DNA of 41,547 nucleotides from a bacterium. GTDB taxonomy: Bacteria; Patescibacteriota; Minisyncoccia; Sungbacterales; HO2-52-23. Numbering within the stretch: the stretch's first letter is position 1; each line of letters opens with the position of its first letter. A model generated the notes under the pieces. That model was not told the origin of the DNA, made no database searches, and saw only the letters and a program-made list of their open reading frames with translations. The position numbers were made by a program, and so were the translations under genes. The stretch covers positions 1-41,547 of the forward strand of contig JAUYPW010000002.1 of assembly GCA_030697525.1 (NCBI GenBank), in the 5' to 3' direction. This document shows, one piece after another, positions 1 through 41,547 of this stretch.

Positions 1-570
1 ATCCAGATATTTCCGCATATCTTCTCCGCGGACAACTCCGGCCTCCACTCCGTGTTTTTGAGCATAGCGGATGCGGTAGCGGGTTTTGCTGTGGGTGTCT
101 GCCAGTATCTCTTCCGGATCTTTATCTATTTCCACCACCCAGTTAAATTTGGACTGAAACGCGGACGAATGATAACTGGAGGCGGGAGTTTTTCTATAGC
201 CTTGGCGCTTTATCAATTTTTCGTATTCCGGAAAAAAATCAAAACGGACAAAGACGGCGTTTTCTTCTTTCAATACCTTGTGTATAGTTTTCCGAAATTC
301 TTCCAGAAATCCTTTTTCCGGTTCTCCGGCGATAATCGGCCCATGAGGAATATAGCCGTAGGTTTTATTAAAAATAAGAGGATATAAAATTAGCTGAAAA
401 AAGCCCCAAACGTGTCCATCTTTTTCTATTTTAAAACGGCGTACGCGCCGCCCCATTTTTTTTTGCCACTCTCCATAAAAAAACGCCTGATGAAAGGAGG
501 TGATGGGAGAAATCAGAAGGGGATTATAACCCGACTCTTTGGTTATCTCGGTGATAGAAAAATTAGCCAT
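1..570 (-). CDS. FemAB-like peptidoglycan bridge / aminoacyl-transfer protein (N-terminal part)
   Basis: Open reading frame on the minus strand running off the left edge; 190 residues are visible, about half of a usual FemAB protein. It starts at ATG 570-568 (MANFSITEI). The end seen here has the FemAB-type stretch SKTRYRIRYAQKHGVEAG (about residues 168-185), the GNAT-like fold region in which these proteins bind an aminoacyl-tRNA and add residues to lipid II or another acceptor. An aromatic-rich strand region with YGYIPHGPIIAGEP precedes it. The start overlaps the end of the upstream DoxX-like gene by 8 bases, so the two are probably co-transcribed. No Shine-Dalgarno site is seen. The family call is from motif recognition; the actual acceptor is unknown. 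Confidence 0.7.
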   Translation of the reverse strand, partial: MANFSITEITKESGYNPLLISPITSFHQAFFYGEWQKKMGRRVRRFKIEKDGHVWGFFQLILYPLIFNKTYGYIPHGPIIAGEPEKGFLEEFRKTIHKVLKEENAVFVRFDFFPEYEKLIKRQGYRKTPASSYHSSAFQSKFNWVVEIDKDPEEILADTHSKTRYRIRYAQKHGVEAGVVRGEDMRKYLD

Positions 571-976
571 TATTTTTTGCGTGAAGAGCAGAACCCCAAA
601 GCACTATTAGCCCCCCGATAGCTAGGACAAAGTTTTTTACTACAAACTCGCCGACTAAGGTCAGAAAAGGAAAGTAGGGATCAAACATGATGCCGGGAGA
701 TATAAAGAAAGTCGCGAAGGTTCCAAGAAGATGCAGGATTAAAATTCTGTGCGTAATTTTGGGGAAAATATTTATTATAAGCCCGAGGCCGATCAACATT
801 TCCAGCGCGCCCAGAAAATATATCCCCGGGGGGTCGGCCAGAAAAGAGAAAGTGGCTTTGAGCAGATCATAAACCGGATTGGGACTGTAAAACTTTAGGA
901 GACCAAACCAGAGAAAAATAATGCCAAGCGCGACGCGCATGGCCACAATACTCATTTTAAGTGGGCGAGGACTCAT
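563..976 (-). CDS. DoxX-like integral membrane protein
   Basis: 137 residues with four hydrophobic helices, the size and topology of the DoxX/DoxD family. The N-terminal helix contains MRVALGIIFLWFGLLKFYS, the typical opening of DoxX proteins, and the second contains GALEMLIGLGLIINIFPK. Family members are small membrane proteins with proposed redox or quinone-linked roles; no function can be fixed here. The start at 976 sits about 7 bases after a TAGAAT/TATAGA -10-like element (983-990), so the transcript is probably leaderless; an internal ATG (MSIVAMRV) is an alternative. It lies just after the terminator of the CYTH gene and overlaps the FemAB-like gene, suggesting a two-gene unit at the cell envelope. 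Confidence 0.7.
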   Translation of the reverse strand: MSPRPLKMSIVAMRVALGIIFLWFGLLKFYSPNPVYDLLKATFSFLADPPGIYFLGALEMLIGLGLIINIFPKITHRILILHLLGTFATFFISPGIMFDPYFPFLTLVGEFVVKNFVLAIGGLIVLWGSALHAKNNG

Positions 977-994
977 AAAAATATTCTATACAAA

Positions 995-1020
995 AATCTC
1001 GCGTTTTACAACGCGAGATT
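995..1020 (-). terminator. Rho-independent terminator of the P-loop/CYTH gene
   Basis: An 11-bp perfect stem (995-1005 with 1010-1020) and a 4-base loop. On the minus strand it is followed by a run of five T, 6 bases after the stop codon of the 1027-2133 gene. Confidence 0.85.
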
Positions 1021-1026
1021 AGGTTT

Positions 1027-2133
1027 TTAATGAATCTGGGCAAGATTGCGGTTAGAGAAATTTGGATCTGTCGTAACGTCTCTTTTAATTTCAATACAAG
1101 AAGGAATATTTATACCTTCGCCTTCTTCAGTCAGCTCTATTTCAAGCACCATTAAATTGCTAATTGGATGGATAAAAGAATCCAGCTCAAAGTATTGGTT
1201 GGCATACACAAAACAACAACGGTTCTTTCTTATTATCATAGTTCCGGCTTCTTGTAGTTCGTTTTTCTTCTTTTCATATTCTTCAGAAGTTATCCAGAAC
1301 TCCTTTTCCGCCCTTACGCCTAGCCCCACATATTCTTTTAAGGTTTGGTAATAAACAGAAGATGCGCCCTGCATTCTCTTTCTTATCCTTACTTCCTTGG
1401 CCAGCGGATAAACCGGATCATGGATATATACCTGTTCTATTTCTATGAATTGCTTAGGAATATCATAGAAAGCCGGGGTTAATCTTTCAACCAAAAATTT
1501 TCTTTCAATCTCCAAAGGAACGGGAAAACCGATAAGCCTGCAAACCACCGCAAGCAGTTTCCTCATCTTGGATTTAAAATCCAGAGAGCTATCAACAACT
1601 CTCAAGTGGGGATGTCCGATCCAGGCTTCGAGCGTTTTTTCATCCCTTATCTTGGCTTCTTCAGCATCTTCCATTCGAGCAGGATTATCTCTTTGGAGAT
1701 AAAATTCATTTCCCATGAAAGCGCTGCTGCGCAGATGGACAACTCCGTTGTACCGCTCATCCCTTACCTTCGGAATATCCAATCCAAAAGATTGGACTAT
1801 TTCCTTAAAAAGATCTGGGCCAGCATAGGCCTCACCATCCATAAGTCCTCGATCGCATATAACCATGGGCTTAGGATGGTTTATCTTTCTGGCAGCCTGC
1901 ATGTACAGATCTTCCAAAAACATTACCTGTTTAAAAACCAACCTCTGGAAATCTCGTACAGAGAAAAACTCACCGACAGGAGTTACACCGGATTTAATAA
2001 GCATGGTAGGAGTCTCGGGGATAAGCAGGGGATAAAATCCAAAATCCGACAGCTTTTCCTGCAAAAAGCAAAGAGCGGTAGTTTTTCCGGCTCTCGGTCC
2101 GCCAGTGAGGACAATTTTCGGAACTTCAACCAT
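1027..2133 (-). CDS. Two-domain protein: P-loop nucleotide kinase-like (AAA_28) plus CYTH domain, TTD14-like
   Basis: 368 residues. The N-terminal half begins IVLTGGPRAGKTTAL, a Walker A motif of the NadR/AAA_28 kind, with a later acidic-aromatic stretch MVICDRGLMDGEAYAG (about residues 89-105) typical of kinase-like P-loop proteins. The C-terminal half starts with EIERKFLV (about residue 209), the defining motif of CYTH (triphosphate tunnel) domains, and keeps alternating basic residues (EVRIRKR, LKEY, EFELD-like strands). CYTH domains bind triphosphate-bearing substrates. This P-loop + CYTH order is that of the eukaryotic TTD14 protein and scattered bacterial relatives. It has a strong promoter, a good Shine-Dalgarno (GGAG, 8 bases before ATG) and its own terminator, so it is a single-gene unit. 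Substrate unknown. Confidence 0.8.
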   Translation of the reverse strand: MVEVPKIVLTGGPRAGKTTALCFLQEKLSDFGFYPLLIPETPTMLIKSGVTPVGEFFSVRDFQRLVFKQVMFLEDLYMQAARKINHPKPMVICDRGLMDGEAYAGPDLFKEIVQSFGLDIPKVRDERYNGVVHLRSSAFMGNEFYLQRDNPARMEDAEEAKIRDEKTLEAWIGHPHLRVVDSSLDFKSKMRKLLAVVCRLIGFPVPLEIERKFLVERLTPAFYDIPKQFIEIEQVYIHDPVYPLAKEVRIRKRMQGASSVYYQTLKEYVGLGVRAEKEFWITSEEYEKKKNELQEAGTMIIRKNRCCFVYANQYFELDSFIHPISNLMVLEIELTEEGEGINIPSCIEIKRDVTTDPNFSNRNLAQIH

Positions 2134-2160
2134 ATACTCTCCTTTTTAAAGAACGTCATT

Positions 2161-2184
2161 TATATAACTAACCTGGGTTATATA
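2161..2184. promoter_or_regulatory. Dyad operator-like element over the transcription start
   Basis: Arms TATATAAC (2161-2168) and GTTATATA (2177-2184) form a perfect 8-bp inverted repeat. A second, nested one is TAACC-TG-GGTTA (2169-2180). The element abuts the -10 box and covers the predicted start site, where a repressor would bind. The regulator is unknown. Confidence 0.45.
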
Positions 2185-2212
2185 TATTAAACATAAAAGA
2201 TGGTTTTGTCAA
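2184..2212 (-). promoter_or_regulatory. Consensus promoter of the P-loop/CYTH gene
   Basis: On the minus strand TTGACA (2212-2207), exactly 17 bases, then TAATAT (2189-2184). The predicted start is near 2177, giving a leader of about 43 bases with a Shine-Dalgarno site. Confidence 0.75.
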
Positions 2213-2217
2213 CAAAA

Positions 2218-2243
2218 AATCCGCAGAGTTGATCCTGCGGATT
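2218..2243 (-). terminator. Rho-independent terminator of the DUF3943-like gene
   Basis: A 9-bp perfect stem (2218-2226 with 2235-2243) and 8-base loop, followed on the minus strand by TTTTTTG. The stop codon of the gene lies in the stem. Confidence 0.85.
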
Positions 2244-2745
2244 ACAAGAAAGTGACCCTTATGATAATCATTAGAGCAGAAGCTGGAAGTATCCATTTCC
2301 CCATTTTCGCGCCCAGAGGCGCGCCAATTACAGGGGTAACTATTAAGTCCACACCACTAGGACGCTCCACAAACCCTTCTATGGTGTATTCAAAAAGAGT
2401 GCTTTGCAGGGCTGTCGCGCAAAAACTTTTCTTGACGCTATGGCCCTGTTTTCTAAACATATAATAAGTAAAAGCTCCGACCAAGGGATGAGCAATGTAG
2501 TTGGTGGCAAACGAATCGCCATCTTTGAATTCAGGCAGAGATATAAAGTTGCGGCCAAATTTTTTGAAGCTTGCTTGCTTACGAAAACGCTTGCCCAAGC
2601 CTCCGTAATTAATGGTAAAGGTAAAAGCCCATTGGCCTGCGTACATAATTGAGTTATCTCTCCAGAAATGCTTATTTTCAGACTTGGCATCAGACGGCTC
2701 TGCCAAAAGAAGAGCAATCACCAAGACAGAAAGCATGACTCTCAT
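2242..2745 (-). CDS. Secreted DUF3943-like protein
   Basis: 167 residues. The first 20 (ending LLLAEPSDA) look like a cleavable signal peptide with a hydrophobic core and small residues before the cut. The mature part has NYIAHPLVGAFTYYMFRKQG, then a run ending in FEYTIEGFVERPSGVDLI and a glycine-rich VIGAPLG. This order (N..HP..GA.YY, E..iEg..E.PS..Dli.tPv.G) resembles DUF3943, a family best known from Gram-negative envelope proteins; I recognise the pattern but not a function. It has a consensus promoter, a strong Shine-Dalgarno (AAAGGAGA) and a terminator of its own. The C-terminal hydrophobic segment (LPASALMIIIRVTFL) could be a membrane anchor. Confidence 0.6.
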   Translation of the reverse strand: MRVMLSVLVIALLLAEPSDAKSENKHFWRDNSIMYAGQWAFTFTINYGGLGKRFRKQASFKKFGRNFISLPEFKDGDSFATNYIAHPLVGAFTYYMFRKQGHSVKKSFCATALQSTLFEYTIEGFVERPSGVDLIVTPVIGAPLGAKMGKWILPASALMIIIRVTFL

Positions 2746-2779
2746 TCTTTATTCTCCTTTCAAAGTACTGCGCAAACTA

Positions 2780-2808
2780 ATTTTAATTAACTTAAGCCAA
2801 TTTTTCAA
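2780..2808 (-). promoter_or_regulatory. Consensus promoter of the DUF3943-like gene
   Basis: On the minus strand TTGAAA (2808-2803), 17 bases, TAAAAT (2785-2780), about 35 bases before the ATG at 2745. Confidence 0.65.
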
Positions 2809-2849
2809 TGAACTTTCCTTGTTGCAAAAATTATTATAAATATATTTTC

Positions 2850-2937
2850 GGAGGCGAGAGGATTCGAACCTCTGTGACGTTTTTTAGACGCCGACGGTTT
2901 AGCAAACCGTTCCGTTAAGCCGCTCCGGCACGCCTCC
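2850..2937 (-). tRNA. tRNA-Ser(GCU)
   Basis: 88-nt class II tRNA on the minus strand. The acceptor stem is GGAGGCG with CGCCTCC, the anticodon loop is TTGCTAA within ACGGT/ACCGT (anticodon GCT), a long variable arm follows, and the T arm contains GGTTCGAATCC. It reads AGU/AGC codons. No CCA is encoded. Confidence 0.95.
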
Positions 2938-2987
2938 AAATTACGTCTAATGTTAACATTTATAAGGCCCTCGGTCAAAGATTGTGA

Positions 2988-2993
2988 TATAAT
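2988..2993 (+). promoter_or_regulatory. Extended -10 box of the first pilus block
   Basis: TATAAT preceded by TGTGA. The first base of the pilC start codon (3000) is 7 bases after the box, so transcription should begin at or next to the ATG, giving a leaderless mRNA. Confidence 0.65.
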
Positions 2994-2999
2994 TTTTGT

Positions 3000-4232
3000 A
3001 TGCCGATTTATACATATTCCGCGGCAGATAACGCGGGTAAATTAAATAACGGGGAAAGGGAAGCCGAAAATGAAAAAGCTCTTGCCGGAGACCTTAAAAA
3101 AGATGGTTTAGTTTTGTTGAGCTCGAAAGAGAAAGGTAAAAAGACCTTCGGGGGCTTAGCTCAACTAGATATTAGCAAATATCTTTCCTTTCTTAGCCGC
3201 ATCACCTTACTGGATAAAATGTTTTTTGCCAGGAATTTGGCTGTCATGGTAAGCGCAGGTCTTTCCCTCACCAAAGCCATGGAAGCTCTGGCCGAGGAAT
3301 CCGCCAATCCTAAATTTAAAGAAGTCGTCCGCGATATTGCAAGCTCCGTCACTAAAGGAAAATCTTTTGCCGACTCTTTGCGGGTCCATCAAAATATATT
3401 CGGCGATCTTTTTATAAACATGGTGGAGGTGGGGGAGACCACCGGCAAGCTTACTTTAGTCCTTAAGCTAACGGCTAATCAGATGAAAAAGGACCACGAT
3501 CTGCGCAGCCGCGTAAAAGGAGCTATGATGTACCCCACTATAATTATTCTCGCCCTTTTGCTGGTAGGAACCTTGATGATGATTTATGTCGTCCCCACTC
3601 TCACTCAAACCATAAAAGCCTTGGGAGTTGCTTTGCCGCCGACAACCCAGCTTATAATTTTTATCAGCGACACTCTGGCTAATTACGGCATCTTTGTGCT
3701 GATAGCTGTTTTACTGCTTGGCGCGGGGGCATGGCGGTCTTTGAGAATTACAAAAGTAAGAGAGGGGGTGGATAAATTAGTCATTCGCCTGCCGGTTTTC
3801 GGGGTGCTTATAAAAAAGCTGAATGTGGCCAGATTCTGCCGGACTTTGGCTTACATGGTTATGTCTGGGGTATCCATTACCAGATCTTTGGAAATAACTT
3901 CAGGGGTTTTGGGCAACAGTGTTTATAAAAAAGCTGTCTTTGCCTCCTCGGCAGATGTCCAGAAAGGCAAACCCCTAAACGAAATTTTCAAAACTCATCC
4001 GAAAATTTTCCAGCCGGTTGTGACCCAGATGATTCAAGTCGGAGAAGAGACGGGTAAACTGGCGGATTTGCTTCTGCGACTAGCCATATTTTTTGAAGAA
4101 GACGTAAACAACACCACCAAGAATTTATCCACCATAATTGAGCCAATTCTCATGGTAATTATCGGAGGTGTGGTTGCTTTTTTTGCCATCTCCATGATTC
4201 AGCCGATCTATTCGTCAATGGGAAATATCTAA
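3000..4232 (+). CDS. pilC: Type IV pilus inner-membrane platform protein PilC (copy 1)
   Basis: 410 residues with two T2SSF (GspF/PilC) repeats. The first contains FFARNLAVMVSAGLSLTKAM (about residues 75-95) and VEVGETTGKL; the second repeats the pattern as FCRTLAYMVMSGVSITRSLE and IQVGEETGKLADLL. Three strongly hydrophobic helices are visible. PilC anchors the assembly ATPases and drives pilin insertion and removal. It opens a plus-strand block with four minor pilins. The start is the ATG 7 bases after an extended -10 box, so the mRNA is probably leaderless. A second pilC-type gene lies at 12491, and the two differ clearly in sequence. No PilB or PilT is in the window. Confidence 0.92.
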   Translation: MPIYTYSAADNAGKLNNGEREAENEKALAGDLKKDGLVLLSSKEKGKKTFGGLAQLDISKYLSFLSRITLLDKMFFARNLAVMVSAGLSLTKAMEALAEESANPKFKEVVRDIASSVTKGKSFADSLRVHQNIFGDLFINMVEVGETTGKLTLVLKLTANQMKKDHDLRSRVKGAMMYPTIIILALLLVGTLMMIYVVPTLTQTIKALGVALPPTTQLIIFISDTLANYGIFVLIAVLLLGAGAWRSLRITKVREGVDKLVIRLPVFGVLIKKLNVARFCRTLAYMVMSGVSITRSLEITSGVLGNSVYKKAVFASSADVQKGKPLNEIFKTHPKIFQPVVTQMIQVGEETGKLADLLLRLAIFFEEDVNNTTKNLSTIIEPILMVIIGGVVAFFAISMIQPIYSSMGNI

Positions 4233-4247
4233 ATTTATAATTTATCA

Positions 4248-5096
4248 ATGAAGGGTTTTACTCTTCTGGAACTTGTAATAACTGTAAGCATCTTGGTTCT
4301 TATCGGCTCTTTGGGCCTAGCCTCTTTTGTAAATTCACGAAATGTAAGATTGTTTACAACCTCGGCTCAAGACGTAGTCTCCGTGCTTCGCTTGGCGCAA
4401 GCTAAAGCCCTAGCCGGAGAAGATAATTCAGTCTGGAGCGTTCACCTGGAACAAAATAGATTTTCCCTTTTCCGTGGATCTAATTACGCCGCCTCTACTT
4501 TAACAGAGCCGCACGACCTTCCTTCAGCGATTGAAATAATGAATATAAATTTGGCCGGCGGAGGACCCGATGTTGTTTTTAAAAAAATAGACGGCCGTAC
4601 CGATAATTTCGGTTCGTTTGATGTGCGTGTTCGCAATTCTCCAACCCAAGTTCTAAATATCACCGTTGAAGAATCGGGCAGGGTATATAAAAGCGGGCCA
4701 TCTGCTCCACCAAGCAACACCCGTATCCTTGACACTCGACATCGCTCTTTCAATCTTGGCTGGACTATACAGGGAACTGTGGCTATGACTCTTACTTTTG
4801 AAGATCCACCGAACCCGAACACAATCCAGCTTGTCCCCATAGTCGTTTTCATGAATGCTGATCAGACGACTTTTGATTGGACGGGAACAGTGGTAGTCGG
4901 AGGACAAAATCAGACATTGAGAATTCATACCACCTCTGTCACTGGCAGTAATACTGTCTTATCCATAGACCGCGATTGCCGTCAAAACAACAAGAGGATG
5001 AATATAACCATAGATACCCGAGACATTGCTACTTACGAGGCAAATTGTCAGACAGTGACGGTAGGAACGTTTGGAGGGACGGTATCAGAACCCTAG
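4248..5096 (+). CDS. Prepilin-like protein, GspH/FimT type, with extra C-terminal domain (cluster 1)
   Basis: 282 residues. It starts MKGFTLLELVITVSIL, a class III prepilin signal in which PilD would cut after G3 and methylate F4, followed by one hydrophobic helix. The segment DVVSVLRLAQAKALAG matches GspH/FimT pseudopilins, which sit in the pilus tip complex. Normal members end near 170 residues; here about 110 more follow (from about residue 170), rich in T, V and N and with two or three cysteines, perhaps an immunoglobulin-like beta domain. It starts 15 bases after pilC with no Shine-Dalgarno and ends in a perfect palindrome covering the stop codon. Confidence 0.82.
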   Translation: MKGFTLLELVITVSILVLIGSLGLASFVNSRNVRLFTTSAQDVVSVLRLAQAKALAGEDNSVWSVHLEQNRFSLFRGSNYAASTLTEPHDLPSAIEIMNINLAGGGPDVVFKKIDGRTDNFGSFDVRVRNSPTQVLNITVEESGRVYKSGPSAPPSNTRILDTRHRSFNLGWTIQGTVAMTLTFEDPPNPNTIQLVPIVVFMNADQTTFDWTGTVVVGGQNQTLRIHTTSVTGSNTVLSIDRDCRQNNKRMNITIDTRDIATYEANCQTVTVGTFGGTVSEP

Positions 5097-5107
5097 GGTT
5101 CTGATAC
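5082..5107. repeat. Perfect 26-bp palindrome over a stop codon
   Basis: Each 13-base arm is the reverse complement of the other, centred on CCTAGG at 5094/5095. It includes the last codons and the TAG stop of the GspH-like gene. No T run follows, so it may slow ribosomes, protect a 3' end or bind a protein rather than terminate transcription. Confidence 0.7.
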
Positions 5108-5156
5108 AAATCCTAATTTCTAATATCTAAATTTTAAAAAATTATTTCATTCTGAT

Positions 5157-6191
5157 TTGATTCAAAATTCAAAATTCAAAATTCAAAATTTTCTAGAGGG
5201 GTTTGGTTTGGTCGAAATCATTATCGTAACCGCCATTGTCACCACGGCTTTGGTTGGTTTTCTGCAAACTGAGGTTCTGTCCATAAAACTTTTGCGCAAC
5301 GAGAGACAGAATCTGGAAGCTACCCTTTTGGCTCAAGAAACAATAGAGGCCGTCCGCTCAATTAGGGATGCATCCTGGACAAACAATATATCTCCTTTGA
5401 TTAACGGAACTACTTACTACCCCATAATTCAAAACAATAAATGGGTTTTAACCACCACACCTCCGCCACTTATTAATGGCTACACCCGCTTGGTGATTTT
5501 AGGAGAAGTCAGGCGCAACGTTTTAGACCAAATCAGTCCTACGGGCACGGTGGATGCAGGAACCAGACTGGTTACCAGCCGAGTAACTTGGGGGAGTCCA
5601 GCTAAACAAATAGAGCTGGTAACTTATCTGACAAATTTCCAAGAGCCTCTGGGCGGCCCCACAGAGACAAAAACCATATTTTATGAGGGGGCCATTACAG
5701 ACAGTGACTTGGCCAATTTTCCATCTAACAATTCCGGCAACGGCGATCCGGCGCAAGGACTTACCACTCTTGCCTCACCAATTTCAGTAAGCAAGGTGGA
5801 ACTATTTCTTAAACGCACCACCGCGTCTCCTTCCAATATCTTTGCCGAATTGAGAGCAAGTCCTGTCAGCGCAGTGCTGGGTGTTTCCAATATTATTACA
5901 TCTACCACCATTTCCAATTCCGCGCTTACTTGGGTGGAATTTCGTTTTCTTACTCCGGTGGCTTTAAGCGCGCTTACCAAATATTACATCCGCCTGCGAA
6001 GCGTTCCGTCATCCAATGATGCTTTCAGTGGATCAGTTGGTACAATTAACTGGGGGTACTTGCAAACACCCCCAAGCCCCTATCTAGGCGGAGAGGCGAG
6101 AAGATATGTAGGACGACTTTCCAACCCCGGCGATACTGGACAGGCTTTAGATCAATATGATTATGGATTTAGAGTATATGCAGCGCAATAA
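5157..6191 (+). CDS. PilV-like minor pilin with C-terminal jelly-roll-like module (cluster 1)
   Basis: 344 residues. The leader is short and repetitive, followed by GFGLVEIIIVTAIVTTALVG, a prepilin cut site (G then F, E at +5) and hydrophobic helix; then QNLEATLLAQETIEAVRSIRD, typical of PilV-type minor pilins. The C-terminal 170 residues (from about 175) form a beta-rich module with VSKVELFLKR and YYIRL and end YGFRVYAAQ; a related module occurs in the 1007-residue protein downstream. The start is TTG at 5157, chosen because no other start precedes the cut site in frame. The leader is coded by four tandem 7-bp repeats. It ends 1 base before the next gene start. Confidence 0.8.
   Translation: MIQNSKFKIQNFLEGFGLVEIIIVTAIVTTALVGFLQTEVLSIKLLRNERQNLEATLLAQETIEAVRSIRDASWTNNISPLINGTTYYPIIQNNKWVLTTTPPPLINGYTRLVILGEVRRNVLDQISPTGTVDAGTRLVTSRVTWGSPAKQIELVTYLTNFQEPLGGPTETKTIFYEGAITDSDLANFPSNNSGNGDPAQGLTTLASPISVSKVELFLKRTTASPSNIFAELRASPVSAVLGVSNIITSTTISNSALTWVEFRFLTPVALSALTKYYIRLRSVPSSNDAFSGSVGTINWGYLQTPPSPYLGGEARRYVGRLSNPGDTGQALDQYDYGFRVYAAQ
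5161..5188 (+). repeat. Tandem 7-bp repeat (TTCAAAA x4) directly after a start codon
   Basis: Four perfect copies of TTCAAAA starting 4 bases after the TTG start of the PilV-like gene and encoding part of its leader. Seven is not a multiple of three, so gain or loss of one unit shifts the frame. Confidence 0.85.
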
Positions 6192-6192
6192 A

Positions 6193-6720
6193 ATGCAAAA
6201 TTTCAAAAGTGGTTTTACTTTGCTGGAAGCCGTTATTTACGTAGGCTTCCTCGGCATTATTTCCGTAATGATCGTTAACTTTATGCTGCAGATTTCCAAC
6301 ACCTATCACATTCTGCGAGCAGAAAGAGAAGTGGTTTCTAACGCCAGGCTTGTTTTAGAGAGAATGGAAAAAACCATTGCCCAATCCGCGGAAATTTATT
6401 CACCCACTAGCATTTTTAACGCTAACTTAGGGCAGCTTTCTTTGGTCGTGGGAGGAAACTCTGACCCCAATCACCCCACTTCTTATACCGACTTTTGGGT
6501 AGATAATGGGCGCTTGTGGATGAGACAAGAAGGTCAAAACGCCATACCGGTTTCCGCCGCTTCGGTCAAAATAGATTATTTCTATCTGGAAAGAATAATA
6601 CAAAGCCTTGATCGAGACGCAGTTAAAATGACCTTAAGGGCAAGTTACAACGCACCGGTTAATCTACCCATAGCATCCACCACCCTCAATGCTATAATGT
6701 CATTGAGAGGAGCATACTAA
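6193..6720 (+). CDS. PilW/PilJ-like minor pilin (cluster 1)
   Basis: 175 residues from ATG 6193, which gives MQNFKSGFTLLEAVIYVGFL, a clean prepilin leader (cut after G7) and helix. A longer frame starts inside the previous gene and is less likely. The segment ERMEKTIAQSAEIYSP after the helix and the strand-rich C-terminal half fit the PilW/PilJ group of minor pilins that form the tip complex with PilV- and PilX-like proteins. It starts 1 base after the stop of the PilV-like gene and ends 1 base before the PilX-like gene, so translation of the three is probably coupled. The second pilus block has a counterpart at 16923. Confidence 0.82.
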   Translation: MQNFKSGFTLLEAVIYVGFLGIISVMIVNFMLQISNTYHILRAEREVVSNARLVLERMEKTIAQSAEIYSPTSIFNANLGQLSLVVGGNSDPNHPTSYTDFWVDNGRLWMRQEGQNAIPVSAASVKIDYFYLERIIQSLDRDAVKMTLRASYNAPVNLPIASTTLNAIMSLRGAY

Positions 6721-6721
6721 A

Positions 6722-9700
6722 ATGCAAAATCCTAAGCACGAAGCACTAAATTCTAAACAAATCTTAAATTCTAATGTTCCAAATTCAAAACGGTTTGGAA
6801 AATTGGGATTTGGGATTTCCCGCACTTGGCGGGCGGGTTATGCCGCCGTCACTACCGCTGTAATAACTCTTTTGGTTTCCCTGACTATTGTCAGCGGATT
6901 ATCTTTCTTTTCTCTTCAGGAAGTCAACACCAACCGCTCTTTCACCAAATCGGTGGAAACAAAATACGTGTCTGAATCCGGAACCGAAGACGCACTCTAT
7001 CGCCTCGTCACAGGCAAACAACTCTCCACCGGAGAACAGCTAAAAGTTGGTAGTAAAGGTACTACCACCATCACCATTGATACCCAAGGCAACAAACGGA
7101 TAATCCGCTCGGAGGGAACAAGTACTAAATCCCAGCAAAATTTGGAAACAAGGGTGGATATAAACATATCGCCTACAAATTTTGCCTATGGAGCTATGGT
7201 GGGAGACGGGGGACTTACCATGAGCAACAACGCCCGCATAGAGGGCAGTCTTTATTCTAACGGCAATGTTACTGGAAACACCGGAGTTGTAATCACTGGC
7301 GATGCATATGTTGCGGTAGGCAGTTCTTCGGCGGTAAATCAATCTTGGGAGACCAGAAATGCGGATCAAGAGGTGGGCACCGTGGAGGGAACTATAGTAA
7401 CCGTCGTGGATGCCTCCGCCAATGTCGGAGATTATAATTCCTTGGCTTTAGGTTCAGACGGATTCGCCCGTATAGCATACTACGATACCACCAACGCGGA
7501 TTTAAAATTTGCCCGCTGTCTAAACGCCGATTGCAATCTTAAAAATATTACGGTTATAGATTCTGGCGGAAATGTGGGATATAGGTACACCGGCATAGCC
7601 TTGGGTTCAGATGGTTTTGCCCAGATAAGTTATTATGATGCCACCAACAAAGACCTTAAATTTGTGCATTGCACCAACGCCGATTGTACTACTAAAAATA
7701 TAACTGTTTTAGATTCCTCCGTAACCGACATTGGACAATTTTCATCTTTGATCTTGGGAGCGGATGGTTTTTCCAGAATTGCATACTACAAAATTTCTGG
7801 CGGGGATTTACGGTTTGCGCGCTGTTTAAATACAGACTGCACCAGCCGCAATATATTTACGGTTGATTCAATCAACGACACGGGTAAATATACCTCCGTG
7901 GCTTTAGGATCTGACGGTTTTGCTCGTATAAGTTATCAAAACGAGACCAGTGATGACTTGAAAATGTCCCGCTGTCTGCAAATTGATTGCCAAGCGGCCA
8001 ACAACAATACCATAGACTCCACCGGAGATTTGGGAAGTTTAAAAACCAACATAGCCATGGGTGCGGACGGCTTCGCTCGCATAGGTTATTATGATGACAC
8101 CAACCGAGATTTAAAATTTGTTCGCTGTACAAGCATAGATTGCAATCTAAAAGTTATTACAGTTGTGGACTCGGTAGACAACATAGGAAAATATAATTCC
8201 ATGCAATTGGGTTCTGATGGTTTCGCGAGAATAAGTTACTGGGGGGATGGTGGTCTAAAATTTGCCCGCTGTACCAATGCCGACTGCACCACCAAAGTAA
8301 TTTCCGTTACCGACACTGAAGGAGATGACGTTGGGCATTACAGTTTTCTGCGTATGGGAAGCGATGGCTTTGGACGGATAAGTTATTATGACAATCAAAC
8401 TCCTCGGCTCAAATTTGCCCGTTGTCGGGATCAGGACTGCTCTCCGGCAAATCCCCAAATTGATGTAGGTATGAGTTTTCGTCCGACAATTAGCGCTACC
8501 ATAACCCAAGCAGATTTATTTCTTCGGAAAGTTGGTAATCCAGTAAATCCGACCTTGCGTCTAGTCCGTGACGTGAGCGGCACACCCGGCACCAATCCTG
8601 CCGATGTTCTGGACACAGCCGTTTTAAACACAACCCCGATCGGAGGATCTTACGGATGGGTTAGTCTTTATTTCCCAACTCAACCTTCCTTAACAGCCAA
8701 CACCAATTATTGGCTGGTACTTGATGCCTCGCTTGATAGCAGTAATTATCTGGTCTGGGGCAGAGATTCGGCTGGCGGATACACTAGAGGAGCGGCCAAA
8801 AAAACTTCGGATTGGAGCCAGGGCGGGTGGGCCAATATAACCGGCGATTTAGATTTTCGGGTGTATATGGGCGGGGCTTTCCAAAGACTTTCCAATGTGA
8901 CCGTAAACGGAAATGCCGAAGCAGAGATTATGGATGCAGTAACCGTGGGTGGCAACGCCAGCGCCTTTAGCCTCAACAGCGGAACCGTAACGGGCAACAT
9001 AAATGCCAATAATATTTCCAATTGCACTATCACTGGCAACGCGGCTTATAACAGCTCAACCGCTTGCGCCATAACGGGTTCGCAAACCACCCCGACGACC
9101 CCTCCCACCCCTCCGGCTAAATTTACCATGCCCGTAACTGATCAAATGATAACCGCTTGGAAAAATGACTCGGCTTTGGGTGGAACTTGCATACAGCCCC
9201 AATGCCAAGCTAATGGAGATTTTGCGCCAACCGCCTGCAATATCTCTCTTGGTCCAAAAAAAATAACCGGAAATCTTATCTTGAGCACAAATTGCCAAGG
9301 AGGCCAAACCCTGACTTTAACCGGTACAGTTTGGGTGGTTGGCAATTTAGATATTTCTAACAATGCTAAGGTGGTTTTGGGTAGCAGCTACGGAGAACTT
9401 AGCGGTATGGTGGTGGCTGACGGCACAATCCATCTAAGCAACAACGGGCAGTTTAGTGGGTCAGGCACTCTCGGAAGCTACTTAATGCTTTTAAGCACGG
9501 CTACCGGAGGAGGACACCATGGCGGGGCTATTGATTTGCATAACAACGCTTCCGGAGCAATTTTTTACGCTCATAAGGGGTTGGTCAACGTCCACAACAA
9601 TGTAACTATCAACGAATTGGCCGGTTATGCTATAAACCTAGATAATAATGTTACGCTCATTTACGAAACTGCTCTGCAAAATGTCCGTTTCTCTTCCGGC

Positions 9701-9745
9701 CCGGCCGGAGGGTTTGATATAAAGCATTGGAAAGAAGTGGAATAG
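6722..9745 (+). CDS. PilX-like giant surface protein with seven-bladed propeller (putative pilus adhesin)
   Basis: 1007 residues. After a repetitive leader of about 38 residues comes GYAAVTTAVITLLVSLTIVS, a PilX-type membrane helix, then EVNTNRSFTKSVETKYVSES. Residues about 160-205 and 720-985 are rich in N, G and V (MSNNARIEGSLYSNGNV, LDISNNAKVVLGSSYGELSG) and look like a beta-helix. Inserted between them are seven repeats of about 51 residues (residues 223-577, nt about 7389-8454) with consensus LGSDGFARISYYD, DLKFARC and a C-x4-C pair, predicted to fold as a seven-bladed propeller, then a jelly-roll-like module (about 580-715). PilX-like proteins sit at pilus tips; the propeller suggests binding to another cell. 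It is last in the block, with no obvious plus-strand terminator before 9889. Confidence 0.8.
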   Translation: MQNPKHEALNSKQILNSNVPNSKRFGKLGFGISRTWRAGYAAVTTAVITLLVSLTIVSGLSFFSLQEVNTNRSFTKSVETKYVSESGTEDALYRLVTGKQLSTGEQLKVGSKGTTTITIDTQGNKRIIRSEGTSTKSQQNLETRVDINISPTNFAYGAMVGDGGLTMSNNARIEGSLYSNGNVTGNTGVVITGDAYVAVGSSSAVNQSWETRNADQEVGTVEGTIVTVVDASANVGDYNSLALGSDGFARIAYYDTTNADLKFARCLNADCNLKNITVIDSGGNVGYRYTGIALGSDGFAQISYYDATNKDLKFVHCTNADCTTKNITVLDSSVTDIGQFSSLILGADGFSRIAYYKISGGDLRFARCLNTDCTSRNIFTVDSINDTGKYTSVALGSDGFARISYQNETSDDLKMSRCLQIDCQAANNNTIDSTGDLGSLKTNIAMGADGFARIGYYDDTNRDLKFVRCTSIDCNLKVITVVDSVDNIGKYNSMQLGSDGFARISYWGDGGLKFARCTNADCTTKVISVTDTEGDDVGHYSFLRMGSDGFGRISYYDNQTPRLKFARCRDQDCSPANPQIDVGMSFRPTISATITQADLFLRKVGNPVNPTLRLVRDVSGTPGTNPADVLDTAVLNTTPIGGSYGWVSLYFPTQPSLTANTNYWLVLDASLDSSNYLVWGRDSAGGYTRGAAKKTSDWSQGGWANITGDLDFRVYMGGAFQRLSNVTVNGNAEAEIMDAVTVGGNASAFSLNSGTVTGNINANNISNCTITGNAAYNSSTACAITGSQTTPTTPPTPPAKFTMPVTDQMITAWKNDSALGGTCIQPQCQANGDFAPTACNISLGPKKITGNLILSTNCQGGQTLTLTGTVWVVGNLDISNNAKVVLGSSYGELSGMVVADGTIHLSNNGQFSGSGTLGSYLMLLSTATGGGHHGGAIDLHNNASGAIFYAHKGLVNVHNNVTINELAGYAINLDNNVTLIYETALQNVRFSSGPAGGFDIKHWKEVE

Positions 9746-9775
9746 GTAAAAAATCTTAGTTTCCCCTTAATCCTA

Positions 9776-9973
9776 TTATTCCTCTTTATCCCTTTTATCA
9801 TTGTCGCGGGTCCCCTCTGGTATCCTGATTTCAGACACAACTACCACAGTAACCACCGGTTTCTCGGCCACACCCCTCGGAGACACGTAAAAATTCCCCA
9901 GCGAGGAATTTTTCTCAGAATTCGCCTCGCTCTTTTCTGCCAAAGGCAGAAAAACCCTGCCCGCTCGACTCAT
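9776..9973 (-). CDS. Small hypothetical protein (65 residues)
   Basis: Start at ATG 9973-9971, chosen because it is preceded by GAGGAG 9 bases upstream; a longer frame to 10144 has no such site. The product is charged, with a valine-rich strand (VVTVVVVSEIRIP) and an acidic-basic tail. No family is recognised. Two hairpins (9889-9913 and 9933-9953) lie within the frame, so it may instead be part of an untranslated RNA. A TATACT box stands about 97 bases upstream. Base composition looks richer in G and C than the pilus genes beside it, like the next minus-strand gene. Confidence 0.4.
   Translation of the reverse strand: MSRAGRVFLPLAEKSEANSEKNSSLGNFYVSPRGVAEKPVVTVVVVSEIRIPEGTRDNDKRDKEE
9889..9953. 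other. Two back-to-back hairpins
   Basis: Hairpin A pairs AAAAATTCC (9889-9897) with GGAATTTTT (9905-9913). Hairpin B pairs TTTTCTGCC (9933-9941) with GGCAGAAAA (9945-9953), loop AAA. Both are symmetric enough to act on either strand, for example as the end of the plus-strand pilus transcript. Confidence 0.5.
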
Positions 9974-10069
9974 TGTGGTCTCCTCAAGGTATGGCCTCGA
10001 CCGGTGGTTAACGGAATATCTATAATCAGAATACCACTCGACCCACTCTTTCTTAAAAAATCTTAGTCT

Positions 10070-10075
10070 AGTATA
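10070..10075 (-). promoter_or_regulatory. Possible -10 box of the small minus-strand ORF
   Basis: TATACT on the minus strand, downstream of the 10136-10164 terminator hairpin. No convincing -35 was found. Confidence 0.35.
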
Positions 10076-10135
10076 TACTATCGGGGGGCCAAGATTTTTT
10101 CTGAAAAGGGATTTGATAGAAGAAATGGAAAAGTG

Positions 10136-10164
10136 AAAAGCCATCAGCGTAGCTGATGGCTTTT
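10136..10164. terminator. Intrinsic terminator of the response-regulator-like gene
   Basis: A 13-bp stem (10136-10148 with 10152-10164), loop of 3. It lies 38 bases after the stop of the 10203-10886 gene. The U run is TTTT on the minus strand and six T on the plus strand, so it may work both ways. Confidence 0.75.
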
Positions 10165-10202
10165 TTGTTTGTTGTCTTTAGGGCTAGCCCGGACCGATCG
10201 CC

Positions 10203-10886
10203 CTATACTGGCTTCTCTTGGAGCTGGGACAGAACCTCGTCCCACGCCTTGACGTAGGTGAGTCCTTTGTTTCTGTAGTCAGCTTGCACGGGATACTTTT
10301 TCTTCCCCTCCTCACTTTCCCGAAACGTACGGCTGACTCGCTGGAGAGTCTCGGCATCCACGACGGCCGTGGCCTGGTTGGTGCAAATGACCTTGGTGTC
10401 GCCGATGGAAAATGGCATAAATCCATCGAAAGCCGCGGACGCAGGATGGTTGTGGTGGTTCATGTCCGTCACCACCGCGACCATCTTCACCCCTGCGGAC
10501 AGAGCGCGAAGGGCGATGATGGAACCGAGGGGCATCTCCTGACCAATGAATTTTTTGCCCTCTGGACCTTGCGCCTTCCGTGACGCGGGAACGAGCAGGT
10601 CGGTGAGAACCACGTCGAAGTCTGGCCTATTCCTTGATGCTTCTCTCGCCTTTTCCTCGGCAACGAAGTAAGCCATCCTACGGTCGTTGTCTACCCCTTT
10701 CTCGTAGGGATTGAAATCGCCGAACTCCGCCTTGAGAATCTCCTCGGCCTTCTCGTAATCCACATCCCGTGAGAGAGCTTTCTCTGCCTCTTCGTAGGTG
10801 CCCACAACCGTGAGGTTGTGACCCACGAGAAGCGCTTCCGCCGCTCTGCGATGAAGCTCGCTGTCGTCAAACACCAGAATCTTCAT
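10203..10886 (-). CDS. Atypical response-regulator receiver-like protein
   Basis: 227 residues. It starts MKILVFDDSELHRRAAEALL, a receiver-domain opening with the acidic pair DD at 7-8. DFDVVLTDLLVP (about residues 89-100) has the phospho-acceptor aspartate after strand 3, and AGVKMVAVVTDMN supplies the conserved T. Between helix 1 and strand 3 is an insertion of some 40 charged residues (DYEKAEEILKAEFGDFNPYE and following), and a C-terminal tail replaces any DNA-binding domain. No sensor kinase is adjacent. It has a consensus promoter, Shine-Dalgarno AGGAGG 7 bases before ATG and a terminator. Codons appear richer in G and C than in neighbours. It may be a stand-alone signalling or scaffold protein; function unknown. 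Confidence 0.65.
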   Translation of the reverse strand: MKILVFDDSELHRRAAEALLVGHNLTVVGTYEEAEKALSRDVDYEKAEEILKAEFGDFNPYEKGVDNDRRMAYFVAEEKAREASRNRPDFDVVLTDLLVPASRKAQGPEGKKFIGQEMPLGSIIALRALSAGVKMVAVVTDMNHHNHPASAAFDGFMPFSIGDTKVICTNQATAVVDAETLQRVSRTFRESEEGKKKYPVQADYRNKGLTYVKAWDEVLSQLQEKPV

Positions 10887-10966
10887 GTCTTTCCTCCTGA
10901 TTTAGGAAGTTTTGGTTTTAGGCACACCTTCCAGCACACCAGTTGTCAACTTTGATCTGTGCCTCA

Positions 10967-10995
10967 ATTATACTCCTATTTATCAAAAAAGTCAA
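10967..10995 (-). promoter_or_regulatory. Consensus promoter of the response-regulator-like gene
   Basis: On the minus strand TTGACT (10995-10990), 17 bases, TATAAT (10972-10967). The predicted leader is about 75 nt and contains GGTGTGC twice, 13 bases apart, before the Shine-Dalgarno. Confidence 0.8.
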
Positions 10996-11101
10996 GTATT
11001 TGGGGTAACGGCTCAACGGGTAATCCTGTTGAGCCGTTGAATTTTTGGCTTATGTGCAGTGTTTTTTAGATTACCTCATCACCCCACCAAGCGAGGATTC
11101 T

Positions 11102-11124
11102 CGCCTGCCTACCGGCAGGCAGGC
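11102..11124. repeat. REP-like G+C-rich palindrome (copy 1)
   Basis: CCTGCC/GGCAGG arms around TACC. A 21-base identical match in inverted orientation is found at 39894-39914, both in intergenic DNA. Confidence 0.7.
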
Positions 11125-11171
11125 AATGATGGATAGCGGCAAGATGTTATCCACGACAAATTTTAGAAATA

Positions 11172-11316
11172 GCGGGTCGAGGCTATGTGGTCCTTGAGAC
11201 AATCAAAAGTTGATTTGGCATGGTCGGCTTCTTAGACGCAAATCAACTTTTGCTTAGGGAGTCCGCCGCTGGGCGGACGAGCCGTGTCTCAAGACCATAT
11301 AGCCGAGGGAACCCGC
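11172..11316. ncRNA. Candidate structured RNA or folded DNA element with a three-way junction
   Basis: Closing helix GCGGGT (11172-11177) with ACCCGC (11311-11316). A second helix pairs 11181-11201 with 11285-11304 over about 20 bp, with one bulged C (11192) and one G-T pair. From the junction spring a 14-bp perfect arm (11204-11217 with 11239-11252, loop 21) and a 7-bp arm (11261-11267 with 11272-11278, loop GCTG). It matches none of the RNase P, tmRNA, SRP or 6S hallmarks I know. Strand and promoter are uncertain. The short repeat CGACAA stands on both sides (11154-11159, 11316-11321), so a small mobile element is an alternative. Confidence 0.55.
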
Positions 11317-11352
11317 GACAATTAATGTTGAGTATCGTACCAAGAAAAGTGG

Positions 11353-11358
11353 TATACT
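11353..11358 (+). promoter_or_regulatory. Extended -10 box of pilM
   Basis: TATACT preceded by TGG. The GTG start of pilM (11365) is 7 bases after the box, at the expected first transcribed base, so the mRNA is probably leaderless. Confidence 0.6.
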
Positions 11359-11364
11359 AAAGAT

Positions 11365-12465
11365 GTGATCTCTCTCAAGCAAAAATTTTTGCATTTTACT
11401 GACTCTTGGGTAGATATACCCGTGGTGGGATTTGATATTTCAGATAGGACCATTAAATATTTACAATTTGTACGGAAGCCCGCATTGGGTTCCGTGATCT
11501 TTGGAGAAATTGAATTGCCGGAGGGGGTGATAGACCGAGGCGATATCATACAGGAGGAGGCTTTGGTTTCTTTGTTAAAAAACTGGCTTAGACGGGAAGG
11601 CAGGGCTTTTCGTGACTCTGCTTTTGCCGTATCTCTGCCGGAAGAGAAGGGGTTTTTAAGATTGATCCAGGTGCCTAAGGTGAAAAAAGATGATATTGCC
11701 CAAACCGTGCGCTGGGAGATAGAGACCAACGTCCCCTTGCCATTGGATCAGCTGATTTATGACTATGAAATAGCGGATTCAGAAAACAAGATGGATCATC
11801 TGGATGTGCTTACAGTGGCCTATCCCAAAACAGTTATTGAATCCTATTTAAGAGTGCTTAAGGGGAGTAGATTAAACCCGCTGGCCTTAGAACATGAAGC
11901 CCAGTCTGTAACCCGAGTTGTATTGCAAGAAAACCAATCCACCGAACCCATGCTGATTCTGGACTTCGGCCAGACCAGGACGGGAATTATGATAATCTCT
12001 GGCGGTGAAATTGTATTTACCACCACAATTGAACTGGGCGGGAAAATTTTGGAGGAAAACATAGAAAGAGAGCTGAAGGTGGAGAAATCCAAGGCTATAG
12101 AGTTTAAGGAAACCGTTGGATTAAACAAAAAATTTGCGGATGGCAAATTGTTTGCGGCCCTTACCCCGGCCATATCAGTACTTTCAGATGAACTCAAAAG
12201 GGCTATAGAATACTACCAAACCCATAGCCACCACCTGCATAGTTCCAATCTTGATATAAAGGAGCTTTTTTTGGCTGGAGGAGATTCCAACCTGCTCGGT
12301 CTTGATACTTATTTGGCCGCCATTTTAAAAATCCCCGTAACAAGAGCCGAAGTTCCTATAATTAAAAAACTTTGGACCGACCACGGTCATATCCCCTACA
12401 TACCCAAAAGCAAGTTAAACTCTTATGCCGCGGCCATGGGACTTGCCATGAAGAGTTGGGAGTAA
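11365..12465 (+). CDS. pilM: Type IV pilus assembly protein PilM (actin-like ATPase)
   Basis: 366 residues. VVGFDISDRTIKYLQF is the phosphate-1 motif of the actin-like PilM fold; MLILDFGQTRTGIMIISGGE (about residues 196-215) is phosphate-2, and LFLAGGDSNLLGLDTYLA (about 306-324) the adenosine motif. RWEIETNVPLPLDQLIYDYE is the PilM signature region. PilM normally binds the PilN tail and links cytoplasm to the alignment complex; no pilN or pilO follows here, pilC does. The start is GTG at 11365, because the overlapping ATG at 11363 reads straight into a stop; it coincides with the predicted transcription start. Confidence 0.9.
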   Translation: MISLKQKFLHFTDSWVDIPVVGFDISDRTIKYLQFVRKPALGSVIFGEIELPEGVIDRGDIIQEEALVSLLKNWLRREGRAFRDSAFAVSLPEEKGFLRLIQVPKVKKDDIAQTVRWEIETNVPLPLDQLIYDYEIADSENKMDHLDVLTVAYPKTVIESYLRVLKGSRLNPLALEHEAQSVTRVVLQENQSTEPMLILDFGQTRTGIMIISGGEIVFTTTIELGGKILEENIERELKVEKSKAIEFKETVGLNKKFADGKLFAALTPAISVLSDELKRAIEYYQTHSHHLHSSNLDIKELFLAGGDSNLLGLDTYLAAILKIPVTRAEVPIIKKLWTDHGHIPYIPKSKLNSYAAAMGLAMKSWE

Positions 12466-12490
12466 TTAATAACTATTTTAATATTTCGTC

Positions 12491-13693
12491 ATGCCTGTAT
12501 TTGAATACCAAGCCAGAACCAAAGAGGGGGAGACCCGCAACGGAGTCGTGGAGACTTCCTCCACCGAAGCCGTTTTAGACCTGCTCCAGCAAAACAACCT
12601 ATTCGTCGTATCCGTACGCGAAAAAACTAGGCCTGGTTTTTTTGATATAAAAATAGGAAGCGGGATCAAACACAAGGACATTGTTATTTTTTCCAGACAA
12701 CTATCAACCCTTTTTGAGGCCCAAATCCCTTTGACGCAGGCTTTAAAAACCCTGATGGGAGAAACCAACAAAGATTCTTTGAGAAAGATAATTTCGGAAG
12801 TTTTGGATGATGTAACCGGCGGGCTATCTTTGTCTCAAGCGATGTCCAAGCACGGGGATGTTTTCTCGGGTTTTTATATAAGTTTGGTAAGATCTGGAGA
12901 AACCTCCGGAAAGATGCAGGAAGTATTTGCTTATTTGGCGGATTATTTAGAGCGGTCATTTTATCTTGCCAGCAAAGCCAAAAATGCGCTTATTTATCCA
13001 GCCTTTATATCCTTGGCTTTTCTTGGAGTCATGGTAGTAATGCTGGTTGTGGTAATTCCCAGACTAGTGAGTATTTTCAAGGAAACTGGGCAAAAAGTTC
13101 CTTTTTATACGCAAATAGTAATTTCGTCATCGGATTTCTTGCGAGCCTGGGGTTTGTTTGTACTGGTAGCGGTGGTGGCCGGAGTCATAGCCGCCTGGAG
13201 GTGGGGTAAAACCCCAAAAGGGAAATTATTCTTCCATACTCTACAAATAAAGATACCCATAGTAGGAGAGTTATATAAAAAACTTTTCATGGCTCGCCTA
13301 AGCGACAACCTACACACCCTTATCATAAGCGGTATACCCATATTAAAAGCCCTCGCCACCACTGGAGAAGTGGTAGGTAACGTGGTTTATAAAAACGCCA
13401 TAGACAAAGCCATAGAGGCCGTAAAAGGAGGCGGCACCATATCTTCAGCTTTTGAGAGAACGAAGGAAATACCCTCCATGGTGACCAATATGATAAGAAT
13501 CGGGGAAGCTTCAGGAAAACTTGACTTCATCTTAGCTAATGTCTCTAAATATTACACCCGAGAAGTGGATTCGCTGGTGGAAAACCTGGTGTCTTTGATT
13601 GAACCGGCTCTGATTATAATGTTGGGGTTAGGGGTGGGTCTTATGGTGGGATCCGTATTGGTGCCGCTTTATAACATGGTTGGAAATATATAA
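12491..13693 (+). CDS. pilC: Type IV pilus inner-membrane platform protein PilC (copy 2)
   Basis: 400 residues with the N-terminal PilC opening MPVFEYQARTKEGETRNGVV and two T2SSF domains: FSRQLSTLFEAQIPLTQALK with LVRSGETSGKM, then FMARLSDNLHTLIISGIPIL with MIRIGEASGKLDFIL. Three long hydrophobic helices are visible, the last at the C terminus. It stands between pilM and the major pilin, so this copy is the likely platform for the main pilus, while copy 1 at 3000 is tied to the other minor-pilin set. It starts 25 bases after pilM with no Shine-Dalgarno. Confidence 0.92.
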   Translation: MPVFEYQARTKEGETRNGVVETSSTEAVLDLLQQNNLFVVSVREKTRPGFFDIKIGSGIKHKDIVIFSRQLSTLFEAQIPLTQALKTLMGETNKDSLRKIISEVLDDVTGGLSLSQAMSKHGDVFSGFYISLVRSGETSGKMQEVFAYLADYLERSFYLASKAKNALIYPAFISLAFLGVMVVMLVVVIPRLVSIFKETGQKVPFYTQIVISSSDFLRAWGLFVLVAVVAGVIAAWRWGKTPKGKLFFHTLQIKIPIVGELYKKLFMARLSDNLHTLIISGIPILKALATTGEVVGNVVYKNAIDKAIEAVKGGGTISSAFERTKEIPSMVTNMIRIGEASGKLDFILANVSKYYTREVDSLVENLVSLIEPALIIMLGLGVGLMVGSVLVPLYNMVGNI

Positions 13694-13744
13694 TCTGGAC
13701 CACTTGTGGATAATCGCTTTTACAGCAACCGCCCGAAAGTGTAG

Positions 13745-13750
13745 TATAAT
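13745..13750 (+). promoter_or_regulatory. -10 box of the major pilin gene
   Basis: TATAAT, preceded by a TTTACA-like element at 13719-13724 with a long spacing (20). The predicted leader is about 57 nt and includes the small hairpin AAAGGT/ACCTTT (13776-13793). Confidence 0.5.
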
Positions 13751-13813
13751 CTATGTACACAAGAAGCAGTTTCTAAAGGTCGACTAACCTTTTTAACTAA
13801 TTTTGAAATTCTA

Positions 13814-14326
13814 ATGATTAAACTATTTAAGAAACATTCAACAAAAGGTGGTTTTACCTTGATTGAATTGTTGGTAGTTATCGCCATTATCGGAGTATTG
13901 GCTTCTATAGTGCTGGCCTCCCTTAACAACGCCCGAAGAAAATCGCGAGATGCTCGCCGCGTAACCGATGTTAAGCAGATTCAGCTGGCCCTTGAGCTTT
14001 ATTTTGATGCGCAAGGTAATCAATACCCAGTAGCCACCGCAACCTGCGACGCCACGGCCAACGCCAAAGGTCTTGAGGTGCTAGTAACTACAGGCTATAT
14101 CCCACAAGTTCCGCGAGATCCAAGCTCTTCCACCACCTGCTACTCCTATGCAAGCCCTGCTACCGGCTTAAGAACGACTTACCATCTGGGAGCAACTCTG
14201 GAGGAGACAACCAACCCAGCGCTTAATGGAGACAGGGACTGTACATCTGCGGCGGCTGGTTGCGGAGCGGCGGCTTATACTCAAGGATTTGCCGGGACTG
14301 ATCCTCTATACGACGTAACTCCGTAA
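13814..14326 (+). CDS. Major type IV pilin (PilA-like)
   Basis: 170 residues. The leader MIKLFKKHSTKGG is followed by FTLIELLVVIAIIGVLASIV, a textbook prepilin cut site with F+1 and E+5 and a hydrophobic helix, then the conserved NARRKSRDARRVTDVKQIQLALELYFD of short pilins of this group. The globular part has three cysteine pairs' worth of C residues (CDAT, TTCYS, DCTSAAAGC). It has its own promoter with a leader of about 57 nt, in contrast to the leaderless pilus genes nearby, which fits a strongly expressed major subunit. pilD follows 3 bases after its stop. Confidence 0.88.
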   Translation: MIKLFKKHSTKGGFTLIELLVVIAIIGVLASIVLASLNNARRKSRDARRVTDVKQIQLALELYFDAQGNQYPVATATCDATANAKGLEVLVTTGYIPQVPRDPSSSTTCYSYASPATGLRTTYHLGATLEETTNPALNGDRDCTSAAAGCGAAAYTQGFAGTDPLYDVTP

Positions 14327-14329
14327 ACT

Positions 14330-15139
14330 TTGGCTACCTTAAGCTTATCTCTGGCAATTTTCTTAATTTTTACACTGGGTTTGATAATCGGCAGTTTTCT
14401 GAATGTAGTCATTATTAGATCGGTTAAAAATGAGAGCCTGGGAGGCAGATCATCCTGCCGTAGCTGTAAAACTAAACTCACCGCCAGAGAACTAATACCC
14501 TTAATTAGCTTTTGTATCCAAAAAGGACGGTGCCGTAATTGCGGCGCCGTCCTTTTAAAACAGTATTTTTGGGTTGAACTGATAACTGGTTTGGCATTCT
14601 CGGGTGTTTTTTATATGTTGGCCACCACTTACAGCCCGTGGGATACGGATAATTTTGTTAAATGGCTGATTTTTGGATTGGCGCTTGTCTCTTCAGCTAT
14701 TGTTATTGTCGCTACAGACCTGCGTTCCAAAATTATACCCCACGGGCCGGTTATAGTTTTATTGATCTTAGGAATAATTGCTTCCGTAAATCGCCATGGG
14801 TTATTTTCTGGTTTAGTAACTGATTTGATGGCGGCCATAGTTATTGCCGCATTTTTCTTCGTTCTTTGGCTATATTCAAAAGGGAGGTGGATGGGTTTAG
14901 GAGACGCCAAATTGATTTTGGCCTCCTCTTTGTTGGTTGGATACCCTCTTTCCATAGCAGCTTTCTTATTTTCTTTCTGGACTGGTGGTATAATGGGTAT
15001 CGGGCTAATACTTTTGCATGGAAGAAATAAAATAAAGTATTTGATTCCTTTTGGCCCTTTTATTTTACTAGGCTCACTTTTAGCTTATATCTTCGGGGGC
15101 GGTTTTCTTATGTGGAGCGGTTTAATTTATTTGTTATGA
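14330..15139 (+). CDS. pilD: Prepilin peptidase PilD (A24 aspartic protease, leader cleavage and methylation)
   Basis: 269 residues, about eight membrane helices. IIGSFLNVVIIR opens the methyltransferase-like N-terminal part; the zinc-type cysteines CRSC and CRNC (about residues 43-46 and 68-71) follow. The two catalytic aspartates are in VATDLRSKIIP (about residue 127) and GLGDAK (about residue 190). It would process all prepilins in the window. The start is TTG at 14330, 3 bases after the pilA stop; no better start precedes GSFLNV. A terminator-like hairpin lies in the coding sequence between the two CxxC motifs. Confidence 0.92.
   Translation: MATLSLSLAIFLIFTLGLIIGSFLNVVIIRSVKNESLGGRSSCRSCKTKLTARELIPLISFCIQKGRCRNCGAVLLKQYFWVELITGLAFSGVFYMLATTYSPWDTDNFVKWLIFGLALVSSAIVIVATDLRSKIIPHGPVIVLLILGIIASVNRHGLFSGLVTDLMAAIVIAAFFFVLWLYSKGRWMGLGDAKLILASSLLVGYPLSIAAFLFSFWTGGIMGIGLILLHGRNKIKYLIPFGPFILLGSLLAYIFGGGFLMWSGLIYLL
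14521..14556 (+). other. Strong hairpin inside the pilD coding sequence
   Basis: 15-bp stem (14521-14535 with 14542-14556, one G-T pair), loop of 6, G+C-rich at the top and A/T-rich at the base, ending TTTT. It has the shape of an intrinsic terminator although it encodes the second CxxC region. Confidence 0.6.
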
Positions 15140-15154
15140 GGTCGTCTCTAAAAA

Positions 15155-15655
15155 ATGGCCGCTAGAAAAACAAAAAAAAGAAAGAATAAAAAACAATCTT
15201 ATATCAATATATCGGCATATCGATATATCTTTAAGATTCTCGGTAGAGATTATAAGTGCTGGTTGGTTGTAATTGGATGGTCGGTTTTTGTTTTGCTGTT
15301 AACCGGATATTTTTATATATCTTCCTTAAAAGAATATCTTAGCGTGAGCAAGAGTCTATCCTCTCCCATAACTTCAATGAATGAGTCCGTTAAAGGCTGG
15401 GTTGAAATAGATTATAGCAACGGTAAAAAGAGGATTTTTGTGGCCGATTTTTATCAAGAATTTTCCCTGGCAACGGTTTTAGAATCATCTTTTGGATCTG
15501 GCAAACTAAAATTGGTTATTAAAAACGGGGGTATAGAAAGCATAGGGGGTGTAAAGGGGCATTGGGTAATATACCGCAATAAAAAATTGGTCGGACCCAA
15601 ACTAAACGGCCTAACCATAAAAGGAGGCGATAACTACACCATTAAGAAAAACTAG
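15155..15655 (+). CDS. Membrane-anchored DUF4430-like protein
   Basis: 166 residues. A very basic N terminus (MAARKTKKRKNKKQSY) precedes one hydrophobic helix (about residues 36-55), so the rest lies outside the membrane. The outer part has VEIDYSNGKKRIFV, SLATVLESSFGSGKLKLVI and GHWVIYRNKKLVG...GDNYTIKK, the order of DUF4430 (transcobalamin-like C-terminal) domains: a ligand-binding beta domain with a short tyrosine strand. The ligand is unknown. It starts 15 bases after pilD and ends in front of a terminator, so it closes the pilM-pilD transcript. Confidence 0.6.
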   Translation: MAARKTKKRKNKKQSYINISAYRYIFKILGRDYKCWLVVIGWSVFVLLLTGYFYISSLKEYLSVSKSLSSPITSMNESVKGWVEIDYSNGKKRIFVADFYQEFSLATVLESSFGSGKLKLVIKNGGIESIGGVKGHWVIYRNKKLVGPKLNGLTIKGGDNYTIKKN

Positions 15656-15672
15656 TGGCCATTTTTAACCTT

Positions 15673-15691
15673 GCCCTATGGGGCTTTTTTT
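15673..15691 (+). terminator. Terminator after the DUF4430-like gene
   Basis: Short GCCC/GGGC stem with loop TATG followed by seven T. The stem is only 4 bp, so read-through is possible. Confidence 0.55.
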
Positions 15692-15699
15692 GTTTGGGA

Positions 15700-15705
15700 T
15701 ATAAT
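15700..15705 (+). promoter_or_regulatory. -10 box of the second minor-pilin set
   Basis: TATAAT 10 bases before the chosen ATG at 15716; the predicted leader is about 4 nt or none. Confidence 0.5.
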
Positions 15706-15715
15706 GGAACAACTA

Positions 15716-16321
15716 ATGATATTTCGATATTTCGATATTTCGATATTTAAATACGCTACGGTTTTGCGCCGCGGCTTCACCATGATCGAGGTTGTGGTAA
15801 TGCTGGGCATTGTTACCGCCATAAGTTCAGTGGTTTTGTTCAGCTTCACCGGACTTAACGAGAACGGAGCGCTGAACCGTTCGGTCCGAGAGCTGGCCTT
15901 AAATATACGCAAAGCCCAAAATGCCTCGCTTGCGGTGACAGAGCAAATGGTGGGATCTCCCGCTGTCGCCACCCTGCCTCCGGCCGTGGGACTTGAGCTC
16001 ACAATAAATGATTCCTCTTACAGAATTTTTGCCGATCTTGATAGCCCCACACCACGGGATTTTAAATACAGCGGTTTATCAGAAAAAATAGGAGAAGACG
16101 AGGTTTTTCTAAAAAATATCCGAGTGCTTGAACTAAACACTCCTTCCGGTAATCAATCAAAAATAAACATAATTTTTACCGCCCCCGAAGCCTCTATAGT
16201 CATAACTCAAGCCGACGGAGTGGTGGTGGGAAATAAAGTGGATATAAAAATCGAAGCCCCCACCACAAGACAAACTAAGACAGTCACCGTAAGAACCAGC
16301 GGGCAGATAACAGTGAAATGA
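15716..16321 (+). CDS. GspH/FimT-like minor pilin (cluster 2)
   Basis: 201 residues from ATG 15716 (MIFRYFDISIFKYATVL, then RRGFTMIEVVVMLGIV). The cut site is G before FTMIE, and the helix follows. ELALNIRKAQNASLAV is the GspH/FimT helix after the membrane segment, and the rest is beta-rich. The longer frame from 15671 runs through the promoter and terminator and is rejected. Most of the leader is coded by an 8-bp tandem repeat. It is the counterpart of the 4248 gene, but without the extra C-terminal domain. Its stop overlaps the next start (ATGA). Confidence 0.82.
   Translation: MIFRYFDISIFKYATVLRRGFTMIEVVVMLGIVTAISSVVLFSFTGLNENGALNRSVRELALNIRKAQNASLAVTEQMVGSPAVATLPPAVGLELTINDSSYRIFADLDSPTPRDFKYSGLSEKIGEDEVFLKNIRVLELNTPSGNQSKINIIFTAPEASIVITQADGVVVGNKVDIKIEAPTTRQTKTVTVRTSGQITVK
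15718..15749 (+). repeat. Tandem 8-bp repeat (GATATTTC, four units) at a start codon
   Basis: Three perfect GATATTTC units and one with a final A, starting on the G of the ATG at 15716. Eight is not a multiple of three, so a change in unit number shifts the frame of the prepilin gene. Confidence 0.85.
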
Positions 16322-16920
16322 TATTTAAACGTTTAAACATCGCAATATTTAAATCTAGCAGGGGTTTTACTTTGCTTGAGACCATCATTGCTCTCGTGGT
16401 CATAACTGCCGCCGTGGTCGGTCCGGTATACTTAATAACCAAAGGGATTTTTAGCTCCGCTTTTTCCCGCAACAAACTCATAGCCAACAATCTCGCGCAG
16501 GAGGCTTTGGAAGCGGTGAGGGTCGTGAGGGAAAATAATGTGATTTGCTCTTTTCTTAAAGAGGATGCTTCTTGGAGTTGGCTGCAGGACTCCGACGGGG
16601 CTGGAAGTCTCACGGGATCAAATTTAAAAGCTGACGTAACCCAAATAGACACCATAAGCTGTGCCGGTAAAAGCCTGCCAAATCCGAGATTCTCTGCCAA
16701 TTGCAATGAATTTCTTAAAATAAGTGCCGGCGGACAGTATGGCTATTCCGCAGGATCAGACACAATTTTCCAGCGCTGTGTGGACGTGACCCAGCCCGGA
16801 AGTGCCGAGGGCGTAATACCCGCGTCCGACATAGCCGATGTGACAGTAACCCTGACTTGGAACGAGAGGGGGTTGGATAAAAGCACTGTGGTTAAAGAAA
16901 GAATTTATAATTGGAAATAG
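16318..16920 (+). CDS. PilV-like minor pilin (cluster 2)
   Basis: 200 residues: leader MIFKRLNIAIFKSSRG, then FTLLETIIALVVITAAVVGP with F+1 and E+5, then NNLAQEALEAVRVVREN, the PilV-type helix. Six cysteines in the C-terminal part suggest disulfides. Start and previous stop overlap as ATGA. The leader resembles that of the next gene almost residue for residue (FKRLNI.I.KSS.GFTLLE), and the DNA contains the palindrome TTTAAACGTTTAAA (16324-16337). It lacks the jelly-roll module of its cluster 1 counterpart. Confidence 0.82.
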   Translation: MIFKRLNIAIFKSSRGFTLLETIIALVVITAAVVGPVYLITKGIFSSAFSRNKLIANNLAQEALEAVRVVRENNVICSFLKEDASWSWLQDSDGAGSLTGSNLKADVTQIDTISCAGKSLPNPRFSANCNEFLKISAGGQYGYSAGSDTIFQRCVDVTQPGSAEGVIPASDIADVTVTLTWNERGLDKSTVVKERIYNWK

Positions 16921-16922
16921 AA

Positions 16923-17498
16923 ATGGTATTTAAACGTTTAAATATTGAAATATTGAAATCCAGTAAAGGTTTTACTTTGCTTGAAATGATTATCTCCATC
17001 GGCCTTTTTTCGGTTATAGTCACCACGGCGATAAGCGTGATGTTGCAAGTATCTAACGCTCAATTAAAAGCCAGTAACGTACAGACGATTTTAGATAATA
17101 TCCGTTTCAGTCTAGAACTGATAACGAAGGAAATGCGGACTGGAAACAGTTATGCGGTAAACAGCGCCTGCGGAACAGGCATTGCCTTCAAGACTTCCTT
17201 AAACGAAGACCGGGCTTATTTTCTAGATGCCTCAACCAAAACCGTCATGCGAGCTACCCTGACCCCAACCCCGGCTGATTGCGATGGAGTAAGCGGAATA
17301 GTCCAACCCTTCACTTCCGAGGATGTGGAGATTGACCGCCTGGATTTTCAAATAAGAGGACAAACTTCCGGCCCAGACGACGGACAGCCTTGGGTGGTTA
17401 TAAATCTCTCGGGAAAATCTAAAGGAACAAAATACCAGCTAGATTCTTCTTTGGGTTTGCAAACAACCATAACGCAAAGGATCAGGGACTTAAAATAA
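16923..17498 (+). CDS. PilW/PilJ-like minor pilin (cluster 2)
   Basis: 191 residues from ATG 16923, 2 bases after the previous stop; the alternative at 16911 adds four residues inside the previous gene. Leader MVFKRLNIEILKSSKG, then FTLLEMIISIGLFSVIVTTA. NIRFSLELITKEMRTG after the helix matches the PilW/PilJ group. The leader DNA contains an 18-bp perfect palindrome (16927-16944, centre ACGT). The stop overlaps the next start (TAATG). It is the counterpart of the 6193 gene. Confidence 0.82.
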   Translation: MVFKRLNIEILKSSKGFTLLEMIISIGLFSVIVTTAISVMLQVSNAQLKASNVQTILDNIRFSLELITKEMRTGNSYAVNSACGTGIAFKTSLNEDRAYFLDASTKTVMRATLTPTPADCDGVSGIVQPFTSEDVEIDRLDFQIRGQTSGPDDGQPWVVINLSGKSKGTKYQLDSSLGLQTTITQRIRDLK

Positions 17499-17938
17499 TG
17501 TTTAAATATTTAAATATTGAGGTATTGAAATGTCTGGAGTCAAAGAAGGGTATTACCATGCTCCTCGTGGTTACTATTTTATCCTCCATTATGGCCATTG
17601 GCCTAGGAATTTTTAACGTTATTTTCGGACAGATAAGAATATCCGGAGAGATTGCCGATTCTTTTTTGGCCTTTTACTCCGCCGATCAGGGCATTGAAAA
17701 AACTTTGTATCTGGATAGGATTACTTATGTTGGAAATACTTACGGAGTATGTATCTCAACCCCCGGTATTCCCTGCTATACAGAAACGGGGGTGTCAGCC
17801 TCCTCCGGAGGTTGCTACGATTTAAGCGTGAGCAAAACAACCAGCCCCGCAACTACAGAAATAAAAGTGCTGGGACAATATCGGTGCGGAACCAACCCGA
17901 GCAGAATAATCAGAAGAGGATTTAACCTGACTTACTAA
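17498..17938 (+). CDS. PilX-like minor pilin (cluster 2)
   Basis: 146 residues. MFKYLNIEVLKCLESKKGI precedes TMLLVVTILSSIMAIGLGIF, a PilX-type helix without the usual glutamate at +5; EIADSFLAFYSADQGIEKTLY is the matching PilX region (compare SVETKYVSESGTEDALYRL in the 1007-residue protein). Cysteines and a strand-rich tail follow. It is a short partner of the giant cluster 1 protein, with none of its adhesin modules. It overlaps ligA by one base (TAATG), so the pilus and ligase genes share a transcript. Confidence 0.75.
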   Translation: MFKYLNIEVLKCLESKKGITMLLVVTILSSIMAIGLGIFNVIFGQIRISGEIADSFLAFYSADQGIEKTLYLDRITYVGNTYGVCISTPGIPCYTETGVSASSGGCYDLSVSKTTSPATTEIKVLGQYRCGTNPSRIIRRGFNLTY

Positions 17939-19998
17939 TGACCAAAGAAGAAGCTAAAAAACGTATAGCTAAACTAAAAAGCGAGATAAACTATCATCGC
18001 TATCTTTATCATGTTCTAAACCGTCAAGAAATCTCCGATGCCGCTCTTGATTCTCTTAAACACGAACTCTCCAAACTGGAAGAACAATTTCCAGATCTGG
18101 TTACCTCCGACTCGCCGACTCAAAGGGTGGCGGGGCTGGTTTTAAAGGGTTTCAAAAAAATTTCTCACAGCCAACCCATGCTATCTCTAGGGGATGTTTT
18201 TTCCGTGGATGAACTAAAGGACTGGGATAACCGAATAAAAAAACTTCTGCCGGCTCAGCAAAAGTTAGAATATTTTGCTGAAATAAAAATTGACGGCTTC
18301 GCCGTCTCTCTTATATACGAAAACGGGGTATTGAAAAATGGTTCAACTCGCGGAGACAGCAAGGTGGGAGAAGACGTTACGGAAAATTTAAAAACAATTG
18401 ATTCCATACCCATGTCCTTGGCTAGTCCGGAAGATTTTAGGGAACATGCAGCAATTAAAGAAATTTTTAAGAATTTTCCGGAATTAAAAAAAATTTCGGG
18501 TGACTTGCCAAAAACACTGGAAGTGAGAGGGGAGATATATATGTCCAAAAAAACATTTGAGGAAATAAACCGAGAACAGAAAAAGAAAAAACTTCCACTT
18601 TTTGCCAATCCTCGAAATATTGCCGCGGGTTCCGTGCGCCAGCTTGATCCCCAAATGACCGCCTCCCGCAAATTAGACTTTCTGGTATACGACATTGTAA
18701 CCGATGTGGGCCAGCGCACCCACGAAGAAGAACACTTACTAGCCAAAATTTTAGGATTCAAAACCATAGAAAAAGCAAAGCTTTGCAAGAGCTTAGATGA
18801 AATAGAGGAATTTTGGAAAGATATTCTCCGGGAAAGAGAAAAACTGCCTTCACTGATTGACGGTATTGTCGTGCAGGTAAATAAAAATGAAATTTTTGAA
18901 CAGCTTGGAGTGGTTGGCAAGACCCCGCGCGCGGCAGTGGCTTTTAAATTCCCTGCGGAGGAGGCTACCACGATTGTAGAAGATATTATCGTGCAGATAG
19001 GCCGCACCGGGGTTCTGACTCCGGTAGCCGTGCTTAAGCCAGTAAAAGTCAGCGGGGTAACGGTATCACGCGCCACCCTGCACAATATGGACGAAATCCG
19101 AAAGCTAGACGTAAGAATCGGAGATACGGTCATAATCCAAAGGGCCGGAGATGTAATACCCGACATTGTAAAAGTTTTAAAAAAATTACGGCCGGGCTAT
19201 TCCCGCGAGTTCAACATGCCGAGAACTTTCTGCAAACAAAAAGTAATGCGACAAGAGGGTGAGGTAGCCTATCGGATCGAACACCCTGAAAAATGCGACT
19301 TGGTAAACAGAGAGAAGATTTATCACTTCGTGTCTAAAAACGTTTTTGATATACAAGGCTTGGGGCCAAAAATAATTGACCGCCTGCTGGATGAGGGTTT
19401 AATCCAAGACGCCGCCGACCTTTTTTTGCTCAAAGAAAAGGATTTGGAACATCTGGAGCGATTTGCCGAAAAATCAGCGGCCAATTTGGTGGAGGCGATC
19501 CAAGAAAGAAAAAAAATAGAACTATCCCGATTTATTTATGCCCTTGGCCTTCTGCATGTAGGCGAGGAAACGGCGTTTGATTTGGCCAAACACTTTGGAA
19601 ATCTGGATAATTTGAGTAGCGTTTCGCTGGAGGAGCTTCGCCGAATACCAAACATTGGCGAGGTGGTAGCTGAAAGTGTCTACGGTTGGTTTAAAGAAGA
19701 GATACACAAAAAATTTATTCATAAACTTCTTAAAGCAGGAGTGGAGGTGGGTTCTATGCGCCCAATATCTAAAAAATTGGCGGGAAAAACTTTTGTCCTC
19801 ACTGGCGGTCTGGAAAGCCTGGCCCGCGATGAAGCCAAAAGAATGATCCGCGAAAAAGGCGGAGATGTATCCGAATCTGTAAGCGCTCAAACTGATTATG
19901 TAATAGCTGGATCAGACGCGGGCTCTAAATTAGATAAGGCTAAAAAATTGGGGGTCAAAACAATTTCTGAAAAAGAATTTTTAAACATGCTAGAATAA
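17938..19998 (+). CDS. ligA: NAD-dependent DNA ligase LigA with degenerate zinc finger
   Basis: 686 residues, the usual length. Domains in order: Ia (EINYHRYLYHVL, residues 15-26), adenylation domain with catalytic K117 in EIKIDG, OB fold (VAFKFPAEEA, VQIGRTGVLTPVAVL), a zinc-finger position, helix-hairpin-helix repeats (FDIQGLGPKIIDRLL and following) and a C-terminal BRCT (KLAGKTFVLTGGLESLARDE). The zinc finger normally has four cysteines (CxxC...RC....C); here only two remain, in FCKQKV and EKCDLV (about residues 429-455), the others being lysine and isoleucine. The protein otherwise looks active. It seals nicks in replication and repair. No Shine-Dalgarno; translation is coupled to the pilin gene. 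Confidence 0.95.
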   Translation: MTKEEAKKRIAKLKSEINYHRYLYHVLNRQEISDAALDSLKHELSKLEEQFPDLVTSDSPTQRVAGLVLKGFKKISHSQPMLSLGDVFSVDELKDWDNRIKKLLPAQQKLEYFAEIKIDGFAVSLIYENGVLKNGSTRGDSKVGEDVTENLKTIDSIPMSLASPEDFREHAAIKEIFKNFPELKKISGDLPKTLEVRGEIYMSKKTFEEINREQKKKKLPLFANPRNIAAGSVRQLDPQMTASRKLDFLVYDIVTDVGQRTHEEEHLLAKILGFKTIEKAKLCKSLDEIEEFWKDILREREKLPSLIDGIVVQVNKNEIFEQLGVVGKTPRAAVAFKFPAEEATTIVEDIIVQIGRTGVLTPVAVLKPVKVSGVTVSRATLHNMDEIRKLDVRIGDTVIIQRAGDVIPDIVKVLKKLRPGYSREFNMPRTFCKQKVMRQEGEVAYRIEHPEKCDLVNREKIYHFVSKNVFDIQGLGPKIIDRLLDEGLIQDAADLFLLKEKDLEHLERFAEKSAANLVEAIQERKKIELSRFIYALGLLHVGEETAFDLAKHFGNLDNLSSVSLEELRRIPNIGEVVAESVYGWFKEEIHKKFIHKLLKAGVEVGSMRPISKKLAGKTFVLTGGLESLARDEAKRMIREKGGDVSESVSAQTDYVIAGSDAGSKLDKAKKLGVKTISEKEFLNMLE

Positions 19999-20003
19999 TA
20001 TAT

Positions 20004-20297
20004 ATGATTTCTAAAAAAGATGTTGAACATATAGCCAAACTGGCGCGGCTGGAGATTGGCGAAAAAGAAAAAACTAAATTTGAGAAAGAACTCTCGGAGA
20101 TTTTGGATTTTATAGAAAAACTAAATGAAGTAGACACAACCGGAATTTTGCCTGTAACCGGCGGGGTGGAGCTGGCTAATATCTTGCGGCCAGATGAGGA
20201 AGTTACCCAAGAATTAGAGGACAAGGCCGAAGAATTGCTGGGGGGTGCCCCCGAAACAAAAGAAAATTGGATAAAAGTTAGAGCCATCTTTTCATGA
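20004..20297 (+). CDS. gatC: Asp-tRNA(Asn)/Glu-tRNA(Gln) amidotransferase subunit C
   Basis: 97 residues, the normal size. MISKKDVEHIAKLARLEI is the classic GatC opening, with ELSEILDFIEKLNEVDT in the middle and LRPDEEV before the acidic tail. GatC stabilises GatA and helps it reach GatB. It starts 5 bases after ligA with no Shine-Dalgarno and overlaps gatA by 4 bases (ATGA). gatB is not in the window. Confidence 0.95.
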   Translation: MISKKDVEHIAKLARLEIGEKEKTKFEKELSEILDFIEKLNEVDTTGILPVTGGVELANILRPDEEVTQELEDKAEELLGGAPETKENWIKVRAIFS

Positions 20298-21733
20298 ACC
20301 CGGCACATCTAACAATTAAAGAGGCTGCAGAAAATATAGCCGAAAGAAAAATCTCGGTAACCGAGCTGGTGTCTTCGTGTCTGAAAGAAATTGAAAAACA
20401 CAATACAGATTTGAATGCCTATCTAAATATCTTTGATGATTCTTTGGAAGAGGCCAAAAAAAAAGACGAAGAACTGTCAGGATACCCCAAAAAAGATTCT
20501 CCCCAAATCCCATCTCTTTTTGGGATACCAATCGCAGTCAAAGATAACATTTTGGTTAAAGATAAAATCTGCACGGCCGGATCAAAAATCTTGGAAAATT
20601 TTGTCGCGCCATACGACGCAACCGTAATTTCTAAACTTAAAAAACATGGGGCTATTTTAATCGGGAAAACCAATTTGGACGAATTTGCCATGGGTTCCTC
20701 TACCGAAAATTCTGCTTTTGGCCCGACCAAAAATCCACATGATTCCTCACGAGTGGCGGGGGGCTCCTCTGGTGGTTCCGCCGCCGCTGTGGCCGCAAAT
20801 ATGTGTTTAGGCGCGCTTGGTTCCGATACCGGAGGCTCTATCCGTCAGCCGGCATCTTTTTGTGGAACAGTTGGATTCAAGCCAACTTACGGCACCGTAT
20901 CGCGCCACGGCCTGATCGCTATGGCATCTTCCCTAGACCAAATCGGACCTTTAACCAAAACAGTGGACGACGCTGAAATCATTTATAAAGCCATTTCCGG
21001 CGGTGATGATTTTGACTCAACGTCAGTAAAAAACCTTCCCTTGCCCTCAAAAAAAGAACGCAAAGATTTGGTTTTTGGAATTCCAAAAGAATATTTCTCT
21101 GAAGGATTGGATCCGGAGGTTGAGAAAAAAATAAGGAAAACTATTGAAAAAATGAAAGATGCCGGAGTCGCGTTTAAAGAAATTAGTCTACCGAGTTTTG
21201 AATACGCCCTGGCCGCTTATTATGTAATAGTTCCGGCCGAGATATCGGCTAATCTAGCCAGATACGACGGAATCCGCTACGGCTTTTCCCACCAAGAAGC
21301 AAAAAATTTGCTTGAGGTGTATAATAAGTCTAGGCACGCCGGCTTTGGAGACGAGGTTAAAAGGAGGATCATGCTCGGAACATATACTCTTTCAGCAGGC
21401 TATTACGATGCTTATTATATAAAGGCTCAAAAAGTAAGAAGGGTTATAAAAGAAGGCTTCGCCAGGGCTTTTGAGGAAATAGATTTGCTTTTGGGACCAA
21501 CCACATCCACTACGGCTTTCCAACTCGGAGAAAACACCAAAGATCCACTTAAAATGTACTTGGCGGATATCTATACTGTCGCAGTTAATTTAGCAGGCTT
21601 ACCGGCCATCTCCATACCTGCCGGAAAGATTGGTAATCTACCGGTTGGCTTACAGCTCATCGGCAAATGGTTTGAGGAAGAAAATATTTTTGAAGCTGCA
21701 AAATTTATTGAGAAACTAATCACTAGTCGCTAA
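20294..21733 (+). CDS. gatA: Asp-tRNA(Asn)/Glu-tRNA(Gln) amidotransferase subunit A
   Basis: 479 residues of the amidase-signature family. The Ser-cisSer-Lys triad is visible: K83 in GIPIAVKDN, S158 in GGSSGGSAAAVAA and S182 in SDTGGSIRQPA, with the same spacing as in known GatA proteins. GatA hydrolyses glutamine and passes ammonia to GatB, which converts Glu-tRNA(Gln) or Asp-tRNA(Asn). Its presence indicates that at least one of these tRNAs is charged indirectly. It overlaps gatC by 4 bases. Confidence 0.96.
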   Translation: MNPAHLTIKEAAENIAERKISVTELVSSCLKEIEKHNTDLNAYLNIFDDSLEEAKKKDEELSGYPKKDSPQIPSLFGIPIAVKDNILVKDKICTAGSKILENFVAPYDATVISKLKKHGAILIGKTNLDEFAMGSSTENSAFGPTKNPHDSSRVAGGSSGGSAAAVAANMCLGALGSDTGGSIRQPASFCGTVGFKPTYGTVSRHGLIAMASSLDQIGPLTKTVDDAEIIYKAISGGDDFDSTSVKNLPLPSKKERKDLVFGIPKEYFSEGLDPEVEKKIRKTIEKMKDAGVAFKEISLPSFEYALAAYYVIVPAEISANLARYDGIRYGFSHQEAKNLLEVYNKSRHAGFGDEVKRRIMLGTYTLSAGYYDAYYIKAQKVRRVIKEGFARAFEEIDLLLGPTTSTTAFQLGENTKDPLKMYLADIYTVAVNLAGLPAISIPAGKIGNLPVGLQLIGKWFEEENIFEAAKFIEKLITSR

Positions 21734-21743
21734 TTACTATTTT

Positions 21744-22409
21744 ATGGCCGACGAAAGAGTAGAGAGAGGCGGAGGCAAAGAGTTGTCTGAAGTAACAGCC
21801 GAGATAACTGTGGCGGTTATTTTGATGCTGATAATTTTGGCGTTATTCGGAGTCTATCTGCAAGCCATATTAGATAAATATAACAGCCTATTGGAATGGA
21901 TTTACTCTAAAGATTGGAGAAAAATAAATTTTAGGCTGGCCATCATCTTTTCTTTGATAAATATCGGTATGGTTGTTTTTTTGGTCAAGACCTTGCGCCA
22001 ATTCTTCGACATTAAAAAGAAATCAGTGATGACTGAATCCGGCGCTAAACTTGAAACCATCTCACCCAAAGACGAAGTTAAAGAAAACTGGGAACACATC
22101 CAAGAACTTATTCATTCATCCAATTCATCTGATTGGAATATGGCCATCATCCGGGCGGATGCCCTGCTTGAAGATGTCCTCATGCATCTTGGTTATCAGG
22201 GAGAAACCATGGCAGATCGCCTGAAATTGATTGATACACACAAACTACCTTCGCTTGATCGCGTGTGGTCGGCGCACCGCCTGCGAAACGCCATAGCCCA
22301 CGATCCGATGGAACAGCATACCCGAGAAAATCTGCAATATGCCATAAAGACCTTTGAACAGGCCCTGACCGAGCTTGGTCTAATGGAAAAGAAGGAAATA
22401 AAAGCATAA
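21744..22409 (+). CDS. Membrane protein with cytoplasmic HEPN-like domain
   Basis: 221 residues. Two hydrophobic helices (about 27-45 and 68-87) are joined by a short basic loop. The C-terminal half is helical: NMAIIRADALLEDVLMHLGY, then RLRNAIAHDP (R181, four residues, H186) and YAIKTFEQALTELGL. The R-x4-H motif with a preceding four-helix pattern is that of HEPN domains, some of which are RNases and others inert scaffolds. There is no adjacent nucleotidyltransferase, so a toxin-antitoxin pair is not suggested. It starts 10 bases after gatA. Role unknown; conserved-looking and probably co-transcribed with gatCA. Confidence 0.6.
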   Translation: MADERVERGGGKELSEVTAEITVAVILMLIILALFGVYLQAILDKYNSLLEWIYSKDWRKINFRLAIIFSLINIGMVVFLVKTLRQFFDIKKKSVMTESGAKLETISPKDEVKENWEHIQELIHSSNSSDWNMAIIRADALLEDVLMHLGYQGETMADRLKLIDTHKLPSLDRVWSAHRLRNAIAHDPMEQHTRENLQYAIKTFEQALTELGLMEKKEIKA

Positions 22410-22412
22410 AAT

Positions 22413-22931
22413 ATGAATTTTTTAAGAAAAAACTGGTTTTGGTTTTTATTGGTCTTTATCGTTTTTCTAGCCGGCATTAAGATTGTCGGTCCTTACTATT
22501 TAAAATATTTAGCCAAAGACCAGCCACAAACGGAACTGCCAAAGAGTTTGTTTGCCCCAACGACCAGCAAACCAAATGACAACAGCATAGCTCCCGTTGA
22601 GGTAAAAAATGCCGATGAGTATAAAGGATCTGTTGTTCGCTATAAAGAATCAGGTTTCTCACCATCGCAGATTAAACTAGAAGAGGACGGAACCGGTTTT
22701 GGCTGTCTGCTAAAAATAATCAATGACAGCAAAGATCCGCTGATTGTTCGCCTTGGGCCGTATGAGATGAGTGTTAAGAGCAACTACGGATTTAAATATG
22801 ATCCGATACCTCCGGGAGGGAATATCCTAATTGATCCGCGTTTCGGACGCCGGACGGAAGAAATTTTAAATTTTAACAGACCTCAAGATAAATTTCTTAT
22901 AGAATTTGGCCCCGCCTGCGTCGCTGAATAA
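22413..22931 (+). CDS. Membrane-anchored hypothetical protein with cupredoxin-like beta domain
   Basis: 172 residues. One N-terminal helix (WFWFLLVFIVFLAGIKIVG) anchors it; a linker rich in P, K and S follows. The outer domain has the strand order YKESGFSPSQIKLEEDGTG, CLLKIINDSKDPLIVRLGP, a P/G turn and FLIEFGPACVAE, reminiscent of cupredoxin-like folds, but the copper ligands (H, C, H, M) are absent. Two cysteines (about 96 and 169) could pair. It starts 3 bases after the HEPN-like gene. The family is not recognised with confidence. Confidence 0.55.
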   Translation: MNFLRKNWFWFLLVFIVFLAGIKIVGPYYLKYLAKDQPQTELPKSLFAPTTSKPNDNSIAPVEVKNADEYKGSVVRYKESGFSPSQIKLEEDGTGFGCLLKIINDSKDPLIVRLGPYEMSVKSNYGFKYDPIPPGGNILIDPRFGRRTEEILNFNRPQDKFLIEFGPACVAE

Positions 22932-22967
22932 TAGGAGACCAGGATTCAAACTAGCGTCAAAGTTTAG

Positions 22968-23064
22968 AAGAGAGAATTTGAGCCAAGTTCTAGGAACGAC
23001 GAGGAAGTCGTACTGATAAGTACCCTGACGAGGAGTGACGACGAAATTGGCCAAATTCTCTCTT
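22968..23064 (+). ncRNA. Candidate structured RNA, GA-core motif (copy 1)
   Basis: Lower helix: 13 bp (22968-22980 with 23052-23064), a bulged A (22981), then GCCAA with TTGGC (22982-22986, 23047-23051). Core: AGGAACGACGAGGAA (22992-23006), a small hairpin GTACT-GATA-AGTAC (23010-23023), and TGACGAGGAGTGACGA (23026-23041). Both core strands and the 50-base core length are identical in copy 2 at 29902-29951, while the helices differ in sequence yet still pair. A terminator follows at 23081, so the element is transcribed on the plus strand, probably as the 3' end of the gatCA transcript. Confidence 0.6.
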
Positions 23065-23080
23065 CCCTTCGGGTGAATCA

Positions 23081-23113
23081 ATTCCCGCCGATGCATATCG
23101 GTGGGGATTTTTT
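23081..23113 (+). terminator. Rho-independent terminator after the structured RNA
   Basis: 9-bp core stem CCCGCCGAT/ATCGGTGGG with loop GCAT (12 bp counting weaker outer pairs), followed by a run of T at 23108-23113. It ends the ligA-gatCA-hypothetical transcript. Confidence 0.85.
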
Positions 23114-23117
23114 ATAA

Positions 23118-23267
23118 TCAACTGACTATGACTATAACCACAGTAGATACAATAAGAGCTGTCCAGATAATATAATATACCACCATAAAGCCGAGGCAGT
23201 CCCAGTCGTCTTTCCTGAAATTAACCGCTTTCTTCTGAATATGACTCTTTGCAGATAATTTTTTCAT
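23118..23267 (-). CDS. Possible small membrane protein (49 residues)
   Basis: ATG 23267 to TGA 23118: MKKLSAKSHIQKKAVNFRK, then a hydrophobic helix (LGFMVVYYIIWTALIVSTVV). The frame stays open a further 32 codons upstream without ATG, GTG or TTG and there encodes another hydrophobic segment (FILSTIAILAQCITIIF), so a two-helix protein with an unusual start is possible. No Shine-Dalgarno is seen and the family is not recognised. Confidence 0.3.
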   Translation of the reverse strand: MKKLSAKSHIQKKAVNFRKDDWDCLGFMVVYYIIWTALIVSTVVIVIVS

Positions 23268-23366
23268 AAAAATGATTGTAATACATTGCGCCAGAATTGC
23301 AATTGTGGAAAGAATGAAGGCTCCTTCGTCGGTTGTCTTTTGACCGTTTATGTTATATTATTTTAC

Positions 23367-23437
23367 AGCGGGGTGGAGGAGAGGTACCTCGCAGGGCTCA
23401 TAACCCTGAGGCGCCCGTTCAATTCGGGCCCCCGCAA
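23367..23437 (+). tRNA. Initiator tRNA-Met(CAU)
   Basis: 71 nt. Acceptor GCGGGG/CCCCGC with an unpaired 1-72 position (A-A), anticodon stem CAGGG/CCCTG with three successive G-C pairs next to the loop CTCATAA, and T arm GCCCG-TTCAATT-CGGGC. The mismatched first pair and three G-C pairs are the marks of an initiator. No CCA is encoded. Confidence 0.9.
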
Positions 23438-23491
23438 TAATATATAGGACATTAGGACTTATTGACGCAATAAGAAATCGGACAAAGTGAC

Positions 23492-23562
23492 GCCGGTGTA
23501 GCTTAATGGTAAAGCAGAGCCCTCATAAAGCTCGGAAGGAGGTTCAATTCCTCCCATCGGCA
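23492..23562 (+). tRNA. tRNA with CAU anticodon (elongator Met or Ile2)
   Basis: 71 nt. Acceptor GCCGGTG with CATCGGC, anticodon loop CTCATAA (one C-A mismatch at the top of the stem), T arm GGAGG-TTCAATT-CCTCC. A fully paired acceptor rules out an initiator. Whether it carries Met or, with lysidine, Ile cannot be read from the sequence alone. Confidence 0.88.
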
Positions 23563-23568
23563 ACAGGT

Positions 23569-23706
23569 ATGATCAAAAAAATTAAAGGTAAATATGTCGT
23601 GCTGTCCGAAACCACCGGCCGGAAGTTCGGGACTTATAAAACACTGAAGGAAGCCAAACGCCGGCTACAGCAGATAGAGTTTTTTAAGCATTTGAAAAAG
23701 AAATAA
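23569..23706 (+). CDS. Small basic protein between tRNA genes (45 residues)
   Basis: ATG 23569, 6 bases after the tRNA: MIKKIKGKYVVLSETTGRKF, ending KRRLQQIEFFKHLKKK. The frame is open further back, but that part overlaps the tRNA. The pattern KGKYVVLSETTGRKFGTYKT with EAKRRLQQIEFFKH resembles a class of very short basic proteins seen in phages and small-genome bacteria: two or three strands, then an amphipathic helix. Strongly positive charge suggests nucleic-acid binding. It is inside a tRNA operon, and its mRNA would be freed by tRNA end processing. Confidence 0.6.
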   Translation: MIKKIKGKYVVLSETTGRKFGTYKTLKEAKRRLQQIEFFKHLKKK

Positions 23707-23711
23707 AATTT

Positions 23712-23785
23712 GGGGCCGTAGCTCAATTGGTTAGAGCACCCGCCTGTCACGCGGGAGGTTGCGAGTTCGAGCCTCGTCGGCCCCG
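23712..23785 (+). tRNA. tRNA-Asp(GUC)
   Basis: 74 nt. Acceptor GGGGCCG with CGGCCCC, discriminator G (typical for Asp), anticodon loop CTGTCAC with stem CCCGC/GCGGG, T loop TTCGAGC. It starts 5 bases after the stop of the small basic protein. Confidence 0.95.
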
Positions 23786-23813
23786 TTTCTAGCATATCTC
23801 CCATACAAATAAA

Positions 23814-23846
23814 AAATCGCCGTTCGTCGTAACTATTAGGCGATTT
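23814..23846 (-). terminator. Terminator of the 23860-25121 minus-strand genes
   Basis: Stem AAATCGCC/GGCGATTT with a 17-base loop; on the minus strand it runs into six T. It lies 13 bases after the stop at 23860. Confidence 0.65.
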
Positions 23847-23859
23847 GCTTTACGTCCTT

Positions 23860-24471
23860 TTATTTTATGAGCACCACATCGGTGTGTAGAAGAGAAATAA
23901 TTATTCCACAGCTTGGGTTGGCCGCCGTAAAGATCCATAGCCAGCGCCAAATCGCATCAAAGCCGCATTCGTTCAGGAACTTGAGGTCACCTTCTCTGCG
24001 ACCCCCAAAAATATCGTAATATTTCTGCCAGAAGGAAAGATAATCTGGGGTAAAATTGCTCATCTTTTCCCAATCTGCGTACAATCTTTGTTTCAATGCG
24101 TCTCTGTCCCCAGAGTTCGCCAACCAAGACTGTCTTGTCGTTCCTAATCTGTAAGCATCGGTGTTGGGTCTTGAAAAATCCGTAGTTTCTTCTAAGACAA
24201 GGCGAAGAATATAAACAAGGTAATAAGTGCCGATTACATCACCTATGGCATTGGGTAAATCTCCTCCAGAAAGCAACCTTATCCCATCCATGGCTGTGGC
24301 ATGACCATGCCACACGGCGCTTAACTCGGTGGCCAGTTTTTTTGGTGTTTCACCGCCAGGAGGATAAGTAGCATAAGATTTCCCAGGATAGATAGAGTCA
24401 CGTTGTGTAACCGCATCCATCAGGAGCGCTTTAAATATCCCTTTCGGCAAAGGAATTTTTACTTGATACAT
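23860..24471 (-). CDS. Hypothetical protein, family not recognised (203 residues)
   Basis: Starts MYQVKIPLPKGIFKALLMDA with Shine-Dalgarno AGGAGG 5 bases before the ATG. Soluble and mainly helical by composition, with many W, Y and R. Visible stretches are SAVWHGHATAMDGIRLL, GDVIGTYYLVYILRLVLEE and DYLSFWQKYYDIFGGRREGD, which suggest a compact helical bundle rather than an enzyme with a known motif. It follows the 24498 gene after 26 bases on the same strand and shares its transcript, ending at the 23814 terminator. No function is proposed. Confidence 0.7.
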   Translation of the reverse strand: MYQVKIPLPKGIFKALLMDAVTQRDSIYPGKSYATYPPGGETPKKLATELSAVWHGHATAMDGIRLLSGGDLPNAIGDVIGTYYLVYILRLVLEETTDFSRPNTDAYRLGTTRQSWLANSGDRDALKQRLYADWEKMSNFTPDYLSFWQKYYDIFGGRREGDLKFLNECGFDAIWRWLWIFTAANPSCGIIISLLHTDVVLIK

Positions 24472-24497
24472 ACGGCCTCCTTGTTATTTCCCAAAAG

Positions 24498-25121
24498 CTA
24501 ATCACTCAAACTTGCTTTGACTCTGAAAAGCACGCCATCTTTGACCATAAAAGTATCCAGATACTCAACCAGCCAACCCCAGACTCCGCCCCAGTGGTAA
24601 GGAGTTACAATCTTGCCTTGCCGCAAATCTTCTATTTCATCAGAAAACAAGCAAACCCCGACTTTCTCAACCAAGAGAAATTTTTCGGACATCTTTTGCA
24701 GCAACTCCTCAAAATTACCCAGTTTCCAATATATAACCCTCTGCCACTTGTACGATCTGTACAGAGGCTCAACCAATAATTTTTCAATAACTTCTCGATC
24801 GGGGCATTTTTCTAAAGCTTCTTTGTACAAAACCTTTCCATCCCCACCAAAGCCAACGACGTCGGGAAAGCGTACTCCGATAGTCTCTTCAGATATTTCC
24901 AAAAGCTCCAAACATCGTTCTTCGCATACAGCCTCGCGTATTCCTCCACGAACCAAAGAAACCATATCTGGATAACCTTCTGCGCCAGGAACAAAACGAT
25001 CCATCCTAAACTCAAATTCATACTTTCGAAACGGCCCAACTTCAAGTAAGAGTCTGCGGGCAAGTTCTGCCTCACTGTTTGGCAAAATAACAAACGTTTC
25101 CTCGGTTTTCTTGGTATTCAC
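24498..25121 (-). CDS. Hypothetical protein, family not recognised (207 residues)
   Basis: Start GTG 25121, chosen because it is preceded at 7 bases by GGAGGAG; a longer frame from 25193 has no such site. Sequence begins VNTKKTEETFVILPNSEAEL. Soluble, acidic, mixed alpha/beta by pattern (FVILP, YEFEFRMDRFV, VGVCLFSDEIEDL, DGVLFRVKASLSD), with four cysteines (CEERC, ALEKCP, GVCLF). No motif is recognised. A TTTACA/AATAAT pair with 17-base spacing upstream may be its promoter, divergent from the PheRS gene. It forms a two-gene unit with the 23860 gene. Confidence 0.7.
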   Translation of the reverse strand: MNTKKTEETFVILPNSEAELARRLLLEVGPFRKYEFEFRMDRFVPGAEGYPDMVSLVRGGIREAVCEERCLELLEISEETIGVRFPDVVGFGGDGKVLYKEALEKCPDREVIEKLLVEPLYRSYKWQRVIYWKLGNFEELLQKMSEKFLLVEKVGVCLFSDEIEDLRQGKIVTPYHWGGVWGWLVEYLDTFMVKDGVLFRVKASLSD

Positions 25122-25220
25122 AACACTCCTCCTTTTAAAAGACCTAATTTGTCGGGTTGTAATTATTGCACAGCCATTAAAAAATGTAAACACATAGCCT
25201 CACTACAAAAATATGTATTT

Positions 25221-25226
25221 TATGCT
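25221..25226 (+). promoter_or_regulatory. Possible -10 box of the PheRS gene
   Basis: TATGCT 12 bases before the ATG at 25239; the predicted leader is about 6 nt, so near-leaderless. No clear -35. Confidence 0.35.
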
Positions 25227-25238
25227 AATGTAAATCCT

Positions 25239-26375
25239 ATGCGAGAAGTTATAAATATCCAATCTCCAGAGGAAGATGAATTAAAAAGATATCTGGAATC
25301 AAAAAACGATCCGGAAAGTTTGCGCATGAAGAGGTTTTTAGCCATGCCGGATCTTTCGCGGACACACGGAAGTCCGCTTTTTGAAATGGTGAATAGAGTA
25401 AAGTCTCTTCCCATTTTCAAAGATTTTGATGATATCAACATCCCCGAAATTGTTCCTGCCAGTGTAAGTTTTGATCTTTTTAATTTTCCGGCAAACCATC
25501 CCGCCCGTTCCAAATCGGATACATATTATGTGAATGATGAAAACATACTTCGCACCCACGATACGGTCTTTTGGTATTACTATCTTGATTTGCCGGAGGT
25601 AAAAGAGCGTATCAAAAAAAATGAGTCGCTCGGAACTCTTTGTTACGGCAAGGTCTATCGAAAGGATGAAATTGACCGCAGACACATGAACATATTTCAC
25701 CAAATGGGCGGCTGGTATATTGTCCCCGACAGTAAAAAAGTTTTAGAACTTGATGATCTCAAAAACGCGCTTTCGGAAATTGTGAAAAGCGTATTTGGCC
25801 CTGACATTGAATATCGTTTTAACAAAGATGAATTTCCGTATACCGATCCTTCTCTTGAAGTTGAAGTAAAGGTGGAGAACGAGTGGGTTGAAATCCTAGG
25901 AGGGGGAATGCCCAGAAAAGAAGTACTCAAAAACTTCGGCTTAGAGGGTTATAACGGCTGGGCTTTTGGTTTTGGTTTAGAAAGATTGGCCATTGTAAGT
26001 ATGGATTTACCAGACATCAGACTGCTCTGGTCCACCGATGAGCGTATAAAAAAACAATTGCGGCTCGGAAACAAATTTAAAGAGGTTTCCAAATTTCCAC
26101 CCATTACCCGCGATATTTCTTTTGTGGTAAAAAAAGATTTTGTACCCAATAATTATTTTGACCTTATACGCGACTTGGGAGGAGATTTGATGGAGGAAGT
26201 AACTTTGCTGGATCATTATGATGACCCCGAAAAATTCGGTTTGGACAAAACGAGTTATACCTACAGAATCGTTTACCGCAGTATCGACCGTACTCTCAAA
26301 ACAGAGGAGATTGAGCCGATTCAGGAAAAAATCATAAGCGAAACCTTCAAGCAGTTTAATGCCGAGATACGATAA
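25239..26375 (+). CDS. Phenylalanine-tRNA ligase of the single-chain (mitochondrial) type
   Basis: 378 residues from ATG 25239 (MREVINIQ). The catalytic part is PheS-like class II: motif 1 region DLFNFPANHPARSKSDTYYV, motif 2 KVYRKDEIDRRHMNIFHQMG, motif 3 GWAFGFGLERLAI. From about residue 286 it has an FDX-ACB domain (PPITRDISFVV, YTYRIVYRSIDRTLKTEEI), which in ordinary bacteria is the C-terminal end of PheT. PheS core plus FDX-ACB in one short chain is the layout of the mitochondrial monomeric enzyme. There is no pheT beside it. It may be the only PheRS or a paralogue; the window cannot tell. No Shine-Dalgarno. Confidence 0.82.
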   Translation: MREVINIQSPEEDELKRYLESKNDPESLRMKRFLAMPDLSRTHGSPLFEMVNRVKSLPIFKDFDDINIPEIVPASVSFDLFNFPANHPARSKSDTYYVNDENILRTHDTVFWYYYLDLPEVKERIKKNESLGTLCYGKVYRKDEIDRRHMNIFHQMGGWYIVPDSKKVLELDDLKNALSEIVKSVFGPDIEYRFNKDEFPYTDPSLEVEVKVENEWVEILGGGMPRKEVLKNFGLEGYNGWAFGFGLERLAIVSMDLPDIRLLWSTDERIKKQLRLGNKFKEVSKFPPITRDISFVVKKDFVPNNYFDLIRDLGGDLMEEVTLLDHYDDPEKFGLDKTSYTYRIVYRSIDRTLKTEEIEPIQEKIISETFKQFNAEIR

Positions 26376-26419
26376 TAAAGTATGTCATCGGGGTTGTTGT
26401 GTGGATGATAGTTTTTTGC

Positions 26420-26425
26420 TATAAT
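26420..26425 (+). promoter_or_regulatory. Extended -10 box of gyrB
   Basis: TATAAT preceded by TGC, 32 bases before the gyrB ATG. The predicted leader is about 26 nt with a GCCT/AGGC mini-hairpin and no clear Shine-Dalgarno. Confidence 0.65.
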
Positions 26426-26427
26426 AG

Positions 26428-29800
<3,373 letters not shown>

Positions 29801-29811
29801 TATAACATTAG

Positions 29812-29837
29812 TTTAAAAGGCCTGCGGGCCTTTTAAA
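29812..29837 (+). terminator. Hairpin at the gyrB end / start of the secE leader
   Basis: 11-bp perfect stem (29812-29822 with 29827-29837), loop TGCG. The A/T-rich base gives a TTTT run inside the stem. It may end gyrB transcripts; since it lies about 5 bases after the predicted secE start site it could also be a 5' protective hairpin. Confidence 0.6.
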
Positions 29838-29844
29838 AGACCCC

Positions 29845-30006
29845 AGAAACTGTCTGTAAAGTCCTTTTCGTAGGAAAATGCAGCAATTTTTGAGCGAGAC
29901 AAGGAACGACGAGGAAACTGTATGTAAACATACAGTGACGAGGAGTGACGAAGTCGCAGCCAAAAATTGCAAATTTTATAGAAAGGGGGCTTTACAGACA
30001 GTTTCT
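29845..30006 (+). ncRNA. Structured leader of secE, GA-core motif (copy 2)
   Basis: Outer helix of 17 perfect bp (29845-29861 with 29990-30006), extended by U-G, C-G, C-G. Inner helix GCAATTTTTG (29883-29892) with CAAAAATTGC (29961-29970), then a bulged A (29893) and GC/GC. The 50-base core (29902-29951) has the same two GA-rich strands as copy 1 around a hairpin ACTGTATG-TAAA-CATACAGT. The outer helix ends 6 bases before the secE ATG, so folding could control translation or transcription of secE-nusG-rplK. Confidence 0.65.
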
Positions 30007-30012
30007 TGAACA

Positions 30013-30198
30013 ATGACTACTAAACCCGTTGAATTTCTAAAAGAAACTCGAATGGAGATGAAAAAGGTTACCTGGCCAACCCGCGAGGAGGCTTTAAATT
30101 ACACTGTGGCCATAGTAGTTATCAGCGCGGCGGTAGCTTTCTTTTTGGGAGGTTTAGATTTTCTATTTCAGTGGATTTTAAATAAATTTGTTTTATAA
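30013..30198 (+). CDS. secE: Preprotein translocase subunit SecE
   Basis: 61 residues, the short single-helix form. VEFLKETRMEMKKVTWPTRE is the conserved amphipathic segment (K-V-x-W-P-x-R-x-E), followed by one membrane helix (VVISAAVAFFLGGLDFLFQWI). It clamps SecY in the translocon. It is first of the secE-nusG-rplK operon, with no Shine-Dalgarno and the start just after a large folded leader. nusG follows after 3 bases. Confidence 0.95.
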   Translation: MTTKPVEFLKETRMEMKKVTWPTREEALNYTVAIVVISAAVAFFLGGLDFLFQWILNKFVL

Positions 30199-30201
30199 AA
30201 T

Positions 30202-30747
30202 ATGCCCAAGCAAACTAGTGAATTCGGTCGTAATTGGTACGCGGTGCACACCTACTCTGGTTATGAAGACGCGGTGGCCCGCAACCTTAAACAGAGAATT
30301 GAGTCCATGGGAATGGAGGATAAGATCTTTACCGTGCTAGTCCCGACCGAAAAGAAAATAAAAATAAAAAACGGCAAGAGAAGAATGGTGGAGGAAAAAA
30401 TCTACCCGGGTTATGTTTTGGTGGAAATGGTGGTAACTGATGATTCCTGGTATGTTGTTCGTAACACCCCCCGCGTGACCGGTTTCGTAGGAGCGGGGAC
30501 AACCCCGGCCTCTCTCTCCCAGGAAGAGATAGATATTCTCCTTAAGCGCATGGGACAAGAAGAGCCCAAATTCAAGATTGAGGTAGGCATCGGAGATCCG
30601 GTGAAGATAATTGACGGGCCTTTCAAAGATTTTGATGGAAAAGTTTCGGAAATAGACCAAGAAAGAGGAAAACTGAAAGTGCTGGTAAACGTCTTCGGGC
30701 GAGATACGCCAGTAGAATTGGACTCCTTGCAAATTAAGAAGTTGTAA
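30202..30747 (+). CDS. nusG: Transcription elongation/antitermination factor NusG
   Basis: 181 residues. The NGN domain has [28 protein letters not shown] and TPRVTGFVG; the C-terminal KOW domain has [20 protein letters not shown]. NusG binds RNA polymerase and links it to Rho or the ribosome. It lies in the usual secE-nusG-rplK order. No Shine-Dalgarno. Confidence 0.97.
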
Positions 30748-30758
30748 TCCCACGCATA

Positions 30759-31181
30759 ATGGCAAAACCAATCAAAACAATAATAAAACTTCAGATTCCG
30801 GCGGGCAAAGCAACGCCTGCCCCTCCGGTGGGAACCGCTTTGGGTCCTCACGGTATTAATATTGGCCAATTCGTTAAGCAATATAACGATGCCACTGGCA
30901 AAATGGAAGGGGAAATAGTTCCGGTGGAAATAACTATTTATGAAGACCGGAGTTTTGAGTTTAAACTGAAAACTCCTCCGGCGTCAGATATGCTCCGCAA
31001 AATGGCCGGAATAGAAAAGGGGTCGGGAACACCGAATAAAAATAAAGTAGGGAAGGTAAGCAAGACGGACATAAGAAAAATTGCCGAAAGAAAACTGGAG
31101 GATTTAAACGCTACCGATCTTGAAGCCGCCGAGAAAATAATAATGGGAACGGCAAGATCAATGGGAATTGAAATAAAATAA
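30759..31181 (+). CDS. rplK: Ribosomal protein L11
   Basis: 140 residues, normal length. [20 protein letters not shown] and [12 protein letters not shown] are the N-terminal signature; [20 protein letters not shown] and the helical C-terminal RNA-binding domain ([18 protein letters not shown]) follow. It binds the 23S GTPase-associated centre. In most bacteria rplA follows; here a strong terminator follows and no L1 gene is found. Confidence 0.97.
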
Positions 31182-31203
31182 GACTGGGGAAAACCAGGTC
31201 TTG
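31180..31203 (+). other. Small hairpin at the rplK end
   Basis: AAGAC-TGG pairs with CCA-GGTCTT with one bulged G, 0-3 bases after the stop. It may shield the 3' end ahead of the main terminator. Confidence 0.4.
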
Positions 31204-31224
31204 TAATAAAAGACGAAGACTTTT

Positions 31225-31266
31225 AAACTACGAACACTCTGACAATCAGAGTGTTCGTAGTTTTTT
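31225..31266 (+). terminator. Rho-independent terminator of secE-nusG-rplK
   Basis: 15-bp perfect G+C-containing stem (31228-31242 with 31246-31260), 18 bp with the A/T base, loop CAA, then six T. The strongest terminator in the window. Confidence 0.95.
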
Positions 31267-31290
31267 GATAACAGAATAAAGAGGTGCCAA

Positions 31291-31863
31291 ATGCAAGACA
31301 CGACCGAACGAGATCAACTGAGATTAGATGTGTTTATCGCCTGTGTAATTCTACATTCCGATCTTGGTACTTGCAACAGACTGCGAACCGCCTGTGGAAT
31401 TATAAGAGATAAAAGATTGCGGGGAGTTGGTTACAACGGCTCTCTCCATGGCTTCCTCCATTGCGATAATGGAGACCACTTGCTTATAGACAATCACTGC
31501 GAAGCAACCATACATGGGGAAGAAAATGCCATATTTAATACTCCTCCAGAATTTAGAAACGGCTCTACGGCTATTGTCATAGGGGATCCTTGCTTACGCT
31601 GTGCCAAGTCCCTGATCCATGCTGGAGTAAAAGAAATTATTTGCATCGGTGGATACGCCAACGCTCGAGGCAAAGAGCAAATTGACAAGATTGCTAAGCA
31701 AGCCGGTGTCATTGTGCGCCCTTATAAGATAGATCCAGCCGAACTTTTTCAGAAATTGTTTGATCTACTGACTCGCCAAGGAGGAATGTTGTTCAACCTC
31801 GGTTATCGGATAAAATTAGTAAAAGAACCCCTACAAAACCCAAAAAAGGAGAAAGATCAGTGA
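31291..31863 (+). CDS. dCMP deaminase-family protein (ComEB-like)
   Basis: 190 residues. The cytidine-deaminase zinc site is H75-x-E77 in TIHGEENAIF and C101/C104 in GDPCLRCAKSLIHAGVKEI; the glutamate is the proton shuttle. The N-terminal ILHSDLGTCNRLRTACGIIR and GVGYNGS match dCMP deaminases, which give dUMP for thymidylate synthase, encoded next with a 4-base overlap (GTGA). The extra C-terminal 45 residues are unusual. A GAGGTG Shine-Dalgarno lies 6 bases before ATG. First of the deaminase-thyA-folA group. Confidence 0.85.
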   Translation: MQDTTERDQLRLDVFIACVILHSDLGTCNRLRTACGIIRDKRLRGVGYNGSLHGFLHCDNGDHLLIDNHCEATIHGEENAIFNTPPEFRNGSTAIVIGDPCLRCAKSLIHAGVKEIICIGGYANARGKEQIDKIAKQAGVIVRPYKIDPAELFQKLFDLLTRQGGMLFNLGYRIKLVKEPLQNPKKEKDQ

Positions 31864-32720
31864 AAAGTTATCAGGACATTGTACGACTTATTATGGTTAA
31901 TGGGGTGGATCGCCCCGACAATCGTACCGGCGTTCCCACAAGGGCCATGTTTTCTCCGCAGTTTCGCCACGACATGACGCTGGGTTTTCCAGCAATGACC
32001 ACCAAGAAATTGTTTTTTGACAAAGTTAAGGCCGAGCTTTTGTTTTTTCTTAGCGGGAGCCAAAACATAGAAGACCTGGAAAAACTTGGCGGAACTAAGA
32101 TCTGGGATGGTGATACTTTCAACCACACGTGGGTACTGAAAGCCAAATTTCCCGGAGACATGGGAAGAATTTATGGAGTCCAGTGGAGAAAATGGCGAAA
32201 GATATCTAGCGGAAAAGATTGGTTCGGCGTTGAAGCGGTTGATCAAATAAAAAATCTGATAGACATGATTAAGGCCAATCCAAGCGGTCGTCGTCTGGTG
32301 GTAACGGCCTGGAATCCAGGCGAACTGGATGAAGTGTGCCTTCCTCCATGTCATGCTTTTTTCCAATGTTTTGTGGCAGATGGAAGACTGTCGCTGGGAA
32401 TGTATCAGCGAAGTTGTGATATGTTTTTGGGAGTCCCTTTCAATATCGCCTCCTACGCCCTGCTTTTGTCCATGCTGGCGCAGGTGTGCAATCTTGCACG
32501 AGGCGAACTTGTCGTAACCTTGGGCGATGCCCATGTTTACCACAACCATTTTGAAGCAGTCTACGAACAGCTTAGCCGTGAACCATATGATCTTCCTACT
32601 CTTTGGCTCAATCCGGAAGTAAAGGATATAGATAGTTTCAAAATGGAAGACATAAAACTGCTGGATTATAAACACCATCCGCCGATAAAGGCAGAGCTAA
32701 ACACGGGGAACAAAACATGA
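31860..32720 (+). CDS. thyA: Thymidylate synthase ThyA
   Basis: 286 residues. Catalytic C164 in EVCLPPCHAFFQCFV; folate and dUMP contacts in YQRSCDMFLGVPFNIASYAL; GDAHVYHNHFEAV near the end. It methylates dUMP to dTMP using methylene-tetrahydrofolate and leaves dihydrofolate, which the next gene recycles. Start GTG 31860 is inside the stop of the deaminase gene and has Shine-Dalgarno AGGAGA. It overlaps folA by 4 bases (ATGA). Confidence 0.96.
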   Translation: MKSYQDIVRLIMVNGVDRPDNRTGVPTRAMFSPQFRHDMTLGFPAMTTKKLFFDKVKAELLFFLSGSQNIEDLEKLGGTKIWDGDTFNHTWVLKAKFPGDMGRIYGVQWRKWRKISSGKDWFGVEAVDQIKNLIDMIKANPSGRRLVVTAWNPGELDEVCLPPCHAFFQCFVADGRLSLGMYQRSCDMFLGVPFNIASYALLLSMLAQVCNLARGELVVTLGDAHVYHNHFEAVYEQLSREPYDLPTLWLNPEVKDIDSFKMEDIKLLDYKHHPPIKAELNTGNKT

Positions 32721-33235
32721 TTTCTATCATAGCCGCGATAGCCCGAAACGGAGTAATAGGAAAAGACAATCAACTTCCGTGGAGATTACCCACGGATATG
32801 AAAAGATTCCGAGCTCTTACGATTGATCATTCGGTTATAATGGGCAGAAAGACTTTTGATTCCCTGGACAGAAAAGCGCTAAAACGAAGGGCTAATATTG
32901 TAATCAGTAGATGTATATTATGTTTTGCCGATGTTTTTACGGTGCGATCTTTTCCTGATGCTCTGGATACCGCGAAGAAGGTGGACCCCGAAGCCACAGA
33001 AATATTTGTGATAGGCGGGGCTAAAATTTACAAAGAGGCTCTGCCAATAGCCGACAAAATGTATTTGACTCTCGTGGACCATGATTCTGAAGGCGATGTC
33101 TTTTTCCCTGAATATGATAGAAAAGACTGGATAGAAGTAGATCGATCCACAGTTGTCGTAGAAAATGGTTACAAATATGAATGGGTAACCTTTTTGAGAA
33201 AACTTAGAACCGAGCAATCGGTTCTTTTAATTTGA
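32717..33235 (+). CDS. folA: Dihydrofolate reductase
   Basis: 172 residues. MISIIAAIARNGVIGKDNQL opens the fold, PWRLPTDMKRFR contains the substrate acid and helix, HSVIMGRKTFDSL and FVIGGAKIYKEAL are the NADPH motifs; D27-type acid is the D in LPTDMKRF. It regenerates tetrahydrofolate for ThyA. The last eight codons (TEQSVLLI region) lie in a terminator hairpin, and the stop codon is behind its T run; the natural protein end would be expected near VTFLRK. Last of the three-gene group. Confidence 0.95.
   Translation: MISIIAAIARNGVIGKDNQLPWRLPTDMKRFRALTIDHSVIMGRKTFDSLDRKALKRRANIVISRCILCFADVFTVRSFPDALDTAKKVDPEATEIFVIGGAKIYKEALPIADKMYLTLVDHDSEGDVFFPEYDRKDWIEVDRSTVVVENGYKYEWVTFLRKLRTEQSVLLI
33206..33228 (+). 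terminator. Terminator hairpin inside the folA 3' end
   Basis: 8-bp perfect stem AGAACCGA/TCGGTTCT (33206-33213, 33218-33225), tetraloop GCAA, then TTT. It lies 5-7 bases before the folA stop codon (33233-33235). Confidence 0.75.
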
Positions 33236-33262
33236 GGGGGCTTGTGTTAAGTTCGTAACATT

Positions 33263-34318
33263 ATGATAATTTTGGCAATAGAAACCAGCTGTGACGAAAC
33301 CGGCTTAGCTCTAATAGAAACTGATCATAAAAACAAAGTTAAAGTTTTGGCTAATTTATTATCTTCGCAAATTGAAGTTCATCGTCCTTACGGGGGAGTA
33401 GTGCCAAATCTGGCCAAGCGGGAGCACATCAAAAATTTGGAGGTTCTGTGGAAAAAATTACTTGTAACTTGTAACTTGAAACTTGAAACCTTGGATCTGA
33501 TCGCCGTAACCCAAGGCCCCGGACTTGCTCCCTGTCTTTGGGCCGGAATAAATTTTGCGGCCGATTTGGCAAAAAAGCTAAACAAACCACTTGTGGGCAT
33601 AAACCACCTGAAGGGTCATATTTTTGTAAATTTACTTAGGAATAAAATTGAGTTTCCCGCGCTAACCCTCATCGTCTCCGGCGGGCATACAGAATTAGTT
33701 TATTCTAAAAAATTAGGGCACTATCAAATACTTGGACAAACCCTAGACGATGCCGCAGGAGAAGCGTTTGATAAAGTGGCTCGCCTTCTGGGGCTTAACT
33801 ATCCGGGCGGACCGGAAATAGCCAAATTGGCAGAGAAAGGGGACCCTGCAAAATTTGATCTGCCGCGGCCAATGATCAGCTCCGATAATTTTGACTTCTC
33901 TTTTTCCGGTCTCAAAACTTCTGTTCTTTATTTAGTAAAAGGTTTACACCCCCAAAAAACACCTTTGAAATTGACCAAAAAAAATCTGGCTGATTTATGC
34001 GCCTCTTTCCAGCAAGCCGTTGTTGATGTACTGATAACAAAAACCGTGAAAGCGGCGAAAAAATTAAAACCCAAAACTCTTATTCTTGGCGGCGGGGTGG
34101 CGGCTAACACAAAATTGCGGGAAATCTTAAAGCTAGAAACAAAAAAATTAAAGACCACCAAACTAATTCTGCCTGATCCCAAACTGACCACAGACAATGC
34201 TCTTATGATAGCCTTAGCCGCCTTAGCGGAAATAAAATCCGCCAGCTGGCGGATAAAACCCGTTAAAAATCCTGAAGAACTGGAGGCCGATGCCAATCTT
34301 GGGCTGGAAAAAAAATAA
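33263..34318 (+). CDS. tsaD: tRNA N6-adenosine threonylcarbamoyltransferase TsaD
   Basis: 351 residues. ILAIETSCDETGLALI is the ASKHA opening, VGINHLKGHIFVNLL carries the metal-binding HxxxH, LIVSGGHTELV and GEAFDKVARLLGLNYPGGPE follow, then LGGGVAANTKLREIL. It makes t6A37 in tRNAs that read ANN codons, with TsaB, TsaC and TsaE (not in window). No Shine-Dalgarno; a TAACAT -10-like box is close to the ATG. It stands alone between terminators. Confidence 0.97.
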   Translation: MIILAIETSCDETGLALIETDHKNKVKVLANLLSSQIEVHRPYGGVVPNLAKREHIKNLEVLWKKLLVTCNLKLETLDLIAVTQGPGLAPCLWAGINFAADLAKKLNKPLVGINHLKGHIFVNLLRNKIEFPALTLIVSGGHTELVYSKKLGHYQILGQTLDDAAGEAFDKVARLLGLNYPGGPEIAKLAEKGDPAKFDLPRPMISSDNFDFSFSGLKTSVLYLVKGLHPQKTPLKLTKKNLADLCASFQQAVVDVLITKTVKAAKKLKPKTLILGGGVAANTKLREILKLETKKLKTTKLILPDPKLTTDNALMIALAALAEIKSASWRIKPVKNPEELEADANLGLEKK

Positions 34319-34337
34319 CCCCGAAACTCGGGGTTAT
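34315..34337 (-). terminator. Terminator between tsaD and the histidine phosphatase gene
   Basis: 10-bp stem ATAACCCCGA/TCGGGGTTAT, loop AAC. On the minus strand it runs into eight T, so it mainly ends the 34344 gene; it covers the tsaD stop. Confidence 0.8.
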
Positions 34338-34343
34338 GTTATC

Positions 34344-34793
34344 CTAAATCCTAGTTATTCCAACCGCCTTGCAATCAAACACATTTGCTTTTCCTTTAGC
34401 AGTTTCCCAACTATCTATACCTAAATCAAAACCGAATTTTTTGGCCATCTGCAAAACAAGTGTGGCTGGCGCGTAAAAGTGAGAGACGGCTATAACTAAA
34501 TTGGCATCTCCCGCCTTTTCGATGATAAAATCTATTATGTCTTTGGCTTTAGCAGGAACGGGATGGTCGTTTGCCAAGTCATCAATTACTGTTGGGGTGA
34601 CCTCAAAAAATTGGGAAACGATTTCAGCGCTTTGCTTGGCCCTCACTGTGGGGGAAGTAAAAACAGCTGTCTTACCGCTTGTTCCAAAACGATTCATGAT
34701 CAAACCAGCTAATTCTGTAATTTGAGAAACTCCTTTATGGGACAACCCTCCCGGACCATAATCACCATGACGGACGGTAACAAAAAAATCCAT
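34344..34793 (-). CDS. Histidine phosphatase (SixA/phosphoglycerate-mutase-like)
   Basis: 149 residues. FFVTVRHGDYGPGGLSHKG has the catalytic RHG; TSPTVRAKQSAEIVS and the second histidine in VIAVSHFYAPA complete the branch-2 fold. The small size resembles SixA, which acts on phosphohistidine proteins, but the substrate is unknown. Shine-Dalgarno GGAGGAGG 6 bases before ATG; a TATACT box at 34841-34846 (minus) may be the -10. Single gene with its own terminator. Confidence 0.82.
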   Translation of the reverse strand: MDFFVTVRHGDYGPGGLSHKGVSQITELAGLIMNRFGTSGKTAVFTSPTVRAKQSAEIVSQFFEVTPTVIDDLANDHPVPAKAKDIIDFIIEKAGDANLVIAVSHFYAPATLVLQMAKKFGFDLGIDSWETAKGKANVFDCKAVGITRI

Positions 34794-34868
34794 TTGAGCC
34801 TCCTCCTTGTAGTAAAACTTTTTAAAGCATCTGAACTACCAGTATACTTAAGGATGTGTCTGTTTAGA

Positions 34869-36374
34869 CTACACCTTTGAAGAAAGACCTTGGGCCATTT
34901 TGATTTCTTTTGTCCTATTGCGAGTAATCGCCACTTGATGAGTTATCGCCGGTACCAACCCCGCGGCCGAGGCAATCAGGTTCCCTGATTTGCCAATTCC
35001 ACCAAAAGGAAGCCGGACATCCGCCCCGATACAAGGAAGGTTTACATAACCCAAACCATATCTGGCATTCTCTAAAACATAATTGGCATTGGCCTCGTCT
35101 GAAGTTATAACGGCTACAGAAAGCCCATATGAAGTGTCGTTATAAATTCTAACGGCATCTTCCACGTCACTTGCCGGAATAATGGCAACATGCGGAGAAA
35201 AAGGCTCTTCCTGCAAAACATCATCAGGTGTTTTCCATTCGGTTTCGTAGACGAAGGGCATCAGCCAAAAACCGTTTTTCGTTGGAGCAGATTCGTCGTT
35301 TCGGTCAAGCAAAACTTTAAATCTCCTGCGGGCTTTTTCATTAAACTCCTGTCCTTTGTACACAGCTGGCCAGTTTATCATTGGGCCATAAAAAACATCG
35401 TCATCAAGAGGATCGCCAACCTTGATCCGACGAGCCGCGGCCAGAAAACTTTCCAGATAACGATTGAATAATTTGCGCCCCACAATTATGCGACTCGCAC
35501 TGACACAGCGCTGACCGGCTGTTTTGAAGGCCGAAAGAATTCCGGCAGTCACCGCCATATCTTCAGACGCGTCATCCAAAACTATTACGGAGCTTTTACT
35601 TCCGGTCTCAATGGTGCAAATCTTATGAGGATGTTTGGCAACTTCCTGTTTGATTTTGTTGCCGACTTCCCAGCTCCCGGTAAAGATAACGACATTGGTA
35701 TCAGGATGATTAACCAGATGCCAACCAGTCGCCCCGTCACCGTGCAACATATTGAAGACACCGGGAGGAAAACCCGCTTCATGCATGAGACTCGCAATAA
35801 TTTCACCGCAAGCCGGCGTGTCCTCGGATGGTTTAAAGATAACAGTATTGCCGTAAATCAGAGTAAGAGCCATCTCCCAAAACGGTATGGCTATGGGAAA
35901 ATTCCAGGGACTTATGCATACCGCAACTCCTCTTGGCACAAGCTTGCTGGAGGCATCTTTTCCCGCCACTTCCAGATCCACAACCTCACCCCGTCGGCCC
36001 AATACTCCCACCGAAGCGGCGTAATCAGTCGTGTGAATTGCCTCGGTCATGTCTGCTCTGGCTTCGTTGATCTGTTTACCAGCCTCTCTGGCCACTACGC
36101 GAGAAATACGTTCGTGGTGATCTTCCAGAAGGCGGGTCAATCGTTTCATAAACTCGGCTCGCCGCACCATTCCCAATGATCGCCAGTTATCAAAAGCTTT
36201 CCTGGCGGCCCACACAGCTTCGCCAATATCTTGATTGCCAGATTTAGGGAATATCCCGATTATCTCCTCATAATGCGCCGGATTCAGACTGGCAAAAAAG
36301 TCTGTCTTTGAGGGATTGTCTGCCCATCTTCCGTTAATATAATTCTGCCCCCTGAACTTGCTAAAATTAATCAT
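34869..36374 (-). CDS. NAD(P)-dependent aldehyde dehydrogenase
   Basis: 501 residues. NYINGRWADN opens the fold, CISPWNFPIAIPFWEMALTL and NTVIFKPSEDTPAC form the cofactor site, TIETGSKSSVIV carries the general base glutamate (about residue 254), TAGQRCVSASR the catalytic cysteine (about 290), and LPFGGIGKSGN closes the active site. TAGQRC is the version seen in ALDH7-type and pyrroline-carboxylate dehydrogenases, so a semialdehyde is a possible substrate. AAAAGGA stands about 10 bases before ATG. It stands alone; no pathway genes adjoin. Confidence 0.88.
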   Translation of the reverse strand: MINFSKFRGQNYINGRWADNPSKTDFFASLNPAHYEEIIGIFPKSGNQDIGEAVWAARKAFDNWRSLGMVRRAEFMKRLTRLLEDHHERISRVVAREAGKQINEARADMTEAIHTTDYAASVGVLGRRGEVVDLEVAGKDASSKLVPRGVAVCISPWNFPIAIPFWEMALTLIYGNTVIFKPSEDTPACGEIIASLMHEAGFPPGVFNMLHGDGATGWHLVNHPDTNVVIFTGSWEVGNKIKQEVAKHPHKICTIETGSKSSVIVLDDASEDMAVTAGILSAFKTAGQRCVSASRIIVGRKLFNRYLESFLAAARRIKVGDPLDDDVFYGPMINWPAVYKGQEFNEKARRRFKVLLDRNDESAPTKNGFWLMPFVYETEWKTPDDVLQEEPFSPHVAIIPASDVEDAVRIYNDTSYGLSVAVITSDEANANYVLENARYGLGYVNLPCIGADVRLPFGGIGKSGNLIASAAGLVPAITHQVAITRNRTKEIKMAQGLSSKV

Positions 36375-36456
36375 ATTTTAAAATCCTTTTCAAAGAACCG
36401 CTTTTGATGTAATAATGAGGAATAAACACTCATCTTAATCACTCCATATCCTGCCT

Positions 36457-36462
36457 TAAAAT
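36457..36462 (+). promoter_or_regulatory. -10 box of valS
   Basis: TAAAAT 10 bases before the valS ATG; predicted leader 3 nt or none. Confidence 0.45.
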
Positions 36463-36471
36463 AACCAAGTA

Positions 36472-38577
36472 ATGCCCAAAAAGTCAAATCCTAAAAATAA
36501 CCTTCCTCCGGCTTACAACCCCAAAGAGACGGAGGAAAAAATTTACCAGACATGGGAAAAATCTGGCTTTTTTAATCCGGACAAATTGCCCAAACCTAGA
36601 AAAAAATCTTTTTGTATAACCATGGCTCCACCAAATGTAACCGGATCGCTGCACATGGGACACGCTTTGGAGTACACCATTTCAGACGTGCTTATCCGTC
36701 AAAAAAGAATGGCCGGATTCCTAACTCTTTGGCTTCCAGGCACGGATCATGCCGGCATTGCAACTCAAAATGCGGTTGAGAAGACCCTGCGCAAAGAAAA
36801 CATATCTCGCCACGATTTGGGTAAAGAAAAGTTTATTAAGAAAATTTGGGAGTGGAAAGAGCAGTACGGAAACATCATAACCAACCAGTTGAAGAAACTT
36901 GGAGTGTCAGCCGATTGGACACGATCACGCTTTACCATGGACCAAGAATACACCGAAGCCGTTCGAGCCGCTTTTTTGCATTATCATAAAAAGGGGTGGA
37001 TATATGAGGGAGAGAGGACTATAAACTGGTGCACCCGCTGCCGTACCTCTCTTTCAGATTTGGAAATAGAACATAGGGAAGAGCATGGTAAATTCTACTA
37101 CATAAAATATGGGCCCCTTACTTTGGGGACGGCACGTCCGGAGACAAAACTGGGAGACACAGCACTCGCCGTAAATCCTAAAGACAAGCGCTACAAACAG
37201 CTTGTGGGCAAAGAAATATCAATTCAGTCTGTTGACTCTTCCGTTCCTCGCGAAAACCCACCCAAGCTCAAAGAAATAAAAATAAAGGTAGTCGGCGATG
37301 AAGCCGCCGACCCCAATTTTGGCACTGGAGTAATAAAGGTTACACCTGCGCACGACTTAACGGATTTTGAGATCTATCAACGCCATCCCGAGATACCCAT
37401 AGTCAAAGTCATTGGCGAGAACGGACGCATGAATGAAAATGCCGGTGTCCGTTACGAGGGACTTAATGTGGTTGAGGCCCGCAAACAGATCGTTCATGAC
37501 ATGGAACAGTTGGGCTTAATGGAAAAAATTGAAGATTATACACATAATCTGGCTCTTTGCTATCGGTGTGGATCGGTTATTGAGCCCTTGTTGTCCAAGC
37601 AGTGGTTTCTCAAGATGGGCGCGCTGGCACAAAAGGCTGCCGAGGCCGTGCTCAAAGGTAAAACCAAATTCCATCCAAAAAAGTGGGAGAAGGTGTATCT
37701 TAATTGGCTAAAAAATATAAAAGACTGGACTATTTCCCGACAGATTTGGTGGGGGCACAAGATCCCGCTTGAGGGAGTTGACGATGTATTAGATACATGG
37801 TTTTCTTCCGCTCTCTGGCCGTTTGCAACCCTTGGCTGGCCTAAAAAAACCAAAGACCTACAAAAATTTTATCCCACGGATGTGATAACTAATGATCGGG
37901 GAATCATAAATCTTTGGGATACCCGGATGATTTTTTCGGGACTAGAATTTATGAACAAAGAGCCTTTCAAGACCGTTTTGGTGCATGCGACCATCCTAAC
38001 CAAAGAAGGCCAGAGGATGTCCAAGTCTCTTGGTACCGGAATTGACCCAATTAATCTTATCAACTCCTATGGCACAGATGCGACCAGGTTTGGTATCGTC
38101 TGGCAGGCAATGGGCGGACAAGACATACGCTGGTCTGAAGAGCACGTAAATGCCGGCCGGAAGTTTGCAAATAAAATATGGAATGCGGCCCGTTTTGTAT
38201 TAATACAGCTTCCCCTGGATCTTAAGCCGTCCGGCAAGCCCAAACCCAAAACTGCCGCTGATAAAAAAATATTAAAAGAGTTGGCGGAGGTAACCAAGAA
38301 AGTCACCCAAAAAATAGAAGGGTGTGAATTCGGCCCCGCATTACATGATATCTATGACTTTTTTTGGCACAGTTTTTGTGACAAATATATAGAATCTGCT
38401 AAGATACAAATGGTAGATAAAACAAAATCGGCCGATACAGAAAAAATTCTGTTTTATATTTTGGCTGAATCTTTGAAACTCATCCATCCTTTTATGCCTT
38501 TCGTAACTGAAGAGATTTGGAAACATCTGCCCTCAAATAATAAAAAACTCTTACTAGTGGAAAAATGGCCCAAATAA
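36472..38577 (+). CDS. valS: Valine-tRNA ligase, shortened form
   Basis: 701 residues, against some 860-950 in ordinary bacteria. HMGHALEYTISDVLIRQKRM carries the HIGH motif (about residues 61-64), PGTDHAGIATQ and NWCTRCRTSLSDLEIEH follow; the CP1 editing domain is present (TARPETKLGDTALAV, VTPAHDLTDFEIYQRH). QRMSKSLGTGIDP is the KMSKS loop (about 514). Two parts are missing: the stretch usually found between WGH.IP and DVLDTWFSSALWPF (here only LEGVD), and the C-terminal coiled-coil arm, as the protein ends EEIWKHLPS...VEKWPK. It overlaps the PrsW-like gene by 13 bases. No Shine-Dalgarno. Confidence 0.93.
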   Translation: MPKKSNPKNNLPPAYNPKETEEKIYQTWEKSGFFNPDKLPKPRKKSFCITMAPPNVTGSLHMGHALEYTISDVLIRQKRMAGFLTLWLPGTDHAGIATQNAVEKTLRKENISRHDLGKEKFIKKIWEWKEQYGNIITNQLKKLGVSADWTRSRFTMDQEYTEAVRAAFLHYHKKGWIYEGERTINWCTRCRTSLSDLEIEHREEHGKFYYIKYGPLTLGTARPETKLGDTALAVNPKDKRYKQLVGKEISIQSVDSSVPRENPPKLKEIKIKVVGDEAADPNFGTGVIKVTPAHDLTDFEIYQRHPEIPIVKVIGENGRMNENAGVRYEGLNVVEARKQIVHDMEQLGLMEKIEDYTHNLALCYRCGSVIEPLLSKQWFLKMGALAQKAAEAVLKGKTKFHPKKWEKVYLNWLKNIKDWTISRQIWWGHKIPLEGVDDVLDTWFSSALWPFATLGWPKKTKDLQKFYPTDVITNDRGIINLWDTRMIFSGLEFMNKEPFKTVLVHATILTKEGQRMSKSLGTGIDPINLINSYGTDATRFGIVWQAMGGQDIRWSEEHVNAGRKFANKIWNAARFVLIQLPLDLKPSGKPKPKTAADKKILKELAEVTKKVTQKIEGCEFGPALHDIYDFFWHSFCDKYIESAKIQMVDKTKSADTEKILFYILAESLKLIHPFMPFVTEEIWKHLPSNNKKLLLVEKWPK

Positions 38578-39290
38578 CAGCTGCGATCCTGGGTGCTAAC
38601 CTAAGTTATGTAGCCTTTGCTTTTATACCACCTGTCTTGTGGCTGTTATTTTATTTGCGTGAAGATAAGCACCCAGAGCCCAAACTACTTCTTTTGTTAA
38701 CTTTCGTTGGAGGCATGGCATCGGCTTTTGTGGCGCTGGCGGGGGAATGTTTGTGGATGGTTATAAGCTCCGGGTCTTGTAGCGGGGGAATGGGGGCAAG
38801 CTTAAATCCCCTGATTTTGTTCGGAATTATTTCTCTCATAGAAGAATATTCCAAATACTTGCCGGTAAGACTTTTGGTGGAAAAGAAGCGGGATTTTGAC
38901 GAGCCGATTGACGCTATGATTTATATGATGACCTCCGCCATGGGTTTTGCCGCCCTTGAGAATCTCCTTTTCGTCTTCCCGATATTCAGCCAGAACATAT
39001 TTACTGGCCTTGAGATAACCACAAACCGTTTTTTGGGGGCAAATCTGCTCCACGCTCTTGCCTCGGGTATAGTGGGATTTTTCATAGCCAGAGCGTTCTT
39101 CTCTCCCAGGAGACATCATTTTGTGGCGATAGGAATTATATTGGCCTCTATTTTCCACACTCTTTTTAATTATCTTATTTTAATGCGCGGGATTGTGGCC
39201 CAAGGCACTTTTTTCTTGATACTGCTCCTAGCCACTATGGCGGTGATGGTGTTTGTAGATTTTGAAAAACTGAAAAAGACCAACAACTAG
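38565..39290 (+). CDS. PrsW-family intramembrane metalloprotease
   Basis: 241 residues with seven to eight hydrophobic helices. The family motifs are EEYSKYL (E-E-x-x-K, about residue 94), DEPIDAMIYMMTSAMGFAALEN, HALASGIVG (about 163) and FHTLFNYL; the E and H residues bind the catalytic metal. PrsW cuts membrane proteins such as anti-sigma factors; the substrate here is unknown. It begins inside valS and must be translated by coupling or re-initiation. Confidence 0.85.
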   Translation: MAQITAAILGANLSYVAFAFIPPVLWLLFYLREDKHPEPKLLLLLTFVGGMASAFVALAGECLWMVISSGSCSGGMGASLNPLILFGIISLIEEYSKYLPVRLLVEKKRDFDEPIDAMIYMMTSAMGFAALENLLFVFPIFSQNIFTGLEITTNRFLGANLLHALASGIVGFFIARAFFSPRRHHFVAIGIILASIFHTLFNYLILMRGIVAQGTFFLILLLATMAVMVFVDFEKLKKTNN

Positions 39291-39304
39291 GACTGGGGTG
39301 TGGA

Positions 39305-39332
39305 TTTACTTTTTGCACATAGGTGAGATAAT
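39305..39332 (+). promoter_or_regulatory. Promoter of the Hsp20 gene
   Basis: TTTACT (39305-39310), 16 bases, GATAAT (39327-39332) with TGA just before it. The predicted leader is about 23 nt with no Shine-Dalgarno. Confidence 0.5.
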
Positions 39333-39361
39333 GGAGCTACTAACTTAAACCTAAGTAAATT

Positions 39362-39850
39362 ATGTCGAATTTTTTTGACAAACTAACTAATACCAAATCT
39401 CCCGCCGAACTTGCCGCAAGCAAGAGGACCATGACACCCCGAGAGGACCGACACACCAAATTAAAGATAGAAACCGATCACAATGTCATTGAGCCCTCCG
39501 AAGAGGAGATACCCGAAGATGAGGGCGAACTTACGGTGGATATTTATGACCGTGGGGGTTATATAGTAATCCAGTCCACGGTTGCCGGAGTAAAACCAGA
39601 AGACCTGGATATATCTATTGCTAGCGATTCGGTAACCATACGAGGCCGACGCGAAAAAATAGAGGAGGTGAAAGAGGCTGACTATTATTATAAAGAGCTT
39701 TTCTGGGGGACTTTTTCAAGATCTGTCATCCTTCCCGAAGAGATAGATGAGGATTCATCAGAAGCAAATCTTAAACACGGTCTTCTAACAATAAAATTAC
39801 CCAAAAAGAAAAAAGGCTCGGTGCAGAAACTGAAAGTTAAGGTGAATTAA
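39362..39850 (+). CDS. Small heat shock protein (Hsp20/alpha-crystallin family)
   Basis: 162 residues. The alpha-crystallin domain runs from about residue 58: ELTVDIYDRGGYIVIQSTVA, GVKPEDLDISIASDSVTIRG, then YYKELFWGTFSRSVILPEEI and ANLKHGLLTIKLPKKKK, the last being the G-x-L signature. The N-terminal arm is charged and disordered. It holds unfolding proteins. It has its own promoter and ends within a 42-base terminator palindrome shared with the opposite strand. Confidence 0.92.
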   Translation: MSNFFDKLTNTKSPAELAASKRTMTPREDRHTKLKIETDHNVIEPSEEEIPEDEGELTVDIYDRGGYIVIQSTVAGVKPEDLDISIASDSVTIRGRREKIEEVKEADYYYKELFWGTFSRSVILPEEIDEDSSEANLKHGLLTIKLPKKKKGSVQKLKVKVN

Positions 39851-39882
39851 AAAATCCGGAAATCCGGATTTTTTAATTCACC
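39841..39882. terminator. Two-way terminator between hsp20 and the 39923 gene
   Basis: 19-bp perfect stem (39841-39859 with 39864-39882), loop AAAT. It holds six A before and six T after the G+C core, so it works on both strands, and it contains the hsp20 stop codon. Confidence 0.92.
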
Positions 39883-39893
39883 CCAAGCTCCGC

Positions 39894-39914
39894 GCCTGCC
39901 TGCCGGTAGGCAGG
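39894..39914. repeat. REP-like G+C-rich palindrome (copy 2)
   Basis: A 21-base exact match, in inverted orientation, to 11104-11124; between convergent genes, just beyond the two-way terminator. Confidence 0.7.
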
Positions 39915-39922
39915 AGGGATCT

Positions 39923-40399
39923 CTACTTTTTTTCCTCGCAGATTTTTTTAACCTCCTCCGGAGTTAGATCTATTTTCCTCTCCGGAAGTATGTATTGGGT
40001 TATCTTATCTACCACCTTGCCGCCTATGGAGGCATCGGCGCTAATACCTTCCAGTTTGGAAATTATATCTTCTGTCTCTTTCAGTAAACTGCTGTTCAAC
40101 CCGGAATTACCCTTTTGAACGCTGGAAGTATTCTCAAACGAACCACCAGCTTTCCCTGTAACTTGCTTTTTTATCTTTAAAATATTTTCTTTAAGAGCTC
40201 CCAGTAAAACTTCTCTTTTCTCTTCGGGGTCTTTAGGTAAGATCTTGTCTCCTATAAATTCCTGAATCTCTTTTTTGTCTCCGCGTAAGACAGTTCCTAA
40301 AAAGGCTGTGGTTTTTTCTTTCACATTTTGAGGAAGATAAGACCAGCCGATAGTCACTCCTCCTATTATTAAAATGGTATATATCAAGAATCGTTTCAT
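39923..40399 (-). CDS. Membrane-anchored hypothetical protein (158 residues)
   Basis: An N-terminal helix (MKRFLIYTILIIGGVTIGWS) anchors it; the rest is lysine- and glutamate-rich and probably helical and outside the membrane, with KTTAFLGTVLRGDKKEIQEF, KREVLLGALKENILKIKKQV and LTPEEVKKICEEK. There is a serine/asparagine-rich linker in the middle. No family is recognised. It lies 17 bases after ddl on the same strand and may share its transcript. Confidence 0.65.
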   Translation of the reverse strand: MKRFLIYTILIIGGVTIGWSYLPQNVKEKTTAFLGTVLRGDKKEIQEFIGDKILPKDPEEKREVLLGALKENILKIKKQVTGKAGGSFENTSSVQKGNSGLNSSLLKETEDIISKLEGISADASIGGKVVDKITQYILPERKIDLTPEEVKKICEEKK

Positions 40400-40416
40400 T
40401 GAATAGGGTCTAGTCG

Positions 40417-41376
40417 CTAGTCGCTATTTACAGCCGCTTTTATAATTCTGTCTAGTAGTTTCGGAAATGATATGCCAGCCAGAGCCGCCGCTTGCGGCAG
40501 GAGACTTGTGGGCGTCATACCGGGTATAGTATTAGTTTCTAGAACATAAACTTTTCCGTGTCTTATAATCATATCAGTTCTGGACATACCCGAACACCCT
40601 AAAATATTGTGCGCCTCAAGCGCTCTGTCTTGGATGTTTTTTATAACCTTAGTTGGGATTTTAGGAACAAAATGATCACTTCCGCCAGACGCATACTTAG
40701 ATGTATAATCATAAAATTCCGCCTTTTTAGGAACGATTTCCAAGGGGGACAGGGCAAAAGCATTTTGGCCGCTACCTTCATCCAGCACCCCGCAGGTAAC
40801 CTCTTTTCCTTTTATAAACTCTTCCAGCAAAATCAGAGTATCTTCTTTCAAGGATTTATTTATAGCCGTGGTTAGATCATTCTTTGTCTTAACCAAAGAT
40901 ACCCCCACGCTTGATCCTGTCCTGCACGGTTTTACCACCAGAGGGAAGCCTAAAAATTTTTCAATCTTGGTCACTGAACCTACTTTATTTTTTCGCCATT
41001 CACCTTGATTAAAAACAATTCGTTTAGGTGTTTGCATATCGTATTTTTCAAAAATCTCCAGAGTTTTTAATTTGTTCATAGCCAAAGCGCTGGCCAAAAT
41101 TCCCGATCCTGTATATTTCACCCCTTGGGCTTCTAGAAATCCCTGGATTGTGCCATCTTCCCCAAAAGGGCCGTGCATAGCTATGAAAGCAACGTCGGTA
41201 TTTTTTGGCAGACTGAACTTGCCGCTTTTGGGTATGACTACATTCTTTACTTCGTATTTGTTTTTATCTAAGTTTTGAGAAACCTGCTTACCCGAAGACA
41301 AAGAAACCTCGTGCTCTGACGAGGGTCCTCCCATTAACACCGCGATTTTTAATTTTTTTTCTGTTGTATGCGCCAT
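40417..41376 (-). CDS. ddl: D-alanine-D-alanine ligase
   Basis: 319 residues from ATG 41376 (MAHTTEKKLKIAVLMGGPSS). A longer frame to 41472 lies in another gene and is rejected. EHEVSLSSGKQV, AMHGPFGEDGTIQGFLE, GSSVGVSLVKT, EEFIKGKEVTCGVL and MIIRHGKVYVLETNTIPGMT are the ATP-grasp Ddl motifs, the last including the metal and substrate residues. It makes the D-Ala-D-Ala end of the peptidoglycan precursor, so this cell builds a normal wall. It overlaps the preceding PQ-loop-like gene by 28 bases. Confidence 0.95.
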   Translation of the reverse strand: MAHTTEKKLKIAVLMGGPSSEHEVSLSSGKQVSQNLDKNKYEVKNVVIPKSGKFSLPKNTDVAFIAMHGPFGEDGTIQGFLEAQGVKYTGSGILASALAMNKLKTLEIFEKYDMQTPKRIVFNQGEWRKNKVGSVTKIEKFLGFPLVVKPCRTGSSVGVSLVKTKNDLTTAINKSLKEDTLILLEEFIKGKEVTCGVLDEGSGQNAFALSPLEIVPKKAEFYDYTSKYASGGSDHFVPKIPTKVIKNIQDRALEAHNILGCSGMSRTDMIIRHGKVYVLETNTIPGMTPTSLLPQAAALAGISFPKLLDRIIKAAVNSD

Positions 41377-41547
41377 ACTTTTATATATGTGGCGATGGTA
41401 ATGCCGAGAAATGTGAGCGCTAAAATATATTTTGTTTGGAGTGGCAGTTGCCGAATCAATGTTGCATACCACAGGGCGACGATATTTGCGATGAATGATA
41501 TAAAAAGCAACAAAAAACTTAAACCTTCAACGGTTTTTGTTTTATGA
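41349..41547 (-). CDS. PQ-loop / SemiSWEET-like membrane protein (C-terminal part)
   Basis: Minus-strand frame entering at the right edge; 65 residues visible, ending WRIQQKKN. HKTKTVEGLSFLLLFISFIA, then NIVALWYATLIRQLPL and a second helix (YILALTFLGITIATYIKVWR). The order T-K-T-V-E-G-L-S ... W-Y-A is the ending of PQ-loop (MtN3/SemiSWEET-like) repeats, small carriers or lysosomal-type transporters. The gene start is outside the window. Its end overlaps the ddl start by 28 bases. Confidence 0.55.
   Translation of the reverse strand, partial: HKTKTVEGLSFLLLFISFIANIVALWYATLIRQLPLQTKYILALTFLGITIATYIKVWRIQQKKN

Follow-up and report, generated by a model that had tools for sequence, protein, structure and literature searches.

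A single-chain phenylalanyl-tRNA synthetase gene beside gyrB

The window (the whole stretch of DNA analysed, 41,547 nucleotides) is the entire contig C19 of a 36-contig draft genome of a CPR/Parcubacteria bacterium (746 kb, 93% complete). An open reading frame on its forward strand runs from an ATG at 25239 to a stop at 26375 and encodes a phenylalanyl-tRNA synthetase (PheRS) of 378 aa. The features of the locus are as follows.

25239–26375, + strand: single-chain PheRS gene, stop included (open reading frame; Pfam, NCBIfam and PDB matches; AlphaFold2 model; Foldseek)
25239–25358, + strand: N-terminal helical segment, residues 1–40 (AlphaFold2 secondary structure; alignments)
25359–26057, + strand: class II catalytic core, residues 41–273 (PF01409)
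25560–25562, + strand: D108, acidic, next to His107 (alignment of 140 sequences)
25659–25709, + strand: motif 2 region R141–G157, RKDEIDRRHMNIFHQMG, with R141, H149 and Q155 kept and Gly157 replacing Glu (alignment)
25833–25844, + strand: Phe-pocket motif F199-P-Y201-T202 (alignment)
25956–25985, + strand: motif 3 region GWAFGFGLER (alignment)
26088–26372, + strand: FDX-ACB anticodon-binding domain, residues 284–378 (PF03147; FDX-ACB tree)
26458–29775, + strand: gyrB with intein; as a conserved neighbour it identifies the locus of pheS-pheT or the single-chain gene in CPR (open reading frame, synteny)

The layout proposed in the initial annotation, a PheS-like core with a C-terminal FDX-ACB domain in one chain, is borne out by Pfam matches of the 378-aa protein (tRNA-synt_2d, PF01409, residues 41–273, E = 6.6e-53; FDX-ACB, PF03147, residues 284–378, E = 2.5e-22), by an AlphaFold2 model built from 82 sequences (mean pLDDT 95.3) and by Foldseek, in which the seven top matches to that model are all human mtPheRS (5mgv and 3cmq among the best), with TM values of 0.79–0.80 for structures in the closed state and 0.59 for 3tup, which is open and tRNA-bound. 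Judged from sequence and modelled structure, the product is confirmed as a complete single-chain PheRS combining a PheS-type class II core with a C-terminal FDX-ACB domain. Whereas typical bacterial PheS has a separate N-terminal coiled-coil domain, the model and alignments place none in residues 1–40. The closest PDB sequence is human FARS2 (1.8e-59), with bacterial PheS reaching 8.5e-32 at best. Among NCBIfam models the best is TIGR00469 (pheS_mito) at 241.3 bits, below its curated cut-off of 258.35, and we therefore call the protein a sister variant and do not assign it to the mitochondrial family model; a relative, L153, scores 260.8 bits to the same model, and the bacterial pheS model gives the window protein 163 bits.

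Like FARS2/MSF1 (PheRS-M, TIGR00469), the window PheRS carries the core and the C-terminal FDX-ACB domain in one chain without beta subunit or editing domain; the two have the same fold (TM about 0.8), share W241 and W264 and fall into one group in trees of the core, of the FDX-ACB domain and of both. It differs from FARS2 in being bacterial, chromosomal and situated beside gyrB, is about 31% identical to the human protein, and has FPY instead of FPF, Thr for Ser180 and Asp or Gly for Glu220. With the heterotetrameric pheS+pheT enzyme it shares a homologous core, an FDX-ACB domain homologous to PheT domain B8 and the same slot in CPR genomes, but it lacks the beta subunit, domains B1–B7, the B3/4 editing module and the N-terminal coiled coil, and falls in a separate clade.

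Active site

The general class II catalytic residues are retained (motif 2 Arg, the Gln218 equivalent and motif 3 Arg). In the alignment, R141, H149, Q155, F199, A242 and R249 are kept; they align to T. thermophilus R204, H212, Q218, F258, A314 and R321. Substitutions in the pocket comprise Y201 for F260, which gives FPY where most bacterial PheS and FARS2 have FPF, T109 for S180 and, at the E220 position, Asp, or else Gly with a new Asp at 108. The D108/G157 pair of the window protein belongs to a reciprocal swap, D/G in one state and T/D in the other, at positions that align to T. thermophilus T179 and E220, and every one of 140 sequences has Asp at exactly one of the two positions. The swap amounts to one change on the tree; repeated covariation was therefore dropped as a reading, and we treat the pair as a clade marker and not as independent evidence. 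We infer a shift in the position of the acidic residue that faces the amino group of the substrate; with E220 replaced by Gly or Asp and Ser180 by Thr, substrate binding would differ in detail. W241 and W264 are invariant in the single-chain form, FARS2 and a phage-encoded enzyme described below, and absent from the sampled PheS and SrmL sequences. The deepest subgroup (L008 and L009, 47–49% identical) lacks one residue of motif 3, which reads GFG-ERLAM or GFG-DRLAM.

The only PheRS found in the genome

No second PheS was found in the host genome, where the sole other PF01409 match (E = 1e-4) is a 432-aa open reading frame that we read as HisRS by inspection rather than from a domain scan. The PheT domains B5 and tRNA_synthFbeta had no match anywhere in the 93% complete draft, nor did the B3_4 editing domain. 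The initial annotation had made the importance of the gene depend on the absence of a pheS/pheT pair from the genome; searches of the host contigs returned neither partner, and the catalytic residues of the single-chain protein are intact, the reverse of the combination that it had named as a refutation. One tRNA-Phe(GAA) gene is present, on contig C8, among 43 tRNA matches of which 30 were typed (Rfam search and DNA query). The product of 25239–26375 is very probably the only PheRS of the cell. A gap in the draft assembly cannot alone account for the missing pheT, since 79 of the 80 single-chain genomes in a set of 286 from this class, including single-contig ones, also lack PheT.

Distribution across CPR

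A profile made from seven single-chain proteins retrieved 473 related stretches from GTDB species genomes; among the best 80 of these, those with a taxon in the title belong to Parcubacteria-type CPR and related groups. In 286 genomes of the window's class, the single-chain form occurs in 80 (28%) and the PheT B5 domain in 189, with one genome having both and 18 neither, a mutual exclusion that is highly significant (Fisher p = 1.5e-51). Both PheRS types are found within 19 families and three genera (g24, g61 and g115). A sample of the phylum placed the single-chain form outside the class as well (families f107, f121, f132, f146 and f162), with PheST kept by most other CPR. Of the 65 single-chain genomes tested for the B3/4 editing domain, 63 have none.

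Several genomes depart from this pattern. The only one with both pheST and a single-chain gene, G065, has them on small contigs (L153/L142) and represents either a transitional state or contamination. The 18 genomes with neither the PheT B5 domain nor a single-chain PheRS include G286 (one contig, 100% complete), G279, G009 and G072, and some of the 18 are near complete. PheST is shrunken in some genomes of the class: G128 (L219, 8342–10284) encodes a PheT of 391 aa without B3/4 and a PheS whose 256 aa leave no room for the N-terminal coiled coil, and PheT open reading frames in family f34 measure about 426–433 aa.

Replacement of pheST at the gyrB locus

The order pheS-pheT-gyrB, with gyrB downstream on the same strand, was seen at 30 PheST loci. 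The single-chain gene likewise adjoins gyrB at 113 loci (a few genomes counted twice), lying upstream on the same strand at 82 and divergently at 31. In genus g61, G064 (single-chain) and G246 and G267 (pheST) carry their PheRS genes in the same interval, bounded by a UvrD-like helicase gene and by gyrB; in genus g115, the single-chain gene of G285 and the pheST genes of G128 share an interval bounded by gyrB and a glycosyltransferase gene. The gyrB tree follows taxonomy, and PheRS type flips at least 16 times on it (a quick tree), nine of these changes being forced by well-supported branches. The shared gyrB slot together with this number of state changes argues that the single-chain gene has very probably replaced pheST in place repeatedly, by lateral transfer. 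In the window's own family, the single-chain genes of the window, G003 and G012 do not form one clade (AU p = 3.6e-42), and so they probably arrived separately. The gyrB gene of the window itself contains an in-frame intein (Pfam Intein_splicing, residues about 482–877) between GDSAGG and SSKQGRDRR.

Common ancestry with the mitochondrial enzyme

The initial annotation had also suggested that the gene bears on the origin of the mitochondrial form, and phylogenies including FARS2 uphold this. In the core-only tree, the single-chain form, FARS2, the phage enzyme L189 and SrmL make up one group (support 99/99), with CPR PheS as a separate clade; without SrmL, the group of single-chain form, FARS2 and phage enzyme has 100/100. 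The FDX-ACB-only tree, in which CPR PheT is the only comparison, has the same split (97/83), and the combined core and FDX-ACB tree again unites single-chain form, FARS2 and phage enzyme (100/100). A long branch subtends this group. AU tests on the combined alignment rejected placing the single-chain form with CPR PheST (p = 0.005), FARS2 and the phage enzyme with alphaproteobacterial PheRS (p = 0.004), and these two with ordinary bacterial PheRS (p = 0.0015); on the core alone the corresponding values were 0.197 (single-chain form with CPR PheS), 0.116 and 0.0009, the first two placements not being rejected. The earlier reading of the gene as a reduced bacterial PheRS is supported with one refinement: it is a single chain without PheT, but it is not a reduction of the PheST of its own lineage, as it groups with FARS2 apart from CPR PheS and the combined AU test rejects that origin.

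The phage enzyme L189 (4869–5933 of a 533-kb IMG/VR viral contig) is a single chain and the sister of FARS2, scoring 386 bits to TIGR00469 and 52–53% identical to human FARS2 over aligned columns. It lies outside the CPR clade and is about 38% identical to the window protein; its gene is surrounded by several tRNA genes, an HNH endonuclease and a CysRS-like open reading frame. Among phages and plasmids we found no close copies of the CPR type, only SrmL-type proteins, ordinary PheS and this one FARS2-like gene. The SrmL-type proteins are L192 (2854–3933) on the 635-kb phage LR745206.1 and L190 and L191 on Glutamicibacter and Azotobacter plasmids.

Overall, we consider it highly probable that the window encodes a sole, single-chain PheRS that shares one single-chain ancestor with FARS2 and belongs to a mobile lineage that has repeatedly replaced pheST in place. 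It is hardly credible that the draft missed a pheS-pheT pair and that the single-chain gene is a contaminant: the assembly is fragmented (36 contigs) and 93% complete, but the gene sits within a 41.5-kb contig beside a gyrB whose nearest kin are in the same family, and the same pattern recurs in about 80 genomes, some of them single-contig. We regard it as highly improbable that the protein is a paralogue serving some other function, such as that of an SrmL-like ligase, rather than a housekeeping PheRS. SrmL proteins (PheS-related mystery ligase, NF051887) are likewise single chains with a core and an FDX-ACB-like domain (about 350–370 aa) and fall in the same group in the core tree, the NF051887 score of the window protein (232.6 bits) is close to its pheS_mito score, and some of its pocket positions are unlike standard PheRS. 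That score is nevertheless below the cut-off of 300, whereas L192 and L190, the two SrmL-type proteins scored, reach 423 and 524 bits; SrmL, whose examples in this analysis are on plasmids and a phage, has H-P-Y and other pocket residues that the window protein lacks, and membership was rejected on these two grounds. Moreover, the host has tRNA-Phe yet no other PheRS, and the single-chain form and PheT exclude each other almost perfectly.

A local origin, in which the CPR lineages would each have joined their PheS core to the FDX-ACB domain of PheT, lost the rest and converged on the mitochondrial layout, would suit streamlined CPR genomes, in which reduced PheS and PheT do exist (the 256-aa and 391-aa proteins of G128, the latter without B3/4), and the core-only AU test does not reject it (p = 0.197). 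We nonetheless judge it very unlikely, given that the single-chain sequences all fall in one clade that excludes CPR PheS (99–100% support), that the combined AU test rejects it and that W241, W264 and the FDX-ACB fusion are common to the single-chain group and FARS2. Acquisition of the CPR gene from eukaryotic mitochondrial FARS2, as opposed to derivation of both from a bacterial or phage single-chain lineage, is unlikely, although it has some weight: the two are sisters, and the trees, with their one eukaryotic FARS2 sequence, fit either direction. Against it stand the deep diversity within CPR (47% identity between subgroups, across many families) and the other single-chain members carried by a huge phage and plasmids, which point to a wider prokaryotic pool. 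Returning to a shared single-chain ancestor, we tentatively suggest, at somewhat less than an even chance, that single-chain PheRS arose once and was mobile among bacteria and phages, and that the eukaryotic mitochondrial enzyme was taken from that pool and not from fused alphaproteobacterial PheS and PheT of the endosymbiont.

Significance

According to a 2010 review, prokaryotic PheRS keeps its heterotetrameric organisation in every known species, and the most recent branch is the monomeric enzyme of mitochondria, formed via massive domain loss (PMC3275996); AARS Online lists PheRS-M with FARS2 as the human gene (PMC11580382). In this literature the monomeric form is known from mitochondria only. 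Our search of the open literature, with subscription papers and preprints outside its scope, found no report of single-chain PheRS in CPR bacteria. In a large CPR class, roughly one surveyed genome in four is an exception to the heterotetramer rule and carries a sister of FARS2, and ideas on how the mitochondrial enzyme arose can be tested against this bacterial outgroup. The gyrB locus provides a clear case of an essential two-subunit enzyme repeatedly replaced in place by a one-gene analogue, and the bacteria with the single-chain form, apparently free of editing, are a natural set for the study of Phe/Tyr fidelity.

Proposed mechanism and tRNA-Phe

In the mechanism that we propose, the class II core would activate Phe and the FDX-ACB domain would read the tRNA-Phe anticodon, so that one chain, presumably monomeric and without PheT, would charge tRNA-Phe. 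By analogy with human mtPheRS, a hinged closed-to-open movement may bring FDX-ACB onto G34, and the enzyme would probably have no site for editing Tyr-tRNA. The single-chain lineage has very probably ousted the whole pheS-pheT pair beside gyrB many times in CPR via lateral transfer, and such replacement was probably easy because a single small protein that needs few tRNA determinants can take over with tRNA-Phe left as it was. The tRNA-Phe of G285 (single-chain) is identical to that of G128 (PheST); hence this switch required no new tRNA. Human mtPheRS relies on restricted determinants (anticodon G34, G1-C72 and A73) and accepts a broad range of tRNAs, including bacterial tRNA-Phe (PMC9976931), and the unchanged tRNA across the G285/G128 switch would fit such an enzyme. 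An alteration of tRNA-Phe to suit the single chain was considered and dropped, in view of this identity and as inspection by eye revealed no clear difference between the groups. In two genomes the tRNA-Phe gene is interrupted at the anticodon loop: that of G025 (L316/L330) has a 214-nt intron there (ARAGORN), and that of G101 (L318) is split by a gap of several hundred nucleotides.
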